The notes beneath the pieces were generated by a model. The model worked only from the letters and a program-made list of their open reading frames with translations, had not been told where the DNA came from and searched no databases. Shown in pieces: positions 1 through 63,888 of a stretch of 63,888 nucleotides of DNA. Source of the stretch: Natronohydrobacter sp. (GTDB taxonomy: Bacteria; Pseudomonadota; Alphaproteobacteria; Rhodobacterales; Rhodobacteraceae); the NCBI GenBank assembly GCA_020832555.1, contig JAFIEM010000008.1, positions 1 to 63,888 of the forward strand, written 5' to 3'. The position numbers and the translations under genes are program-made. Within the stretch, counting starts at the first letter, position 1, and every line of letters starts with the position of its first letter.

Positions 1-706
1 CTGCGATCCGGTCGCGCGGGCGATCAAGCGGCACGTCCAGCACCTCGCCAATCGTCGCCGCCGGGCCGTTGGTCATCATCACGATCCGGTCAGCCAGCAG
101 CACGGCCTCATCCACGTCATGGGTGATCATGATCATCGTATTGCCAAGCCGCGCATGGATATCCATCACCGCATCCTGCAAATGTGCCCGCGTCAGCGCA
201 TCGAGCGCGCCGAAGGGTTCATCAAGCAACAGCACTTTCGGCTCCATCGCCAGGGCCCGCGCGATGCCGACCCGCTGCCGCATCCCGCCAGAGATTTCAC
301 CGGGGCGTTTGTCGGCCGCATGGCGCATTTGCACAAGATCGAGATTGTGCAAGATCCACTCATGCCGCTCAGCTTTGTTTTTCACTCCACGAAATACTTT
401 TTCAACGGCGAGCTTTACATTGTCATAGACGGTCAGCCAGGGCAGCAGGCTGTGGTTCTGGAAAACCACCGCCCGATCCGGCCCCGGTGCCTTGACCTCG
501 AACCCGTCCAGCTTGATGCCGCCCTTGGTCACATCGGTCAGACCAGCGATCAGATTCAAGAGCGTGGATTTACCGCAACCGGAATGGCCGATGATGCTGA
601 CAAACTCGCCTTTTTCGATGTCCAGCCGGATGTCGCGCAGCACGTCAGCCCGTTTGGACCCGGTGACGAAGGTTTTATCGACATGGGAGATATTGAGATA
701 AGCCAT
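1..706 (-). CDS. Nitrate/nitrite ABC transporter ATP-binding subunit (NrtC/NrtD type), cut by window edge
   Basis: ATPase that powers nitrate/nitrite import with the NrtB permease encoded just upstream. About 235 residues are visible and the 3' end is lost at the window edge. The protein starts MAYLNISHVDKTFV, shows Walker A GHSGCGKST near residue 40, the ABC signature ISGGMRQR and Walker B LLLDEPFGALD, followed by the switch His in ITHDVDEA. The start at 706 lies 4 bp after the nrtB stop and is preceded by GGAGG. The region that would distinguish NrtC (extra C-terminal NrtA-like domain) from NrtD (ATPase only) is not in the window, so no symbol is given. Confidence 0.93.
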   Translation of the reverse strand, partial: MAYLNISHVDKTFVTGSKRADVLRDIRLDIEKGEFVSIIGHSGCGKSTLLNLIAGLTDVTKGGIKLDGFEVKAPGPDRAVVFQNHSLLPWLTVYDNVKLAVEKVFRGVKNKAERHEWILHNLDLVQMRHAADKRPGEISGGMRQRVGIARALAMEPKVLLLDEPFGALDALTRAHLQDAVMDIHARLGNTMIMITHDVDEAVLLADRIVMMTNGPAATIGEVLDVPLDRPRDRIA

Positions 707-709
707 GGA

Positions 710-1597
710 TCATGCCTCCGATGTGCCACGGGTGACAACGCGCCCGATGAAGCTGACGAGTTTATCGAGGATGAGACCGACCAGCCCGATATAGACCAGC
801 GCCACGATGATGTCGGTCAGGCGCGAGGAGTTCCACGCATCCCAGATGAAGAAGCCGATACCCACACCGCCGGTCAGCATTTCGGCGGCGACGATGGCCA
901 GCCAGGACAGCCCGACCCCGATGCGCAGCCCCGAGAAGATATAGGGCGCGGCGGCGGGCACCATGATCTTGAAGAAGAACTCGATCTGGTTGAGCCGCAG
1001 CACCTGCGCCACGTTGCGATAGTCCTGCGGGATATTACGCACACCGGCGGCAGTGTTGATGATGACGGGCCAGATCGCTGTGATGAAGATCACGAAAATG
1101 GCCGAAGGGCGGCTGTCCATGAAAGCGGCAAGGCTGATCGGCAGCCATGCCAGCGGCGGGACCGTGCGCAGCACCTGAAAGATGGGGTCCAGACCGCGCA
1201 TCATCCAGACCGACTGGCCGATGATGGCGCCCACTACAATCCCGATCAGGGCGGCGAAGCCGAAGCCATAGGCCACGCGCTCCAGCGAGGTCAGAACCCG
1301 CCAGCCGAGGCCGATGTCCTGGCTGCCATAGACATAGAACGGCTCAAGGATCAGATCGGACGATTCCATCCAGACGACGGAAGGCGTGGGAAGATTGGAC
1401 CCCGGAGCCGAAAAGGCGATCTGCCAGAGGGCGAGGATCACAAGTAACACCACGAGCGGCGGCAAGGTATTGACCGCAAGCGATTGCGCCCAACCCGGAA
1501 GCGCGAATCCCTTGCGGGGCCGCTCTGGCAGGCTGGAAATGGTCGCGCTGGCCTTCGGGGCTGGCGCTTTGGGCTTGATCTGTGCAACTGCTGACAT
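710..1597 (-). CDS. nrtB: Nitrate ABC transporter permease NrtB
   Basis: Inner-membrane permease of the nitrate/nitrite importer, 295 residues. A short hydrophilic N-terminus is followed by several hydrophobic helices and the cytoplasmic coupling (EAA-type) loop around AAAPYIFSGLRIGVG, typical of the NrtB/SsuC/TauC permease family. I chose the ATG at 1597 because GGAGG lies about 8 nt upstream; an in-frame extension further upstream would run into nrtA. It is 13 nt downstream of nrtA and 3 nt upstream of the ATPase gene, so the three genes form one operon. Confidence 0.93.
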   Translation of the reverse strand: MSAVAQIKPKAPAPKASATISSLPERPRKGFALPGWAQSLAVNTLPPLVVLLVILALWQIAFSAPGSNLPTPSVVWMESSDLILEPFYVYGSQDIGLGWRVLTSLERVAYGFGFAALIGIVVGAIIGQSVWMMRGLDPIFQVLRTVPPLAWLPISLAAFMDSRPSAIFVIFITAIWPVIINTAAGVRNIPQDYRNVAQVLRLNQIEFFFKIMVPAAAPYIFSGLRIGVGLSWLAIVAAEMLTGGVGIGFFIWDAWNSSRLTDIIVALVYIGLVGLILDKLVSFIGRVVTRGTSEA

Positions 1598-1610
1598 AAT
1601 TCTTGCCTCC

Positions 1611-2915
1611 TTAAACCATGGCCTTGATCGACAGGCTGTCGAGATAGGCAGAGGGGTTTTCGGGATCGAAGCTCTTGCCGTCGAAGAAGGTTTCAACACC
1701 GCGACTGTCGCCAAGGCTGGCGGTATCGACGCCGAGTTCGCGCGCGGCGTCCAACCAGAGATCAGAGCGGTTGGTGTTTGCGACGACTGAAGCAATATCG
1801 AGATCGGCGGGCTGGTAGCCCCAGCGGATATTTTCGGTCAGGAACCATTTGTCGAGGCTCTTCCACGGGTAGGATGTTGCCCCGTTCGCGCCCCAGAATT
1901 TCATCTGCAAGCCGGTTGCGGTTTCCATCCGGCCATTGCCGTAATTCACATCACCTTTCAGGCGACCCAGAATATCGGCGGGCGGCACATTGAACCATTG
2001 GCGGCGGCCCACGATCTGCGCGAGTTCCTCCTTGTTGGCCATGTCTTCGCACCAGATCTGCGCCTCCATCACGGCCATCAGAATGGCCTTGGTGGCGATG
2101 GGGTTCGCGTCCACCCAGTCGGCGCGCATGCCAAGCACCTTTTCGGGGTGGTTGTTCCACAATTCGCCAGTTGTCAGCGCCGTGAAACCGATATCCTGAT
2201 TGACCAGTTGCTCATTCCATGGCTCGCCCACGCAGAAGCAATCCATGTTGCCCACGCGCATATTGGCCACCATCTGCGGGGGCGGGACGACAATCACGTT
2301 GACATCTGTGTTCGGATCAATCCCGCCAGCCGCCAGCCAGTAGCGAATCCACAGATCATGCGTGCCGCCGGGAAAGGTCATGGCGGCTGTGACCTCTTCA
2401 CCGCGTGCGCGTTTGGCGGCGAAGGCATCGGCGAGAGCACTGCTGTCCAGACCCGCACCGGTTTCGGCATAGTCCTTGGCGACCGAGATGCCCTGTCCGT
2501 CCTCGTTCAGGCTGAGCAGGTTGTACATGGGCGTGGGCTGGTTGTTCTGCATCACAGTGCCAAGGCTGTACTGGAACACCTTTGGCCGCAGGATATGACC
2601 ACCATCAATCCCGCCGCGTGCCGAACCAAGGGCCATGTTGTCGCGCGTCGCCCCCCAGCTTGCCTGTTTCTCGATCTTCATCTGATCGAGGCCGTATTTC
2701 TTGTAGAAACCCTTGACCTCGGCCACGATCAGCGGCGAGGCGTCGGTGAGCGCGATGTATCCCAGCGTTGCGCCGCGGACTTCCGGGGCAGCACTTGTGG
2801 CCCATGCGCCGCCGGGGATCAGGGCCTGGGCCGCAGCGAGGGTCGCCGCCGCGCCGGTCGTTGCACGCAGAAAGGAGCGGCGGGAAAGCGTCGAGGATTT
2901 GGGGGAATTCAGCAT
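1611..2915 (-). CDS. nrtA: Nitrate-binding protein NrtA, Tat-exported
   Basis: Periplasmic solute-binding protein for nitrate/nitrite, 434 residues. The N-terminus carries a twin-arginine signal (SRRSFLR, residues about 12-18) followed by an Ala-rich hydrophobic stretch ending in GGAWA, so it is probably exported folded by Tat. The mature part has the NrtA/CmpA hallmarks, including the FCVGEPWNEQL segment of the ligand-binding cleft. It is the first gene of the nrtABC operon and is preceded by the NasT-responsive leader (2962-3093). The ATG at 2915 is preceded by GGAG; longer in-frame starts would place the Tat motif about 50 residues into the protein and cross the leader. Confidence 0.94.
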   Translation of the reverse strand: MLNSPKSSTLSRRSFLRATTGAAATLAAAQALIPGGAWATSAAPEVRGATLGYIALTDASPLIVAEVKGFYKKYGLDQMKIEKQASWGATRDNMALGSARGGIDGGHILRPKVFQYSLGTVMQNNQPTPMYNLLSLNEDGQGISVAKDYAETGAGLDSSALADAFAAKRARGEEVTAAMTFPGGTHDLWIRYWLAAGGIDPNTDVNVIVVPPPQMVANMRVGNMDCFCVGEPWNEQLVNQDIGFTALTTGELWNNHPEKVLGMRADWVDANPIATKAILMAVMEAQIWCEDMANKEELAQIVGRRQWFNVPPADILGRLKGDVNYGNGRMETATGLQMKFWGANGATSYPWKSLDKWFLTENIRWGYQPADLDIASVVANTNRSDLWLDAARELGVDTASLGDSRGVETFFDGKSFDPENPSAYLDSLSIKAMV

Positions 2916-2961
2916 TTCGGGTGGTCTCCGACATGGGCAGGCCGTGGCCTGCAACGGGGTC

Positions 2962-2995
2962 AAAAGATGTGACAGCGCCTGAAAGCGGTTCTGTC
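2962..2995 (-). terminator. Intrinsic terminator/attenuator in the nrtA leader
   Basis: On the minus strand the sequence GACAG-AAC-CGC-TTTCAG-GCG-CTGTC forms a stem with a three-base bulge, followed after ACATC by TTTT. It sits about 50 nt upstream of the nrtA start, where a conditional terminator controlled by NasT antitermination is expected. The U tract is short, so it may be a weak attenuator. Confidence 0.6.
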
Positions 2996-3011
2996 GTGAC
3001 GATGTGGGAAA

Positions 3012-3093
3012 TCGCGTCAGTGCGAAGTCAGATGGCAAAGCGCGTCTTGCGCAGCTTTCCGTCCTTCGTATCATCCGACCCCTTTGCCGGATG
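3012..3093 (-). promoter_or_regulatory. ANTAR-type RNA motif (two hexaloop hairpins) in the nrtA leader
   Basis: The transcript of this intergenic stretch contains a first hairpin at 3093-3072, CATCCGGC-AAAGGG-GTCGGATG: 8 bp with one G-U pair and a six-base loop with A at position 1 and G at position 4. A second smaller hairpin at 3025-3012, TCGC-ACTGAC-GCGA, again has a hexaloop with A1 and G4. Paired hexaloops with A1/G4 are the known recognition pattern of ANTAR antiterminators, and nasT is encoded just upstream. The spacing of about 46 nt between the two hairpins is longer than usual, so assignment of the second hairpin is less sure than the first. Confidence 0.65.
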
Positions 3094-3184
3094 CCTTAGA
3101 AATGCGCAGGATTCAGCTTAAGGTCAAAGGTTCTTTGCAGGCGCAGCATTTTTTCCGGGCCGAATGCGCAATCTGCCCGGAATT

Positions 3185-4354
3185 TCAGCGCTCAGCTGCG
3201 CTAGGGTCGAAAATCTGACCATCAAAGAAACGATCCGAGGGCAGAATCATCGTGCCGCGTTCGGATGCGACAGCCGTGGGATGCGCAAGCGCACCTTCCA
3301 GCTTTTCAGAGGCACCGGGCAGGTCAGCCCCCACTCCGCGCAGGTTCTGTCGATAGAGATCCGTGCGGCAGATCGCTTTGGCGGCACGGACACTTGCGCC
3401 CGCTTCCAGCCCGTGTCGTTCTGCCAGTTGCGTTGCGAACCAGGCCGTTTGCGACCGCCAGGGAAAACTGGCCGCGCCTTCGTGAAAGCGGATCATGCCC
3501 GAAACCTTGCGCAATTCGCCGCGCGGGGTGACGATCATTTCGCCGCGCAATGCCCTGTCCAGAAGTTCGGACGGGGCATTGACATATTCGGGCCGGGCGA
3601 GAAGTTCTGAAGCGGTCTGCCTGTTGCCCGGTTCGGCCAGCCATTTTCCCGCACGCCAGACCGCCCGCATGAGCGCGCCTGTGGCGGCGGGGTTTTCCTC
3701 GATCCAGTCATGGCGGGCGGCCAGCACTTTTTCCGGGGCCGCTGCCCAGATCGCGCGACTGGGCAGCAAGAGCGCCCCGGCGCCGGTTTCGACGGCGACA
3801 GAGCCCCAGGGCTCGCCCACGCAGAAGGCATCTATTTCACCTGCGCCGAGCGCATCGGCCATGCGCGGGGGCGGGATAGTGCAGAGTTCATACCCGATCC
3901 CGGTTCCGCGCAACCAGTAATCAACCAGCATCGCCTGCGTCGAGAAGGGAAAGGGCACCCCGATCCGCAGACATGACGGCGCGATCTGCGCCAGATCCCC
4001 GGCAGCGATCCGGGCATCTTCGAATCCGAACCCGTGACCTATCGCGCGCAGGGCATCCGCCAGAGTTGCCGAGACCGCGACCACGACACCGTTCATCGAC
4101 AGGTTTTGCAGAATATCGACCCGCGCAACCGCTCCGCCAAGCCCCAGCGCCATCGCGACCGGCAGGGGGGCGAGGATATGCGCGGCCTCGATCTGGCCCC
4201 AGAGGAGCATGTCACGCAGGCTGGACCAGGAGGGGGCCGGGATGAGGTCAAGCGCCAGACCTTCGCTGCGGGCGAATCCAAGTTCATGCGCAATGGCCAG
4301 CGGCGCCATGTCCAGAAGCGGCACGAAACCCAGTCGCAGGGGCATGATATTCAT
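3185..4354 (-). CDS. nasS: NasS-type nitrate sensor protein
   Basis: NrtA/CmpA-like protein of 389 residues without a signal peptide, starting MNIMPLRLGFVPLLDMAPL. Absence of an export signal together with the conserved FCVGEPWG cleft motif is the pattern of NasS, the cytoplasmic nitrate/nitrite sensor that sequesters NasT until ligand binds. The start codon overlaps the nasT stop by 4 bp (ATGA), so the two proteins are translationally coupled and probably made in fixed ratio, as expected for a sensor-antiterminator complex. Confidence 0.9.
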   Translation of the reverse strand: MNIMPLRLGFVPLLDMAPLAIAHELGFARSEGLALDLIPAPSWSSLRDMLLWGQIEAAHILAPLPVAMALGLGGAVARVDILQNLSMNGVVVAVSATLADALRAIGHGFGFEDARIAAGDLAQIAPSCLRIGVPFPFSTQAMLVDYWLRGTGIGYELCTIPPPRMADALGAGEIDAFCVGEPWGSVAVETGAGALLLPSRAIWAAAPEKVLAARHDWIEENPAATGALMRAVWRAGKWLAEPGNRQTASELLARPEYVNAPSELLDRALRGEMIVTPRGELRKVSGMIRFHEGAASFPWRSQTAWFATQLAERHGLEAGASVRAAKAICRTDLYRQNLRGVGADLPGASEKLEGALAHPTAVASERGTMILPSDRFFDGQIFDPSAAER

Positions 4355-4926
4355 GACAAGAGCCCCGCCGCTGTGACAATCGCGCCCGCCACATCGGCGA
4401 CCTTGCGACCCTGATCCATCGCCGCCTTGCGCATCAGCGCATAGGCTTCGTCCTCGCTGATCCCGCGCGCTTTCATCAAGATGCCCTTGGCGCGGTCGAT
4501 CAGCTTGCGTTCCTCCAGCGCGCGGCGGGTGGTTTCCAGTTCCAGCCGCATGCGCTGGAACATCTGGAAACGCGCGATTGCCGCATCCATCACGGCGGCC
4601 ACGCGCTCGGGCTGCAGGCCGTCAATGACATAGGCGGAAACACCTGCCTCGATGGCCTGCCGCGTCAGGTCGCCATCGGTGCGGTCCACGAAGAAAGCCA
4701 CAGGCCGGTCCATCGGGCCTGCGGCAAGCGCCATTTCTTCAAGCGTGTCGCGCGACGGATTGGCCATGTCGATCAGCACGATATCGGGTGCAATCTCGCG
4801 CACACGGCGCGCCAGCCCTGCCCCTTCGCTGATGATCGTGACACGATGGCCAAGCGGTTGCAGACTGTCGATCACAAGCCGCGCGCGGGTTTCATCAGGT
4901 TCGACAATGACAATATGGAGTTTCAT
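4351..4926 (-). CDS. nasT: NasT response regulator with ANTAR RNA-binding domain
   Basis: 191-residue antitermination protein. Residues about 1-120 form a receiver-like domain (MKLHIVIVEPDETRARL, with Asp in VLIDMAN). After a coiled-coil linker, the last 60 residues are an ANTAR domain (LIDRAKGILMKARG, then SEDEAYALMRKAAM). In characterised systems it is released from NasS by nitrate and binds dual hexaloop RNA to prevent termination upstream of nas/nrt genes; a matching leader is at 2962-3093. The start at 4926 gives the normal N-terminus; an upstream in-frame ATG would add 11 residues unlike the family. Confidence 0.93.
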   Translation of the reverse strand: MKLHIVIVEPDETRARLVIDSLQPLGHRVTIISEGAGLARRVREIAPDIVLIDMANPSRDTLEEMALAAGPMDRPVAFFVDRTDGDLTRQAIEAGVSAYVIDGLQPERVAAVMDAAIARFQMFQRMRLELETTRRALEERKLIDRAKGILMKARGISEDEAYALMRKAAMDQGRKVADVAGAIVTAAGLLS

Positions 4927-5055
4927 CTGCTGTCGCCTTTCTGCGCCCACGAGGGCCACGTTCCGGGCGGGTGCACAAGACCAAGCCCGCGTGTTCAGCG
5001 TGCCTCATGCGGTGAATGCTCAAATTTCGGGCAGTTTTGATGGCTGTCCGGCGGT

Positions 5056-6516
5056 TCAGCCTTCTGCGGACGAGACCTCTGCCGGGATGCCCTCATCTGA
5101 CGGCGGCGGAGCCAGAGGCAAGACCAGCGCGAAACAGCATCCGGTGTCACTGTGCCGGACATAGGCCGTTCCGCCATGCGTGGCCGCCACAGAACGCACG
5201 ATGGCCAGCCCCAGACCGCAGCCTGATTTCTGGAACTTCTGACCGCCTTGTTGCGGCAGTCTCACGAAACGCTCGAAAACCTGTTCGGCGGCCTCCTTCG
5301 GGATGCCGGGGCCATCATCTTCGACCAGCAATGTGACCGTTTGCCCGTCGCTTTCAAGCGTCAGGCGGATCTCGCTATCACTGACAGCACCATAGCGCAG
5401 GGAATTGTCGATCAGATTCTCGATGGCTTCGCGCAGCAGGATGGCGTTCCCGGCCACCCGAAACGGCTGTTTCGGTGCGTTCAGGTGAATTTCGACACCT
5501 TCGGACAGCGCCTTGGGGGCGAACCTGCGCGCAATCTCTGCAACAAGTGTAGTGAAATCCACGATGTCGTCATTCTCGCTGCTGATGTGATCGGCGACCT
5601 CCAGGCTCAGCAATTGCTGGCTGAGGCGGGACAGGTCACTTGCGGATTCATACAGATCCCGCAACCGCGCCTGACGCTGATCTTCGGTCCGCGCCGATAG
5701 CGCAGTTTCGGCTTGCGTCTGGATCGCGGCCACCGGATTGCGGATCTGATGCGCGGCATTGGCGATGAAGGCATTGCGGCGCTGCATCTCGGCCTGCAGG
5801 CGCGCAAAGAGCGAATTCATCGTTGTCACCAATGGCCGGACTTCGTTGGGCACCGCGCGCCGTATCGGGCCCAGTTCTGACGGGCTGCGCAGGGCGACGG
5901 CCTCTTTCAGGTCGATCAGCGGGCGCAGGCCCTGCGTGATCCCGAACCAGACCGCAACCGAGGCGGTGACAAGGACCACCGCAAGGATGGCCAGCGCCTG
6001 CTGCAATATGACGAGACTGAGCGCGCGGCGTTGGGTGATGGTTTGCCAGACCAGAACGGTTGTCCAGCCGTCGAAGAACGGATCGGCAATGAATTCGCGC
6101 AGCACGACGGCGCGGACGGGTTTGCCGGTATAGGTGAAGTCGAAGAAATACGGCTCGCCCCCGCGCAGGTCATCGGGGATAATGTCATCGGGGGTGTCGG
6201 TATAGCCCGCCAGAATGCGCCCGTCAGCGGCAGAGACATTGTAGAAGATCGGGTCGCCCATGACGCCCACCAGCGAATTCAGCAAGGCGTCTGAGACAAC
6301 ATCGCCCTGGGTGATGATCACCTCGCGCGCGACAGCATGCGCCACGACTTTCAGCGTATCATCATAGAGCGTGCGCGACATATCCTGTGCCTGCCAGTAG
6401 CGTATTCCGCCAGCCAGCAGCGCCACCACCACCAATGGCAGCATGATGAGAATATACAGCCGAAGCCGGAGCGACCCAGCAAACCGCTTGCGGGGGGTCA
6501 GCCTGCCGCGTCTCAT
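5056..6516 (-). CDS. tctE: TctE-family sensor histidine kinase
   Basis: 486-residue membrane kinase with two transmembrane segments (about 20-37 and 167-190) bracketing a periplasmic sensor of the TctE type. A HAMP-like linker is followed by the phosphoacceptor His256 (ANAAHQIRNP), an N-box (NLIDNSLRYG) and an ATP lid (EDDGPGIP, then GLGLAIVRS). It is paired with the OmpR-type regulator just upstream; the regulator stop codon and this start overlap closely, with GAGGA about 8 nt before the ATG at 6516. The genomic position next to tctC and tctA suggests it senses a tri- or dicarboxylate. Confidence 0.9.
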   Translation of the reverse strand: MRRGRLTPRKRFAGSLRLRLYILIMLPLVVVALLAGGIRYWQAQDMSRTLYDDTLKVVAHAVAREVIITQGDVVSDALLNSLVGVMGDPIFYNVSAADGRILAGYTDTPDDIIPDDLRGGEPYFFDFTYTGKPVRAVVLREFIADPFFDGWTTVLVWQTITQRRALSLVILQQALAILAVVLVTASVAVWFGITQGLRPLIDLKEAVALRSPSELGPIRRAVPNEVRPLVTTMNSLFARLQAEMQRRNAFIANAAHQIRNPVAAIQTQAETALSARTEDQRQARLRDLYESASDLSRLSQQLLSLEVADHISSENDDIVDFTTLVAEIARRFAPKALSEGVEIHLNAPKQPFRVAGNAILLREAIENLIDNSLRYGAVSDSEIRLTLESDGQTVTLLVEDDGPGIPKEAAEQVFERFVRLPQQGGQKFQKSGCGLGLAIVRSVAATHGGTAYVRHSDTGCCFALVLPLAPPPSDEGIPAEVSSAEG

Positions 6517-6517
6517 C

Positions 6518-7195
6518 TCATGCATCCTCGATCTGCACGAGATACCCAAGTCCGCGCAGGGTGCGGATGGTCAGCCCGTGCCCGTCGAGTTTGCGCCGCA
6601 ACCGAGAGACCAGCAATTCGACCGCATTCGCGTCGATATCGGCACCGACCCCGTAGATCCGTTCCCCGAGCTGTTCCTTGGACAGCACGCGACCGGGATT
6701 GTCGGCGAAAGCTTCGAACAGGGACAGTTCACGACGTGACAGGCCGATCACCCCATCCCGGCCGGACAGACTGCGCGCAGCACGGTCGAAACTGACCGCA
6801 CCGATGGTTTCCACATCCGGTCGTGCCTCTGACGGGCGGCGCGCAAGCGCGCGCAGGCGTGCATGGAGTTCGGCAATCTCGAAGGGTTTCACCAGATAGT
6901 CATCCGCCCCTGCATCCAGCCCCGCGACCCGGTCCTGCACCTGACCCTGCGCCGTCAGCATCAGCACAGGATAGGTGTCGCCGCGCGCGCGCAATCTGCG
7001 CAGGATTTCCAACCCGCCAAGCTTGGGCAGGTTCACGTCAAGGATGGCAAGATCGGCCCCGGTCTGCGCCAGAAAACGGTCTGCATCCTGCCCGTCATCA
7101 AGCCAATCCACAGCATGACCTGCTTCCTGTAGCGCCTGAATCAGTGCACGCGCCAGTATCGTATTGTCTTCGATCAGTACAATTCGCACCGGCAT
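6518..7195 (-). CDS. tctD: TctD-family response regulator
   Basis: 225-residue OmpR/PhoB-type transcription factor. The receiver domain has the acidic pocket (LIEDN), phosphoacceptor Asp53 (ILDVNLP), Thr in MLTAQG and Lys in LVKPF. The C-terminal winged helix contains LSRRELSLFEAF and ends RTLRGLGYLV. GGGGA lies directly before the ATG at 7195. It is divergent from tctC with 129 nt between the coding starts, so it probably activates the transporter operon in response to TctE. Confidence 0.92.
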   Translation of the reverse strand: MPVRIVLIEDNTILARALIQALQEAGHAVDWLDDGQDADRFLAQTGADLAILDVNLPKLGGLEILRRLRARGDTYPVLMLTAQGQVQDRVAGLDAGADDYLVKPFEIAELHARLRALARRPSEARPDVETIGAVSFDRAARSLSGRDGVIGLSRRELSLFEAFADNPGRVLSKEQLGERIYGVGADIDANAVELLVSRLRRKLDGHGLTIRTLRGLGYLVQIEDA

Positions 7196-7324
7196 TCCCC
7201 GACAGAGCCTGACTGGTTTTCGCTCCTGACAGCTTTTTGACAGGTTCCGCTGCTATACGCACCCTGCATGGCAGGGTTTGGAGGCTCTGCGTTCACTGTG
7301 CGCAATATGACTTGGGAGGTCAAT

Positions 7325-8428
7325 ATGACAGTCAAATCACTCACCCGGCGCGGGGCGCTGGGACTTTTCGCAGCGGCATCGGCTACCCTCACCTTGGGCG
7401 CTCCGGCACAGGCTCAGGTGGATTTCTCGGGGCGGACAATCGAATGGATCATTCCTTTCGGCACGGGCGGCGGCTCTGATACCTGGGCACGCTTCAACGC
7501 ACCCTTCCTGTCGCGCCATCTGCCCGGCAATCCCACAGTTGTCGTGGTCAATGAACCCGGTGGCGGGTCAACCCGCGGCACCAATCTGTTCGCGCAGCGC
7601 GCGCGGCCCGATGGTCTGACGATCCTTGGCACATCCGGTTCCACCCAGTTCCCCTATCTGCTGGGTGATCCGCGCGTACGTTATGAGTATCAGGACTGGT
7701 CGGTGGTCATGGTCGGCCCGACGGGCGGCGTGGCCTATGTCTCGCCCTCGACCGGTGTGAACAGCATCGAGGATGTCGCCAATCTGCAAGGGCAACGGCT
7801 GGTCTATGCGAGCCAGGGCGCGACCTCGCTTGATCTGGTGCCGATGCTTGCCTTCAAGCTTCTGGGCTTCGATGTGAACTATGTGTTCGGCTTTGGCGGG
7901 CGCGGTGACGGGCGACTGGCATTCGAGCGCGGCGAAGTGAATATCGACTATCAGACCTCTTCGGCCTTCATCAACAACGTGACGCCGCTGGTCGAGGAAG
8001 GCAAAGCCGTTCCGCTGATGTCATGGGGTGTGCTGGATGCCGATGGCACTCCTCAGCGAGACCCGACATTCCCGGATCTGCCGATTCTGGAGGAAGTCTA
8101 CGAGATGGTGCATGGCGAAGCGCCATCCGGCCCGATGTATGATGCCTACAAGGCCTTCAACACCGCCGGTTTTGCAGCGCAGAAGATGGTTGTCCTGCCT
8201 GCCGGCGCATCGGAGGAACTGGTCGAGACCTATCGTCAGGCCTGGCGCGATGTTTTCAATGACCCCGAATACCTGGAGACATTCGAGGCCGCGCTTGGCA
8301 GCTATGAGCAGGTGACGGATGCTGCGGCTGATGCTCTGTTCCAGGCAGGCACCACGATCGACCCGGAAGTGCGTGCGATGGTGGTCGATATGCTGGCCAC
8401 CGAGTATAACGTGCGTCTCGGCGAGTAA
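7325..8428 (+). CDS. tctC: Tripartite tricarboxylate transporter substrate-binding protein TctC
   Basis: Periplasmic binding protein of the TTT family (Bug/TctC fold), 367 residues. The signal sequence MTVKSLTRRGALGLFAAA ends near APAQAQ; the two arginines resemble a weak Tat motif. The mature protein begins with FSGRTIEWIIPFGTGGGSDTW-type residues that form the carboxylate-binding strand in this family. GGGAGG lies 6 nt upstream of the ATG at 7325. A strong hairpin follows the stop codon before tctA, which would let this subunit be made in excess over the membrane subunits. Confidence 0.92.
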   Translation: MTVKSLTRRGALGLFAAASATLTLGAPAQAQVDFSGRTIEWIIPFGTGGGSDTWARFNAPFLSRHLPGNPTVVVVNEPGGGSTRGTNLFAQRARPDGLTILGTSGSTQFPYLLGDPRVRYEYQDWSVVMVGPTGGVAYVSPSTGVNSIEDVANLQGQRLVYASQGATSLDLVPMLAFKLLGFDVNYVFGFGGRGDGRLAFERGEVNIDYQTSSAFINNVTPLVEEGKAVPLMSWGVLDADGTPQRDPTFPDLPILEEVYEMVHGEAPSGPMYDAYKAFNTAGFAAQKMVVLPAGASEELVETYRQAWRDVFNDPEYLETFEAALGSYEQVTDAAADALFQAGTTIDPEVRAMVVDMLATEYNVRLGE

Positions 8429-8435
8429 TCGCCCC

Positions 8436-8472
8436 TACCCCCCGGAACTGTTCTGTTCCGGGGGGTATTTTC
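8436..8472 (+). terminator. Strong hairpin with U tract between tctC and tctA
   Basis: Perfect 13-bp stem: TACCCCCCGGAAC at 8436-8448, loop TGTTCT, GTTCCGGGGGGTA at 8455-8467, followed by TTTTC. It lies 8 nt after the tctC stop and 66 nt before tctA. As tctA has no obvious separate regulator, it is more likely a partial terminator or 3'-end stabiliser than a complete operon end. Confidence 0.8.
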
Positions 8473-8538
8473 TGTATTCCCGCGACCGCGCAGGGCCATT
8501 GCCTGCGCCCGTCCATTTGTTGACGACAGGGGCCAGCC

Positions 8539-10545
8539 ATGATCGATGTCTTTCTCTCCGCTCTCGCGAATATCCTTACGCTGCAGCATATGGGCTATAT
8601 GATGATCGGCGTCATGGTCGGTCTGATGATCGGTGTCTTTCCGGGTCTGGGCGGGATTGCAGGGCTGTCGCTGATGATCCCGTTCCTTTACGGGATGGAC
8701 ACGACCATGGCGCTGGCCATGTTGATCGGTCTGGTTGCGGTCATTCCGACATCGGATACATTCGCAAGCGTGCTGATGGGGATACCCGGTTCATCCGCTT
8801 CACAGGCTACGGTGCTCGATGGTTTCCCCATGGCCAAGCGCGGCGAGGCGGCACGCGCGCTTTCAGCCGCCTTCTTCGCCTCACTGGTGGGCGGTCTGAT
8901 CGGGGCCGTGGTGCTGACAGGGTTCGTGCTGGTGGCGCGACCTGTGATCCTTGCCTTCAGTTCCGCCGAATTGTTCATGCTATCGGTTTTTGGTCTGTCG
9001 ATGGTCGGTGTACTTGCGGGTAAATCGCTGGTCAAGGGCGTGGCGGCCTGCGCGCTGGGGCTGATCATCGGCTCGATCGGGGGGGCCCCGGCCACGGGCG
9101 AGTTCCGCATGGTGTTCGGGATCGACTATCTTTACGATGGCATCCCGCTGATCATCATAGGTCTTGGCCTGTTCGCTGTGCCCGAAATCGTGGACCTGCT
9201 GCGCCGGGATCGCTCGATTTCAGAACACACAACGCTTGGCGCGGGCTGGTTCGAGGGTATCCGCGATGTGGTCCGCAACTGGTGGCTGACGCTGCGCTGT
9301 TCCGGCATCGGCGCGCTGATCGGGGCGATTCCGGGTCTGGGCGGCACGGTGGTGGACTGGATCGCCTATGGTCATGCGGTGCAATCGGTCAAGAAAGACC
9401 CGCAATTCGGCAAGGGCGATGTGCGCGGCGTGATCGCGCCGGAATCCGCCAATAACGCGAAAGAAGGCGGCGGGCTCTTGCCCACGCTGCTGTTCGGCAT
9501 CCCCGGCGGCGGCGCGATGGCGGTTTTCCTTGGCGGGATGGTGCTTCTGGGCATCCAGCCGGGGCCATCGATGGTGGGCAGCAATCTTGACCTGACCTAT
9601 ACCATCGTCTGGTCGCTGGCGCTGGCCAATGTGCTGGGGGCTGGCCTGTGCATCCTGCTCGCCATTCCGATTTCCAAGCTCACGCTGATCCCGTTCAAGC
9701 TGCTTGCGCCCTTCATGATCGCAGTCATCTGCTTTGCTGCCTTTCAGGCGACGCGCACGCTTGATGACCTGATCGTGCTTCTCGCGACCGGTGTGCTGGG
9801 TGTCTATATGCGCCGTTTCGGCTGGCCGCGCCCTGCCCTGCTGATCGGCTTCGTGCTGGCCACGCAGGCAGAGACCTATCTCTATCAGGCCGTGCAATTC
9901 TACGGCTGGGAATTCCTGACCCGCACGGGTGTCATGATCATCATGGGGATTACGGCAGGGTCGATCTGGCTGGGGCTGCGCGCGCGGGTCTCCGAGGCAA
10001 CGCCTGCCGAGATCCTCGCGGTCGAGGCGCGCGATGCAGGCACTGGCCCGGCGGCCAATATCCGTGCGCGCGCCCCGCAGATCATCTTTGCGCTTGTTGC
10101 ATTGGGTTTTTTCGCAATCGGCATCCATGATGCGTTGCAGCAAAGCTTCCTCGGGCAGGTCTTTCCGCTGATCATGGCCTGTGCGGGGGCGGGTTTCACG
10201 GCGCTTGTGCTGGTCTTTCTGGTTCTCGGCAAACCCAATCACGCTGTTTCAAGCGATACCGAACATGAGGCGCAGAGCGAGGGCATCCCGCTGCGCTCGA
10301 CATTCGGCGCGCTGCTCTGGATCGCACTTCTGGTTGCACTGACAGCACTTGCGGGCTTCGTGGTTGCGCTTGTCGCATTCTTCATCGCCTTCCTGCGCCT
10401 GCGCGCGCAGGCGAGCTGGTTGATGACGGCGATCCTGACGGCGGGCTGCACCGGCTTCGTGCTGACGCTGGCATCCGCGCTGAACATGCGCTTCCCCGGT
10501 GGCTTGCTGCAAGACCTCTATCGCCTGCCCTGGCCCTTCAGCTGA
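8539..10545 (+). CDS. tctA: TctA-TctB fusion, membrane subunits of tripartite tricarboxylate transporter
   Basis: 668 residues, longer than a typical TctA of about 500. Residues up to about 480 match the large TctA permease: many helices with Gly/Pro-rich repeats such as GVFPGLGGIAGLS near the N-terminus and AIPGLGGTVVDW later, plus LLFGIPGGGAMAVFLGG. Residues about 505-668 form a four-helix TctB-like small subunit (IIFALVALGFFAIGIHDA, ending GGLLQDLYRLPWPFS). The two membrane subunits are therefore one polypeptide and no separate tctB is present nearby. It lies in an operon with tctC and the PrpF-family gene 8 nt downstream. Confidence 0.92.
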   Translation: MIDVFLSALANILTLQHMGYMMIGVMVGLMIGVFPGLGGIAGLSLMIPFLYGMDTTMALAMLIGLVAVIPTSDTFASVLMGIPGSSASQATVLDGFPMAKRGEAARALSAAFFASLVGGLIGAVVLTGFVLVARPVILAFSSAELFMLSVFGLSMVGVLAGKSLVKGVAACALGLIIGSIGGAPATGEFRMVFGIDYLYDGIPLIIIGLGLFAVPEIVDLLRRDRSISEHTTLGAGWFEGIRDVVRNWWLTLRCSGIGALIGAIPGLGGTVVDWIAYGHAVQSVKKDPQFGKGDVRGVIAPESANNAKEGGGLLPTLLFGIPGGGAMAVFLGGMVLLGIQPGPSMVGSNLDLTYTIVWSLALANVLGAGLCILLAIPISKLTLIPFKLLAPFMIAVICFAAFQATRTLDDLIVLLATGVLGVYMRRFGWPRPALLIGFVLATQAETYLYQAVQFYGWEFLTRTGVMIIMGITAGSIWLGLRARVSEATPAEILAVEARDAGTGPAANIRARAPQIIFALVALGFFAIGIHDALQQSFLGQVFPLIMACAGAGFTALVLVFLVLGKPNHAVSSDTEHEAQSEGIPLRSTFGALLWIALLVALTALAGFVVALVAFFIAFLRLRAQASWLMTAILTAGCTGFVLTLASALNMRFPGGLLQDLYRLPWPFS

Positions 10546-10553
10546 GACAACAG

Positions 10554-11645
10554 ATGCAGACTGAAATACCCTTCCTGTTCATGCGGGGCGGCACCTCGCG
10601 CGGGCCTTACTTCAATGCAGCCGACCTGCCTGCGGATCGTGACCAGTTGGCGGCGGTGCTGCGTTCGGTGCTTGGTTCCGGCCATCCGCTGAATATCGAC
10701 GGGATCGGGGGTTCGGCAACAGTGACAACCAAGGTCGCGATCCTGTCGCGATCTGAGATCGAAGGGGTGGATGTCGATTACTTCTTCGCGCAGGTCGACC
10801 CGATGAAACCCGAAGTCGATTTCCGCCCCACTTGCGGCAATATCCTGTCCGGCGTCGGCCCTGCTGCCATCGAGATGGGTCTGGTCCCGGTCACGGGGTC
10901 CGAAACGAAGCTGCGTATCAGGGCAGTCAACACCGGTGCGCTGGTAGATGCTGTCGTGCAGACGCCCGAGGGGCGCGTCAGTTATGAGGGTGCGTATCGC
11001 CTTGACGGGGTTCCGGCCAGCTCCGCACCCGTGACGCTGAGCTTCATGGGCACAGTGGGCACCATATGCGGCGCGATGCTGCCCACGGGTCGCGCGCGTG
11101 ATGTGATTGACGGGGTTGACGTTACACTGATCGACGTCGCCATGCCGATGATGATCGCCCGCGCCGCTGATCTGGGCCTGCGCGGCGATGAAACCCCGGC
11201 AGATATTGACGGCAACGCAGCACTTCTGGCGCGGATCGAGGCGCTGCGTTGCAAGGCCGGGCCGATGATGGGTCTGGGCGCGGATGTGTCTGGGTCGGTC
11301 ACGCCCAAGGTGGGACTGATTTCCGCGCCTGTCGCCGGTGGCTCGCTGCGTGCGCGCTACCTGACGCCCTGGGCTTGCCATCCGTCGATGGCCGTGACCG
11401 GCGGGCAATGTCTGGCGGCCTGCGCCGTGTTGCCGGGGTCGGTGGCGGACGGGCTGGCGGTAGTGCCCGCAACCGGGCCAGCCGCGATGCAGATCGAGCA
11501 TCCGTCTGGCGCGCTGGATGTGCTGCTGGATTTCGTTGTGCGTGGCGAAGGCGTGGATATCCGCGCGGCGGGCCTGACGCGCACGGCGCGGCTGCTGGCG
11601 CGCGGGGCGGTGATGGTGCCAAAAAGCGTTTGGGACAAGGGGTAA
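10554..11645 (+). CDS. PrpF/GalD-family isomerase (4-oxalomesaconate tautomerase or aconitate isomerase type)
   Basis: 363-residue protein of the PrpF family, which moves double bonds in tricarboxylates (2-methylaconitate, trans-/cis-aconitate, 4-oxalomesaconate). Hallmarks are the N-terminal FMRGGTSRGPYF and the conserved CGNILSGVGPAAIE and LTPWACHPSMAVTGG segments. It follows the tctAB fusion by 8 nt. The tricarballylate genes nearby make a role in interconverting trans- and cis-aconitate or a related tricarboxylate plausible; GalD-like activity is the alternative. Sequence alone does not decide between them. Confidence 0.85.
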   Translation: MQTEIPFLFMRGGTSRGPYFNAADLPADRDQLAAVLRSVLGSGHPLNIDGIGGSATVTTKVAILSRSEIEGVDVDYFFAQVDPMKPEVDFRPTCGNILSGVGPAAIEMGLVPVTGSETKLRIRAVNTGALVDAVVQTPEGRVSYEGAYRLDGVPASSAPVTLSFMGTVGTICGAMLPTGRARDVIDGVDVTLIDVAMPMMIARAADLGLRGDETPADIDGNAALLARIEALRCKAGPMMGLGADVSGSVTPKVGLISAPVAGGSLRARYLTPWACHPSMAVTGGQCLAACAVLPGSVADGLAVVPATGPAAMQIEHPSGALDVLLDFVVRGEGVDIRAAGLTRTARLLARGAVMVPKSVWDKG

Positions 11646-11683
11646 GGGGCGGGTTTGCGCGGGTTCCGCCCTCTGCGCCAAAG

Positions 11684-12109
11684 TCACGCGCGCCGTGGTC
11701 GCGATCCGAGTTGCTGGAAGAAACGCAACAAGTAGCCATCCGGGTCAGCGACAACGAATTGCCGGTTTCCGACCTCCTGATCGTCGGCACGATACCATCT
11801 GTCCTCGACGGGCAGGTAAAGCGGGTGCCTGTTCCGGGCAAGCGCCGCGACCAGTGGCGCTATGGACGGTACACGGATCTGGATATTCAATCCCTGTCCA
11901 AACGGGTATCCGGTTGGAAGGTGCCCGTCATCAAATGTGCGGCCTTTTCCGATCTGGTCGATCATCAGCTCTGCCGCGCCCAGGCGCAGGTAGCAAAACC
12001 CCTCTTCGGCACGCTCATAGGCGCAGTCAAACCCGAGTACGTCGCAGTAGAAGGATTTCGATTTCCGCCAGTCGGAAACGGCCAGTTCCGGGACCAATGC
12101 GCTGCTCAT
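11684..12109 (-). CDS. VOC-family (glyoxalase/bleomycin-resistance-like) protein
   Basis: 141-residue single vicinal-oxygen-chelate module. It has VPELAVSDWRKSKSFYCDVLGF at the start of the fold (split here: VPELAVSD, then SKSFYCDVLGF) and ends with VVADPDGYLLRFFQQLG, the usual second half. It resembles bleomycin-resistance-type binding proteins, but VOC proteins have diverse functions and no substrate can be assigned. It is convergent with the prpF-like gene. A GTG 12 nt upstream is possible, but the ATG at 12109 is preceded by GAGGACAGG. Confidence 0.82.
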   Translation of the reverse strand: MSSALVPELAVSDWRKSKSFYCDVLGFDCAYERAEEGFCYLRLGAAELMIDQIGKGRTFDDGHLPTGYPFGQGLNIQIRVPSIAPLVAALARNRHPLYLPVEDRWYRADDQEVGNRQFVVADPDGYLLRFFQQLGSRPRRA

Positions 12110-12179
12110 TCCTGTCCTCACGCGGTTGTTGCCTCACCTTGGCCAACCCCTCTGTCGGCGTAAAGGGCGCGCTTCGCGC

Positions 12180-13232
12180 TCACCCGCGTTTCAACAGCGC
12201 TGCCACACGGTAAAATCCATGCACCATCTTGGTGTAGGGCGTCAGCACGAAAAACGCGAGCACGGCACCCAGATGGATCGCCAGAAGTGCTGGCACGGCC
12301 CCGGTTCCCGTGGCGGCGTAAAGCGCCAGACCCGTGGCCGAGACTGTGAACAGCAAGACCACGAACGCCATCTCGCCACCCCAGACCCGCGCTGCGCCCA
12401 AATCGCGGTCGGCGCGCAGTTTCAGCCAAGCCAGTGCGCCTGTACCAAGGCAGAGCAATATCCCGCCCGGCACGCCCAGCAGTTTCGGCGGCGACCAGAA
12501 CGGATAGGGCGCTTCCCAGCCCAACCCGTAATGCATCAGCGTCGCGACCGAGGTCGCGGCGAAGCACATCAGGAACCCCCAGAGCGTGGCCTGATGTGCG
12601 TGGCGGCGGGCATTGGAATAGCGCGCGCCTTGCTCGAAATTGCAGCCCTGCCCTGCACCACCCGACAGGTTCTTCATCCGCGCGACCGATCCGCCCATGC
12701 GCTTGAGGTCCGCCCATGTGACCCAGCCGCCGCCAATCTCGCGCCAGTAGCTGCGAAGCGACAGCGCCAGACCCAGCAGCGGCAACACAAAGGCCGGGGC
12801 GAAGATCAACACCATTGCATTATGGCTAAGATAGGCATAAAAGCCCTCGCCCGCTTCCGGTCGTAGTGCTGCCATAGCAAAGAAAAGAAGCGCAAAGCCC
12901 GCGATCAGCGCGGCAGCAACAGCCACGCCATGCGCATGAAAGACCCGTGCAAGCGCCTGCGGGAGGGCATGCCGTTCCCATGTGTCCTGACGCAACTCTG
13001 CCAGCACAGCAGGCAGGTTCAGATCGAACTCATGCGGCGGGGCATATTGGCAGGCATAGTAGCAGCCCCGGCAGTTATGGCACAGATTGGCCAGATGCGT
13101 GGCCTGCGCGGCACTCATCTCTGGCAAGGAAAACAGCTGCGGAAACACATCGCAATACCCCTCGCAATAGCGGCAGGAATTGCAGATCTGGAACTGGCGC
13201 GTGGCTTCGTCCGAAAGAGAGTTATCCAACAT
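12180..13232 (-). CDS. tcuB: TcuB, tricarballylate utilisation membrane iron-sulfur protein
   Basis: 350-residue protein that reoxidises the flavin of TcuA and passes electrons to the membrane. Two Cys clusters near the N-terminus (C17, C20, C23, C27 and C51, C54, C57, C61) bind [4Fe-4S] clusters; the remainder has about six membrane helices with His residues suited to haem. The start at 13232 overlaps the end of tcuA by 11 bp and has AGGAGG upstream, indicating translational coupling. Length and architecture match CitB/TcuB proteins. Confidence 0.92.
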   Translation of the reverse strand: MLDNSLSDEATRQFQICNSCRYCEGYCDVFPQLFSLPEMSAAQATHLANLCHNCRGCYYACQYAPPHEFDLNLPAVLAELRQDTWERHALPQALARVFHAHGVAVAAALIAGFALLFFAMAALRPEAGEGFYAYLSHNAMVLIFAPAFVLPLLGLALSLRSYWREIGGGWVTWADLKRMGGSVARMKNLSGGAGQGCNFEQGARYSNARRHAHQATLWGFLMCFAATSVATLMHYGLGWEAPYPFWSPPKLLGVPGGILLCLGTGALAWLKLRADRDLGAARVWGGEMAFVVLLFTVSATGLALYAATGTGAVPALLAIHLGAVLAFFVLTPYTKMVHGFYRVAALLKRG

Positions 13233-14592
13233 AGGCTGCGGCCTCCTGTCCTGCGATACGTCCGAATACGGTGCCAATGGTCATCCCGAACCCTGCCAGA
13301 TAGCCCTGGCCGAGGATCGAGCCTGCCATGATCTCGCCCGCTGCCCAGACATTCGGCAACAGACCATGCGCGCCCTGCACCTGCGCGCGTTCGGTGACCT
13401 TCAGCCCCAGATAGGTGAAGGTCACACCGGGGCGCAGCATGTAGCCGTAATAGGGCGGCGTATCGAGCGGACGCGCCCAGTTGGTCTTGGGCGGGTCCAG
13501 CCCGTCGGTGGCCAGCCCGTCCAGCACCCCCGGCGTGAAGGTGCCATCGCGGCAGGCAGCGTTATACTCTGCAACTGTCTGGCGTAGCGAATCCCCCGAC
13601 AGCCCCAGCAGTTGCGCCACGCCTTCGATCGTGTCGGCCTTCACCGGGGCGAAAACCGGCGGCATGAACAGCCCCTGCGCTTTCTGGTCTGTGATGGCAT
13701 AAGCGATCTGATCGGGTTGCCTCGCGACCAGCCGACCCCAGATCGCATAGCGCTTGGGCCAGACATCTTCGCCTTCGTCATAGAAGCGGGCGCCATCGCG
13801 ATTGACCACCAGCGCATAGGGCACGCAATCCAGCCGGGTCACGATACCGCCGTCGAATTTGGGGGCGCGCCCGTCAATGGCGACGCAGTGGCATTGCGTG
13901 GGATCGCCCACCGATACCGCGCCCTGATCCAGCACATCGCGCAGAACGACGCCGCGATTATAGGGCGTGCCACGGATCAGGAAATTCGCGGCCTCTGGCC
14001 CCCAGGCGCGGGTCAGCCAGTCCAGATCGGCCTGAAACCCGCCAGAGGCCAGCACCGCCGCGCGGCCCTCGATCCTTGTGCCATCCGTCAGGATCGCAGC
14101 CGTAAAGCGCCCCTCGCTCAGATCGACATGGCGCACTTCCGCATTGTAGCGGATGGTAACGCCCAGATCCTCGGCACAGGCATAATAGGCATTGACCAGC
14201 GCCTTGCCGCCGCCAAGGAAAAAGGCATTTGTGCGGTCCAGCGACAGAGTGCCGGACAGTGAGCCCTGAAAGATCACGCCATGCCGCTCCATCCAGGGCA
14301 GACAGCTTTCGCTTTCGCGGATCGCCAGACGTGCCAGATCCGGGTCGGTCTGGCCCTTGGTCACAAGCAGCAGATCGTCGTAATATTCCGTTTCGTCATA
14401 GGTACCCGTCAGCACCGAAAGCGGGCCTTGATGCATGCAGCGGAAATTCCGCGTATGGCGGGAATTGCCGCCGCGCATATGCTTGGGTGCGGATTCCAGA
14501 ATGATAACATCCGCGCCAGTTTCGGCAGCCTCGATCGCGGCGCAGAGTGCGGCATTGCCGCCGCCAATGACCACTACATCATATTGCGACAT
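13222..14592 (-). CDS. tcuA: TcuA, FAD-dependent tricarballylate dehydrogenase
   Basis: 456-residue flavoprotein of the fumarate reductase/succinate dehydrogenase family. It starts MSQYDVVVIGGGNAALCA (dinucleotide-binding GGGNAA) and has the family's later signature GHSR-type residues near NSRHTRNFRCMH and the C-terminal flavin contact around VWAAGEIMAG. TcuA oxidises tricarballylate to cis-aconitate. It overlaps tcuB downstream and the GntR gene upstream, so the three genes are one transcription unit. A longer start 8 residues upstream exists but lacks a good ribosome site. Confidence 0.92.
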   Translation of the reverse strand: MSQYDVVVIGGGNAALCAAIEAAETGADVIILESAPKHMRGGNSRHTRNFRCMHQGPLSVLTGTYDETEYYDDLLLVTKGQTDPDLARLAIRESESCLPWMERHGVIFQGSLSGTLSLDRTNAFFLGGGKALVNAYYACAEDLGVTIRYNAEVRHVDLSEGRFTAAILTDGTRIEGRAAVLASGGFQADLDWLTRAWGPEAANFLIRGTPYNRGVVLRDVLDQGAVSVGDPTQCHCVAIDGRAPKFDGGIVTRLDCVPYALVVNRDGARFYDEGEDVWPKRYAIWGRLVARQPDQIAYAITDQKAQGLFMPPVFAPVKADTIEGVAQLLGLSGDSLRQTVAEYNAACRDGTFTPGVLDGLATDGLDPPKTNWARPLDTPPYYGYMLRPGVTFTYLGLKVTERAQVQGAHGLLPNVWAAGEIMAGSILGQGYLAGFGMTIGTVFGRIAGQEAAAYVG

Positions 14593-15283
14593 CGCTACCC
14601 CCGTCATGGTCGTCAAGTTCCATCAGTCCTGCGTCGCGCAACTGGCGCAGGCGGATGCGGTGCGCGGCTTCGATATGGGCGCGCATACGTGCCTCGGCGG
14701 CCTGACCATCCCGCGCATTCAAAGCCTGAAGCAGCCCTTCATGTTCCGCCGCCGCGCTTTTGCTGCGTGCAGGGTCATGGAGCGTCGATGGACCGAGGAT
14801 CAGGAGCGTGCGGGCCATCGCGCCAATGGCGCGCTTGAGGTAGCGGTTCTTCGCCGCGTTGATCAGTCCCGCGTGAAACTGACGGTTCAGCCGCGCCGTA
14901 TCTGCGGGATCAGCGCTGGCGGTCATTTCGGCGTTGATTTCAGCCAGTTCGCGCAGTTCGAGATCCGAGGCGGCGCGCGCGGCAAGCCGCGCAGCGGTGC
15001 CTTCCAGCACAGCGCGCATCTCATAGAGCTCCATCACTTCGGCATATCCCAGACGCCGCAGGCTGGCCCCCTGACGCGGCAGATGCTCGACCAGGCCATC
15101 GGCTTCCAGACGCCGGATCGCTTCGCGGATCGGGGTTCTGGACAGACCCAGCCGTTCGGCAAGTTCAACCTCCCGCAGTCTTGCACCGGGAGGAAGCGCC
15201 CCGAGGCGAATATCATCCAGCAGCCGGTCGTAAGCGCTCTGGCCTTGCGGCAAGTTGGAGGTGGCGTCGGACGGATTGCGCAT
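14579..15283 (-). CDS. GntR-family (FCD subfamily) regulator of the tcu genes
   Basis: 234-residue repressor-type regulator: N-terminal winged helix (LREVELAERLGLSRTPIREAI, in two parts LREVELAERLG and LSRTPIREAI) and a C-terminal helical FCD ligand domain with conserved metal-site residues around NRQFHAGLI and AEHEGLLQAL. In Salmonella the tcu regulator is LysR-type, so this is a different regulator class in the same position. It overlaps the tcuA start by 14 bp and is divergent from the AbrB-family gene; an inverted repeat at 15318-15347 lies between them. Confidence 0.88.
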   Translation of the reverse strand: MRNPSDATSNLPQGQSAYDRLLDDIRLGALPPGARLREVELAERLGLSRTPIREAIRRLEADGLVEHLPRQGASLRRLGYAEVMELYEMRAVLEGTAARLAARAASDLELRELAEINAEMTASADPADTARLNRQFHAGLINAAKNRYLKRAIGAMARTLLILGPSTLHDPARSKSAAAEHEGLLQALNARDGQAAEARMRAHIEAAHRIRLRQLRDAGLMELDDHDGGSDVAI

Positions 15284-15317
15284 ATCTGCCTCTAGGGATG
15301 CGGGAGGTTGATTTATA

Positions 15318-15347
15318 TTGCATACACGTGGATACAAGAGTATGCAA
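15318..15347. promoter_or_regulatory. Inverted repeat, candidate GntR operator
   Basis: TTGCATAC, 14 nt, GTATGCAA: a perfect 8-bp dyad located 35 nt before the GntR start and 24 nt before the AbrB-family gene. A further partial copy (TTTGCAAA) follows. FCD-type GntR regulators bind short palindromes in their own promoters, and the GTAT/ATAC core fits that family. Confidence 0.55.
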
Positions 15348-15370
15348 GTTTTGCAAACGAGAGATATGCC

Positions 15371-16408
15371 ATGCTGACACGCGCCCGCCTGCTGACCTTT
15401 GCCATCGCCCTTCTCGGGGTCGCGGTGTTTCATGGGCTCGACCTGCCTCTGCCGTTCCTGTTCGGGCCGATGTTCGCCTGTCTTGCCGCTGCGCTGGCAG
15501 GGGTGAAGATGCAGGGCGCGGGGCAAATCTCGGTCGCGGCGCGCACGGTTCTGGGTGTGGCGGTCGGGGCCTCGATCACGCCTGCTATCCTTGGGCAGGT
15601 GCCGCTCATGGCGGTAACACTGGCGATGATGCCGGTCTATATCGCCATCATCGGGCTGATTGGCGTGCCCTTTTTTCAGCGCATCTGCGGGTTTGACCGT
15701 GTAACAAGCTATTATGCCGCCATGCCGGGCGGGTTTCAGGATATGGTGCTGTTCGGGCAAGAGGCCGGGGGCAATCCGCGCGCGCTGTCATTGATTCATG
15801 CCACGCGGGTTCTGGTCATCGTGACGCTGGTACCGATCCTGCTGACCGGACCTTTTGGCCTGAGCCTTGACCAGCCCATCGGCGCGCCTGCGCGCGAGGT
15901 TCCCGTGCCTGAGATGGTCATCATGGTCGTGATCGCGCTGATCGGCTGGAAAGGCGGCGAGCGTATCGGGCTGTTCGGGGCCGCGATCCTTGGGCCGTTG
16001 ATTCTGGCCGCCGCGCTATCCCTTGGCGATATCATCCACCACCGCCCGCCCGCTGAAGCGATCATGGCTGCGCAGTTCTTCATCGGCATGGGAATCGGGA
16101 TGCAGTTTCGCGGCGTCACCTTTGGCGAGTTGCGCCATGATGTTGCCGCAGGCGCAGCTTTCGCCGTGATTCTGGCGATACTGGCCGGGGTTTTCACGCT
16201 GCTGGCCCATAAGATCGGCAATGTCCCCATGCTGGAGGCGTTCCTGTCCTTCGCACCCGGAGGGCAGGCGGAAATGACGGTTCTGGCGATTGTCGCAGGC
16301 GCGGATCTGGGATTTATCGTCGTTCACCACCTGATGCGCCTGATCGTCGTGATCACCGGTGCGCCGATCATGGCACGGCTGATCTGGAGAAAGGCGGACC
16401 GGTCCTGA
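15371..16408 (+). CDS. AbrB-family (ammonia monooxygenase-like) membrane protein
   Basis: 345-residue integral membrane protein with about ten hydrophobic segments. It has the duplicated motif of the family: PFLFGPMFACLAAAL in the first half and AAQFFIGMGIGMQFRG in the second, plus AMPGGFQDMVLFG and FAPGGQAEMT. Database names such as ammonia monooxygenase are historical; the family is best described as putative small-acid transporters or regulators. Divergence from the GntR-tcu operon suggests it exports or imports a tricarballylate-pathway compound, which is inference. The start at 15371 is the first that gives a membrane-compatible N-terminus. Confidence 0.85.
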   Translation: MLTRARLLTFAIALLGVAVFHGLDLPLPFLFGPMFACLAAALAGVKMQGAGQISVAARTVLGVAVGASITPAILGQVPLMAVTLAMMPVYIAIIGLIGVPFFQRICGFDRVTSYYAAMPGGFQDMVLFGQEAGGNPRALSLIHATRVLVIVTLVPILLTGPFGLSLDQPIGAPAREVPVPEMVIMVVIALIGWKGGERIGLFGAAILGPLILAAALSLGDIIHHRPPAEAIMAAQFFIGMGIGMQFRGVTFGELRHDVAAGAAFAVILAILAGVFTLLAHKIGNVPMLEAFLSFAPGGQAEMTVLAIVAGADLGFIVVHHLMRLIVVITGAPIMARLIWRKADRS

Positions 16409-16432
16409 CGAAAGGAGCGATGATTGCCGGTC

Positions 16433-17431
16433 TCAGGTTTGGTCCTGTAGCAGCCGGATAGGCTGGCCGTTCAGCCACGCATCCAGATTCTCGACGGTCT
16501 GACGATAGAACACCTCGAAGGTCTCTTGCACACAGTAGCCCAGATGCGGGGTTGCCAAGAGGTTGGACAAATGCCGTTCGGGTGCATCTGCGGGAAGGGG
16601 TTCGCGATCAAAGACATCGACCCCTGCCCCGCCGATCCGGCCATTGGCAAGTGCGTCATGCAGGGCCTGCTGGTCGATCAAAGGGCCACGGGAGGTATTG
16701 ATCAAGAGCGCATGCGACGGCATGGCCGCGATATCTGCCGCCGTGACAATGCCTTGCGTTGTCGGGCCAAGAACCAGATGCAGCGAGACGATATCCGCCT
16801 TGGCGAAAAGCGTCTGTTTCGGGACCAGTTCTGCGCCAACAGCGGCGGCGCGGTCGGATGTCAGATTGGGGCTCCAGGCGATGACCTTCATTCCGAATGC
16901 CTGCGCGACAAGCGCCATTCGGCTGCCGAGCCTGCCCAACCCCACCAGCCCGAGAGTGCGTCCGTAGAGCGCATTACCAAGACGCGTCTGCCATGCGCCG
17001 CTGCGGATTGCGGTAGCTTCCGCCGGAATATGGCGCATCAGCCCGAGGATCAGCCCCCATGCCAGATCCACCGTCGCGAAAGCGCCATTCCCGCCGCCAT
17101 CGGTGGACATAACCGCGATACCCAGTTCAGTCGCCGTCGCGCTGTCCAATGTCCGGTTCTGCCGCCCGGTGGCCACGATTGCCTTGAGATCGGGAAGACC
17201 GTGCAGAACCTCTGCGGGAAAATCGGTCCGCTCGCGCAGCAGGCAAAGCGCGTCATACCCGGCCAGTTCCCGAACCAGCTGGTCTTGGGGGATGCTGTGG
17301 TTCAGGAAGGTTATTTCGGCGCGATCATACAGCGTTGACCAATCTGCGAGTCGGTGCGCCACGCCCATGTAGTCATCCAGAACGGCAACCCGAACCTTGC
17401 GCCCGACGGGCAGAGGGCGGAATTTGGTCAT
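16433..17431 (-). CDS. D-2-hydroxyacid dehydrogenase family protein
   Basis: 332-residue NAD-dependent oxidoreductase. The Rossmann motif LVGLGRLGSRMA is near residue 165. Catalytic Arg in NTSRGPLID, Glu in FDREPLP and His in TPHLGYC follow in the usual order. The family reduces 2-oxoacids such as glyoxylate, hydroxypyruvate or phosphonopyruvate analogues; no specificity is visible. It is monocistronic, with its 3' end 24 nt from the AbrB-family gene in convergent orientation. Confidence 0.9.
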   Translation of the reverse strand: MTKFRPLPVGRKVRVAVLDDYMGVAHRLADWSTLYDRAEITFLNHSIPQDQLVRELAGYDALCLLRERTDFPAEVLHGLPDLKAIVATGRQNRTLDSATATELGIAVMSTDGGGNGAFATVDLAWGLILGLMRHIPAEATAIRSGAWQTRLGNALYGRTLGLVGLGRLGSRMALVAQAFGMKVIAWSPNLTSDRAAAVGAELVPKQTLFAKADIVSLHLVLGPTTQGIVTAADIAAMPSHALLINTSRGPLIDQQALHDALANGRIGGAGVDVFDREPLPADAPERHLSNLLATPHLGYCVQETFEVFYRQTVENLDAWLNGQPIRLLQDQT

Positions 17432-17642
17432 CCTTGTCGCTCCATATGGTATCCGGTGTGTTCAATCCGTGCCAGAAAGCAGAAGATTCATTTTGGATGC
17501 AAGGCGATAGGGACGAATTATCCAAAGGAAAGCGCCCTGCAGCGCGCGTTGCCATCTGATCCTTCCGTCAACGCGCGCGGTCATCGCGTGATGTGTCCCC
17601 TTACGAGGGAATCCAGCCAGTCGGCAAAGATGCCCAAGGCAG

Positions 17643-17918
17643 GTGAAACTGGTCGCATCCTCTGGCCGGGATGACATTTGGCGCATTGTCGAACTTGCCC
17701 ACCATGAATTCCCGATGGTGCCGGTTCTGACCCGCCACTACGCGCCGGAACTGACCGGTAGGGCGCGGCTGGGCGGGTACGAGGGGATCGTGGATGAGAC
17801 GATGGCCAGTGTCCGTGCCCGCGACGCCGAGCGCATGGCGTTGGAGCAGGTCGGTGACATGGATGCCCGCAAGGCGTTGATCCACGGAAACCTGAACCAG
17901 CGCGAACCCGGACATTAA
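17643..17918 (+). pseudogene. Small ORF, possible C-terminal remnant of a GntR/FCD regulator
   Basis: A 91-codon reading frame. Its sequence (DIWRIVELAHHEFP, then GYEGIVDETMASVRARD) resembles the last helices of FCD-type GntR regulators, where a His and an ExI..AI.xRD pattern occur. No N-terminal DNA-binding half is found in 17432-17642 on either strand, so I read it as a truncated gene rather than a functional one. The surrounding 17432-18013 holds no other gene that I can support. The match is by eye and weak. Confidence 0.35.
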
Positions 17919-18013
17919 CGGGCTTTCCGGTGCCGGTTGCGGTGGTCCGCGACGGGCACCGGAGGGATACAGCAGGTCTCAGCAGGCGTGTGACCTGACC
18001 GGTCTGATTTATC

Positions 18014-19081
18014 CTACGCCATGTTCACAAGGATCTTGATCTGTGACTTGTCGGCCAGCAGGCGCTCGAATCCGTCTTCAACCACCGATGCGAGAGCAAT
18101 ACGATCCGTCACCAGATCTTCTGCGCGGAAATAGCCCCGCTGCATCAGAGCCATGACCGCCGGATAGACATTCCGGTACGCGATGATTCCGCGCATCGTG
18201 CGTTCCTTGATCACCAGATCATTCGGGTTGAAGCTGGCCTCGCCCTCCCAGATGCTCACAACGACGATATCGCCGCCGGGATGGGTTGCATGGATACACT
18301 GGCCCAGCACAGCCGGAATGCCCGTTACCTCGAAGGCAAAATCCACGCCGCCGCCGCTACCTTCGACGATCCGGGCCACCGCATCCCCTGACGAGGGGTC
18401 CAGCCCGATGGCGCCCAGGTCTTCAGCCTTGGCCCGGCGCGCGGCGGACAGTTCCACCGCATAGATCCTTGCCGCTCCGGCGGCCTTGAGTGCCTCGACC
18501 ACCATCAGACCGATCGGCCCTGCGCCAAAGACAGCAGCGGTATCTCCGGCCTGAAACCGGCTTTGACGCACGGCATGCAGTGCAACCGCCGCAGGTTCCA
18601 CCAGTGCGCCCTGTTCATAGGACAGATCATCGGGCATGAGATGAACCATATGCTCGCCCACGACCGTATATTCCGAGAATCCGCCGCCACCGCCAGACAG
18701 ACCGTGAAACCCCAGCTCTGGCGACAGGTTGTAGCGCTCCATCAAGTAGGCCCCGTCGCGATTGGGGGAGAGGATCGGCTCGATGGCAACGCGATCCCCC
18801 GGTTTCACCCGCGTCACGGCAGCGCCCACTTCGACCACTTCACCGGCAAATTCATGGCCCATGATGATCGGGGCTATATCGCCGCTGAGCGGGTGCGGGG
18901 CGTCCACGGGCACGAAAATCGGTCCGGCGGCATATTCATGCAGATCGCTGCCGCAGATGCCGCAAGCCACAACTTTTACCCGGACATCGTGGGGCCCGCG
19001 CAATTCAGGAATAGCAACAGTTTCGATGCGGATGTCTCTGGCCTTGTGCCAGACAGCCGCGCGCATATTGGATGCAGGCAT
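18014..19081 (-). CDS. Zinc-dependent alcohol dehydrogenase (butanediol/threonine dehydrogenase type)
   Basis: 355-residue medium-chain dehydrogenase. Zinc ligand Cys in CGICGSDLHEY, the GHEFAGEVVEVG motif and the Rossmann segment AVFGAGPIGLMV appear in order. The four-cysteine structural zinc lobe seems replaced by a region reading LSPNRDGAYLMERYN, as in (R,R)-butanediol dehydrogenase-like members. It is 73 nt downstream of the FMO gene and probably co-transcribed, so it may oxidise an alcohol made or used with that enzyme. The start at 19081 is preceded by GGAAAG. Confidence 0.87.
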   Translation of the reverse strand: MPASNMRAAVWHKARDIRIETVAIPELRGPHDVRVKVVACGICGSDLHEYAAGPIFVPVDAPHPLSGDIAPIIMGHEFAGEVVEVGAAVTRVKPGDRVAIEPILSPNRDGAYLMERYNLSPELGFHGLSGGGGGFSEYTVVGEHMVHLMPDDLSYEQGALVEPAAVALHAVRQSRFQAGDTAAVFGAGPIGLMVVEALKAAGAARIYAVELSAARRAKAEDLGAIGLDPSSGDAVARIVEGSGGGVDFAFEVTGIPAVLGQCIHATHPGGDIVVVSIWEGEASFNPNDLVIKERTMRGIIAYRNVYPAVMALMQRGYFRAEDLVTDRIALASVVEDGFERLLADKSQIKILVNMA

Positions 19082-19154
19082 CGCATCTTTCCTTGTTTCT
19101 AAATGGGTTATGCTTCCCCGGCACACAGGCTTGCATGCCGGGGCGCGGGGCAGG

Positions 19155-20954
19155 TCAGCCCAGATGATAGGTGTCGGGAACGCCGTAGACCGGTGTCTCG
19201 ATCCCCTCCATCCGCGCTTTCAGTTGCAGTGACAGAAATTGCGAATAGTGCCGCGACTGGTGCAGGTTGCCACCATGGAACCACAGCGCTTCCTGCCGGG
19301 TGGGCTTCCACATGTTGCGCTGCTCGCCGACCCAGGGGCCGGGGTCTTTCGGCGTGTCAGAGCCAAGCCCCCAGCATTTGCCCACCTTGTCGGCCACGTC
19401 CTGCCCGATCAGATCCGCTGCCCAGCCATTCATCGAGCCATAGCCCGTGGCGTATACGATCACATCGGCTTCAAGCTTGGTGCCATCCTCCAGCACAACC
19501 CCGTCCTCGACGATTTCCTTCACATTGCCATGTGCAAGCTTGATTTCGCCGTCGATGATCAACTGGCTCGCGCCGATATCGATATAGTAGCCCGAGCCAC
19601 GGCGCAGGTATTTCATGAACAGGCCAGAACCATCTGCGCCCCAGTCCAGCCAGAACCCGGCCTTCTCCAGCCCCGCATAGAATTCCGCATCGACTTCGCG
19701 CATCTTGTCGTAAAGCGGGATCTGGAACTCATGCAGGATGCGGTAGGGCAGCGAGGCAAAGATCAGATCGGCCTTCTCTGTGGTCATACCGTTGCGCACG
19801 GCCTGTTCGGAATACAGCGCGCCCAGGCCGATATCCATCAAGGTGTCGGAACGCACGATATGCGTGGACGAGCGCTGCACCATGGTCACATCAACATCGT
19901 TTTCCCAAAGTGCCGCGCAGATGTCATGGGCCGAATTATTCGAGCCGATGACCACCGCCTTCTTGCCACGATAGGCGTCCGGGCCGGGATGCTTCGAGGA
20001 ATGGTGCTGATCGCCCTTGAACCGCTCCATGCCCGGAAATCTGGGCAGATTGGGCTTGCCTGACATGCCGGTGGCCAGAACAAGCTGTTTCGGGCGCAGC
20101 GTGACTTCCTCTCCATCGCGATCGACCACGACGGTCCATTCCTTGGTCGCCTCGTCGAAGCTGGCGGATTTGCAGGTGGTGCGGGTCCAGTAGTTCAGCT
20201 CCATCACCTTGGTATACATTTCCAGCCAGTCGCCAATCTTGTCCTTGGGCGAAAAGACAGGCCAATTCTGAGGAAACTTGATATAGGGCAGATGATCATA
20301 CCAGACCGGATCATGCAGGCAGAGCGACTTGTAGCGCTTGCGCCAGCTGTCGCCGGGGCGGTCGTTCTTTTCCACGATGATCGTGGGCACGCCCAGTTGC
20401 CGCAGCCGCGCGCCCAATGCGATACCGCCCTGCCCGCCGCCGATGATCAGGACATAGGGCTGGCGGGAATAGCCCAGTTCGCGTGCCTCGGCCTCGCGCT
20501 CTTCCAACCACGTCGCTCGGTTCTTGCCTGCACCATGTCTGGCTCCCAGCGGGCGCGCAAACCCTGCGGGCTCTTCATGGCCTTTCAGCTCAACCATCGT
20601 GGTCAGCAGGGTCCAGATCTTGCCGTCTTTCAGGCGGATCAGACCGTAGCCGCGCGCGACTGCCGTTTCGAACGAGATCCAGGCGGTGGTCACACCGCCC
20701 TCTTCGGTCGCGGTCTCTCCTTCGGCGATTTGCCATCCGGTCGGTCTGACTGTGCCAAGCTGTGCCCGCAACATGTCGGCAATTTCACCTTTGCCTTCGC
20801 TGGTCTTGATGTTCCATGTGAAGCTGACCAGATCGCGCCAGTAGCAATCATCCTGAAAATGCGCGGTCACAGCGTCAATATCACCCTTTTCAAGTGCCTT
20901 GCCGAAATTCTGCAGGAACTCTGTCACTTCGTCTTGGATTGTGGTGTCGAGCAT
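19155..20954 (-). CDS. SnoaL-like domain fused to flavin-containing monooxygenase
   Basis: 599 residues in two modules. Residues 1-125 are an NTF2/SnoaL-like cone (EFLQNFGKALEKGDIDAV, FQDDCYWRDLVSF). Residues about 165-599 are an FMO: FAD motif IIGGGQGGIALG at 171-181, NADPH motif VIGSNNSAHDIC, and late ATGYG. FMOs oxygenate nitrogen, sulfur or carbonyl carbon of small substrates. It is followed by an alcohol dehydrogenase and preceded by an AcoR-type regulator in the same direction. GGGAGG precedes the ATG at 20954. The substrate is unknown. Confidence 0.9.
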   Translation of the reverse strand: MLDTTIQDEVTEFLQNFGKALEKGDIDAVTAHFQDDCYWRDLVSFTWNIKTSEGKGEIADMLRAQLGTVRPTGWQIAEGETATEEGGVTTAWISFETAVARGYGLIRLKDGKIWTLLTTMVELKGHEEPAGFARPLGARHGAGKNRATWLEEREAEARELGYSRQPYVLIIGGGQGGIALGARLRQLGVPTIIVEKNDRPGDSWRKRYKSLCLHDPVWYDHLPYIKFPQNWPVFSPKDKIGDWLEMYTKVMELNYWTRTTCKSASFDEATKEWTVVVDRDGEEVTLRPKQLVLATGMSGKPNLPRFPGMERFKGDQHHSSKHPGPDAYRGKKAVVIGSNNSAHDICAALWENDVDVTMVQRSSTHIVRSDTLMDIGLGALYSEQAVRNGMTTEKADLIFASLPYRILHEFQIPLYDKMREVDAEFYAGLEKAGFWLDWGADGSGLFMKYLRRGSGYYIDIGASQLIIDGEIKLAHGNVKEIVEDGVVLEDGTKLEADVIVYATGYGSMNGWAADLIGQDVADKVGKCWGLGSDTPKDPGPWVGEQRNMWKPTRQEALWFHGGNLHQSRHYSQFLSLQLKARMEGIETPVYGVPDTYHLG

Positions 20955-21070
20955 GAAATCCTCCCTGGTGCCGATCTCTCCTCCGTGTGGAGAAGATTGC
21001 GGCTGACGGGTGGCTTGTCATCAGGTGGCGGTCATTCGAGAAAGGTTTTGCAAAGAAACCCGGGCCCGGC

Positions 21071-21095
21071 GTTGCAGATGCAACAAGCTGCAACA
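21071..21095. promoter_or_regulatory. TGCAACA repeat cluster, candidate operator
   Basis: GTTGCA-GA-TGCAAC (21071-21084) is a perfect palindrome, and a third TGCAACA copy follows at 21089-21095. The cluster lies at the 3' end of the AcoR-type gene, about 120 nt upstream of the FMO start. That is a typical distance for an activator site. I did not find a convincing -24/-12 promoter nearby. Confidence 0.4.
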
Positions 21096-21097
21096 GG

Positions 21098-22858
21098 CTA
21101 GCGCACCAAGCCCTCTCGACGCGCGCGGCGCAGCACGGTAGAGCGGTTCACCCCCAACCTGCGGGCCGCGACAGACATATTGCCATTGCAGGCTGCCAGC
21201 ACCTGCGACAGGGTTTCCTGTGATTTGTCTGGCTGCAATGGTTCGGGCGGCAGGTCGGGTTGATCGATCACACTGCCTTCGGCCATCAGCGCGGCCACTT
21301 CCAGCGTCTGGTTCAGTTCGCGCAGATTTCCCGGCCAGTTCCGCGCCTTGAGTTCGGTGCGCGCCGCAGGAGAGAGTTTCAGCATCCCCGGACGTCCATG
21401 CCCGACCCGCCGCAGGATGCGGTCGATCAGCCAGTCGATATCCTGCCGGTAGCGCAGCGATGGCAATGTCAGCCGCACAGAGGCAAGTCGGAAATAGAGA
21501 TCCTTGCGCAAACGCCCCTTGGTGACGGCCGAGGCAAGATCGTCGCTGGTCGCCGTGATCAGTCTGGGTCGCACCCTGATGGGCATCCCCTCAATCCGCA
21601 AGATCCAGTCGAGCAAAGTCCCATGCCCCGCCGCGTCCAGCGCGTCGAGATTGTCGATCAGCAGCGTTCCACCATCGGGCCAGCTTTCAAGCGTCGGCAA
21701 TGGCACCGGGGTCGCCGTGCAGTTGAGGATTTGAAATGCCTTGGACCCACCGGCACTGACATGAATCGCCCGCGCAAGTGCCTCTTTTCCGGTGCCGGTT
21801 TCGCCGCAGATCAGCAAAGGCACTGTCGCAGGCGCGAGCCGGGCAGCGTCGGTAATCAACCTCAGCATCACCGGGTCATTCCCGCAGAGGTTGCGAAAAG
21901 CTGCCGGACGTCGGTCTGCTTCGCGCGGCAGGAAGGCGCGTGCTTTTTGCGGGGCTATGGCGTGACCGAAAAGCGCCTGTCCGTCATGCAGGCTGATCAG
22001 TCGATCCTGTGTCGGCCTATCACGCATCAGGTCGGGCAGGTTATCGACGGAAACATTCAGGAAATGATCAATTCTCTGGCCGAGTATGGACCGTCCTGCC
22101 CCCCCGAACAGCACTTCAGCACCGTGAGTCATGCCGATGATCCGGCCCGATCCGTCCAGTGCGACCGCCGCTTCCGGGTCGACGTCCAGAAATTCGGGAC
22201 TGGTTGAGAAGCGCAGCACCCAGTCATCACGGCTTTCTGCCATCAGATTGGCCATCTCAACCCGTCGCACGCTGGCCTTGACCATGCTCAAGGCAAGGCT
22301 CTGGCTGATCTTGGGTTGCGGCGAGCGCAGGAGCGAGATGTCCAGAACCGCTGTCAACTTGCCCGATGTGTCGAAAATGGGCGCTGCTGTGCAGGAAAGT
22401 GGCGTATGCGTCAGGTCGAAATGATCGCTCTGATGCACGGTCATCGCCTGTTCAGTCACGATGCACGATCCGACACCGCAGGTGCCTGCCACGTCCTCTG
22501 ACCAATCAGAGCCAAGATACAATCCGGCACGGCGCAGATCATCCTCGAATTGGGGGTCTCCGAAATAATCGACGGTCACGCCCTTGGCGTCAGCGAGAAG
22601 CAGAACATAATTGCGCCCGGCAATCTGGCGAAACAGCGCGTCCAGTCCGCTCCGCGCAATGGTGATCAGGCGCTCGGATTGTTCGACATGTTCGCGCAGG
22701 CGCGTTTCCGTGACGATATGCGCCGGGCTGGGTTTGGCCGGGTCCATGCCATATTGTTCGACGCATCGTCGCCAGGACTGCGTGACAAACCCATCGCGTT
22801 CGATCTTCCTGCCTGACAGGACCTGATCAATCTCGCGCAAATGTTCCAGATCAGACAC
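21098..22858 (-). CDS. AcoR-type AAA+ transcriptional regulator without recognisable GAFTGA loop
   Basis: 586 residues. An N-terminal GAF-like sensor (about 60-210) is followed by a PAS-like segment (about 215-300), an AAA+ module (Walker A GETGTGKE at 352-359, Walker B GGTLLIDN at 396-403) and a C-terminal Fis-type helix-turn-helix (MSVAARRLGVNRSTVLRR). Only about 15 residues separate the strand after Walker A (ILNC, 377-380) from Walker B. The region that normally carries GAFTGA, the sigma-54 contact loop, is therefore missing. It may act with another sigma factor. Probable targets are the FMO and dehydrogenase genes downstream. Confidence 0.88.
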   Translation of the reverse strand: MSDLEHLREIDQVLSGRKIERDGFVTQSWRRCVEQYGMDPAKPSPAHIVTETRLREHVEQSERLITIARSGLDALFRQIAGRNYVLLLADAKGVTVDYFGDPQFEDDLRRAGLYLGSDWSEDVAGTCGVGSCIVTEQAMTVHQSDHFDLTHTPLSCTAAPIFDTSGKLTAVLDISLLRSPQPKISQSLALSMVKASVRRVEMANLMAESRDDWVLRFSTSPEFLDVDPEAAVALDGSGRIIGMTHGAEVLFGGAGRSILGQRIDHFLNVSVDNLPDLMRDRPTQDRLISLHDGQALFGHAIAPQKARAFLPREADRRPAAFRNLCGNDPVMLRLITDAARLAPATVPLLICGETGTGKEALARAIHVSAGGSKAFQILNCTATPVPLPTLESWPDGGTLLIDNLDALDAAGHGTLLDWILRIEGMPIRVRPRLITATSDDLASAVTKGRLRKDLYFRLASVRLTLPSLRYRQDIDWLIDRILRRVGHGRPGMLKLSPAARTELKARNWPGNLRELNQTLEVAALMAEGSVIDQPDLPPEPLQPDKSQETLSQVLAACNGNMSVAARRLGVNRSTVLRRARREGLVR

Positions 22859-23432
22859 GGCGGCCTCCTGTTCGCCTGTCGAGCGTGTAGCTTGGAGCGA
22901 GACAGCGAGTCGTGCAACTGTTCTATGGTCGGATATAACAGGCGATGTAACGCGATACCCTTTGTATAAGTTTCCCGGAGCGTGCCATCGTCATTTGGCA
23001 CCGGTCCCACGCCCAAACCCTGAAGCAAGCCACGCGGCGCGATCTCCTTGACCAGCCCCTCGACAAGTGGTTCTGTTCTTCGGCCAGATCGCAGCCGATT
23101 CAATGTGGATCAGGGTTTCCACTAGAGCGGGTTGCGCTCATTCGCATTCGCGCGCTCCGCTCTAGCTTATTGTCGTCGCATGTTTTGATGCGCAAAACCG
23201 GAAAACACTTTTGCGCAACATGCTCCAGGGCTGGCTTATTCTTGGGATCGGTTTGGTCGTATGAGGCTTATCCAGAGTCAAGAACCCTTGGGTCAGATTA
23301 CGTCAAGCATTGCAATGGGCCAGCGACTTCCTGATACCTTTGCTGGCTTGTGACCCCAGTCTTGAAGTCCTGAAAGCGCACCCTACCAGCGTAACTGCCC
23401 TGCACGCAGCGATGCATTATCCAGACGCTAGC
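22859..23432. other. Non-coding interval between the AcoR-type gene and ugpQ
   Basis: 574 nt without a supportable gene. It contains the palindromic element at 23122-23223; the first 100 nt presumably hold the promoter of the AcoR-type gene. I see no clear terminator for ugpQ. Confidence 0.6.
23122..23223. repeat. Dispersed palindromic intergenic element
   Basis: Two adjacent dyads. The first is CTAGAGCGG at 23122-23130 paired with CCGCTCTAG at 23157-23165. The second has inner arms TGCGCAAAA and TTTTGCGCA with an 11-nt loop (23189-23217) and outer arms GCATGT and ACATGC (23178-23223). The CTAGAGCGG motif recurs at 39964 at the end of proV and, as CTAGAGC, at 40439. Elements of this type are scattered in alphaproteobacterial intergenic DNA. 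The ability to fold is visible; any function is not. Confidence 0.7.
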
Positions 23433-24335
23433 TCAGCCTTTTTGGCCCGTGACCCGCGCGGGATAATCTGTGATGATGCCATCTATCCCCCACGCGACCA
23501 TCCGGGCGATATCGTCGGGATCGTTCACTGTCCAGGCGTTGACTGCAAGACCAAGATCCTGCGCCTGCCTGATCCGTGCCTCAGTGAGATCGCGGTGATA
23601 GGCGCACCAGCAGTGCCCGCCCTGCGCGGCGATCAGCGCCGGCAGGCTGTCAGCATGTTCCGTAAGTGACAGCCCTGCCATCCAGGGCGATCCCTCGAAA
23701 ACCGTAAGATGATCGCCGGGTTGCTCATAGGTCAGATAGCCACGCGCCAGATCGGGTGCCTGTCGCTGCACTTCATCGAGCACGCGCCAGTCGAAAGAGG
23801 ACACCAAAACCTCGGCTGAGGGTCGAGAATGCGCGAGCGCCTGCAAGAGTGCCTCGACCAGCATTGCGGGCGGGTCGCCCAGGTCATCGCGCGTGGCGTA
23901 GGACTTGATCTCGATATTCAGGATCAACCCGACTTCACCTGCGGCCCAGTCCAGAACCTGATCGAGACTGGGTATGCGTTCCCCATCGCGCGCCTGCTGA
24001 TCGGGATAGGACTTGCTGTAGGCATGGTTGGGGTTCAGACGCCCCACATCATAGGCTTGCAGTTGCGTAAGGCTGAGGTCACGGATCTTCGGCCCTGCCA
24101 CGCGCAGCCACGCGCCATCGGGTCCGCGTGCAAGCTGCATCGGCACCAACGGGTCATGCACCACGACCGGCACCTGGCCTGCTGCGTTCTGCACATCGAT
24201 CTCAAGCCCCTGCGCACCGGTCTCGCGCAGGTAGCGAAAGCTTGTCAGCGTGTTCTCCGGCAGCACACCGCGCGCGCCGCGATGACCGTAGATGATGGGA
24301 GCGCCATGCGAGCGACGAAACCTGTTCGGGGTCAT
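23433..24335 (-). CDS. ugpQ: Glycerophosphodiester phosphodiesterase UgpQ
   Basis: 300-residue cytoplasmic GDPD. The catalytic signature [14 protein letters not shown] sits near residue 16, metal ligands in LEIDVQ and VVHDP follow, and the C-terminus has [14 protein letters not shown] then [10 protein letters not shown]. It hydrolyses glycerophosphodiesters to glycerol 3-phosphate and an alcohol. The ATG overlaps the ugpC stop by 4 bp, so it is the last gene of the ugpBAECQ operon. No signal peptide is present, consistent with action on imported diesters. Confidence 0.93.
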
Positions 24336-25384
24336 GCCACGCGCTTGCCCGTTGCCTGATCGAATGGATGCAATTTGTCGCGTCTGATGCTGAAGGTCAG
24401 ATGGGAGCCCTCCTGAACATCCGGCACATGCGGCAGTCGCGCGACGATTGTGTCCTTGATCCCCTCGAAGGTCAGATGCAGATGGCTTTCTGCCCCTGCA
24501 GGCTCAAGCAGCATCAACTGCCCTGTCAGCGCGATTTCGCCTTCGCCCGCAGGCGCAAGCGATAGGTCTTCGGGACGCAAGCCCACAAGATCAGCGGCGA
24601 CAGGCATATGCGCCAAGGCATCTGCCGCGACCAGCCCGCGCAGATACGCGGTAGGCAGCATGTTCATCGCGGGGGAGCCAATGAAACCGGCGACAAAGGT
24701 GGTGGCAGGGCGCAGATAGACCTCCATGGGTGTGCCGATCTGCTCGATCCGCCCGCCGTTCAGCACCACAAGGCGGTCGGCCATGGTAAGCGCCTCAAGC
24801 TGGTCATGCGTCACATAGAGCGAGGTCGTGCCCAGCCGCTTTTGCAACTGCCGGATCTCGACACGCATCTGCACGCGCAGTTTCGCGTCAAGGTTCGAGA
24901 GGGGTTCGTCGAAAAGAAATGCCGCAGGCTCGCGCACCAGCGCGCGGCCCATCGCCACACGCTGACGCTGCCCGCCCGACAGCTGGCGCGGCTTGCGGTC
25001 GAGGAACTTGCCGATCTCCAGCATGGTAGCAGCCTCGCGTACGCGGCGGTCGATCTCGTCTTTCTTGAAGCCCCGGTTCTTCAGCCCATAGGCGAGATTG
25101 TTGAAAACCGTCATATGCGGATAGAGCGCGTAGTTCTGAAACACCATCGCGATGTCGCGATCCGCAGGTTCGAGTTGGTTCACGACCCGATCCCCGATCT
25201 TGAGGGTGCCCTCAGTAATGGTCTCAAGCCCGGCCACCATGCGCAGAAGCGTGGACTTGCCACAGCCTGAAGGCCCGACAAGCACGATCATTTCGCCATC
25301 GGCAATGTCGATATTCACATCCGACACAGCGCGGACATTGCCTGTATAGACCTTGCCGAGATTGTCCATTGTTATGGAAGCCAT
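24332..25384 (-). CDS. ugpC: UgpC, glycerol-3-phosphate ABC transporter ATPase
   Basis: 350-residue ATPase of the MalK/UgpC family: Walker [10 protein letters not shown], signature LSGGQRQR, Walker [16 protein letters not shown], and a C-terminal TOBE-type regulatory domain (about 240-350). It energises import of sn-glycerol 3-phosphate and glycerophosphodiesters through UgpAE. It starts 3 nt after ugpE and overlaps ugpQ by 4 bp. Confidence 0.93.
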
Positions 25385-25387
25385 GTG

Positions 25388-26236
25388 TTATTTCTCCGTC
25401 TCGGTCAGGCCCTTCACAAACAGGCGCTGCATGAACAAGATGACAAGAATGGGCGGAAGCGCCGCGAGCACGACTGTCGCCATCACGAGATGCCACAGCG
25501 GTTCAGAATCGCCGCCCGTGACCATGCGCTGAATACCCATGACGATGGTGTAATATTCAGGGTCGGTCGTGATCAGCAGCGGCCAGAGATACTGGTTCCA
25601 GCCATAGATGAACATGATCACAAACAGCGCCGCGATATTGGTGATCGACAAGGGCATCAGGATGTCCTTGAAAAACTTCATCGGCCCCGCCCCATCGACG
25701 CGGGCGGCCTCCATCAATTCCTCTGGCACGGTCATGAAGAATTGCCGGAACAGGAAGGTCGCCGTGGCCGAGGCGATCAGCGGGATCGACAGGCCCGCAA
25801 AGCTGTTCAGCATCCCCAGATCCGCCACCACCTGAAAGGTCGGAACGATCCGCACTTCGACGGGCAGCATCAGCGTCAGGAAGATCACCCAGAAGAAGAA
25901 GATGCGGAACGGGAAGCGGAAATAGACGATCGCAAAGGCCGACAGAAGCGAGATCGACAGCTTGCCGATAGTGATGGCCATGGCCATCACGAAGCTGTTC
26001 CACAGCATCCCCCCGATGGGTGGGGTGCCTGCTTGCGAGCGCCCTTGCGTGATGACGGTCTTGTAATTCTCCAGCGCGTTCGGCCCCGGCAAGAGCGGCA
26101 TGACCCCGCGAATGAAGGTGCCCGGCGGATGGGTGGAGGCAATGATCGCCACATAGACCGGAAAGATGACAATCGCCACGCCCAGGATCAGGACCAGATG
26201 GGCAAACAGATTGCCCCAGCGGTTATTCTCGACCAT
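25388..26236 (-). CDS. ugpE: UgpE, glycerol-3-phosphate ABC transporter permease
   Basis: 282-residue inner-membrane permease with six hydrophobic segments and the EAA loop EELMEAARVDGAGPMKFF. It pairs with UgpA to form the translocation pore. It lies 12 nt downstream of ugpA and 3 nt upstream of ugpC. Length and the C-terminal motif (RLFVKGLTETEK, close to the MalG-like end GLTAGAVKG) fit UgpE. Confidence 0.92.
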   Translation of the reverse strand: MVENNRWGNLFAHLVLILGVAIVIFPVYVAIIASTHPPGTFIRGVMPLLPGPNALENYKTVITQGRSQAGTPPIGGMLWNSFVMAMAITIGKLSISLLSAFAIVYFRFPFRIFFFWVIFLTLMLPVEVRIVPTFQVVADLGMLNSFAGLSIPLIASATATFLFRQFFMTVPEELMEAARVDGAGPMKFFKDILMPLSITNIAALFVIMFIYGWNQYLWPLLITTDPEYYTIVMGIQRMVTGGDSEPLWHLVMATVVLAALPPILVILFMQRLFVKGLTETEK

Positions 26237-26248
26237 TGCGCCGCTCCT

Positions 26249-27133
26249 TCAGTAATTCACACGCCGCTCGATATAGCGGAACTGGATGACGGTCAGCACG
26301 ATCACGATCCCCATAAGGATGACCGATTGCGCAGCGGAAGAGCCAAGGTTCAGGTTCACGAACCCGTCACGATACACCTTGTAGACAAGGATATTCGTGG
26401 CCTGCGCGGGCCCGCCCTCGGTTGTGGCATGGATCACGCCGAACGTGTCGAACATGGCATAGACCACATTGACCACCATCAGGAAGAAGGTGATCGGCGA
26501 CAGCAGCGGGAAGACGATCGTCCAGAAGCGCTTGAACCGGCTTGCACCATCAATCGCGGCGGCCTCGATCAGGGATTGCGGGATGGATTGCAGCCCGGCC
26601 AGGAAGAAGAGGAAATTATAGCTGATCTGTTTCCAGGCGGCGGCGATGATCACGAGGGTCATGGCATCCGTACTGGAGGAGCGGTGGTTCCAGTCATAGC
26701 CGAAGCCCTTGAGCATATAGGGCATGATCCCGATTGAGGGGTTGAAGATGAACCACCACAGCACGCCCGCAATTGCAGGGGCGACCGCATAGGGCCAGAC
26801 CAGAAAGGTGGTGTAACTGTCGCGCGAGCGGATCATGCGGTTGACCATGACGGCGAACAAAAGCGCCACCGACATCGACAGGACTGTGGTGCCAACCGAG
26901 AACCAGAAGGTCACTTTCAGCGAGTTCAGATAGAGCGGGTCGGCAAAGAGCCTGTTGAAATTGTCGAACCAGACGAATGTGGTGCGCAGACCGAAAATGT
27001 CCTGTCGCAGAAACGACTGATAGAGCGCCTGGCTTGCGGGCCAGATGAAAAAGATCAGCGTAACGATCACCTGTGGTGCGAGCAACGCATAGGGCAGCCA
27101 GTTGTTCGAGAACGTCATCCGTTTGGTTTGCAT
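26249..27133 (-). CDS. ugpA: UgpA, glycerol-3-phosphate ABC transporter permease
   Basis: 294-residue permease with six transmembrane segments and EAA loop [19 protein letters not shown]. It begins [18 protein letters not shown], with the first helix directly after. The ATG at 27133 has GGAG 9 nt upstream; a longer in-frame start would add 12 residues from the intergenic region. It is the second gene of the operon, 76 nt after ugpB, a gap that could allow higher expression of the binding protein. Confidence 0.92.
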
Positions 27134-27209
27134 GGGCGCTCCGGTCCAGGATGCAACAGGAAAAGGCACCCCCGCAGGTTATGCAGGGGTGCCAGAAGTT
27201 CCGATGGTA

Positions 27210-28532
27210 TCAGTTCAGGCCTGCTTCAAACTCGCGCAGCAATGCATTGCCACGACGCACGGCGTCATCGGCCGCTTGCTGGCCGGTCTTTGCGCCTGTC
27301 ATCACCGCTTCCATCTCTTCCGAGATCACATCACGGATCTGGACGAAGTTGCCGAAACGCAGACCGCGCGAATTCTCGGTGGGCGGGTTCAGCAGCATCT
27401 GCTGAATCGAGGTTTCGGAACCGGGATTGGCGTCATAATAGCCCTGTTCGCGGGTCAGATCCCATGCGGCCTGAGTGATCGGCAGATAGCCGGTGTCCTG
27501 ATGCCACTGCGCCTGAACTGCAGGGTCGGACACGAATTCGAAGAAGCGCGCAACACCGCGGTATTCCTCATCCGTGTGGCCGGTCAGAACCCAGAGAGTT
27601 GCCCCCCCGATAATGGTGTTCTGGGGTGCGCCTTCAACATCATCATAGTGGGGCTGGAAGCCGAAGCCCACGTTGAAATCTGCGTTGCGCAGAACCCCTG
27701 CGCGGCTGGCCGATGACCCAAAGACGATCCCACATTCACCCGCATAGAAAGCCGGGAAAGCGTCGGGGCCGGGGCCAGGGCCACCCCAACGGAATGCGCC
27801 TGCATCCTGCCAGGCTTTCAGGTTGTCCCAGTGGTTCGCCAGCAATTCGGTGTTGAAGACAAACTCGGTCTCGAAACCCTCAAAGCCATTGGCGAGCGTG
27901 CCGAGCGGCTGGTTGTGCCATGCCATGAAGTTTTCCAGCATCACCCAGCTCGGCCAGGAGGTGGTGAAGCCGCAAGGCGCTGCACCCGATTCCAGAATTG
28001 CAATCGAGGCTGCTTCCATATCGGCCCAAGTCGCTGGCGCAGTTTCCGGGTCAAGCCCGGCGGCCTCGAAGATGTCCTTGTTGTAATACATGATCGGGGT
28101 GGACGAGTTGAACGGGAAGGACAGCATGTTTCCGTTCGGGTCCGTGTAATAGCTGACCACGGCATCCAGATAGGCCGACGGATCAAATTCAACGCCTGCA
28201 TCTGCCATCATCTGATAAACAGGAACAATGGCCCCTTCGGCGGCCATCATCGTGCCGGTGCCGACTTCGAAAACCTGCACGATATGGGGCTGCTGGTTCG
28301 CGCGGAAGGCCGCAATCGCGCCCGTCATCGCTTCGGTATAGGTGCCGCGGAACGAGGGCACGACGCGGAATTCGTCCTGGCTCTCGTTGAAGGCTTCGGC
28401 AACGCCTTCGAGCAGCTCGCCCAACTCACCGCCAAGCGCATGCCACCAGTTGATTGTTGTCTGCGCCTGCGCCAAGACCGGCGTGAGCGCTGTGGTGGCC
28501 ACGAGGCAGGCCCCGAAAACATGTCTCTTCAT
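27210..28532 (-). CDS. ugpB: UgpB, glycerol-3-phosphate/glycerophosphodiester-binding protein
   Basis: 440-residue periplasmic binding protein. The signal peptide MKRHVFGACLVATTAL ends near AQAQ, then TTINWWHALGGELGELLEG, characteristic of UgpB. The later YYNKDIF and the C-terminal NALLREFEAGLN are also typical. I chose the ATG at 28532 because GGGAGG lies 7 nt upstream; another ATG 6 nt earlier is too close to that site. It is first in ugpBAECQ and divergent from a LysR gene. Confidence 0.93.
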   Translation of the reverse strand: MKRHVFGACLVATTALTPVLAQAQTTINWWHALGGELGELLEGVAEAFNESQDEFRVVPSFRGTYTEAMTGAIAAFRANQQPHIVQVFEVGTGTMMAAEGAIVPVYQMMADAGVEFDPSAYLDAVVSYYTDPNGNMLSFPFNSSTPIMYYNKDIFEAAGLDPETAPATWADMEAASIAILESGAAPCGFTTSWPSWVMLENFMAWHNQPLGTLANGFEGFETEFVFNTELLANHWDNLKAWQDAGAFRWGGPGPGPDAFPAFYAGECGIVFGSSASRAGVLRNADFNVGFGFQPHYDDVEGAPQNTIIGGATLWVLTGHTDEEYRGVARFFEFVSDPAVQAQWHQDTGYLPITQAAWDLTREQGYYDANPGSETSIQQMLLNPPTENSRGLRFGNFVQIRDVISEEMEAVMTGAKTGQQAADDAVRRGNALLREFEAGLN

Positions 28533-28712
28533 TGTCATCCTCCCTTTGGAGATAGCAGTCATTCACCATGTTGATCGCGACCATGAACTGGATCGCTTGC
28601 TATCTGAGATAGCGTCGCATTGTAACATCTATAGGACAAGGCAATTTTTTTTGTTTTTACCATAATATTATGTTATATTTTCGGCTGACTCTGTGAGATC
28701 ATTGAGGAAATG
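28533..28712. promoter_or_regulatory. Divergent ugpB-lysR promoter region with AT-rich palindrome
   Basis: This 180-nt interval is much richer in A+T than its surroundings. It contains the perfect 12-bp palindrome CATAATATTATG at 28661-28672, about 40 nt before the LysR gene, which fits the T-N11-A style of LysR sites. I saw no clear Pho box. Confidence 0.5.
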
Positions 28713-29624
28713 ATGGACAGGCAACTAAGCTTGCGCCAACTTGAGGCGCTTTTATCCGTCGTCGAGCACGGTACGATGACACGCGCCTCGCAGGCGCTCG
28801 ACATCTCGCAGCCTGCCGTGAGCCGCCTTCTGGCCGATTTGACAGAATCACTTGGCTTCCCGGTTCTCGAACGCCGTGACGGGCGACTTACACCCACTCA
28901 GGAAGCCCGCTTCCTTTTGCCCGATATCAAGCGCTCGCTCGAATTAGTCGAGCGCATCTCGGAAGCCGGGCGCAGCATCAACCAGCGCAAGGCGGGGGAA
29001 TTGCGGATTACCTGCCTGCCGGGTTTTGCCGTCAGCCACCTGCCCCAGTTTCTGGCGAAGTTCTTGCACACCCGCCCCGACGTTTCTCTGATCCTGGAAC
29101 CTGACAGGCCAGAACGAATTCTGGAGTGGATGGTGGGCGCTCAGTTTGACGTGGGCATCACGGATACAGACGGGTTCGAAGGCCACCCGGCGCTCGAAAG
29201 TACACATATCGATATCCGCACGGTCTGCATTTTCCCCGAAACAAGCCCTCTCGCGCGGCTATCCGTCATCCGCCCGCGCGATCTGATTGGTGAGAGACTG
29301 ATCCACGCACGCCGAGAAAGCGATTATTTCCGCCGATTGCAGGCTGCATTTGATGAAGATGGCGCGACGATCGAGACATTTATCGAGGCCCGGCAATTCA
29401 CGACAGCCTGCGAATTCGTCCGGCATGGCGCGGGCGTTTCGGTCATCAGCGAACTGGATGCTGTGCAATACGCTGGCCGCGGCGTTGCATTTCGTCCCTT
29501 TGCGCCCGTTTTGCCACACCGGCTATCTTTGGTGCGGCCTATCCACAAAGCTCCGTCTTTGATCGCGCTCGAGTTCATCGAGGAATTCTCGAACAGCCTG
29601 ACCGCCTTTGCGCTACAAAAGTAA
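28713..29624 (+). CDS. LysR-family transcriptional regulator divergent from ugp
   Basis: 303 residues: N-terminal winged helix (LRQLEALLSVVEHGTMTRAS, helix-turn-helix ISQPAVSRLLADL) and a C-terminal periplasmic-binding-protein-like effector domain. Divergence from ugpB makes it the probable ugp regulator. This differs from enteric bacteria, where ugp is under PhoB and catabolite control. Two consecutive ATGs occur; the second (28713) has better spacing to GAGG. Confidence 0.88.
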   Translation: MDRQLSLRQLEALLSVVEHGTMTRASQALDISQPAVSRLLADLTESLGFPVLERRDGRLTPTQEARFLLPDIKRSLELVERISEAGRSINQRKAGELRITCLPGFAVSHLPQFLAKFLHTRPDVSLILEPDRPERILEWMVGAQFDVGITDTDGFEGHPALESTHIDIRTVCIFPETSPLARLSVIRPRDLIGERLIHARRESDYFRRLQAAFDEDGATIETFIEARQFTTACEFVRHGAGVSVISELDAVQYAGRGVAFRPFAPVLPHRLSLVRPIHKAPSLIALEFIEEFSNSLTAFALQK

Positions 29625-29625
29625 T

Positions 29626-29736
29626 CTCCCATCACTGGCGCATGAGCGCTGCATGACAGGAAGCAGGTTCGCACATAATGACCAATACGTTTCGCTTGCG
29701 TATCAGTGAAACTCACGCAAGTCGCCAGCATGGGAG
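29626..29736. repeat. Long-range inverted repeat after the LysR gene
   Basis: CTCCCAT-N4-GGC at 29626-29639 is complementary to GCC-AGC-ATGGGAG at 29724-29736, about 85 nt apart. The loop contains another dyad, CTTGCGT with ACGCAAG. It starts 2 nt after the lysR stop and could be a structured 3' end. The rest of 29625-30024 holds no gene or signal I can support. Confidence 0.4.
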
Positions 29737-30024
29737 ACACTCTCACCGAAGGGGCAGCCGCCAACCGTGCCAATGCCGCAGAAGCCACACGCGCATCGGA
29801 TGGTATGCAGATATTGAAGTTTCGCCTTTGCACAGGCAGCAATTTGCGTAAGCGGTCAGCCGCCAAATCGCCCGAACTCGGAAAAAAGCTTAGAAAACAG
29901 AACCTCTCGCCTGCCTGTGGCCATGGTTTCAAGAACCGGCGGTGGCTTTTCTGTCCTGTCACCGTTCAACTGCTTCTGCAGCCTGTGATCAAAGCTCGCA
30001 ATGATCCTTGCCAGAACCCATCGA

Positions 30025-30924
30025 CTAGCGTGTCATGTCAGTCGTCTGGATCAACGAGACGAGCCGGTCCTGAAACGCGGCACATATCGGGCTGCTGATG
30101 CCGCCTCGCCGCAAGACAAAGCCGACAGTTCGAAGCGCCATTGGATCATGCAGTTCAAGTGCGCAAAGCTCTTCATCGATCGAGCGCGTCGCAAGAGCTG
30201 GCAAGATCGTTGCCCCGGCCCCGGCGCGCACCAATGCCAGGAGTGAGATGACATTGCGCGCGCTTATTGCCGAAACGCGATCCGGAGCTTCTGCCCCAAA
30301 GCCGGAATAGCCAGTGGTTGATTTGTTACTGATCAGCCGATGCTCCTGTAAATCTTGACGTGTCAAGGGCCTTGCAAGGCGCGTGAGCGGATGGTCCTTG
30401 CGACAGACCAGCCGGAAAGGGTCATTGAACAAGGAGACGAAAATCAGGCCAGCCTTGGCTTCCGGCTTGCCGCCAATGCCTAACTCGACCACGCCTGTTT
30501 CGACCAGCGTATGTACGCTGGCGCTGTCGGTATCCAGCAACTCGATCCTGACGCCGGGATGATCTGCCAACATGGCACTGAGCACCGGCGGCAGAAGCTG
30601 TGCTGCGACAGACGGAACTGCCGCAATACGCAAGACCCCTTCGCGCCCCTCGGCGAGCGCGATGATCCGTTCGATGCTGCGGTCATATTCGCGCAGCAAG
30701 TCCTGAGCGAGCTTGTTCACCTCAATGCCAAGCGGTGTGAGCGTGTGTTTCCGATCGGTTTCGAACAAGGGCGCGCCAAGGTCGCTTTCAAGCTGTTTGA
30801 GCGTCATTGATATCGCGGAATCCGTGCGTCCGAGGGTCTTGGCCGCATCACGGAGAGTCCCGCAATCGGCAACGGTAACGAAAACGCGCAGGGCCTGGGT
30901 TCGAATCATCGGCGTTAATTCCAT
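30025..30924 (-). CDS. LysR-family regulator divergent from a catabolic operon
   Basis: 299 residues: a winged helix with ALRVFVTVADCGTLRDAAKTL (in two pieces ALRVFVTVADC and GTLRDAAKTL) and TDSAISMTLKQLESDLGAPLF, followed by the effector domain. The 77-nt gap to the divergent Ldh-type gene contains a matching dyad (30938-30968), so it is the likely regulator of the operon at 31002-39984. An alternative ATG lies at 30909. Confidence 0.88.
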   Translation of the reverse strand: MELTPMIRTQALRVFVTVADCGTLRDAAKTLGRTDSAISMTLKQLESDLGAPLFETDRKHTLTPLGIEVNKLAQDLLREYDRSIERIIALAEGREGVLRIAAVPSVAAQLLPPVLSAMLADHPGVRIELLDTDSASVHTLVETGVVELGIGGKPEAKAGLIFVSLFNDPFRLVCRKDHPLTRLARPLTRQDLQEHRLISNKSTTGYSGFGAEAPDRVSAISARNVISLLALVRAGAGATILPALATRSIDEELCALELHDPMALRTVGFVLRRGGISSPICAAFQDRLVSLIQTTDMTR

Positions 30925-30937
30925 TTTTTCTGAAGTT

Positions 30938-30968
30938 TATTCAATTTTAATTCGATTGATCTGAATAA
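30938..30968. promoter_or_regulatory. Dyad in the LysR/Ldh intergenic region
   Basis: TTATTCA at 30938-30944 and TGAATAA at 30962-30968 form a perfect 7-bp inverted repeat in an AT-rich gap, 14 nt before the lysR start and 33 nt before the Ldh-type gene. Position and symmetry fit a LysR autoregulatory site. Confidence 0.5.
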
Positions 30969-31001
30969 GTCACCCCCTTAGCCTGCGAGTCGGAGGCAGT
31001 G

Positions 31002-32003
31002 ATGACAGATATGGCACTTACCCTGGATCAGGTTGAAGAACTTGCCTTGCAAACCCTGCTTGGCGCGGGGGCCTGCATGCAACAAGCGGCCTCTGTCGCG
31101 CGGTCCACGCGCTTGGCCGAGCGTGACGGCATTCGCAGTCATGGGCTGATGTATGTGCCGATCTATTCCGAGCATCTGCGCTGTGGCAAGGTTCTGGGCG
31201 CAGCCAGGCCCACAGTTGCACGCCCGCGCCCTGCGACGGTTCAGGTCGATGCGGCACATGGTTTCGCACATGCGGCGATCGATGCAGGCTGGCCAGAGTT
31301 TGACGCGGCGGTGCGCGAACAGGGCATTGCCGCAATAGCGATTGCACGGTCCTATAATTGCGGCGTACTGGGACATCATGCCGAGCGGCTGGCCGAAGCC
31401 GGGCTTGTCGGGCTGTGCTTCACCAATGCGCCTGCATCCATGGCCCCGATTGGTGGCAGGCAGCCCGTGATCGGCACAAACCCGTTCGCGCTGGCCGTGC
31501 CCGATGGCGCGGGGCGCGCGCGTCTGGTCATCGACCAATCCGCCAGTGCGATTGCGAAATCCGAAATCATGCTGCGCGCCCGCAAGGGCGAGGCGATCGA
31601 GCCGGGCTGGGCGCTTGATGCCGATGGCCAGCCGACCGAGGATGCGGAAGCCGCCCTTGCAGGCTCGATGCTGCCTGCGGGCGGCCAGAAGGGGTTCGGC
31701 ATGGGCCTGATGGTCGAGATCTTCGCCGCCGCCCTGTCAGGGGGCAATCTGGGGTTGGAAGCCAGCCCGTTTTCCGGCCCCAAGGGCGGGCCACCGGGGA
31801 CCGGGCAGTTCTTCATCGGTATCGATCCGGCGGCGTTTTCAGGCGACAGCTTCCACACGGCTATTTTGCGGCTGACAGCGGCGATCACGGATCAGCCCGG
31901 CACCCGGTTGCCCGGTGCGCGCCGCGCCGCCAATTGCCAGCGCATCGAGAGTGAGGGCGTGCAGGTCGATGCCGCCCTGATGGACAGGATCAAGGCCGCC
32001 TGA
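31002..32003 (+). CDS. Ldh-family (malate/L-lactate/ureidoglycolate-type) NAD(P)-dependent dehydrogenase
   Basis: 333-residue member of the YlbC/Ldh2 family, unrelated to Rossmann-type lactate dehydrogenases. Signs include ERDGIRSHGLMYVP near the start, GLCFTNAPASMAPIGG and the later PVIGTNPFALAVP, and GQKGFGMGLMVEI. Members reduce or oxidise 2-oxo/2-hydroxy acids or cyclic imines such as delta-1-piperideine- and pyrroline-2-carboxylate. GGAGG precedes the ATG at 31002. It is the first gene of the operon that includes an aldehyde dehydrogenase, so the substrate may be a cyclic imine or hydroxyacid, which is inference. Confidence 0.88.
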   Translation: MTDMALTLDQVEELALQTLLGAGACMQQAASVARSTRLAERDGIRSHGLMYVPIYSEHLRCGKVLGAARPTVARPRPATVQVDAAHGFAHAAIDAGWPEFDAAVREQGIAAIAIARSYNCGVLGHHAERLAEAGLVGLCFTNAPASMAPIGGRQPVIGTNPFALAVPDGAGRARLVIDQSASAIAKSEIMLRARKGEAIEPGWALDADGQPTEDAEAALAGSMLPAGGQKGFGMGLMVEIFAAALSGGNLGLEASPFSGPKGGPPGTGQFFIGIDPAAFSGDSFHTAILRLTAAITDQPGTRLPGARRAANCQRIESEGVQVDAALMDRIKAA

Positions 32004-32021
32004 GCGGCGAAAAGGAACGAC

Positions 32022-33473
32022 ATGGAACTTGAAACCCGCAATTTCATCGCAGGCGACTGGCTGGACGGGACTGGCACGGTCGAAAACCGCAATCCGTCAG
32101 ACCTGTCCGATGTGATCGGCCACTTCGCACAGGCCGATGCCGCTCAGCTTGGTGTTGCGCTGGACGCTGCGCGTCGCGCGCAAGCCGAATGGGGCGCGAC
32201 TGGCCCGCAGAAGCGCCATGATGTGCTGATGGCCATCGGCACCGAAATGATGGCCCGTGCCGGGGAAATCGGCGCACTGATCGCCCGCGAAGAGGGCAAG
32301 CCCTTGGCCGAGGGCAAGGGCGAAGTCTACCGCGCGGGCCAGTTCTTCACCTATTTCGCAGCTGAAGCGTTGCGGCAATTGGGCCAGACCGCTGACTCGG
32401 TGCGGCCGGATATTGAAATCGATGTACGCCGCGAACCCGTGGGCGTCGTGGCGATCATCAGCCCGTGGAATTTCCCCGTGGCAACGCCCGCATGGAAAAT
32501 CGCGCCCGCACTGGCCTTTGGCAATGCCGTGATCTGGAAACCCGCGAACCAGACCCCTGCCAGTGCCGTGGCGCTGACGCAGATCATCGCGAAGCAGGAT
32601 TTGCCCAGGGGGCTGTTCAATCTGGTCATGGGGGCCGGGCGCGAAATCGGGCAGGCTTTGGCGGAAAGCACGCGCGTCGATGCGATCAGCTTCACTGGCT
32701 CGGTGCCGGTTGGGCGCGGGATCGCCGCTGCTGCAATCCCCAACATGACCAAATTGCAGATGGAAATGGGGTCAAAGAACCCCATGGTCATCATGGAGGA
32801 TTGCGACCTCGATCTGGCCGTGGCGCATGCCACCAACGCGGCCTTTGGCGGCACCGGTCAGAAATGCACCGCCGCCAGCCGCCTTGTCGTACATGAGCGC
32901 ATCCATGATGCCTTTGTCGAGAAACTGGTCGCGAGTGCGCAGGCGTTGAACGTCGGTCACGCGCTGGAAGAGGGCACGCAAATCGGCCCGGTGGTGAGCC
33001 GCGATCAGCTTGCCGCCAATCTGGACTATATCGAGACCGGCAAGCGCGAAGGGGCGGAACTCCTCTGCGGCGGCACGCGGCTGGAACGCGCGACGGAAGG
33101 CTATTTCATGGCCCCTGCGGTCTTTGCCAACACGCGCAACGATATGGTCATCAACCGCGAGGAAATGTTCGCGCCGATCACCTGCATCCTCAAGGCCGGC
33201 AGCTATGACGAGGCGTTACACATCGCCAATGACACTGAATTCGGCCTGACTGCGGGCATCATGACCCGCGATCTGGCGCGCGCCACCCATTTCCGCCGGA
33301 ACGCGCGCGCGGGCTGTGTCATGGTCAATCTGCCGACCGCAGGCACGGATTACCATGTCCCCTTCGGCGGGCGCGGTGCGTCCAGCTACGGTCCGCGCGA
33401 ACAGGGCCGTTATGCGGAAGAATTCTACACCATCGTAAAGACCTCCTATATCCATTCGGGGGCGCCCGCATGA
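32022..33473 (+). CDS. Aldehyde dehydrogenase (2-oxoglutarate semialdehyde dehydrogenase-like)
   Basis: 483 residues. It has the SPWNFPVATPAWKIAPAL and KPANQTPASA segments that bind NAD(P), the general base Glu in EMGSKNP, and the nucleophile Cys in GGTGQKCTAASR. It ends with FGGRGASSYGPREQGRYA. Overall it resembles 2,5-dioxopentanoate dehydrogenases more than betaine aldehyde dehydrogenases. It sits 18 nt after the Ldh-type gene and overlaps the M19 homologue by 4 bp. Confidence 0.9.
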   Translation: MELETRNFIAGDWLDGTGTVENRNPSDLSDVIGHFAQADAAQLGVALDAARRAQAEWGATGPQKRHDVLMAIGTEMMARAGEIGALIAREEGKPLAEGKGEVYRAGQFFTYFAAEALRQLGQTADSVRPDIEIDVRREPVGVVAIISPWNFPVATPAWKIAPALAFGNAVIWKPANQTPASAVALTQIIAKQDLPRGLFNLVMGAGREIGQALAESTRVDAISFTGSVPVGRGIAAAAIPNMTKLQMEMGSKNPMVIMEDCDLDLAVAHATNAAFGGTGQKCTAASRLVVHERIHDAFVEKLVASAQALNVGHALEEGTQIGPVVSRDQLAANLDYIETGKREGAELLCGGTRLERATEGYFMAPAVFANTRNDMVINREEMFAPITCILKAGSYDEALHIANDTEFGLTAGIMTRDLARATHFRRNARAGCVMVNLPTAGTDYHVPFGGRGASSYGPREQGRYAEEFYTIVKTSYIHSGAPA

Positions 33474-34474
33474 GCCCGCGCATCGACGCGCTGCAATATG
33501 CCAACTGGTCGGAAAAGATCTTCCGCCAGATGCGCGCGGGCGGGGTTGATGCGGTGCATGTCACGATCACCTATCACGAGAATTTTCGCGAAACAGTGCT
33601 CAATATCGAAGGCTGGAACCGCTGGTTTGAACGTCACCCGGACCTGATCTTTCAGGGCTACACCGCCGATGACATTGACCTTGCCCGCGCGAGTGGCCGC
33701 ACGGCGATCTTCTTCGGCGCGCAAAACCCCTCTTGCATCGAGGATGACATCGGCCTTGTCGAAGTGCTGCACCGTCTGGGCCTGCGCTTCATGCAGCTGA
33801 GCTATAACAACCAGTCGCTTCTCGCCTCTGGCTGTTACGAGGCCGAAGATACCGGCCTGACCCGTATGGGTCGCGAGGTGGTGGCGGAAATGAACCGCGT
33901 GGGCCTGGTCATCGACATGAGCCATTCGGGCGAACGCTCGACGCTGGACGCCATCGCCCATTCCGCCCGCCCGATTGCCATCACCCATGCAAACCCGGCA
34001 AGCTGGCACCCTGCCATGCGCAACAAATCTGACCGGGTGTTACGCGCGCTGGCGGAAAGCGGCGGGATGCTGGGGTTTTCGGTCTATCCGCACCACCTGC
34101 GCGGGGGCGGTGATTGCACTTTGGATGATTTCTGCACGATGATCGCGCGCACCGCCGATCTGATGGGCGTGGATCATATCGGCATCGGCACCGATCTGTG
34201 TCAGGACCAACCGGATTCCGTGGTGGACTGGATGCGCGCAGGCCGCTGGACCAAAGCGCGCGACTATGGCGAGGGCAGCGCCGACAATCCCGGCTTTCCG
34301 CCCATGCCCGACTGGTTCCACGACAATCGTGATTTCGTGAAGATCGAGGACGGTTTGCGTACCGTTGGCATGTCTGGCCCAGATATCGCCGCTGTCATGG
34401 GCGGCAACTGGGCACGGTTCTTTGCGCAGAGTTTTGGCGCTCTGGAATCCGCACAGCAAGAGGCCGCGCAATGA
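33470..34474 (+). CDS. Atypical M19 (membrane dipeptidase) homologue
   Basis: 334 residues with an M19 dipeptidase fold: IAITHANPASWH, DMSHSGERSTLDAI and HIGIGTDL match the second half of the metal site (His152, His173 and the Asp in GTD). The first half differs. The usual N-terminal His-x-Asp aligns with Leu8-Gln-Tyr, and the bridging Glu aligns with Gln85 (FFGAQNP). It may bind one metal or none, and may act on something other than a dipeptide. No signal peptide is present. It is translationally coupled on both sides by ATGA overlaps. Confidence 0.8.
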   Translation: MSPRIDALQYANWSEKIFRQMRAGGVDAVHVTITYHENFRETVLNIEGWNRWFERHPDLIFQGYTADDIDLARASGRTAIFFGAQNPSCIEDDIGLVEVLHRLGLRFMQLSYNNQSLLASGCYEAEDTGLTRMGREVVAEMNRVGLVIDMSHSGERSTLDAIAHSARPIAITHANPASWHPAMRNKSDRVLRALAESGGMLGFSVYPHHLRGGGDCTLDDFCTMIARTADLMGVDHIGIGTDLCQDQPDSVVDWMRAGRWTKARDYGEGSADNPGFPPMPDWFHDNRDFVKIEDGLRTVGMSGPDIAAVMGGNWARFFAQSFGALESAQQEAAQ

Positions 34475-36153
34475 GTTGCGAGGGTCTGAACCCCATGCCA
34501 CAGGCGCGCGCCTTCCGGCGCAGCCCCGACGAGGTGATGCGCCTTGCCCGCATGGGATGCAGCCATCCCACGCGGCTGTCATTTCTGCGCCAACTCTTGC
34601 GCCGGATGCAGTCCGAGGGTTGGCGCTTTGACCGACCCATCTGGGAGATCGACGCGGAGGGCGTAGGCCGCGCCGTCTACCGCGCCATCGGCCCCGCGCG
34701 GACTTACAGCCTTGTGGCCTTTGCCCATGATCTGCCGCCCGAGGCGCGTTCGGATCGGGTGATCGCGACCGCATGGGACGCCACATTCGCACTGTTTGAC
34801 GGCACGCCCGATGCTGCCGATCTGGACCGCCTTGCCGCCAATGTTCCCTTGCAGGAAGCCGGGCGCATTTCCCCGCGCGAACTTAGCCTGAGCCGCGCGA
34901 ACCGCTCGGTGCGGCTGTTCGATCATGTCGTGGAACGGCTGGCCGCAGGGGCGCAACCTGATGCCGCGATGCTGCTGGAAACCGGTTATCTGATGCGCAC
35001 GACGGCGGTCTATGGGTCTGGCAAATTCGGCGCGGCGGATCGCGCCGCGATTGCGCAGCGCCCGGAACTCAGCGCGCCGTTTCAGGCTGAAATGCTGTCG
35101 GTCTGGCTGACGCGGGCCTTCACTGTCGATCTGGTTGAACATTTGGCGCGCGCACGCGGCGGGGATAAGGCCGCGCGCCTTGTGCCCGATCTGAAGCGCG
35201 GCCTCGGCGTGGGCAACTCCACCGGGCTTGGCATGGCCCCTTTTGTGATCCGTCATCCGGTGCTTCTGAACAACTGGATGCTGGCGCGCGAAGAGGCCTT
35301 GGCGCGCGTGCGTGCGCAAACCCGTGTCGGGGCGGACGAACTGGCAGGGTTTCAGGCGGCGCTGGAGGAGGCGCGCAAGAACGCGGACCTCTGGACCAGC
35401 GCGCATGATATGCAGCGCGCGAAACTGGCTGATCTGAGCGATGGCCTTGCGCGCATTATCGCCCATGTTGCCCAGGGGTGGGACCGGAGCACCCGGCATC
35501 CTTGGAATGATTTGTGGCATTGGGGTCAGGATAACCTGCCGATGGAAGGACAGGAAGCGCTGCTCGCGGCAATGTTGGAGCCGCATGGTGCGCTGATCGA
35601 CGGGCTGGGCGAATGCATGGACGCCGATGAGAATGCGTATTTCCCCATCAATGGCGCGATGCGCGCGGGAGAATTGCGCGCCATAGTGCAGGCGCATTAC
35701 GGCTGGGCGCTGGGGGTCGACTACGCGCAGCCCGCCCAATGCGCCCGCTTCTGGTATGTGTCCGAGGACAAGCTCGAGCCGCGCCTTGGCGAGCGCCATC
35801 ACGAGCCCGGCGTGGACCACGAATTGCCGCTCGATACCGGACGGCAGGCCGCAGCACTCTGGCAGGCGTTGCAGGACCAGCCCGAGGATCTGCCCGTCGC
35901 GCATCTGCTGCTGGCCAAGCCAGAGCATCGCCCGGCGGTCAGGCGCGCCCAGATCACCGCGCGCCATCCGTTTGCGGAAATCCGCGACAACCTGATCGCG
36001 GATGACATGCTGCCCATCGACATATTGCGCTGCAAACTCGCATTTTTCGGGGCGACGCGCTTTGATCCGCGCTCGGATCGCTGGGTGCGTATCAGCCTGT
36101 TTCAGGACGCCCCCTATCCTGACCAGATGACCGGGGGCGCGCATGAAGCATGA
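34471..36153 (+). CDS. Conserved protein of unknown function, 560 residues
   Basis: I do not recognise a family. The protein is soluble and Arg/Ala-rich, starts with SPDEVMRLARMGCSHPTRLSFL and contains FDRPIWEIDAEGVGRAVY, SLVAFAHDLPPE and a segment GVGNSTGLGMAPFVIRHP in the middle; each fragment is at most a lead for searching. The C-terminal part has a WYVSEDKLEPRLGERHHEPG stretch and a final region rich in charged helices. It overlaps the M19 gene by 4 bp and the DUF3726 gene by 11 bp, which points to stoichiometric production and perhaps a complex. Codon use matches its neighbours. Confidence 0.85.
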   Translation: MSCEGLNPMPQARAFRRSPDEVMRLARMGCSHPTRLSFLRQLLRRMQSEGWRFDRPIWEIDAEGVGRAVYRAIGPARTYSLVAFAHDLPPEARSDRVIATAWDATFALFDGTPDAADLDRLAANVPLQEAGRISPRELSLSRANRSVRLFDHVVERLAAGAQPDAAMLLETGYLMRTTAVYGSGKFGAADRAAIAQRPELSAPFQAEMLSVWLTRAFTVDLVEHLARARGGDKAARLVPDLKRGLGVGNSTGLGMAPFVIRHPVLLNNWMLAREEALARVRAQTRVGADELAGFQAALEEARKNADLWTSAHDMQRAKLADLSDGLARIIAHVAQGWDRSTRHPWNDLWHWGQDNLPMEGQEALLAAMLEPHGALIDGLGECMDADENAYFPINGAMRAGELRAIVQAHYGWALGVDYAQPAQCARFWYVSEDKLEPRLGERHHEPGVDHELPLDTGRQAAALWQALQDQPEDLPVAHLLLAKPEHRPAVRRAQITARHPFAEIRDNLIADDMLPIDILRCKLAFFGATRFDPRSDRWVRISLFQDAPYPDQMTGGAHEA

Positions 36154-36760
36154 CCCGGTGACAGATGCAGCGCTTGCCCTCTCGCTGTCCGAAATCGCGG
36201 CCCTGAGCGCCCGCGCCACACGCGGGGCGGGGCGCAGCTGGGGCGAGGCCGAAGAGGCCGCCGAAGCCGCCTGCTGGCTGGCCCGCGCCGGGCTGGACTG
36301 GGCAGGCGCGCTTTTGGACGTGCTGGAGGCTTCCGCGCGAGAGGTAGATTGCGCCCTGTGTGCAGGCATCGCGCTGGCAGATTCAGCCCCCCTGCCTGAC
36401 GCCATGACAGCGCAAGTGCGGCGGGTGACAAGCCCTTGTTTCCTGCTACCCTTCGCTGCGCGTATCGCCGACCAGACCGGACAGCGGATCAGGCTGAACT
36501 GGGACGCGACGCAAGTCGTTCTTGCACCACATGCCTGCCCGCTGATCGTCGGTCCATTGCGCCTGTCAGGCCCGGCGCAGGTCTCGATCACGCCGGACCC
36601 GCAGGACAGCCCCGCTTGCCCTGACTGGCCGCAACCCCATCGCGGCACTGTCCAAGCGCGCGAATATGCGCGCCTGACGCATCTCATGATGGCCTTCACC
36701 GTGCCCACATCCGCCAGTTCTCTGGCCGGTGCAGGTGCGCAGGAAAGCGACAATGACTGA
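36143..36760 (+). CDS. DUF3726 protein
   Basis: 205 residues. The N-terminal pattern LSEIAALSARATRGAGRSWG followed by EAEEAAEAACWLARAG is that of DUF3726, a family of unknown function. Its start overlaps the unknown 560-residue protein gene by 11 bp, so the two are probably made together and may form one enzyme or complex. Two Cys (VDCALC) and several His are present, but no motif is diagnostic. Assignment to the family is by memory of the motif. Confidence 0.75.
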   Translation: MKHDPVTDAALALSLSEIAALSARATRGAGRSWGEAEEAAEAACWLARAGLDWAGALLDVLEASAREVDCALCAGIALADSAPLPDAMTAQVRRVTSPCFLLPFAARIADQTGQRIRLNWDATQVVLAPHACPLIVGPLRLSGPAQVSITPDPQDSPACPDWPQPHRGTVQAREYARLTHLMMAFTVPTSASSLAGAGAQESDND

Positions 36761-36803
36761 CAAAAGAACCGCACCAAAATCCACTCAACAGGGAGACTGC
36801 ACC

Positions 36804-37766
36804 ATGAAAAGAACACTGATCGCCACCGCCTTTGCCACCCTTGCCCTACCCACAGCCGCGCTTGCCGATTGCGGGCGCGTGTCGGTTGCGGAGATGAACT
36901 GGTCCTCGGCCTCGATCATCTCGAAAGTCACCGAATTCCTGCTGGTGCAGGGCTATGGTTGTGAGGTCACACTGGTCCCGTCTGCAACTACCACCGCCAT
37001 CACCTCGCTGGCGGAAAACAATGAACCTGACGTGGTGCCGGAACTCTGGATCAACTCTGCGCCGCTCTATACCCGGCTGGAAGCCGAAGGCCGCGTGCGC
37101 AAGGCCGCAGATGTGTTTTCAGACGGCGGCACCGAAAACTGGTTTGTCCCGGATTACCTGATCGAAGAACACCCGGAACTCGCCACGATCGAGGGCGTCC
37201 TTGCCAACCCCGAACTGGTGGGCGGGCGTTTTCACAACTGCCCCGATGGCTGGGGCTGCCGGATTGCCAATGACAACCTGATCATCGCGCATGATTTCGC
37301 AGGCGCGGGCATGGATGTGTTCAATCATGGATCGGGCGAAACCCTTGCAGCAGCCATGGCTACGGCTTATGAGAACCGCGAGCCGTTCTTCGGCTATATG
37401 TATGGCCCGACAGCCGTGCTGGGCCGCTATGGCATGGTCGCCATCGACATGGGCCCGCATGTGCCGGAAATCCACGACTGCAACCAGACTGTCGATTGCG
37501 CGACACCGGGCATTTCGGCCTTTCCGGCCGCCCCTGTCCTGACGGTCGTGACGGCAGATTTCGCAGAGCGCAACCCCGACGCCTTCGCGCTGGTCAGCAA
37601 CATCTCCTTTACCTCGCAATCGCTGAGCGAGCTTCTGGCATGGCAGGACATGAACAGCGCATCGAGCGAAGAAGCCGCTGTGCATTTCCTGACCACGCAG
37701 CAGGATGTCTGGCAGGACTGGGTGAGCGAGGCCGCTGCCGAGCGCCTGTCCGCGATCTTCCGCTGA
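36804..37766 (+). CDS. proX: Quaternary-amine type ABC transporter binding protein (ProX-like)
   Basis: 320 residues with a signal peptide ending ALA-DCG near residue 22. The mature sequence has NWSSASIISKVTEFLL, PDVVPELWINSAPLYTRLE and a Trp/Tyr-rich pocket, as in OpuAC/ProX proteins that bind glycine betaine and similar cations. The start at 36804 has GGGAG 8 nt upstream. It follows the catabolic genes by 43 nt, so the true ligand may be the operon's unknown substrate rather than betaine for osmoprotection. Confidence 0.88.
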   Translation: MKRTLIATAFATLALPTAALADCGRVSVAEMNWSSASIISKVTEFLLVQGYGCEVTLVPSATTTAITSLAENNEPDVVPELWINSAPLYTRLEAEGRVRKAADVFSDGGTENWFVPDYLIEEHPELATIEGVLANPELVGGRFHNCPDGWGCRIANDNLIIAHDFAGAGMDVFNHGSGETLAAAMATAYENREPFFGYMYGPTAVLGRYGMVAIDMGPHVPEIHDCNQTVDCATPGISAFPAAPVLTVVTADFAERNPDAFALVSNISFTSQSLSELLAWQDMNSASSEEAAVHFLTTQQDVWQDWVSEAAAERLSAIFR

Positions 37767-37839
37767 GCCAACGGCTTTGAACCGGTCCGGGGCCGCCTGA
37801 TTGCGGCCCTGGACCAGCACTTGCGACGCGAGGGGCAAG

Positions 37840-38898
37840 GTGACGACATACAGCTTCATCTTTGACGGATTGGGTCTGCGGGACTGGTGCGGTGAGCCGC
37901 AGCGTTCCGGCCCGATGACCATGGCCGAGTTGCTGGCGCGCGGCTCCGCCCCGGCCGAGCCAAAGACCGGGTTTGACTGGTCCGCGCTCTGGTCCCTGCC
38001 GTTCCCCTCGCTTGACGAATTGCACAAGGCCTGCGCGGCCATCCCCAGATCGCGCGACCTGACCAAATCACTGGAAACCGGGTTTCTGAACATCCGCGAA
38101 AGCCTGAAATATGTGCTGGACCCTTTGACCCAGCCGCTGAGCTGGGCGCTGGAAACGGCGCTCTATGTGGGGGTCAACACGCCTTGGTGGCTGATGCTCA
38201 TTGTCCTGCTGACAGTCGTCTGGGTGGCGGGACGATCAATCGCACTTGTCGCTCTGGTCGCTGGCGTCATGGGCTTTCTGCTGTTTGTCGATCACTACAT
38301 CTTCGCCATGCAGACGCTGGCGATCATCTTCGTCTGCGCCTTTTTGTGCGTGGTCATGGGGGTGCCGGTGGGGATTGCCATGTCGCGCAGCGACCGCTTG
38401 CAACGGCTGATGATCCCTGTGCTGGACATGCTGCAAACGCTGCCCACCTTCGTCTATCTGATCCCGCTGATTTTCCTGTTTTCCGTCACCGAACCCAAAC
38501 TCTACGGGATTGCGATCATCCTCTATGCCATCGTCCCGGTGATCCGGCTGACCGATCTGGGTATCCGGCTGGTGGACAAGGATGTGATCGAGGCCGCCGA
38601 GGCCTTTGGCATGACGCGCCACCAGAAACTGATCCGCGTACAAATCCCGCTTGCCCTGCCCAATATCATGGCAGGCGTGAACCAGACCATCATGATGAGC
38701 CTTGCGATGGTGGTGATTGCCTCGCTGGTCTCAGCGCTCGGTCTGGGTGTGCTGGTCCTGCGCGGCATCCGCAATCTGGAACTGGGTGTCGGGCTGATGG
38801 CGGGTCTTGGGATCGTTTTGCTGGCGGTCATCCTTGACCGTGTCACGAAAGCGGCTCTGGCGCGGGTCAATGCCGCCGCCAGTGTCCCGCGTCATTGA
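37840..38898 (+). CDS. proW: ProW-type ABC transporter permease
   Basis: 352 residues. A long hydrophilic N-terminus of about 110 residues is followed by membrane helices and the EAA loop DVIEAAEAFGMTRHQKLI. It begins with GTG at 37840 preceded by GAGGGG; a TTG further upstream is less likely. The protein pairs with the ProV-type ATPase encoded 12 nt downstream. Confidence 0.88.
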   Translation: MTTYSFIFDGLGLRDWCGEPQRSGPMTMAELLARGSAPAEPKTGFDWSALWSLPFPSLDELHKACAAIPRSRDLTKSLETGFLNIRESLKYVLDPLTQPLSWALETALYVGVNTPWWLMLIVLLTVVWVAGRSIALVALVAGVMGFLLFVDHYIFAMQTLAIIFVCAFLCVVMGVPVGIAMSRSDRLQRLMIPVLDMLQTLPTFVYLIPLIFLFSVTEPKLYGIAIILYAIVPVIRLTDLGIRLVDKDVIEAAEAFGMTRHQKLIRVQIPLALPNIMAGVNQTIMMSLAMVVIASLVSALGLGVLVLRGIRNLELGVGLMAGLGIVLLAVILDRVTKAALARVNAAASVPRH

Positions 38899-38910
38899 TC
38901 GGAAGCGCAG

Positions 38911-39984
38911 ATGAGCCAAAGTGCAAGCATCTCCATTCGCAACCTCTACAAGATCTTCGGCAGCCAGCCGATGCGTGCGCTCGAACATGTCCGCGCGGGC
39001 ATGGGCAAGACCGAGTTAATGAATAACCACCGCCATGTGCTTGGCCTGCGCGATATCAATGTCGAGATGCAGGCGGGCGAGATTACCGTCATCATGGGGC
39101 TGTCAGGGTCCGGCAAATCGACCCTGATCCGCCATGTGAACCGCCTGATCGAGCCGACTGCGGGCGAAATCCTTGTGAATGGCGAGAATATCCTGAAATT
39201 CGGCGAAACCCGCCTGCGGGAACTGCGTCGCAAGCAGATGTCGATGGTGTTTCAGCATTTCGCGCTGCTCCCGCATAAGACCGTGCTGGACAATGCGGGC
39301 ATGGCGCGCGCTGTGCGGGGCGAAGATCGCCGGGGCTATGAACAGGACGCGCGCGACTGGCTGGCGCGCGTCGGGCTTGGCGGTCAGGAGGCGCAATATC
39401 CGCATCAGCTTTCCGGGGGCATGCAGCAACGGGTGGGGATTGCCCGCGCGCTGACCTCGAACGCGCCGATCATGCTGATGGATGAGGCGTTCTCGGCCCT
39501 TGATCCGCTGATCCGCACGGATATGCAGGATTTGCTGCTGGAATTGCAGGATGAACTGCAAAAGACAATCGTGTTCATCAGCCATGACCTTGATGAAGCG
39601 CTGAAACTTGCCGATCATCTGGTGATCCTGAAGGACGGTGTTGTCGTGCAGCAGGGCGAGCCACAGGACATTCTGCTCAAGCCAAACGACCCCTATATTG
39701 TGGATTTCATCAGCGACATAAATCGCGCGCGTGTGTTGCGGGTGCGCTCGGTGATGGATGTTGACACACCTCGCCCGCCTGAAATTTCGGGGAAGGTCGA
39801 AGCGGATGCGACCCTAGAGTCGGTGATCGCGCTGTCGAAGGGCGACACCAGCCTGAGTTATGTCGTACATCGCGACGGTGCGCAGGTCGGCTATCTGGAT
39901 ATGCAAAAGCTGGTGCGCGCGCTGGTCCCAACGCAGGCTGCACTAAATGGCATGCGCAAAACCGCTAGAGCGGATTCCGATTGA
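38911..39984 (+). CDS. proV: ProV-type ABC transporter ATPase
   Basis: 357 residues: Walker A GLSGSGKST, signature LSGGMQQR, Walker B MLMDEAFSALDPLIR, then an extension after residue 270 with a degenerate CBS-like region. Such regions sense ionic strength in osmoregulatory transporters. The last codons, ending in RADSD, are encoded by the CTAGAGCGG repeat motif at 39964-39984, so the stop codon lies inside a mobile-type repeat. Gene order X-W-V is reversed from enteric V-W-X. Confidence 0.9.
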   Translation: MSQSASISIRNLYKIFGSQPMRALEHVRAGMGKTELMNNHRHVLGLRDINVEMQAGEITVIMGLSGSGKSTLIRHVNRLIEPTAGEILVNGENILKFGETRLRELRRKQMSMVFQHFALLPHKTVLDNAGMARAVRGEDRRGYEQDARDWLARVGLGGQEAQYPHQLSGGMQQRVGIARALTSNAPIMLMDEAFSALDPLIRTDMQDLLLELQDELQKTIVFISHDLDEALKLADHLVILKDGVVVQQGEPQDILLKPNDPYIVDFISDINRARVLRVRSVMDVDTPRPPEISGKVEADATLESVIALSKGDTSLSYVVHRDGAQVGYLDMQKLVRALVPTQAALNGMRKTARADSD

Positions 39985-39985
39985 A
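39964..39985. repeat. Copy of the CTAGAGCGG repeat motif at the proV 3' end
   Basis: CTAGAGCGGATTCCGATTGA overlaps the last seven codons of proV and supplies its stop. The first nine bases equal an arm of the element at 23122. Confidence 0.55.
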
Positions 39986-40900
39986 CCGTAGTTTCTCAGA
40001 GCTGCATCAACGGTCAAAACCGCAAGCATAGCGCAGGTGTGGCCGCTTCGAAGACAGCTAAAGACAACCCAACACTCTGCTCAGGGCGGGCGCATCGTCG
40101 CTGCTTCTCCTTTCAGAACACCGATACGGCGGCACAATTCGACGAGTGTTGCGCTGGTCTGCCCGATGGTGGGACCATTTGCGCGCCGGAAATCTGCGTT
40201 GGTTTCGTGATCTCGGACCAGCCAACCGGTCATCTACATCAACTCGACATTGCGACCCGCTTCGCATTCCAACAGGGGGCGCGAAAGGATCCGGTTCAGA
40301 GCGCATCAGGATCTGCTCGACCTTCAGGCCCTGTACCATAGCCGCAGGCGCATATGAAGCGACCGCCGCGCTCGGTGAGAAAGAAAGCCGCAAGGTTCTG
40401 GCCTTGAAGGCTTCCTCAAGGACTGAGCCACAACAGGCTAGAGCACTTTACCTTGATTCCGTAGCGTGTTGTCGATGGATGTAGGCCATCTAGCGCTAGA
40501 GTGGCGAACCAGGTTTCTTTGTCTCCGGACAGCGCGCGCGTGGAACCAGTAAATTTCATCATTCTGAAAGAGTATGGCACCCTCTGCTTTTTCTGCTGCG
40601 GAATGATAGTCCGCTTTCCCGAAGATGGGCATGGAGTGCCACCGTCTGCCCAGAGCAGATCCGATCACTTAAGGCTGCACCCGTAGTCCTCGGCGCGAAA
40701 CACGAGAGCTTTCACGCCAAATCGCACAGCGTTTCCGGGCTGACCACTAGCCATGCAGTCTGACAGCACCGAAGGATATCAATAAATTGACCATTTTCGC
40801 CAATTTTACATAGATTCCCTTTATATAATGTCTTGCTTGCAGTATCCGACGGAAAATAGTCCTGAAGGGTCACTTTACGAAAACCAAACCTGAGGGGCTT
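39985..40900. other. Gene-poor interval with decayed sequence
   Basis: 916 nt with no supportable intact gene. Minus-strand reading around 40058-40393 gives peptide-like stretches in two frames (for example GPTIGQTSATLVELCRRIG), suggesting a frameshifted relic of unknown origin. CTAGAG occurs at 40439 and 40496. The last 120 nt are AT-rich and hold the lysR promoter region with a dyad at 40784-40806. Confidence 0.5.
40784..40806. promoter_or_regulatory. AAATTG-N11-CAATTT dyad, candidate LysR site
   Basis: A perfect 6-bp inverted repeat spaced by 11 nt, about 95 nt upstream of the LysR gene at 40901. ATTG-N11-CAAT has the classical LysR spacing. A TATAAT-like box follows at about 40824-40830. 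Confidence 0.5.
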
Positions 40901-41791
40901 ATGGTCCGCTACACACTCGATCAGTTGCAAGCCTTCTTGTCGGTTGTCCGTCTGGGCGGTGTCAACAAGGCCGCGATTGCCCTGAACCTGACCCAACCTG
41001 CGGTCACGACGCGCATTCGCAATCTGGAACAATCAATTGGTGCACCGCTTTTTGAACGTGGCGCAGGCGGTATGCGCCTGACCAAGCGGGGCGAATTGCT
41101 GGTCAGCTATGCCGAAGCCCATGACCGGCTTGCACGCAACATCCAGCGCGATGTGATGGACCCGGCAGGGATCGAGGGGCGGTTGCGCCTTGGCGTTTCA
41201 GAAACCATTGCGCAAAGCTGGCTACCCGCGCTGATCACGCGGCTGCATGAAACCTATCCTCGGCTGGAGATCGAGTTCAATGTAGATGTTTCGGTCGTTC
41301 TGCGTGCCGCGCTTATGGCGCGCGAAATCGATCTGGCGATCCTGCTTGGCCCGGTCTCCGACTTCTCGGTCGATAACGTCGAATTGCCGGGGTTTACCTT
41401 GCAATGGTACGCCGCATCAGGTGCACCAGTGCCGGAAGACCCGGCAGATTACCTGCGCAAACCTATCCTGAGTTATGCGCGCAATACACGGCCTTATCGC
41501 GAATTGAAGGCAGAGTTGTTGAAACGTCATGGCGAAGGCGTCGCAATCTTTCCGTCATCGTCCCTATCTGCGTGCTTCCGGCTTGTGGCAAGTGATCTGG
41601 GGGTTTCAGCCCTGCCCGAGGCTCTGGCCCGAGAATGGGTCGAGTCAGGCAAGTTGCGGATCTTTGACCCGGGTTGGCTGCCCAAGCCGCTGAATTTCAC
41701 CGCCAGTTATCTGGCCGAGGCGCGCAGCCATATCGCAGAAAAAGCGGCAGGCATCGCCCGCGTGGTTGCCACCGACTACATCAAAATATAA
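40901..41791 (+). CDS. LysR-family regulator of the DUF1445/TRAP operon
   Basis: 296 residues: winged helix YTLDQLQAFLSVVRLGGV, helix-turn-helix LTQPAVTTRIRNLEQSIG, and effector domain starting GRLRLGVSETIAQSWLPAL. It is co-oriented with, and 87 nt upstream of, the DUF1445 gene; the gap is AT-rich and could carry the operon promoter. Confidence 0.88.
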   Translation: MVRYTLDQLQAFLSVVRLGGVNKAAIALNLTQPAVTTRIRNLEQSIGAPLFERGAGGMRLTKRGELLVSYAEAHDRLARNIQRDVMDPAGIEGRLRLGVSETIAQSWLPALITRLHETYPRLEIEFNVDVSVVLRAALMAREIDLAILLGPVSDFSVDNVELPGFTLQWYAASGAPVPEDPADYLRKPILSYARNTRPYRELKAELLKRHGEGVAIFPSSSLSACFRLVASDLGVSALPEALAREWVESGKLRIFDPGWLPKPLNFTASYLAEARSHIAEKAAGIARVVATDYIKI

Positions 41792-41878
41792 ATTTTTTTT
41801 ATTCGAATCGAAATCAACAATCAATTTGCGCGATGTAGATTCGCAGGCCATCGTGGCAAGGTCACGAATGAGGCTTCG

Positions 41879-42709
41879 ATGTCCCTGTCCTACGCCACCC
41901 TGAAAAGCGCAGACCCTGATACTGTGCGCAGATCGATCCGCACCAGCCAGTATCGAGGGCATACGGCGGGGTTATGTCCGGGACAATTGCAGGCCAATCT
42001 GGTGATCTTGCCGCAGGTTCTGGCACTGGACTTCATGCGCTTCTGCCAGCGCAACCCGCGGGCCTGCCCGCTGGTCGGTGTGTCGGATACGGGCGCGCCG
42101 CATATTGACGCTCTAGGCGATTTCGACCTGCGCACTGACCTGCCTGCCTATAATGTCTATCGCGACGGCGTGCTTGTGGACAGCTCTTCTGATATTTCTG
42201 CACTCTGGAGCGATGACTTCGTAGCCTTCGCACTTGGCTGTTCCTTTACGTTTGAATCCGCGCTGCAAAAGGCTGGTATTCCCCTGTGGCATATCGAGAA
42301 TGACACAACCGTACCGATGTTTCGCAGCGCGATACAAGCCAGACCTGCCGGACCCTTTGCGGGGCCGGTCGTTGTCAGTATGCGCGCGATCGCGCAGGCC
42401 CGGCTGGAAGATGTGCGCGCCATTTCGGCCCGTTTTCCGCATGCGCATGGTGCACCTGTCCACCAAGGTGATCCTGCCCAAATCGGCATCGCAGATCTGA
42501 GCCGCCCGGATTGGGGCCATCCAGCCCCGGTTCCGCCTGGTCATATGCCCGTGTTCTGGGCCTGTGGCGTCACCCCGCAGGCGGCCATTGCAACGGCACG
42601 CCCGTCCATCTGCATCACCCATAAGCCCGGCCATATGCTGATCACGGATATACCGGATCAGGCCGACGCACTGGATGTTCTTGATCTGCCTTCATTACAA
42701 TCATCATAA
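41879..42709 (+). CDS. DUF1445/D-glutamate cyclase-family putative hydro-lyase
   Basis: 276 residues matching the YcsI/DUF1445 family: start ADPDTVRRSIRTSQYRGHTAG, then LVILPQVLALDFMRFCQRNP, the AFALGCSFTFESAL segment and the C-terminal FWACGVTPQAAI and ITHKPGHMLITD. Vertebrate homologues hydrate D-glutamate/5-oxo-D-proline. In bacteria the family often clusters with the 5-oxoprolinase genes pxpA, pxpB and pxpC, and a pxpB/C relic occurs at 45625. It is 14 nt upstream of the TRAP binding-protein gene. Confidence 0.85.
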   Translation: MSLSYATLKSADPDTVRRSIRTSQYRGHTAGLCPGQLQANLVILPQVLALDFMRFCQRNPRACPLVGVSDTGAPHIDALGDFDLRTDLPAYNVYRDGVLVDSSSDISALWSDDFVAFALGCSFTFESALQKAGIPLWHIENDTTVPMFRSAIQARPAGPFAGPVVVSMRAIAQARLEDVRAISARFPHAHGAPVHQGDPAQIGIADLSRPDWGHPAPVPPGHMPVFWACGVTPQAAIATARPSICITHKPGHMLITDIPDQADALDVLDLPSLQSS

Positions 42710-42723
42710 CAGGAGAGACTGAC

Positions 42724-43755
42724 ATGAAACGCACTCTGGCCTTTCTGGCTGCAACGACGGCGCTAGCTGCACCCCTGAATGCCGAAACCTTGTCCGTTGT
42801 CGGGTCTTGGACAGGCCTACCCTTGCATATACAGCATGAAGCGCCCTTCTGGTCGGAGATTTTGCCTGCCGCCTCGGACGGGGCGTTGGACGTTGCCCTG
42901 ACCACCCATGACCAGATGAATCTGGGCCTTGGCGATATCTACCCGTTGTTGGGACAAGGCGTCTATGATGTTGCAATGACCGTCGCTGATTATGCCGTTG
43001 CCGACGCCCCTGAACTGGAAGGGCTTGATGTGCCGATGCTGGCGCTGACTGCGGATGAGGCCCGCGCAATGGTCGATGCCGCGCGCCCGATGGTTGCCGA
43101 CATCTTTGCCAATCGCTTCAACAGCCATGTTCTGGCCATCGCACCTTATCCGCCGCAAATCGTGTTCTGCAATGCCCCCATCACCGGGCTGGACGATCTG
43201 CGCGGACTGAAAGTGCGCGGGTCGGGCCGGATGACGCAGATTTTCCTTGAAGCGCTTGGCGCTGAAAGCGTGAATGTCGGCTTTGGCGAAGTTCCAGGCG
43301 CGCTTCAGCGTGGTGTGATCGATTGCGGAGTGACCGGCGGCGGGTCGGGCTACAGCGCTGGCTGGTGGGAAGTATCCACGCATCTGCTGCCAATCCCGCT
43401 TGGTGGCTGGGATTCCGTCGTCACCGCGATGAACATGGAACGCTGGAACAGCCTCAGCCCCGAGATGCAGGAGTTGATCGGCACCACCATCACCACCGAA
43501 TTCGAAGCCCCTGTCTGGGCCAGCGCCCAGGGTGCGCTGGAAAATGACATTGCCTGCCTGACCGGCACTGGTGAGTGCGCCTCAGGCGATGCGCGCAATA
43601 TGGTGCTGGTCGAGGTCTCCGACGAAGACATGGCCCGCGCACGCGACGTGGTGGTGAATCAGGTGCTGCCAGACTGGGCCGCGCGCGCAGGTAGTGACTG
43701 GGCCACGCGCTGGAGCGATGAAGTCGGTTCCGTCCTAGGCGTGTCGCTGAACTGA
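42724..43755 (+). CDS. dctP: TRAP transporter solute-binding protein (DctP family)
   Basis: 343 residues with signal peptide MKRTLAFLAATTALAAPLNA. The family-defining Arg lies in LRGLKVRGSGRMTQIFL; surrounding sequence (GALQRGVIDCGVTGG) is normal for DctP. AGGAGAG lies before the ATG. Neighbouring DUF1445 suggests a small acid such as 5-oxoproline or an amino-acid derivative as ligand, which is inference. Confidence 0.9.
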   Translation: MKRTLAFLAATTALAAPLNAETLSVVGSWTGLPLHIQHEAPFWSEILPAASDGALDVALTTHDQMNLGLGDIYPLLGQGVYDVAMTVADYAVADAPELEGLDVPMLALTADEARAMVDAARPMVADIFANRFNSHVLAIAPYPPQIVFCNAPITGLDDLRGLKVRGSGRMTQIFLEALGAESVNVGFGEVPGALQRGVIDCGVTGGGSGYSAGWWEVSTHLLPIPLGGWDSVVTAMNMERWNSLSPEMQELIGTTITTEFEAPVWASAQGALENDIACLTGTGECASGDARNMVLVEVSDEDMARARDVVVNQVLPDWAARAGSDWATRWSDEVGSVLGVSLN

Positions 43756-43777
43756 TTAATCAGAGGGAGAGACCCGC

Positions 43778-44326
43778 ATGGCGCATGCCATTCTGCACTA
43801 TCTGCGCCGGATCAACCGCGCGATTGCCCTGATCATCGGGACAGCGCTTTTGCTTTGCGCAGCTTATGTGGTGGCGGATATCGTGCTGCGTCGAGTGGGT
43901 TTCCCGTTGCGCGGAGGCACGGACATCGCCGGCTATGCGATGGCCATCGCGACCAGTTGGGGCATGGCCTTTACGTTGCTGGAACTGGGCCATGTGCGCA
44001 TCGACATCCTGCGCAGCCGCCTTGCGGGGCGACTGCGCGCCACGCTGGATCTGGTAGCGCTTCTGGCGCTGGCAGGCACTGCCAGCATGATCGCGCTGCG
44101 GGCATGGCCGGTGCTGGAACGCTCGATCCTGAACAATTCACGCTCGAATTCAGCGCTGCAAACGCCGCTGGCCTGGGTTCAGGCACCATGGTTTGCAGGC
44201 TGGGTCTGGTTTGCGCTGGTGGCCTGGATCACCTTTCTTTGTGCGCTCTGGCTGGTGCTGATGCGCGATGAAAAAGCCGCCGAATCAACCATCGGCATGC
44301 AGAACGAGGCCGAGGTACACTCATGA
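43778..44326 (+). CDS. dctQ: TRAP transporter small permease (DctQ)
   Basis: 182 residues with four transmembrane helices, including VVADIVLRRVGFPLRGG then IAGYAMAIATSWGMAF, the usual DctQ pattern. It overlaps the large permease gene by 4 bp (ATGA) and follows the binding-protein gene by 22 nt. Confidence 0.9.
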   Translation: MAHAILHYLRRINRAIALIIGTALLLCAAYVVADIVLRRVGFPLRGGTDIAGYAMAIATSWGMAFTLLELGHVRIDILRSRLAGRLRATLDLVALLALAGTASMIALRAWPVLERSILNNSRSNSALQTPLAWVQAPWFAGWVWFALVAWITFLCALWLVLMRDEKAAESTIGMQNEAEVHS

Positions 44327-45606
44327 TTGCCCCCCTGACATTTGCGCTTCTGGGGCTTCTCAGCCTGTCGATCCCGGTCGGTATCGTGCTGTTTCTGCTG
44401 GGCTTCGGTATTGACACCTTCTTCACGCCGTTGCCGTTGATCCGGGGTCTGGGCAATATGGTCTGGTCCACCTCGAACAACGCCACCCTGATTGCGATTC
44501 CCTTTTTTGTCATGCTGGGCGAGGTTCTGGTGCGTTCCGGCATCGCCGCGCGCACCTATGCGGCGCTTGATCGTTGGGTATCGTGGCTGCCCGGCGGGCT
44601 GGTGCACGCAAATGTCGCGACATCGACCCTGTTTTCCGCCACTTCCGGCAGTTCCGTTGCCACAGCGGCCACGGTTGCGACAGTTGCCATGCCGCAAGCC
44701 GAAAAGCTGGGTTATGACCCGCGCCTGTTTGCGGGCGCCATCGCGGCAGGTGGCACGCTGGGGATCATGATCCCGCCATCGATCAATCTGATTGTCTATG
44801 GTTTTCTGACCCAGACCTCGATCCCGCAACTGTTTCTGGCCGGGGTCATTCCGGGGCTGATGCTGGCGCTTGGGTTCATGGCGATATCCGCTTTGATCTG
44901 CACGCTGCGCCCTGAGTTGGGCGGCCAACGCCGGGTCTTTCCCTTTAATGAAATGCTGCGCGCACTTGTGCAACTTGGCCCAATCTTCATCCTCTTCGCG
45001 CTCATCGTCGGGTCAATCTACAAGGGCTGGGCCACCCCGACCGAGGCCGCCGCCGTTGGCGTCGCAGGCGCGCTGGCCATCGCGGCGCTGTTCGGATCAC
45101 TGTCTTGGTCGATGCTGGCGCAGGCGCTACTGGGCACGGTCAAGATCACCAGCATGATTATGCTGGTGGTGATAGGCGCATCATTCCTGAATTTCACACT
45201 GGCCAGCGCCGGGCTGGGCCGCGAATTGCAGGCTTTCATGGAAGGGCTGGGCCTGACGCCACTGGGCACGATCATGGTCGTTGTGCTGATCTACATCGTG
45301 CTGGGCTTTTTCATCGAGACGCTTTCGCTGATGGTCGTCACCATCCCGATCATCGTGCCGCTGGTTCTGGCGCAGGGCTATGACCCGGTCTGGTTCGGAA
45401 TCCTGATGATCCTGCTGATCGAAATGGCGCTGATCACACCGCCGGTGGGGCTAAATCTGTATGTGGTGCAAGGAGCACGGCGCAGCGGTACCATGTCCGA
45501 GGTAATGGTTGGCGCCGTGCCATTCGTGCTTGTCATGTTTGTGATGGCAATCGCTCTGATCGCTGTGCCGCAAATCGCCCTCTTTCTTCCACAAACCCTG
45601 CGATGA
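44323..45606 (+). CDS. dctM: TRAP transporter large permease (DctM)
   Basis: 427 residues, about 12 helices. Motifs typical of DctM: IPFFVMLGEVLVRSGIA, FSATSGSSVATAATVA, GTLGIMIPPSINLIVYG and ITPPVGLNLYVVQG. It catalyses sodium-driven uptake with DctP and DctQ. Its stop overlaps an ATG at 45603 in another frame, and the pxpB relic begins 19 nt later. Confidence 0.93.
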   Translation: MIAPLTFALLGLLSLSIPVGIVLFLLGFGIDTFFTPLPLIRGLGNMVWSTSNNATLIAIPFFVMLGEVLVRSGIAARTYAALDRWVSWLPGGLVHANVATSTLFSATSGSSVATAATVATVAMPQAEKLGYDPRLFAGAIAAGGTLGIMIPPSINLIVYGFLTQTSIPQLFLAGVIPGLMLALGFMAISALICTLRPELGGQRRVFPFNEMLRALVQLGPIFILFALIVGSIYKGWATPTEAAAVGVAGALAIAALFGSLSWSMLAQALLGTVKITSMIMLVVIGASFLNFTLASAGLGRELQAFMEGLGLTPLGTIMVVVLIYIVLGFFIETLSLMVVTIPIIVPLVLAQGYDPVWFGILMILLIEMALITPPVGLNLYVVQGARRSGTMSEVMVGAVPFVLVMFVMAIALIAVPQIALFLPQTLR

Positions 45607-45624
45607 CAGACCCGGTTGAACCCA

Positions 45625-45952
45625 ATGACTGCACGGATTTCCGATTTCGGCTTAGATGCCGTTCTGATCCGCTTTGCCAATCACCCGACGGAAAAGGCCA
45701 ATCGCGCGGCTTTGGCCTTTTGCGCGGCCAGTGCAGCAGCAAACAATCGGTTTCGGACCCGACACAGGCCTGCGCTCTGGCCTGCCGTTGATCATTCCAG
45801 ACCGCTGCGCCGTGACGACCCTTGGTTTCACGCGCAGCCCGCAGTCTCTGCGGTTCGACGCGGAAACCCTCGACCGCATTCAGACCGCGTGCCTTAGCAA
45901 GGACGTGCGCGGCGACCGGATGGGGCAACGCTTGCAAGGCGCAACAACTTGA
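45625..45952 (+). pseudogene. Fused remnant of 5-oxoprolinase subunits pxpB (5') and pxpC (3')
   Basis: The first part, in one frame from ATG 45625, reads MTARISDFGLDAVLIRFAN, like the N-terminus of PxpB/KipI. The second, in another frame up to the stop at 45952, contains LRFDAETLDRIQTA and DVRGDRMGQRLQGA, like the SDRMGxRLxG segment of PxpC/KipA. Roughly 150 to 200 codons each are missing between and after them. A deletion joining two neighbouring genes explains this. The location after a DUF1445-TRAP cluster is where pxpBC would be expected. Confidence 0.6.
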
Positions 45953-46063
45953 TGCAGCGCAAGGACGCTCCGTCGTTCAATGATTATCCTGAAACAAAGG
46001 CCTTTCCATGCGCGCTTGATTCATATCTGCGAAATGCGCAGGTAAGTGTACCGAGGAGGCGTC

Positions 46064-47956
46064 ATGAATACCCCCAAGACACCACCGCCATCTGAAGAAC
46101 CTGGCAAGCCGGGACCGGTGCAGATGCTCTGGCTGATTGCTTTCGGAATGCTCGCGTTGACGTTCCTTCTGACGCAGCATCCAGACGCGCCCGGTGCCAC
46201 ACAGACTGTATCCTACAGTGAAGTCAGAACTCTGATCCGGCAAGGTGATGTGCGGGAGGTAACTTTGCAGGAATCGGCAATTGTTGCCTTTCTGCACGAG
46301 CAAAGAGCCGATGGTGCCGTCCGCATGCGAGCCGTCACGCCTGCGCAGCCCGATCCGACGCTTCTGCCACTGTTGGAAGAGATGGGTGTCACTGTCAGAG
46401 CCGAAGCCCCCCGCGCCCCATCGACCCTGATTTGGTTCCTGCCGTGGATCCTGATCATCGGCTTCTATTTCTGGCTCAGCCGTCGGATGATGGGGGGGTT
46501 TGGTGGCGGGTTTGGTGGCGGGGTTGGCGGCATGGGGGATTTCCTCAGCGGGCGGTCCTCGAAACCTGCCAAACTGACCAGCAAGGTCACATTTGCCGAT
46601 GTCGCAGGTCAGGATGAAGCCAAGCGCGAAGTGTCGGAACTGGTCGAATTTCTGCGCGATCCCGACCGGTTCCAGCGCGTAGGTGCCACCGTGCCGCATG
46701 GCGTGCTGCTGATGGGACCGCCCGGCACGGGCAAGACACTTCTGGCGCGCGCACTGGCAGGCGAGGCGGATGTGCCGTTCTTTTCAACCTCCGGATCAGA
46801 ATTCGTGGAGATGTTTGTCGGGGTCGGCGCGGGACGCGTGCGCAAGATGTTCGAAGCCGCCCGCAAGCAAGCGCCTGCGATCATTTTCATCGACGAGTTG
46901 GACAGTATCGGACGCACCCGCGGCACCGGTCTGGGCGGTGGCCATGATGAACGCGAGCAGACGCTGAACCAGATACTGGCCGAACTCGACGGGTTCAGCG
47001 CACGCGAGGCGGTGGTGGTGCTTGCCGCGACCAACCGCCCCGATGTGCTGGACCCCGCGCTGCTGCGTCCGGGACGGTTTGACCGGCATGTGACCCTGTC
47101 GCTGCCCGACAAGGACGCGCGCCGCGCGATTTTGAATGTGCATATCAAGGGGCTGCCCTTGCACCGCGATGTCGATCTCGATCAGGTGGCGGCGGGCACG
47201 CCGGGCTTTTCCGGGGCGGATCTGAAAAACCTGCTGAACGAGGCCGCGATCACGGCTGCGCGTCGCCATGCCGGTGACATTACTCCCGCCGATCTGGACG
47301 AGGCCCGCGACAAGGTGATGATGGGCACTGTGCGGACCCTGGCGATCCAGCCTGATGAACGACACCGGCTGGCTGTTCACGAGGCGGGCCATACCGCAGC
47401 GGCCTTTTACAACCCCGGCGGCGATCCGATCTACAAGGTCACGATCATCCCGCGCGGGCGCAGCCTTGGCAGCACTCATATGCTGCCCGCCCATGATCGC
47501 CACACCCTGTCAGAGTCCTATCTGCGCGCGCAACTCGTCACGCTGCTGGCCGGGCGGGCGGCGGAAAAGCTGTTGCTGGGTTCGGTCAGTTCCGGCGCAG
47601 ATGACGACATCCGCCGCGCCACGGCACTGGCGCGTTCGATGGTGGCGCGCTGGGGGATGGACCCGGAGATTGGCCCGGTCGATCTGCGCGATAGCGAAGA
47701 TCACCCGTTCCTCGGCCAACAGATCGCGCAACCGCGCAGCTATTCGGACGACACCGCCACGCGCGTTGATCAGGCCGTGATGGCGCTGCTGCTAGATGCT
47801 GAAGCCAAGGCTATGGGCTTGATCGATGAGCATCGCGACCGGATCACCGGTCTTGTAGCGCGGCTGGAAGCCGAAGAAACCCTTGATCTTCAGGCCATTC
47901 GTGAATGTCTCGACCCGGACAGCAAGATCACACCCTTTACCAGAAACAGGATATGA
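46064..47956 (+). CDS. ftsH: Accessory FtsH-type ATP-dependent zinc metalloprotease
   Basis: 630 residues: two transmembrane helices (about 20-38 and 122-139) flanking a periplasmic domain, a Gly/Met-rich linker (about 141-163), AAA+ module (Walker A GPPGTGKT at 218-225, Walker B IIFIDELD at 273-280, second region of homology [18 protein letters not shown]) and the zinc site HEAGH at 439-443. It degrades membrane and short-lived proteins. Location beside phaC, with 3 nt between the genes, differs from the usual ftsH site (tilS/folP region), so I take it to be a second copy; the housekeeping one is not in the window. GGAGG precedes the ATG. Confidence 0.92.
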
Positions 47957-47959
47957 CCC

Positions 47960-49762
47960 ATGCCGCCCCGTCGCCCCAAGCCGCCGAAAAGCAAACTTGA
48001 CCCTCCTGCCGTGACGCAGCTACCGATAATGACGCCGCCCACTGCGCCCGAAGTGAAACAGTCACATCAGAATTTTGACCGCGCCGCGCGGGGCGTCATG
48101 GCAAAGATGAGCGGCGGTGTGTCGAACCATGCATTTATCGAGGCCTGGAGCGATTGGGCGCAGCATATGGCGCGCTCACCGGGTCGCCAGCTTGAACTTG
48201 TCGAACATGCACAGCGAAACGCGCTGAAACTATGGGCCAGCCTGACCGATCCCGAAGCAAAGGCACCCTTCGCGCCCAAACCCTACGACCACCGTTTCAC
48301 CCATCCCGACTGGCAAAAGCCGCCCTTCCGAATGTGGCAACAGGGGTTTCTGGCGATGCAGGACTGGTGGGATCACGCGACCGAACCCATGCGCGGCTTA
48401 TGCCGCGAAGATGCCGAGCGCGCGCGTTTTCTGGCACGCCAGACGCTCGATCTGGTCTCGCCCTCCAATTTCACATGGCTGAACCCCGAAATAATCGCTG
48501 CCACCCGCGACACGGCAGGCCGCAATCTGACCGAGGGAATGATCAAGTTTTCCCGTGACATGATCAAAACACTAAGCGGCCATCGCGATCCTGCCCCCGA
48601 AGGCTTTGAAATCGGCAAGGAACTGGGCTGCACCCCCGGCGAAGTGGTCTTTCGCAATGATTTGTTCGAGTTGATCCAATATGCGCCGCAAACCGAGCAG
48701 GTGCGCGCAGATCCCATCCTGATCGTGCCCGCATGGATCATGAAATACTACATCCTCGATCTTTCGCCGCATAATTCGATGGTGCGTTATCTGGTGGATC
48801 AGGGCTTCACGGTCTTCATGATTTCCTGGTGCAACCCGACTGCTGATCAGGCGGAGCTTTCGCTTGAAGACTATCGCAAGCGCGGTGTTCTGGCCGCCCT
48901 TGATGCCGTTTGCGCGATTGTGCCCGACAGGCCGGTCCATGCGGTCGGCTATTGTCTGGGCGGCACAATGTTGGCGATCACCGCAGCAACGATGGCGCGC
49001 GATGGTGACACGCGGCTGGGGTCCGTCACGCTGATGGCCGCGCAGGTGGATTTCGTGGAAGCGGGCGAATTGCTGATGTTTCTGGACGAAAGCCAGATTG
49101 CCTTTCTGGAAGATCTGATGTGGGAGCAGGGTTATCTGGACCGTCCACAAATGGCCCGCGCCTTCGCCGCGATCCGGTCAGAGGATCTGATCTATACCCG
49201 CAATGTGCAGCGTTATTTTCTGGGACGTGATGATCTGCCAAGTGATATCGGCGTGTGGAATGCCGACACGACGCGGATGCCTGCGCGGATGCATTCGGAA
49301 TATCTGCGCGCGCTGTTTCTCGACAATCGGCTGACCGCCGGGCGTTTCGCAGTCGAGGGTCGGGTGATCGCTCTGAAGGATATCGCGGTGCCCCTGTTCG
49401 TGATTGGCACGGAAACCGACCATATCGCTCCTTGGCAATCAGTTTACAAAACGCAGCTTTTCACCGATTGCGACCTGACCTTCGTGTTGACCAAAGGCGG
49501 TCATAATGGCGGCATTCTCAGCGAGCCGGGCCATAAGGGCCGCCATTTCCGCATGTCGCACCGCCCCAAGGGCGCATTATACACTGGCCCTGATGCATGG
49601 ATGGCACAGCATTCACCCAATCCGGGGTCATGGTGGCTTGAGTGGGCCGAGTGGCTGAAAGTGCGAACCGGCAATGCAGTGCCAGCGCCGCAGATGGGGG
49701 CGCCTGACAAAGGCTATCCCCCGCTGATGGCCGCACCCGGAAGCTATGTGTTCCAGCCCTGA
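47960..49762 (+). CDS. phaC: Class I poly(3-hydroxyalkanoate) synthase PhaC
   Basis: 600 residues. The alpha/beta-hydrolase core has the lipase-like box GYCLGG with nucleophile Cys332, Asp in GTETDHIAPW and His in KGGHNGG, and the PhaC N-terminal domain precedes it. It polymerises 3-hydroxyacyl-CoA into PHA granules. The N-terminal 35 residues are unusually Pro/Lys-rich. It is coupled to the accessory ftsH gene; no phaP, phaR or phaZ is adjacent, so it is likely not the main pha locus. Confidence 0.93.
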   Translation: MPPRRPKPPKSKLDPPAVTQLPIMTPPTAPEVKQSHQNFDRAARGVMAKMSGGVSNHAFIEAWSDWAQHMARSPGRQLELVEHAQRNALKLWASLTDPEAKAPFAPKPYDHRFTHPDWQKPPFRMWQQGFLAMQDWWDHATEPMRGLCREDAERARFLARQTLDLVSPSNFTWLNPEIIAATRDTAGRNLTEGMIKFSRDMIKTLSGHRDPAPEGFEIGKELGCTPGEVVFRNDLFELIQYAPQTEQVRADPILIVPAWIMKYYILDLSPHNSMVRYLVDQGFTVFMISWCNPTADQAELSLEDYRKRGVLAALDAVCAIVPDRPVHAVGYCLGGTMLAITAATMARDGDTRLGSVTLMAAQVDFVEAGELLMFLDESQIAFLEDLMWEQGYLDRPQMARAFAAIRSEDLIYTRNVQRYFLGRDDLPSDIGVWNADTTRMPARMHSEYLRALFLDNRLTAGRFAVEGRVIALKDIAVPLFVIGTETDHIAPWQSVYKTQLFTDCDLTFVLTKGGHNGGILSEPGHKGRHFRMSHRPKGALYTGPDAWMAQHSPNPGSWWLEWAEWLKVRTGNAVPAPQMGAPDKGYPPLMAAPGSYVFQP

Positions 49763-49787
49763 GGCGCTTACAATGTGATCTCAGGGC
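49756..49787. terminator. Hairpin shared by convergent phaC and cytochrome genes
   Basis: GCCCTGAG at 49756-49763 pairs with CTCAGGGC at 49780-49787 across a 16-nt loop. It spans both stop codons. No U tract follows, so termination strength is doubtful. Confidence 0.35.
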
Positions 49788-50851
49788 CGGGAAATATGCG
49801 ATACATCCAGCCCTGTGACCCCCGCCAGATCGGCCAGACTGTCATGCAGGATCTGCAGAATGTAGCGCGGGTTATGAACATAGCCGCCGGGATCTTTCGC
49901 GGCCACCTGATAGTTATAGGCGGCTTTCAGAAGACGCGGTGTCCAACTCTGATAGCGGTTGTCGCGGATGAGCTGGTCGGGTGACAACTCGCCACTGCCG
50001 GAGGGATCGGCGAAGAAATAGGGAAAGCTGTTGGCATAGGCAATCGGCGTGCCAGCGATCTGTGCGGCATAGACACGGATGGCATCCATCAACTGGCTCT
50101 GCAAGGCAACGATCTCACTGTGAATCCCGCCCGAGCGGTCGCCAGTCCCTGCAAAATCGCGATGCTGGATGCGGATGTCGCGTAGCTCCTCCACCCCGCG
50201 ATGGCAGGCCAGACAGCCATCGGTTTCGACTGCGGTGCTGTGCGGCTCGTGGCAGGCGACGCATGTATCTGCGCCCGGCACATGCATGAAGCGCCCGGCA
50301 TAGCTGCGTCCTGCATATTGATAGCCCGGACGCGCCTCTGCCCCCAGCATCGTGGCCGCAGAGGCAGCATAGTGGATGTTCACAAAGGCCAGTTCGCCTG
50401 ATACCTCATCCTCGGCCTTGCCTACCACGCGGGTTTCGACATGATCGCTGGACTGGCGGCCCTGATGACAGACCATGCAGGTGGCCGACGACCCAAGCCC
50501 CGAAACTTCGACCCCTGACGGGAAGGTGACGGCATCCAGTGCATGCGCTTCTGCAGTGTGACAACTGGCGCAACCGATCACCGTGTTGATCGTGCCGGGG
50601 TGGTCCACCTGACCGACTGTGTGACCGCCTACCCCCAAAAAATCCAGAAAACCGGTTTCCGAATGGCACATGGCGCAGCTTTCAGGAACCGACCCCTGAT
50701 CGTTCCAATAGGTGAATGACAGCGACTGATAATTCCCGTGCGGCGACTCGAGCCATGCTGCAATCAGCCGTTCCAACCCGTCCAACCCGTCTGACCGCGC
50801 AGGCGCGGGGATGAAAAGTGCAGCGGCAAGAAGCAAGGCGAGAAAGCGCAT
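49781..50851 (-). CDS. Pentahaem c-type cytochrome, periplasmic
   Basis: 356 residues with signal peptide MRFLALLLAAALFIPAPA. Five CxxCH sites: C59-H63, C94-H98, C125-H129, C197-H201 and C213-H217; the C-terminal 130 residues have none. Many further His residues may be distal ligands. The spacing does not match NapC/NrfH or octahaem families I know, so no substrate is assigned. GGAGGACAG precedes the ATG at 50851. It is divergent from a ferric-reductase-like flavoprotein gene, which could supply or receive electrons. Confidence 0.85.
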   Translation of the reverse strand: MRFLALLLAAALFIPAPARSDGLDGLERLIAAWLESPHGNYQSLSFTYWNDQGSVPESCAMCHSETGFLDFLGVGGHTVGQVDHPGTINTVIGCASCHTAEAHALDAVTFPSGVEVSGLGSSATCMVCHQGRQSSDHVETRVVGKAEDEVSGELAFVNIHYAASAATMLGAEARPGYQYAGRSYAGRFMHVPGADTCVACHEPHSTAVETDGCLACHRGVEELRDIRIQHRDFAGTGDRSGGIHSEIVALQSQLMDAIRVYAAQIAGTPIAYANSFPYFFADPSGSGELSPDQLIRDNRYQSWTPRLLKAAYNYQVAAKDPGGYVHNPRYILQILHDSLADLAGVTGLDVSHISRP

Positions 50852-50979
50852 TCTGTCCTCCTGTTCCACTTGTCACGCTAGCAAGGCTTGCATTGAAATT
50901 CCAGAAATGCCTTGATCTGCATCATCGTACATACGACGCAACGTGACACGATGCTGGCGAGAACCGGATCACTGAAGAC

Positions 50980-52425
50980 ATGCACAACTCGCTCCGCCTC
51001 TCCGGTCTGAATGGCCCCGCGCTTGCCTGCTTGTATCTGCTGGCCGCGCTGTTTCCGCTGATGCTTGCGCGGATTCAATCCGCAGCGCCCATGGACAGGT
51101 GGGAATACGCCGCGGCCGCGATGGGCATTATCGCGCTTTGGGGCATGGCGGTGCAATTCGTCACATCCGGCCGGTTCGAGGCCGTTTCGGGTCGGCTCGG
51201 CATCGACAAGATCATGGCCTTTCACAAGCTCGCAGCACTTTGGGTGATGCTGGCGCTGGTGCTGCATCCCCTGGCCTATATTCTGCCGACTTGGCTGGAT
51301 GATCCCGATCTTGGCTGGATCAGATTACACTTCTACCTGACGGACCCTGCCTATCGCAGCGGTGTCATCAGTCTGGGCGCGCTCGCGACCCTGATCGTGA
51401 CATCCCTGCTGCTGGATCGGCTGCCATGGCCCTATGAGGCGTGGCGCGGCACGCATCTGGTGCTGGGGATGATCGCAGTGCTGTCAGGCCTGCATCATGC
51501 ATGGGCCGTGGGGCGGTTCAGCGCCGAGGGGACATTGGCGTGGTTCTGGGCTGCTGTAGGACTTGCGGTCCTGGGGGTGGTGGCCATCCTCTATGGGTGG
51601 CGCTGGTGGCTTTTGCATCGCAGACCGTGGCGGCTGGCTAGTGTTACCAAACGCGCGGATCGCATGTGGGAACTGGACATCCAGCCTGACTCCGGCACAC
51701 CGCCGATGCCTTATCATGCGGGTCAATTCGTCTGGGTGACGGAGGGCAGACGCCGCTTCCCGCTTTTCGACCACCCGTTTTCCATTGCCGACAGCCCCGG
51801 ACGCGACGGCGTGAGTTTGTTGATCAAGGAAGCGGGGGATTTCACCAACCTGATCGGAACCCTGCCCGAAGGTCGCACAATCGGAATTGACGGTCCTTAC
51901 GGTGAATTCACGTTGGAGGCGCATGGCGCTGATGCTGTCCTGCTGATCGGTGGCGGGGTCGGGATTGCACCGATCTTGGGCATCCTGCGCGATATGGTTG
52001 CGCGTGGCGACACGCGACCCGTGCGGCTGGCCTATGCGGTCGGCGCAGTGCAGAATTTCGCCTGTCTGGACGAGTTGCGTGCAGCCACTGAAACTCTCGA
52101 TTTGCAGCTCTGGCTCTTGAGTGAAGACTCACCCGACACCGCCGACATGATCAAGGGACGGCTGACGCAAGCGCATCTGTCCAAGATGCTGAATGGGCTG
52201 CCCCCTGACACAACCAAGGCCCTGATTTGCGGGCCCGGTCTGATGGTGGTCGCTGTTTCGGATATGTTGCTGGAAGTCGGTCTGCCAATGCGCAACGTCA
52301 TCTATGAACGGTTCGACTATGCTGGAGGTGGCCGCTCACGTCAGGATCATATGCGCACCGCCCGGATGCTAAGCGTCGGTGCCGTGATGTTTGCCATTGT
52401 GAGCGGTTTTGCGCTGACTATGTGA
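50980..52425 (+). CDS. Ferric-reductase-like transmembrane flavoprotein
   Basis: 481 residues. The N-terminal part has six membrane helices with haem-ligand type His pairs (MAFHKLAALW, LVLHPLAYIL; then GTHLVLGMI, SGLHHAW). The cytoplasmic part has an FAD site (FDHPFSIADSP) and an NAD(P) site (GGGVGIAPILG) with a C-terminal CGPG. It resembles ferric reductase/NADPH-oxidase-like proteins, which carry electrons from NAD(P)H across the membrane. A final hydrophobic segment (SVGAVMFAIVSGFALTM) forms an extra C-terminal helix. The divergent pentahaem cytochrome is a plausible periplasmic acceptor. Confidence 0.88.
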   Translation: MHNSLRLSGLNGPALACLYLLAALFPLMLARIQSAAPMDRWEYAAAAMGIIALWGMAVQFVTSGRFEAVSGRLGIDKIMAFHKLAALWVMLALVLHPLAYILPTWLDDPDLGWIRLHFYLTDPAYRSGVISLGALATLIVTSLLLDRLPWPYEAWRGTHLVLGMIAVLSGLHHAWAVGRFSAEGTLAWFWAAVGLAVLGVVAILYGWRWWLLHRRPWRLASVTKRADRMWELDIQPDSGTPPMPYHAGQFVWVTEGRRRFPLFDHPFSIADSPGRDGVSLLIKEAGDFTNLIGTLPEGRTIGIDGPYGEFTLEAHGADAVLLIGGGVGIAPILGILRDMVARGDTRPVRLAYAVGAVQNFACLDELRAATETLDLQLWLLSEDSPDTADMIKGRLTQAHLSKMLNGLPPDTTKALICGPGLMVVAVSDMLLEVGLPMRNVIYERFDYAGGGRSRQDHMRTARMLSVGAVMFAIVSGFALTM

Positions 52426-53144
52426 GCAGGGAAACGTCAACTCCTGCGCTGTTGCGCAGCCGAAGTGGTGATCTGGCGACGCCTGCATGACCCCAAGGCA
52501 ACGTTACCGGCGATTACGGGCCTTTCCCGGCGCAACTGTGCAAGACCAGTTTCAAAACCGTTTTGTACTTGGCCACCGATAGTATTTCCGGTTTTCTAAG
52601 TCAGATTTTCAGATACGCCGCGTATGCTATGCCGCTACCGTTTCCCTAGATGATTGATCCCACGGTTTGATGGTGCGATCCTTACTTTGGACGATTGTAT
52701 ACTTGACAAACCATCGGCCCAAGCGGCCTGATCCGGCCTGTCACTCGCCGCGCTCCTGTCCGCTTGCGGCAGCGACGTGATCAGACAGGCGTTCTTGGGT
52801 AAGATGGGCGTAATCGTGGATGAGCAGCTTCAGATAAGTTTCTGCGGCCAGTGCTTTGCTGTGCAACAATCACCAGTAGAGGCTTTTCGCAGGACGCTGG
52901 AACAGTGCAGGATTGCCGATATAGCCTGATGTCGAGACCAACCCTGAACGGCGGTCTTGTCATGTCATATGCGCATCGAAATATGCCACCCGTCCAGAAT
53001 ATGCTTCACTTGGCAGTCGCCACCGATGGCATTCCGGACGAGCTTGGGGAGCATGGGCCGCAACGACGAAATGGACCCCCAATTGCTGTCCACTCCTGAC
53101 GTCATCTTGATATACAACTTGAACAGTTTTTCGAACAGTGAACA
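52426..53144. other. Non-coding interval with a decayed minus-strand reading frame
   Basis: About 720 nt without an intact gene. On the minus strand a frame ending at 52741 reads SKALAAETYLKLLIHDYAHL just before its stop, and upstream of an in-frame TGA continues as STSGYIGNPALFQRPAKSLY. Composition is protein-like, so this is probably the 3' end of a dead gene; I do not recognise it. No promoter or IS ends seen. Confidence 0.4.
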
Positions 53145-53175
53145 CACGGGCCTCCATAGAAAGGCCCGTGCCAGT
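53145..53175. terminator. Hairpin at the end of the formamide operon
   Basis: CACGGGCCT at 53145-53153 and AGGCCCGTG at 53162-53170 form a perfect 9-bp stem with an 8-nt loop. It lies 8 nt beyond the fmdB stop. The T run (TTTTT) follows it on the plus strand; on the minus strand only an upstream A run is present, so it may end transcription from either side with unequal strength. Confidence 0.6.
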
Positions 53176-53178
53176 TTT

Positions 53179-53475
53179 TCAGCATTGCCCGAGCATCCAG
53201 CGACGCGATGTGGGTGGGGTCGCTTTCTTGCAAAGATTACAACCACAACTGGGTAAATGATTGCGCTTGATCACTTTCGGCTCGGCCGAGCTTTTCTCGG
53301 CGCGACTCTCAGCCCGACGCAACGCGCTGGAAAGGTTGCTGATCTGAGGTAGCGCTGGCAGCACTCGGCTGCGCACACCACAACAGGGACAGTTCAGCCC
53401 CTCCCGGCTTTGGTCAAAAGTTGCTATGGCGGTGAAAACTCCGTGGTCAGGGCAGCTAAAATCATAAACCGGCAT
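53179..53475 (-). CDS. fmdB: FmdB-family zinc ribbon protein
   Basis: 98 residues. The N-terminal zinc ribbon has MPVYDFSCPDHG and CPCCGVRSRVLPALP, as in FmdB proteins encoded with formamidase; two more Cys (CGCNLC) near the C-terminus could add a second site. The family is thought to be regulatory, but its mechanism is not settled. It is last in the amiS-fmdB pair, 12 nt after amiS. Confidence 0.88.
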   Translation of the reverse strand: MPVYDFSCPDHGVFTAIATFDQSREGLNCPCCGVRSRVLPALPQISNLSSALRRAESRAEKSSAEPKVIKRNHLPSCGCNLCKKATPPTSRRWMLGQC

Positions 53476-53487
53476 ACATGATCCTCC

Positions 53488-54000
53488 TCAGATCAGACTG
53501 TCGAGCAACAGGAAACCAGGTAGCCATCCGGTCAGGATGCCCGCCAGAAGGGTGACCCAGGCGGTCTGTCGCAAAATGGGCCGACCGAGAGCGAGAAGCA
53601 GGAAATACATGAACCACAAGACACCCCAGAACAGCCAGTTGGTCGCAAGCCAGATTTCAGTCGCCGAACCTGCCTCTGCGATAGCGCGCAGGAAAACCGG
53701 GACCGTGGTGATCGCCACGAACAGACTGAACCAACCCAACCCACGCCCGTCCACCTCGAGAAGGCGGTTATAAGCCACCCAGACGTAAGTCGTCGCGAAC
53801 ATCAGGGTCAATGCCGCTGCGCGAACACTTTGTTCATCCGCACCCGTGCCGAAAGCGCCCTGAATGACCACTGCCGCCGCAACCAGACCTGAGACGACAT
53901 TGATGACCACGATCTCGCGGTCCTGAATCCGGCCCATAAGCCAGAGACCATTGAGAAAAAGGACCGCACCTACATAAAATAATAGAAACCCTAGCAGCAT
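53488..54000 (-). CDS. amiS: AmiS/UreI-family amide/urea channel
   Basis: 170 residues with six or seven transmembrane helices, beginning MLLGFLLFYVGAVLFLNGLW, the family start. Members conduct urea or short-chain amides. The gene is between formamidase and fmdB, so formamide is the likely substrate. An ATG at 54015 would add five residues; I prefer 54000 because it matches the family's N-terminus and has GGAG at suitable distance. Confidence 0.9.
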   Translation of the reverse strand: MLLGFLLFYVGAVLFLNGLWLMGRIQDREIVVINVVSGLVAAAVVIQGAFGTGADEQSVRAAALTLMFATTYVWVAYNRLLEVDGRGLGWFSLFVAITTVPVFLRAIAEAGSATEIWLATNWLFWGVLWFMYFLLLALGRPILRQTAWVTLLAGILTGWLPGFLLLDSLI

Positions 54001-54055
54001 TCTCGTTGTCTCCATCTTGTCCCGCCCCGGCTTGCAGGGCGGGAGAGAAAAGGGT

Positions 54056-55282
54056 TCAGCTTGTCCGCGCTACCGAGACTTCCGGCACCGAACGCTTGGG
54101 CCCGTCACCGTTGGGACGGATGTCGAAATCGAAGATCGCTGTCGGAATCGCGAGGGTCGCGCAAGCATTGGGGATATCGACAATGCCGGCGATGCGCCCC
54201 TCGACCGGAGCTGTGCCAAGGATCATGTAGGCCTGTTCGCCCGAATACCCGAACTTCTTTAGGTACTCGATCGCATTGAGGCAGGCACGTCGATAGGCGA
54301 CGTGGGCATCAAGGTAATATTGCTCGCCGGTATGTTCGTCGACAGAGATACCCTCAAAAATCAGGTAATCGTCGAAATGTGGGTCGATCGGCGATGGGCG
54401 GAAAATCGGGTTGGTGATGGCATACTTTGACATACCGTCCTTGATGATCTCGACCTTGATATCAATCCAGCCCGCCATCTCGATAGCACCGCAGAAGGTG
54501 ATTTCACCATCACCCTGGCTGAAATGGATGTCGCCCATCGAGAGCCCGCCGCCCTTGACGTAGACGGGAAAGTACACCTTGGACCCACGCGAGAGGTTCT
54601 TGATGTCACAATTGCCACCATGTTCGCGCGCAGGGACGGTGCGCCAGGCTTCGTTGGCAGCCTTCGCGGCGGCAGAACCCGTCATTTGACCCATCAACGC
54701 AGTCGAGGGGTCGGGGGGACAGGCCAGTGGCGGAACCCGCTCCGGATCGGTTGCGATCAACGCAGCCTCGCGGCGGTTCGCTTCGGCAAGGAGCTTGTGG
54801 TCAGGCAGACATCCGATCAGGCCTGGGTGGATCAGGCCGGGATAGCGCACACCAGGGATATGACGAGAGGTTGCATAGATCCCCTCGAAGTCCCAGCAGG
54901 ACTTGACGGCTTCGGGGTAGTGTTCAGTTAGGAAACCCCCTCCATTCTCTTTGGCGAAAAGCCCGTTGAAGCCCCAGCGCGAATCGTCCTTGGCGCCAAT
55001 ATCGAGAATATCGACAACCAACAGATCGCCTGGCTCCGCCCCCTCAAAGCCGAAGGGGCCGGAGAGGTAATGCACGCGGGTCAGATCGACATCACGGATG
55101 TCGTTGGCGCTGTCGTTGTTTCCGATCTGTCCTCCGGTCCAGTCGAAGCATTCAACGCGGAGAACCTCGCCGGGCTTGAATGTCTCGACCATCGGAATGT
55201 CGGGATGCCAGCGGTTATGTGTCTTGATCGCCGCCTCCTCGGGAGCTTTGTTCAGATCGACTTCGAAGATAGTTTTCGGCAT
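54056..55282 (-). CDS. fmdA: Formamidase (acetamidase/formamidase family)
   Basis: 408 residues. It has the family's GEVLRVECFDWTGGQIGNND (first part), GPFGFEGAEPGDLLVVDI, the HPGLIGCLPDHKLL segment and KGGGLSMGDIHFSQGDGEI of the catalytic barrel. It hydrolyses formamide to formate and ammonia. GGAGG precedes the ATG at 55282. It is transcribed away from the permease-kinase sensor gene, with three dyads in the 268-nt gap. It is followed by amiS and fmdB, so import and hydrolysis are in one operon. Confidence 0.94.
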   Translation of the reverse strand: MPKTIFEVDLNKAPEEAAIKTHNRWHPDIPMVETFKPGEVLRVECFDWTGGQIGNNDSANDIRDVDLTRVHYLSGPFGFEGAEPGDLLVVDILDIGAKDDSRWGFNGLFAKENGGGFLTEHYPEAVKSCWDFEGIYATSRHIPGVRYPGLIHPGLIGCLPDHKLLAEANRREAALIATDPERVPPLACPPDPSTALMGQMTGSAAAKAANEAWRTVPAREHGGNCDIKNLSRGSKVYFPVYVKGGGLSMGDIHFSQGDGEITFCGAIEMAGWIDIKVEIIKDGMSKYAITNPIFRPSPIDPHFDDYLIFEGISVDEHTGEQYYLDAHVAYRRACLNAIEYLKKFGYSGEQAYMILGTAPVEGRIAGIVDIPNACATLAIPTAIFDFDIRPNGDGPKRSVPEVSVARTS

Positions 55283-55394
55283 GTTCTCCTCCCAGATACC
55301 AAAGTGCAGACCCAACGATGATTGTTGGCCCTGAAATAATCTGCACCGGCTCTGTAATCGGAATGCGTGCCAACGTGGCGATAAGGGTAATTTT

Positions 55395-55427
55395 TTGTAA
55401 TTCAGGAGTTACAATCAATTACATTGA
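55395..55427. promoter_or_regulatory. Two adjacent dyads between fmdA and the sensor gene
   Basis: TTGTAA-N8-TTACAA (55395-55414) is followed directly by TCAAT-TAC-ATTGA (55415-55427). They lie 113 nt from fmdA and 124 nt from the sensor start, in the most AT-rich part of the gap, so they are good candidates for the OmpR-type regulator encoded at 59260. Confidence 0.55.
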
Positions 55428-55469
55428 AAGCGTGGAATTGCCTGATTCATAGCTTTACCGTGGAGCGCT

Positions 55470-55486
55470 CATGCTTCAGAAGCATG
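55470..55486. promoter_or_regulatory. Perfect palindrome upstream of the sensor gene
   Basis: CATGCTTC-A-GAAGCATG, 8-bp arms with a one-base centre, partly extended by flanking GCGC. It lies 65 nt before the sensor ATG and may be an operator or an mRNA leader hairpin. Confidence 0.45.
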
Positions 55487-55550
55487 CGCTGGCACAGACG
55501 CCAGTCACCATCCGGTTTTCTTGCTGTGGCACGGTCAGCCAGGAGGAGAA

Positions 55551-58169
55551 ATGACGGTTTCCGAGACCAGGCGAGACGGCTCCGGGGCGAATTTTCCCGG
55601 GCTGGAACCGGCGCCACGCAGCTATCAGTCTTGGGTTGCTGATGAAAGCATCGAGGACTACGCGCTTCGCTATGCGCCAGCCAGCCACCGGCGTTGGACG
55701 CCAGGTGTCATCACCCATACTGCGCTCGGCGGCATTTCGTTTCTTGCGCTTGAAGCGATCGGTGCGGCCCTTACGATATCCTGGGGGGTAGAGACGACCG
55801 TATTCGCGGTCCTGATTGTCTCTGTCTTTATCTTCCTGACCAGCCTTCCGATCGCTTATCACGTTGCCCGGTCGAACGTTGATCTCGACCTGCTCACGCG
55901 CGGCGCGGGTTTTGGCTATATCGGCTCAATCATTACATCGCTAATCTATACCAGCTATACAATCATCTTCTTCGCCCTCGAAGGTGTGATTATTGCTCAA
56001 GCTTTACTGATATGTTTCGGTTTGCCCCTGCCAATCGGCTATCTGCTGTCGGCGCTTGTTGTCCTACCCATCGCATCGCGCGGCATGACAGCAATCTCGC
56101 GTTTTCAGATCGTCACGCAGATCCCTTGGATTGTCCTTGCTTTGCTACCATTCTTCGTGATCGCCTGGCACGAGCCCGATGCTGTCAGCAGGTGGCTCGC
56201 CGAACCCGGACCGGAGATGACGCTTCTGTCACTGGGTGCAGCGATCGGAGTGCTTTGTGCCCTCACATTGCAGATCGGCGAGCAGGTTGACTATCTGCGT
56301 TTCCTGCCGCCACCCGAGACAACGACGCGGTTGCGTTGGTGGAGTGCGCTAATCCTGTCCGGACCAGGTTGGATCCTGATTGGCGGGGCAAAAGTCCTGA
56401 TGGGCAGCTTTCTGGCTTGGCTTGCGATCGGCAACGGCGTTGCGCCGGAATTCGCGCTCGAACCGATCGGCATGTTCTGGCATGCCTATGAATATCTGTT
56501 CGACCCGCGCGCTGCGCTGATCATCGCGACGCTCTACATCCTGATCGCGCAGATAAAGATCAATGTAACAAACGCCTATGCAGGTTCGCTTTCTCAGTCA
56601 AACTTCCTGTTGCGTATCACTCGCTATCACCCTGGCCGGTTGATCTGGCTGGTCATGCATGTCACCATCAGCTTGACACTCATGCTGATGGGCGTCTTCT
56701 CCACCCTCGAGGCAGTCCTTGCGATCTACGCCAACCTGGCGCTTGCTTGGTTGGGAGCGCTTTTTGCCGATCTTGCCATTCTAAAACCGCTTGGCTTCAG
56801 CCCGGCCCGCGTCGAGTTCCGGCGCGCTTATCTGCCAGATTTCAATCCGGTAGGGTGCGGTGGGATGGCGATCGGGGGGTTTTTCGGGCTTGCGCTTTAT
56901 CTCGGCGCGGCCGGGCCAACACTGCAAGCATGGGCTGCACCGATTGCGTTCCTTGTGTCGCTGATGGCAGCAGTATTAATCGGATTGGCGCGGCGTGGGC
57001 GCGGATATATCGCGCGCCCAGTGGACGAGCTTCTGCCTGATGAATACTGCGGTTGCGACATCTGCAGTCATCAATATGAATCTCGGGACATGGCCTACTG
57101 CACCTTCTACGAGCGGCCCATTTGTTCATTATGTTGCAGCTTGGAACCCCATTGCAGGGATTTCTGCAAACGCGCCCCGGCAAGACAGGATGACGACAAC
57201 ACGACTACGCATGGACCGCTGCTCCTGACACGAGTTGCACCGCGTCTTTGGCGGCGCATATGGCTAGCCGGGGCGGTTTTTCTGGGGCTGATGGGCCTGG
57301 CGGGATGCCTGTATCTTGTGGCACGTCAGATGAACGACTGGATTCAGAGCCCCGCCCAGACTATCGCATTCTTCCTCGGCGCCGCGCCGCTCATGGCGCT
57401 TCTGGCCCTTTGGGCCGTGCTGGCCAATGAGCGGCGGCGGCTTACCGAGGAAGATCTGCTTGATGCGCTGCGCAGGCTCGGATCGGCCCAGCGGGAACTG
57501 GCGATCCGCCAGCGACTTGCCGCCGTCGGTGAAGTCGCTGCGATGATCAGTCACGAATTGCGCAATCCCCTTGGCACGATCAGCAGCTCGGTCGAAGTGT
57601 TGTCGCGCAGCCCCGGTCTGGCCAAAGAGACCGAAGAGGATGTTCTGCGTATCCGTCGAAACATCGGTCGCTGCAGTCGGATCATCGACATCCTTCTGGA
57701 TTTCTCCCGGCAGGGAGCGCATGAAACGATTTCAGTCGACTTGAGTGAATGGCTGGCAGCTCTTGTCGATGAACATCCCGGCAAGACCGCTATTCGCCAG
57801 GAGATTGAAACGGGTATGCGCTTGCAATGCGATCCGGCACGACTGCAGTTCGCTATCCGCAACCTGATCGAGAATGCCTGTCAGGCGGCTGAGGCCGCGG
57901 TGCCGCTGGGCCGAAATCCATCCATCGTGATACGCGCCTTCCAGCAAGCGCGGCTCGTGATCATCGAGGTTGCAGACAATGGAATGGGCCTGGCGCCAGA
58001 CATCAAAGCCAGGGCCTTCGACCCGCTGGTGACAACCAAACCGTCGGGGGTAGGGCTTGGTTTGCCTCTGGTTCGACGCGTGGCCGAGATGCATGGTGGG
58101 ACTGCTTGGGTCGAGCAATCCGGGCCGTCAGGAACAGTAATGCGCCTCAGCGTCGCGCAGCCAACATGA
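55551..58169 (+). CDS. NCS1-type permease / Cys-rich linker / histidine kinase fusion sensor
   Basis: 872 residues. Residues about 35-485 look like a full NCS1 (cytosine/purine/allantoin) permease with some 12 helices: RRWTPGVITHTALGGISFLA, then LLTRGAGFGYIGSIITS and QIKINVTNAYAGSLSQSN. Residues 500-539 hold nine Cys (500, 502, 505, 517, 525, 528, 529, 535, 539), a zinc-finger-like module. Two more helices (about 570-592 and 603-625) lead to a kinase with H-box His668 (ISHELRNP), N-box (NLIENACQ), and ATP site (ADNGMGL, GVGLGLPLV). GGAGGAG precedes ATG 55551. It is divergent from the formamidase operon and coupled to the next gene. Ligand unknown; formamide, urea or a purine breakdown product are candidates. 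Confidence 0.92.
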   Translation: MTVSETRRDGSGANFPGLEPAPRSYQSWVADESIEDYALRYAPASHRRWTPGVITHTALGGISFLALEAIGAALTISWGVETTVFAVLIVSVFIFLTSLPIAYHVARSNVDLDLLTRGAGFGYIGSIITSLIYTSYTIIFFALEGVIIAQALLICFGLPLPIGYLLSALVVLPIASRGMTAISRFQIVTQIPWIVLALLPFFVIAWHEPDAVSRWLAEPGPEMTLLSLGAAIGVLCALTLQIGEQVDYLRFLPPPETTTRLRWWSALILSGPGWILIGGAKVLMGSFLAWLAIGNGVAPEFALEPIGMFWHAYEYLFDPRAALIIATLYILIAQIKINVTNAYAGSLSQSNFLLRITRYHPGRLIWLVMHVTISLTLMLMGVFSTLEAVLAIYANLALAWLGALFADLAILKPLGFSPARVEFRRAYLPDFNPVGCGGMAIGGFFGLALYLGAAGPTLQAWAAPIAFLVSLMAAVLIGLARRGRGYIARPVDELLPDEYCGCDICSHQYESRDMAYCTFYERPICSLCCSLEPHCRDFCKRAPARQDDDNTTTHGPLLLTRVAPRLWRRIWLAGAVFLGLMGLAGCLYLVARQMNDWIQSPAQTIAFFLGAAPLMALLALWAVLANERRRLTEEDLLDALRRLGSAQRELAIRQRLAAVGEVAAMISHELRNPLGTISSSVEVLSRSPGLAKETEEDVLRIRRNIGRCSRIIDILLDFSRQGAHETISVDLSEWLAALVDEHPGKTAIRQEIETGMRLQCDPARLQFAIRNLIENACQAAEAAVPLGRNPSIVIRAFQQARLVIIEVADNGMGLAPDIKARAFDPLVTTKPSGVGLGLPLVRRVAEMHGGTAWVEQSGPSGTVMRLSVAQPT

Positions 58170-59284
58170 GTGGATCACAGCCTCAGCGGAAGATCCTGAT
58201 CGTCGACGATGACGACGATTTCACGGCCGCGACGTCACGCGCAATTGCTCTTGAAGGGGTTGAGTGCATTATTGCCCGGAACGGAGCAGAGGCGATGGCA
58301 GCCGTTCAGTTCGCGGATATCGAAATTGCGTTGCTCGACATCCGCATCGGCCACGAAGACGGCACCGAACTTGCGGGCGTGCTGCGTGGTTTGCGTCCTG
58401 ATCTTGTCCTGGTTCTGATGACAGCCTATGCATCAGTCGACAGCGCCGTTGCCGCACTGAAGGTGGGCGCATACGACTATCTGCGCAAACCTTTCTTCCT
58501 TGACGAGATAATGCGCGCGCTTGAACGATGCTTCGAACTGGTGGCGCTGCGACGCGCCAAGCTTCGCGCCGAGCATGAGTTGGCGATGATCCGTCAACTT
58601 GATGCAACTTCCCAGCTTGCAGCGGGCTTGTCACATGACTTTCGGAACATGCTTGCAGTGGTTCGGGCGAATCTGGCGGTGATTCATGATGGGCTTCATG
58701 CGCGGGATGTTCTGTGGCCCTATGCTCGCGACGCGAAGGAAGCCGCAGCCACCGCAGAGGCGCTGGTTGCCCGATTGATGGACTTCACACGCGGCCCCCC
58801 CGCAGCAGAAGAGGCAATTGATTTGCGTGTGCCAGTGTCCTCGGGGATCGCCATGATGCGGAGAAGTCTTTGTGCCGGCATGGACCTGACGCTCGAATTA
58901 CCGGATTTCGCGTTGCTGGCCCCTATCAAACAGGACCAACTGGAGACCGCCATAATTAACTTGCTCATCAATTCGCGCGATGCGACCGGCGGCACCGGGC
59001 GAGCAACGGTCAGCTTGCAGCACTACTGGCGGGGCGCTGACTATGCACGACTTGTTGTTTGCGACAACGGGCCTGGTTTGGCTCCCGAGGCGCTTGAACG
59101 CGCGTTACAGGTACTTTTCACCACAAAATCGAACGGCACCGGGCTGGGGTTGCCGATGATCCGGCAGATGGCGCTTCTGGCAGGAGGCGATTTCTGGCTT
59201 GAAAATGCAGAGAACGGCGGCGCGCGCGCGGTGTTGGACCTGCCCTGCCTTTCGCCGGTTCAGGGATCGGGCAGAAACATATAG
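58166..59284 (+). CDS. Receiver-histidine kinase (RR-HK) phosphorelay protein
   Basis: 372 residues, cytoplasmic. Receiver domain at 8-125 with acidic cluster VDDDDD, phosphoacceptor Asp58 (LLDIRIG), Thr86 and Lys108 (LRKPF). A linker and a kinase core follow: His157 in GLSHDFRNML, N-box IINLLINSRDAT, CDNGPGL and NGTGLGLPM. The order receiver-then-kinase is opposite to usual hybrids and suits an intermediate between the membrane sensor and a final regulator. Its ATG overlaps the sensor stop by 4 bp, and its 3' end overlaps the convergent regulator by 25 bp. Confidence 0.9.
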   Translation: MSGSQPQRKILIVDDDDDFTAATSRAIALEGVECIIARNGAEAMAAVQFADIEIALLDIRIGHEDGTELAGVLRGLRPDLVLVLMTAYASVDSAVAALKVGAYDYLRKPFFLDEIMRALERCFELVALRRAKLRAEHELAMIRQLDATSQLAAGLSHDFRNMLAVVRANLAVIHDGLHARDVLWPYARDAKEAAATAEALVARLMDFTRGPPAAEEAIDLRVPVSSGIAMMRRSLCAGMDLTLELPDFALLAPIKQDQLETAIINLLINSRDATGGTGRATVSLQHYWRGADYARLVVCDNGPGLAPEALERALQVLFTTKSNGTGLGLPMIRQMALLAGGDFWLENAENGGARAVLDLPCLSPVQGSGRNI

Positions 59285-60054
59285 CCTGTGCCACGGATTG
59301 TTCGTATGCGGCGGAAATGTGGGCCGTGATCCCCAATCTTCCGACGGATCTTGGCGATCATCATATCTATCGATCGGTCGTAGGGCGACCAGTTCCGCCC
59401 CACAGTCAGATCGAGCAACTGATCGCGGCTGAGCACTCTGCCCGGACGTTTTGCAAGCGCGGCTAGAAGGTTGAACTCATGTGAAGATAGTAAAACATGG
59501 TTGCCATCCGTCCGGATCAGCACCTGTCTGTCGAAATCGATCTGCCAATCATCGAAGGTTATGCTGTTTGAGGTCTGAGACGTGACGCGATGCCCGACAG
59601 TATCGTGCCGAGCAGAGGGAGAGGCTGCCGATGCTGCGTCACCGATACCCTGTCGCAGGCGACGGATGACCGCACGCACCCGCGCGAGCAACTCGCGCGG
59701 TTCGAAGGGTTTGACCACGAAGTCATCGGCACCGATTTCCAGCGCGACAATCCGATCGAGCGCATCTTGGCTGGCCGATAGGAAGAGAATTCCAAGATCG
59801 GGGCCGCGCTTGAGTTCTCGGGCAAGAGAGAAGCCGTCGTCTCGACCCGGTAGACCGAGGTCAAGTACCACGACATCGAAGCGTTGCTTTGCCATCGTGT
59901 GCTGCATCGCTGCACCGTCATGTGCGACTTGGGCTACGAATCCCTGTTCAGTAAAATACCTTTGGAGAAAGTCGCTCAACCGCGTGTCATCCTCGACAAA
60001 GAGGATGTGCAGGGTTTCATCTCGCGTGCATGCTGAGTGCGCCACGCTGTTCAT
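59260..60054 (-). CDS. OmpR-type response regulator of the permease-kinase system
   Basis: 264 residues. The receiver has acidic residues in FVEDDTR, Asp65 (VVLDLGLPG) and Lys in VVKPFEP. A 40-residue linker of low complexity (about 125-160) joins a winged helix ending RTIRGTGYMFLP. It is convergent with the RR-HK gene and overlaps it by 25 bp, so the two mRNAs are antisense at their ends. It is the only DNA-binding protein in the cluster and the best candidate to regulate fmdA. The start at 60054 gives GGGGAAG upstream. Confidence 0.9.
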   Translation of the reverse strand: MNSVAHSACTRDETLHILFVEDDTRLSDFLQRYFTEQGFVAQVAHDGAAMQHTMAKQRFDVVVLDLGLPGRDDGFSLARELKRGPDLGILFLSASQDALDRIVALEIGADDFVVKPFEPRELLARVRAVIRRLRQGIGDAASAASPSARHDTVGHRVTSQTSNSITFDDWQIDFDRQVLIRTDGNHVLLSSHEFNLLAALAKRPGRVLSRDQLLDLTVGRNWSPYDRSIDMMIAKIRRKIGDHGPHFRRIRTIRGTGYMFLPDP

Positions 60055-60369
60055 TTGGAGCTTCCCCGGTCGCCGACGCGCAGGTGGACTGAGTAACACA
60101 AGCTCGAAGCATGAAGAAGTAAATTTGACTTCCGTATACCCGTGAAATGACCACAGCCCGAAGGCATCATCGCGGATGTGGCGAAAGGCCTGGCTGTCAG
60201 TCGGCAGGGGCGGAGTTTGGAGATTGCGTTGATTTGGTCATGGGCTGCTTCAGGCCGCCACACCAAGCACAGCGCTTTCTCGCCGCATCAAGGGCTGCGG
60301 GCGCATTGTGGCGCACGCATACTTTCTATAAAAGCGCGGCAATCCATTGCGCCACAGAAAGCCCTACTC
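60055..60369. other. Divergent intergenic region between the regulator and hlyD
   Basis: 315 nt without a gene I can support. It must carry the promoters of the OmpR-type gene and of the exporter operon, but I see no convincing boxes or dyads. Confidence 0.5.
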
Positions 60370-61362
60370 ATGACGTCCCCACAGGTTTCATCCCGCAAGG
60401 CCGCGCTTCCGTTTCTGGTAGTAGCACTTCTCGCAATGTCGGTTGCCGCTGCTGTCTGGTGGGTCACACGCCCTGCCGCCCTGCTGATTCAAGGCGAGGT
60501 CGCGGCCTCCCGCGTCGATATCTCCGCCCGCACCTCTGGTCGGGTGACCGAGATCGCAGCCGAGTTAGGCGGACAGGTCGAGGCCGGGCAAATATTGGCG
60601 GAACTGTCAAACCCGCAGCTTGTCACGTCCCTCGCCGCCGCAGCCTCGGGGCTCGAGGTCGCGCGCGCATCGCAAGCGGCAGCCGGGGCGACACGGCCAG
60701 AGGTGATCCGCGCCCGCGAAGCGGAACTGGCCGCGGCACAGGCTGACCTGCGACTGGCTCAGGAACAGGTGGCTCGCGACACGGAACTGGCGCAGCAAGG
60801 GCTGCGCCCGCAAGCGGTGATTGATCAGACAATGCGCAATGTCGAAACCGCTGCGCGCCGGGTTGAGGCTGCCGAGGCGCAGCTTGATCTGGCCCAGGCA
60901 GGTGCCTCGCCCGAAGAACGTGCCGTGGCCGCTGCGCAGGTCGCGCAGGCTGAAGCCGCACTGGCCCAGCGTCAGGCCGATCTGGACGAGCTGATCATTT
61001 ACGCGCCGCTGAGCGGCGAGATTTCCGCCCGCCTGATCGAGTTGGGCGAGAATGTCGGCCCCGGTGTGCCCTTGTTCACGATTGTCGATCTCGATCAGGC
61101 TTGGTTTACGTTCAATCTGCGTGAGGATTTGCTGGCAGGGCTGCAAGTTGGTGACACGCTATCGGTTCATGTGCCTGCACTGCAGCAAGACGTTGATGCC
61201 GAGATCACACTGATCAATGTGCAGGGACAGTTTGCTAGCTGGCGTGCGACACGGGCCACAGGGGATTTCGATTTGCGCAGTTTTGAGCTGCGCGCACGCC
61301 CGCTTGCACCGGTCAAGGGGCTGCGGCCCGGCATGTCGGCGCTGATCTCGCTCGGGGGCTAG
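60370..61362 (+). CDS. HlyD/EmrA-type periplasmic adaptor
   Basis: 330 residues. One N-terminal membrane anchor (AALPFLVVALLAMSVAA) precedes a split biotinyl-lipoyl domain (SGRVTEIAAELGGQVEAGQ and LIIYAPLSGEISARLIELGE) separated by an alpha-helical coiled-coil hairpin (about 95-215) rich in Ala, Gln and Glu. The adaptor links inner-membrane transporters to an outer-membrane channel. It is 3 nt upstream of two ABC-2 permease genes. A ribosome site is weak; the ATG at 60370 is the only start that places the anchor at the N-terminus. Confidence 0.88.
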   Translation: MTSPQVSSRKAALPFLVVALLAMSVAAAVWWVTRPAALLIQGEVAASRVDISARTSGRVTEIAAELGGQVEAGQILAELSNPQLVTSLAAAASGLEVARASQAAAGATRPEVIRAREAELAAAQADLRLAQEQVARDTELAQQGLRPQAVIDQTMRNVETAARRVEAAEAQLDLAQAGASPEERAVAAAQVAQAEAALAQRQADLDELIIYAPLSGEISARLIELGENVGPGVPLFTIVDLDQAWFTFNLREDLLAGLQVGDTLSVHVPALQQDVDAEITLINVQGQFASWRATRATGDFDLRSFELRARPLAPVKGLRPGMSALISLGG

Positions 61363-61365
61363 GAC

Positions 61366-62520
61366 ATGCTGGCAGTGATGGCGCGCGAATTCCGGCTGAT
61401 CTTGCGCCGCCCGGCCCTGTTTGGGCTGGTAATCGTGCTGCCTGTCCTCATGCTGCTCGCTCTGGCGGGTATTTTCCGCGCAGGCATTCCCACCGGCATG
61501 GCCGTGACGGTGGTCGATCTTGATCGTTCGGATCTGTCGCGCAGCATCACCCGGATGCTGGATGCCGCCCCTGAAATCACAGTAGCGGAACAGGCCCTGA
61601 GCCTGAGCGAGGCCCGCGCGCAGATCGTGGCCGGTCATGTACGTGGCGCCGTCTATCTGCCGCAAGGGCTGGAACGCGACATCAACCGGGGCGCACGCCC
61701 GGAGATCGTGATCTTCTACGACAACCAGCACATGAGCGCGGGCTCCATGGTCGCGCGGGGCGCGCGCGGGGCCATTGATACAGCGCTGGCCGGTCTGCGC
61801 CTGTCTATCCGCCAAGGTCAGGGCGAAGCGCCTGTTCAGGCGACGGTCAGCATCCAGCCGATACCCTTGCAGGCCCATGCGCTGTTCAACCCGGCCTTTG
61901 ATTATGTGCATTTTCTGCTCGCGGCGCTGGTGCCCACAGTGCTTCAAATCATCGCGGCTGCTGCGACCGCTTATGCGATTTCGCTGGATTTCGGACCGGG
62001 GCGGCACCCGGAGGTTCTTGCGCGTATGGCGGGCGGGGTGTTGCCCGCAATGCTCGGCAAGATCCTGCCCTACACGGCGATTTTTCTGATCATCCTCGGG
62101 CTGTCGGATATCGCACTGTATGGCTGGCTGGGCGTGCCTTTGCGCGGGTCACTGTTTCTCATGGCAACAGGCGCCGTGCTGTTTGTGCTTGGCGTGCAAT
62201 TGATCGGCGCTGCGGCTTTCGTGCTGACCCGCGACATGGGTCGGGCAGCCAGTATCATCGCGGTGATCACGGCCCCGGCTTTCGGCTTCATGGGCCTTGG
62301 TTTTCCGCGCGAGGCCATGTCGCAGCTGGCCCAAGCCTGGGGGGCGCTAATCCCCGGAACATGGTATGTGCAACTGCGTATCGACCAGTCCTTGCGCGAG
62401 ACACCGCTCGATATCTCGGTCTGGTCGGTGGTCTGGCTGGCCTGCATTGCTTTTTCGCTGGGCGCTTTGGTGCTGCTGCGGCTGATACGTCTGCGCCGCC
62501 AGATCGAGGCCGCAACATGA
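61366..62520 (+). CDS. ABC-2 type exporter permease (first of two)
   Basis: 384 residues of the YhhJ/YbhR-like class: one N-terminal helix (LFGLVIVLPVLMLLALAGIF), a large extracytoplasmic domain (VTVVDLDRSDLSRSI), then five C-terminal helices with FPREAMSQLAQAWGALIPGTW, the family's conserved segment. It overlaps the second permease by 4 bp. The ATP-binding subunit usual for this class is not encoded here. Confidence 0.88.
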   Translation: MLAVMAREFRLILRRPALFGLVIVLPVLMLLALAGIFRAGIPTGMAVTVVDLDRSDLSRSITRMLDAAPEITVAEQALSLSEARAQIVAGHVRGAVYLPQGLERDINRGARPEIVIFYDNQHMSAGSMVARGARGAIDTALAGLRLSIRQGQGEAPVQATVSIQPIPLQAHALFNPAFDYVHFLLAALVPTVLQIIAAAATAYAISLDFGPGRHPEVLARMAGGVLPAMLGKILPYTAIFLIILGLSDIALYGWLGVPLRGSLFLMATGAVLFVLGVQLIGAAAFVLTRDMGRAASIIAVITAPAFGFMGLGFPREAMSQLAQAWGALIPGTWYVQLRIDQSLRETPLDISVWSVVWLACIAFSLGALVLLRLIRLRRQIEAAT

Positions 62521-63659
62521 GCGATATCCTGAATGCCCTGCGCGCGGAGTTGCGCTGTATCCTTACGGATCGTCAGGTGCGGCTGATCATTCTGGCTGCA
62601 CTGGTGATCTATGCGCTGGTCTATCCCTTTCCCTACCGGGCCGAGCTGTTGCGCGATGTGCCGGTTGTGCTGGTCGATCTGGACCGTTCCACCAGTTCGG
62701 CAGAGCTCGCGCGACGCGTCAATGCGTCCGAGGCCGTGATGCTGAGCCATGACGCACCCGACATGATCACGGCTACGCGTCTGGTTCAGGAGCGCCGTGC
62801 CTATGGCGTGCTGCTGATCCCCGAAGGCTTCGAGCGCGCGCTGTTGCGCGGCAGCCAAAGCCCTGTCGCCCTTTATGCCGATGCCAGCTATTTCCTGATG
62901 TATCAGCGCGTCATGCAAGGTGCCGCCATTCCACTTCGCCAGATGGGGGCCGAGGTCGAGATGGGCCGCCTGATCGCGCAAGGCACCGCGCCCGATGTGG
63001 CGCTGGCTCAGGTCAGCCCTGCTTCACAGATCGAAGTGCCATTGTTCAACCCGGCGGCCGGCTACGCGACCTATGTGTTGCCCGCCGCCTTCGTGCTGAT
63101 CCTGCAGCAGACCATGCTGATGGGGCTGGCCCTTGTCGCAACGCGGCGGGGTCCTGTGCCGGGCCATCCGGTCTGGCGGATTCTGGGGCGCATGGGCGCT
63201 TGGGTGGCAATTTATGCGCTGCTGCTGCCGCTCTATCTGGTTGTCTTACCCGCAGTTTACGGCCTGCCCAATCTGGGCAATGTGACGGCTGTGCTGATGC
63301 TGGGCCTACCCTTCGTGCTGGCAACCGGCTTGCTGGCGCAATGCGTCGCGGCCCTGTTCCGGCGCGGTGAGGTGGTCCAAGTGGTACTATTGGCGGTGGG
63401 ACTGCCCTTTTTCTTCCTCTCGGGCTTTGCCTGGCCGGTCGAAGCTATCCCAGTGCATCTGAACTGGATCGCACAGATCATCCCATCGACGGCGGCCATA
63501 GATGGGCTTGTGCGCGCCAGCCAGATGGGCGCGACTTTCTCCGAAATTGGACACCGCCTCTGGCATCTCTGGGGTCTGGTAGGCGCTTTTGCGACTGTTG
63601 CGATTGCTCTCGAGGTTTTGACGCACTCCTCTGGGCACTCGGATCATCAGGACAGGTAA
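62517..63659 (+). CDS. ABC-2 type exporter permease (second of two)
   Basis: 380 residues with the same topology: first helix LIILAALVIYALVYPF, extracytoplasmic VPVVLVDLDRSTSSAEL, and C-terminal helices including FFLSGFAWPVEAIP. It is coupled to the first permease through ATGA and presumably forms a heterodimer with it. The 229 nt after it to the window end hold no gene I can support. Confidence 0.88.
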   Translation: MSDILNALRAELRCILTDRQVRLIILAALVIYALVYPFPYRAELLRDVPVVLVDLDRSTSSAELARRVNASEAVMLSHDAPDMITATRLVQERRAYGVLLIPEGFERALLRGSQSPVALYADASYFLMYQRVMQGAAIPLRQMGAEVEMGRLIAQGTAPDVALAQVSPASQIEVPLFNPAAGYATYVLPAAFVLILQQTMLMGLALVATRRGPVPGHPVWRILGRMGAWVAIYALLLPLYLVVLPAVYGLPNLGNVTAVLMLGLPFVLATGLLAQCVAALFRRGEVVQVVLLAVGLPFFFLSGFAWPVEAIPVHLNWIAQIIPSTAAIDGLVRASQMGATFSEIGHRLWHLWGLVGAFATVAIALEVLTHSSGHSDHQDR

Positions 63660-63888
63660 ATACTTGGAAGACACAAACGCGCGTCAGCCTTGTTCTGCGC
63701 AGATTGACTTCGGGCGAGTGGTTTCTGCCGACAATCGCGTCGGAAACAGATCATCCTGCGATACAGTATCATGCCTGAGGGACTGCTTTCAGCGGCGCGG
63801 CTGCGCAGCATCCGGCCGGTCAATAGGTCGGCTTTAGAGTATCCGTCTTGATCAAGCTGTTTTTGGCGTCCATTTGCGGTCTTGTCGG

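Follow-up and report, generated by a model that had tools for sequence, protein, structure and literature searches.

The locus studied here raises the question of what a histidine kinase that carries a complete permease in the same polypeptide perceives, and which genes answer to it. Its gene lies in the window, by which we mean the whole 63,888-nucleotide stretch of Natronohydrobacter sp. DNA that was analysed. Many bacteria can draw nitrogen from urea and formamide, and the bacterial sensing of external urea is, to our knowledge, poorly known. We consider it probable that the sensor is a transceptor for urea or short amides, which switches on their uptake and hydrolysis.

Architecture and spread of the sensor family

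The sensor gene and the parts of its product are located as follows.

55551–58169, forward strand: permease-type sensor histidine kinase P0001, 872 amino acids, a single open frame with HisKA and HATPase_c
55653–57005, forward strand: NCS1-type permease domain, residues about 35–485 (L129 homology, Foldseek and hhalign)
57048–57173, forward strand: Cys-rich linker with eight invariant Cys (conservation in 127 sensor rows)
57246–57425, forward strand: two further helices, residues about 566–625, probably in the membrane (AlphaFold2 model)
57528–57716, forward strand: HisKA domain with H668 (Pfam and conservation)
57831–58154, forward strand: HATPase_c domain (Pfam)

Much of this layout had been proposed from the sequence alone in a first-pass annotation, and the frame check reproduced its uninterrupted 872-codon frame. 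Pfam places HisKA at residues 660–722 and HATPase_c at residues 761–868, and finds no domain within the first 650 residues. HisKA has its phospho-acceptor His and HATPase_c its N, D and G boxes, and H668 and the box residues are at least 90% conserved among 22 aligned sensor proteins, in agreement with the intact kinase core, His668 and ATP-binding motifs described earlier. The AlphaFold2 models contain a helix broken near residues 60–63 and, by count, twelve membrane helices. Beyond the permease, they predict helices at 566–594 and from 601 onward, matching the two extra helices of the first-pass annotation.

The genome of the window is a draft (238 contigs, 86% complete, 3.5% contaminated), and a fusion artefact produced by frameshift or misassembly has to be considered for such material. 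Permease and linker nevertheless share one open frame in all 82 loci compared, namely the window locus (L002), a same-genus locus (L003) and 80 relatives (L004–L083) from at least four phyla. A frameshift that joined two genes is therefore excluded, and the probability of an artefact of any kind is negligible. The permease-linker fusion is real and old.

To find the relatives, 84,980 species genomes were scanned; at least 588 of the 591 pattern-matched stretches were relatives, and 80 were kept. These belong to alpha-, beta- and gammaproteobacteria, cyanobacteria, Campylobacterota and one Neomarinimicrobiota bin. Among the matches listed, the closest are three Paracoccus proteins and one from another Rhodobacteraceae bacterium, with 74–79% identity. 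Among 397 Pseudomonadota genomes whose choice did not depend on the sensor (the window's own excepted), 67 gave a sensor-profile match and 65 were counted as carrying the sensor, or about one sixth of the sample. The phylum of this sample was deduced from a genome of the window's class, whose locus is 97% identical to Bradyrhizobium valentinum. The sensor is accessory around the window's genus, because only two of 60 near genomes carry it, the window's own and a second of the same genus with a 49%-identical copy. Among 72,556 plasmid records, 527 contain a sensor match, and Klebsiella accounts for 342 of these.

Among the matches listed with names, most are labelled just "ATP-binding protein". 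A search of open-licence PubMed Central papers found no description of an NCS1-kinase sensor. The sensor family is thus widespread, yet apparently undescribed. Synechocystis Hik16 is a possible member. In the portion of PMC3264485 consulted, Hik16 appears without a domain layout beyond its membrane location. The corresponding portion of PMC8399564 mentions NCS1 in a thesis title in the reference list, and the word is absent from that of the SSS review PMC7918813.

A single-sequence search of the 82 members assigned a kinase and receiver to 36, a kinase without a detected receiver to 37, and no kinase to nine. Pfam analysis of the C-termini of eight of these nine identified GGDEF in all and EAL in six, and recognised the C-termini of L017 and L054 as kinases. 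The ninth kinase-less member (L079) runs off its contig and is outside this count, so that at least eight of the 82 have a GGDEF output. The same permease-Cys module bears kinase, hybrid kinase, PAS-kinase, GGDEF or GGDEF-EAL outputs, and this spread indicates that the module is an input device. The large and widespread family, its c-di-GMP domains and its ties to urea-ABC operons with another type of regulator (see below) are points absent from the first-pass annotation.

Relationship of the permease and linker to NCS1 transporters

For residues 35–485, the first-pass annotation had proposed an NCS1 permease, a reading that it was prepared to abandon if no NCS1 profile matched there. Taken literally, this is what occurs with PF02133 (Transp_cyt_pur), which did not match the window protein at E ≤ 0.1 or the N-terminal part of the 22 aligned sensors at E ≤ 1. 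The domain search thus recovered the HisKA/HATPase_c part of the proposed architecture but not the Transp_cyt_pur part. NCBIfam, like Pfam, does not call the window permease domain NCS1, and a profile built from sensors only matched no permease among PDB sequences.

The NCS1 nature of the permease is nevertheless supported in three ways: by a homologue that bridges the two, by the comparison of profiles and by the predicted fold. The homologue, L129, is a stand-alone 497-residue permease that matches PF02133 at 3.6e-9, above the Pfam cut-off, and is 28% identical to the window permease domain over 481 residues (E = 4e-34). Foldseek was run with an AlphaFold2 prediction that spans permease and linker (pLDDT 78.9, pTM 0.80); CodB and Mhp1 occupied PDB ranks 1–5, with CodB the best match (E 4e-7, TM 0.77 by target), and a sialic-acid symporter and amino-acid transporters ranked below them. 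By hhalign, the sensor-family profile reached a probability of at least 87% with 11 of 14 NCS1 or NCS1-like proteins, compared to at most 0.6% with all ten SSS proteins; a search with L129 had supplied 11 of the 14, and L129 itself is a further one, so the set is no unbiased NCS1 sample and the result indicates kinship to one NCS1 branch rather than to NCS1 as a whole. Nine of the 14 reach Pfam's NCS1 cut-off, and six of these scored at least 87%; the others were L001 (32%), L177 (8%) and L092 (0.4%), the last entered as a shortened sequence. A mixed profile, built from sensors together with NCS1 relatives, matched CodB at 8e-45 and Mhp1 at 4e-22, but since it includes NCS1 members it is fit for alignment and is not independent proof. 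From these comparisons and models, we assign the permease region as NCS1-type with a LeuT fold, although Pfam misses it. SLC5/SSS identity was considered and rejected, as there is no PF00474 match in addition to the hhalign and Foldseek results given above.

The mixed-profile alignment was used to locate the putative substrate and ion sites. For Mhp1, we take the relevant residues to be Gln121, Asn318 and the TM8 sodium ligands Ser312 and Thr313. The corresponding sensor segment is as follows.

56547–56603, forward strand: TM8 signature A333-Q-I-K336-I337-N338-V-T-N341-A-Y-A-G-S..N351 (alignment to Mhp1 and CodB)

Sensor E144 aligns with Mhp1 Gln121, N341 with Asn318, and K336 and I337 with Ser312 and Thr313. 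All 127 sensor rows have E144, K336, I337, N338 and N341, and the hydroxyl residues of the TM8 sodium site are accordingly absent from every row. The first-pass annotation had asked whether NCS1 substrate and sodium sites are kept in a predicted structure; fold and pocket positions align with those of Mhp1 and CodB, whereas the TM8 sodium-site hydroxyls do not persist. Not all NCS1 transporters are sodium-coupled. L129 has an Arg at the K336 position, so that a basic residue is common to the sensors and that NCS1 branch.

These sites bear on whether the permease domain is a working amide or urea importer whose turnover, and not mere binding, is sensed. The LeuT-fold core and the polar pocket residues E144 and N341, present in every row, suit a transporter, and the invariant Lys at a sodium-ligand position would fit coupling to protons of the kind suggested for K196 of CbrA. 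PMC13022988 reports that CbrA transports histidine and places its K196 in the Na2 site, where it is proposed to couple transport to the proton. If K336 acts by analogy with K196, two transceptor kinase families may have reached the same kind of change. Sensing through turnover would also mirror one possibility discussed for histidine and CbrA. Against an importer, many loci encode dedicated transporters (UrtA–E, AmiS) beside the sensor, and import by the sensor is therefore unneeded there. Furthermore, E68, D111, D113, E244 and Q245 are invariant in the sensors and, like the eight linker Cys, missing in L129, which hints at a changed task. We regard sensing of turnover as possible but doubtful, and prefer a transceptor that may or may not transport its ligand.

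The linker itself could be the true sensor, of redox state, zinc or nitrosative stress, with the permease as a membrane scaffold only. The Cys-rich linker of the first-pass annotation proved to be specific to the family: C502, C505, C517, C525, C528, C529, C535 and C539 are kept in all 127 sensor rows, the window included, and all 42 matches of a Cys-linker profile in 249 genomes fall within sensor genes. This conservation is what a sensing linker would predict, and the Cys pattern probably corresponds to two zinc sites. A mere scaffold, in contrast, would not be expected to keep 99 invariant positions, as the permease does across 22 sensors, or to have amide and urea genes as recurrent partners. 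We consider sensing by the linker improbable, and retain the transceptor reading, with the linker as a coupling element.

Gene neighbourhood and the probable ligand

The genes adjoining the sensor in the window are as follows.

54056–55282, reverse strand: formamidase FmdA, divergent from the sensor (NCBIfam equivalog NF045496, 746 bits, cut-off 500)
53488–54015, reverse strand: AmiS/UreI-type amide/urea channel (PF02293, E = 4e-57)
58166–59284, forward strand: receiver-HisKA-HATPase protein (Pfam), whose start overlaps the sensor stop (ATGA)
59260–60099, reverse strand: OmpR/PhoB-type response regulator, convergent (Pfam Response_reg and Trans_reg_C)

HisKA of the receiver-HisKA-HATPase protein scores 25.0 bits, just below the cut-off of 26.9, and the true start of the OmpR/PhoB-type regulator is probably inside the annotated ORF. 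Besides the window, nine fetched loci have a homologue of the former behind or near the sensor, and a homologue of the latter was found in the same nine. The Paracoccus denitrificans locus L006 has a 75%-identical sensor adjoined by fmdA, amiS and the genes for both regulatory proteins.

A survey of the architecture and its gene neighbours, as the first-pass annotation had proposed, found that fmdA, amiS and urt genes recur beside the sensor. Among the 527 plasmid records with a match, eight annotated regions were examined, and each contains urea or amide genes: formamidase and AmiS in a Paracoccus TOH plasmid; urtA–E and formamidase in plasmids of Klebsiella oxytoca, Chelatococcus, Burkholderia vietnamiensis and Paraburkholderia; urt genes and a urease accessory gene in Methylosinus; and urtA–E in Sinorhizobium pSymB and Thioclava. 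FmdA, FmdB, Urt or AmiS neighbours occur in 51 of the 82 loci, and in 15 of 22 clusters formed at 72% identity. The remaining 31 loci, mainly from cyanobacteria, Campylobacterota and sulfur bacteria, lack urea and amide genes in the flanks that were fetched, several of which are short. Cyanobacterial and campylobacterial members have neighbour genes in common only for pairs of near relatives.

The association also holds at the genome level. Formamidase was found in 44 of the 397 Pseudomonadota genomes, 43 of which also encode the sensor (table 43/22/1/331, Fisher p = 6e-40, calculated without phylogenetic correction). UrtA at least 69% identical to that of Chelatococcus was found in 41 genomes, each of which also encodes the sensor and formamidase. 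A distance of at most 15 kb separates the sensor gene from fmdA in 43 of 71 cases, from urtA in at least 53, and from either in at least 56, again counted without correction for phylogeny. Nine sensors in genomes without this formamidase are 0.25–7 kb from an ordinary UrtA (40–42% identity), and four more are 4–12 kb from a UrtA at 46% identity. The sensors near ordinary UrtA point to urea as the ligand. The bridging permease L129 precedes a nitrilase-type hydrolase and an AmiC/UrtA-like binding protein in an apparent operon.

Because the sensor adjoins genes for the uptake and breakdown of urea and formamide, it probably senses these nitrogen compounds. The part of the earlier proposal that has the sensor read out a small nitrogen compound is strongly supported by this conserved neighbourhood, from which we infer the ligand class; phosphorylation would be the signal. 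A ligand drawn from the classical NCS1 substrates (cytosine, hydantoin, allantoin or a purine), with a breakdown that yields urea or formamide, would fit CodB and Mhp1 as the closest solved folds. Such compounds also contain a ureido group. Yet no nucleobase or hydantoin catabolism gene is present by name in the eight annotated neighbourhoods, and the recurring genes are urt, fmdA and amiS. We judge a classical substrate unlikely, slightly more so than sensing by the linker, and favour urea or a short amide.

Candidate operators, proposed pathway and comparison with known systems

Repeats that may serve as operators lie between fmdA and the sensor gene.

55409–55423, forward strand: TTACA-N5-TTACA direct repeat with a 10-bp period, candidate operator, the only exact copy in the window
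55386–55400, reverse strand: second copy of the TTACA repeat with one mismatch, facing fmdA

A repeat recurs between fmdA and the sensor gene in the window and in five near relatives. In 11 relative loci, TTACA-N5-TTACA has a single exact copy per locus (11 matches in 320,168 strand-bases), which always lies 110–175 bp upstream of fmdA. Six of the 11 are independent of motif discovery, and in these fmdA is downstream of the sensor, away from the sensor promoter. One further locus, L148, is represented by a stretch without fmdA. The exact repeat of the window is on the strand opposite to that of the relatives, and its one-mismatch copy takes the position of their exact repeat facing fmdA. A TGTAA-N6-TGTAA form was rejected; of several spacings tried, the 10-bp period alone matched. 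Direct repeats of 10 bp suit an OmpR-type regulator.

The urt clade has a different regulator and a different motif. The regulator is LuxR-type in the three cases tested, and spaced-word enumeration in 14 urt-clade intergenic regions, which contain no TTACA repeat, gave the palindrome ATACGTCA-NN-TGACGTAT. Allowing up to three mismatches, it has 22 matches in the 17,475 bp that lie between urtA and the sensor gene in 41 divergent loci and none in the remaining 552,014 bp of those loci. It is present in 16 of the 41, that is, in 10 of the 12 discovery loci versus six of the 29 others. Among five loci with another arrangement, L056 has a perfect copy one gene away, L066 has one with one mismatch directly before the sensor and again further on, and L090 has a match with three mismatches; L087 and L091 have none. 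The conserved neighbourhood and the operator-like repeats in the formamidase promoter together lend strong support to the earlier suggestion that the sensor acts on the divergent formamidase operon.

We propose a signalling pathway for the sensor based on these observations. The NCS1 permease domain would bind urea or a short amide such as formamide, and perhaps transport it. The resulting conformational change would pass through the eight-Cys, probably zinc-binding, knuckle and the two helices to the kinase, which would autophosphorylate at His668. In the window, phosphate may then be transferred to the overlapping receiver-kinase protein, the neighbouring OmpR-type regulator or both. The OmpR-type regulator would bind TTACA-N5-TTACA in the fmdA/sensor promoter and activate the formamidase and AmiS genes. 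The LuxR-type regulator of the sister clade would bind the palindrome before the urea-ABC-transporter operons. The family thus provides a concrete candidate for urea sensing, with a predicted ligand class, regulators and operators, and its Cys knuckle is a compact coupling domain open to testing.

The enzymes and transporters of FmdA-AmiS and FmdA-urt-type ABC systems are those that adjoin the sensor, and we know of no described sensor of such build for them. CodB, Mhp1 and L129 have a homologous permease fold and the TM3/TM8 pocket positions, while the sensor permease is fused to signalling domains, has K336/I337 in place of the TM8 sodium-ligand hydroxyls of Mhp1, and has invariant residues that L129 lacks. 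The SLC5-STAC kinases CbrA and CrbS/MxtR are similarly whole LeuT-fold transporters fused to a histidine kinase and linked to nutrients. CbrA also has a lysine in the sodium site (K196; K336 of the sensor by alignment), and CrbS/R has a LuxR-type regulator and an inverted-repeat motif, according to PMC5715377. However, their transporter is SLC5, and that of the sensor is NCS1-like; the recurrent partners of the sensor are amide and urea genes, and some members have GGDEF/EAL outputs. Where CbrA has STAC, the sensor has the eight-Cys knuckle and two helices, and Pfam, whose library may hold no STAC model, gives no STAC match. Since the sensor fails the SLC5 transporter test, it should not be filed with the SLC5/STAC kinases, despite its CbrA/CrbS-like working. 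We lean, by a modest degree, towards regarding these NCS1-based transceptors, with their own Cys-knuckle module, kinase or c-di-GMP outputs, direct sensing of urea or short amides and a CbrA-like lysine replacing a sodium-site ligand, as a second, independent class of transporter-receptors. They offer a second transporter family in which to address the question raised by CbrA, whether binding or transport drives the kinase.

Domain variants around the sensor module

The permease-Cys module is not confined to histidine kinases. In eight relative loci (L040, L050, L059, L067, L077, L078, L081 and L083), the kinase is replaced by GGDEF or GGDEF-EAL, the latter sometimes preceded by PAS/GAF, and the hosts of these fusions are Campylobacterota and methanotroph bins and single-cell genomes. 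Because the module carries these domains in place of the kinase, c-di-GMP may be a recipient of its signal.

L129, 5949-10370: apparent operon with a free-standing NCS1 protein related to the sensor's permease
L130, 4857-6713: hybrid kinase lacking a permease, with a match (E 1e-7) to the linker-helix portion of the sensor profile

Since its apparent operon partners are a nitrilase-type hydrolase, with CN_hydrolase in two stretches, and an AmiC/UrtA-like binding protein, the L129 permease is a likely amide or nitrile transporter. The L130 kinase is perhaps a sensor that has lost its permease.

Genomic setting and plasmid carriage

By eye, a CXXCH-rich cytochrome-like gene adjoins a ferric-reductase-like membrane flavoprotein gene at 49781-52425 of the window, and an HlyD-type gene with two ABC-2-type permease genes lies on the opposite side (60178-63659). 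The sensor is often carried as cargo by plasmids; Klebsiella accounts for 342 of the 527 plasmid records matching it. In one record, Klebsiella oxytoca plasmid NZ_CP093272.1 (L085), it occurs together with urtA-E and the formamidase gene, with an arsenic operon nearby.

Palindrome and UrtA kinds at urt loci

An 18-bp palindrome, ATACGTCA-NN-TGACGTAT, was found in the urtA-sensor intergenic DNA of 16 of the 41 divergent urt loci and was absent from the remaining sequence of the same 41 loci.

L068, 5853: palindrome, example from a divergent urt locus
L056, 4797: palindrome, additional locus

It is a candidate site for the LuxR-type regulator. Among the matches listed for the 397-genome sample, several kinds of UrtA are distinguished by identity to the Chelatococcus protein: ordinary UrtA shows 40-46%, at least two rows of the sample stand at 60%, and a further kind shows 69-93%. 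All 41 listed genomes with this last kind also have the sensor and formamidase, and its substrates may be amides, not urea.
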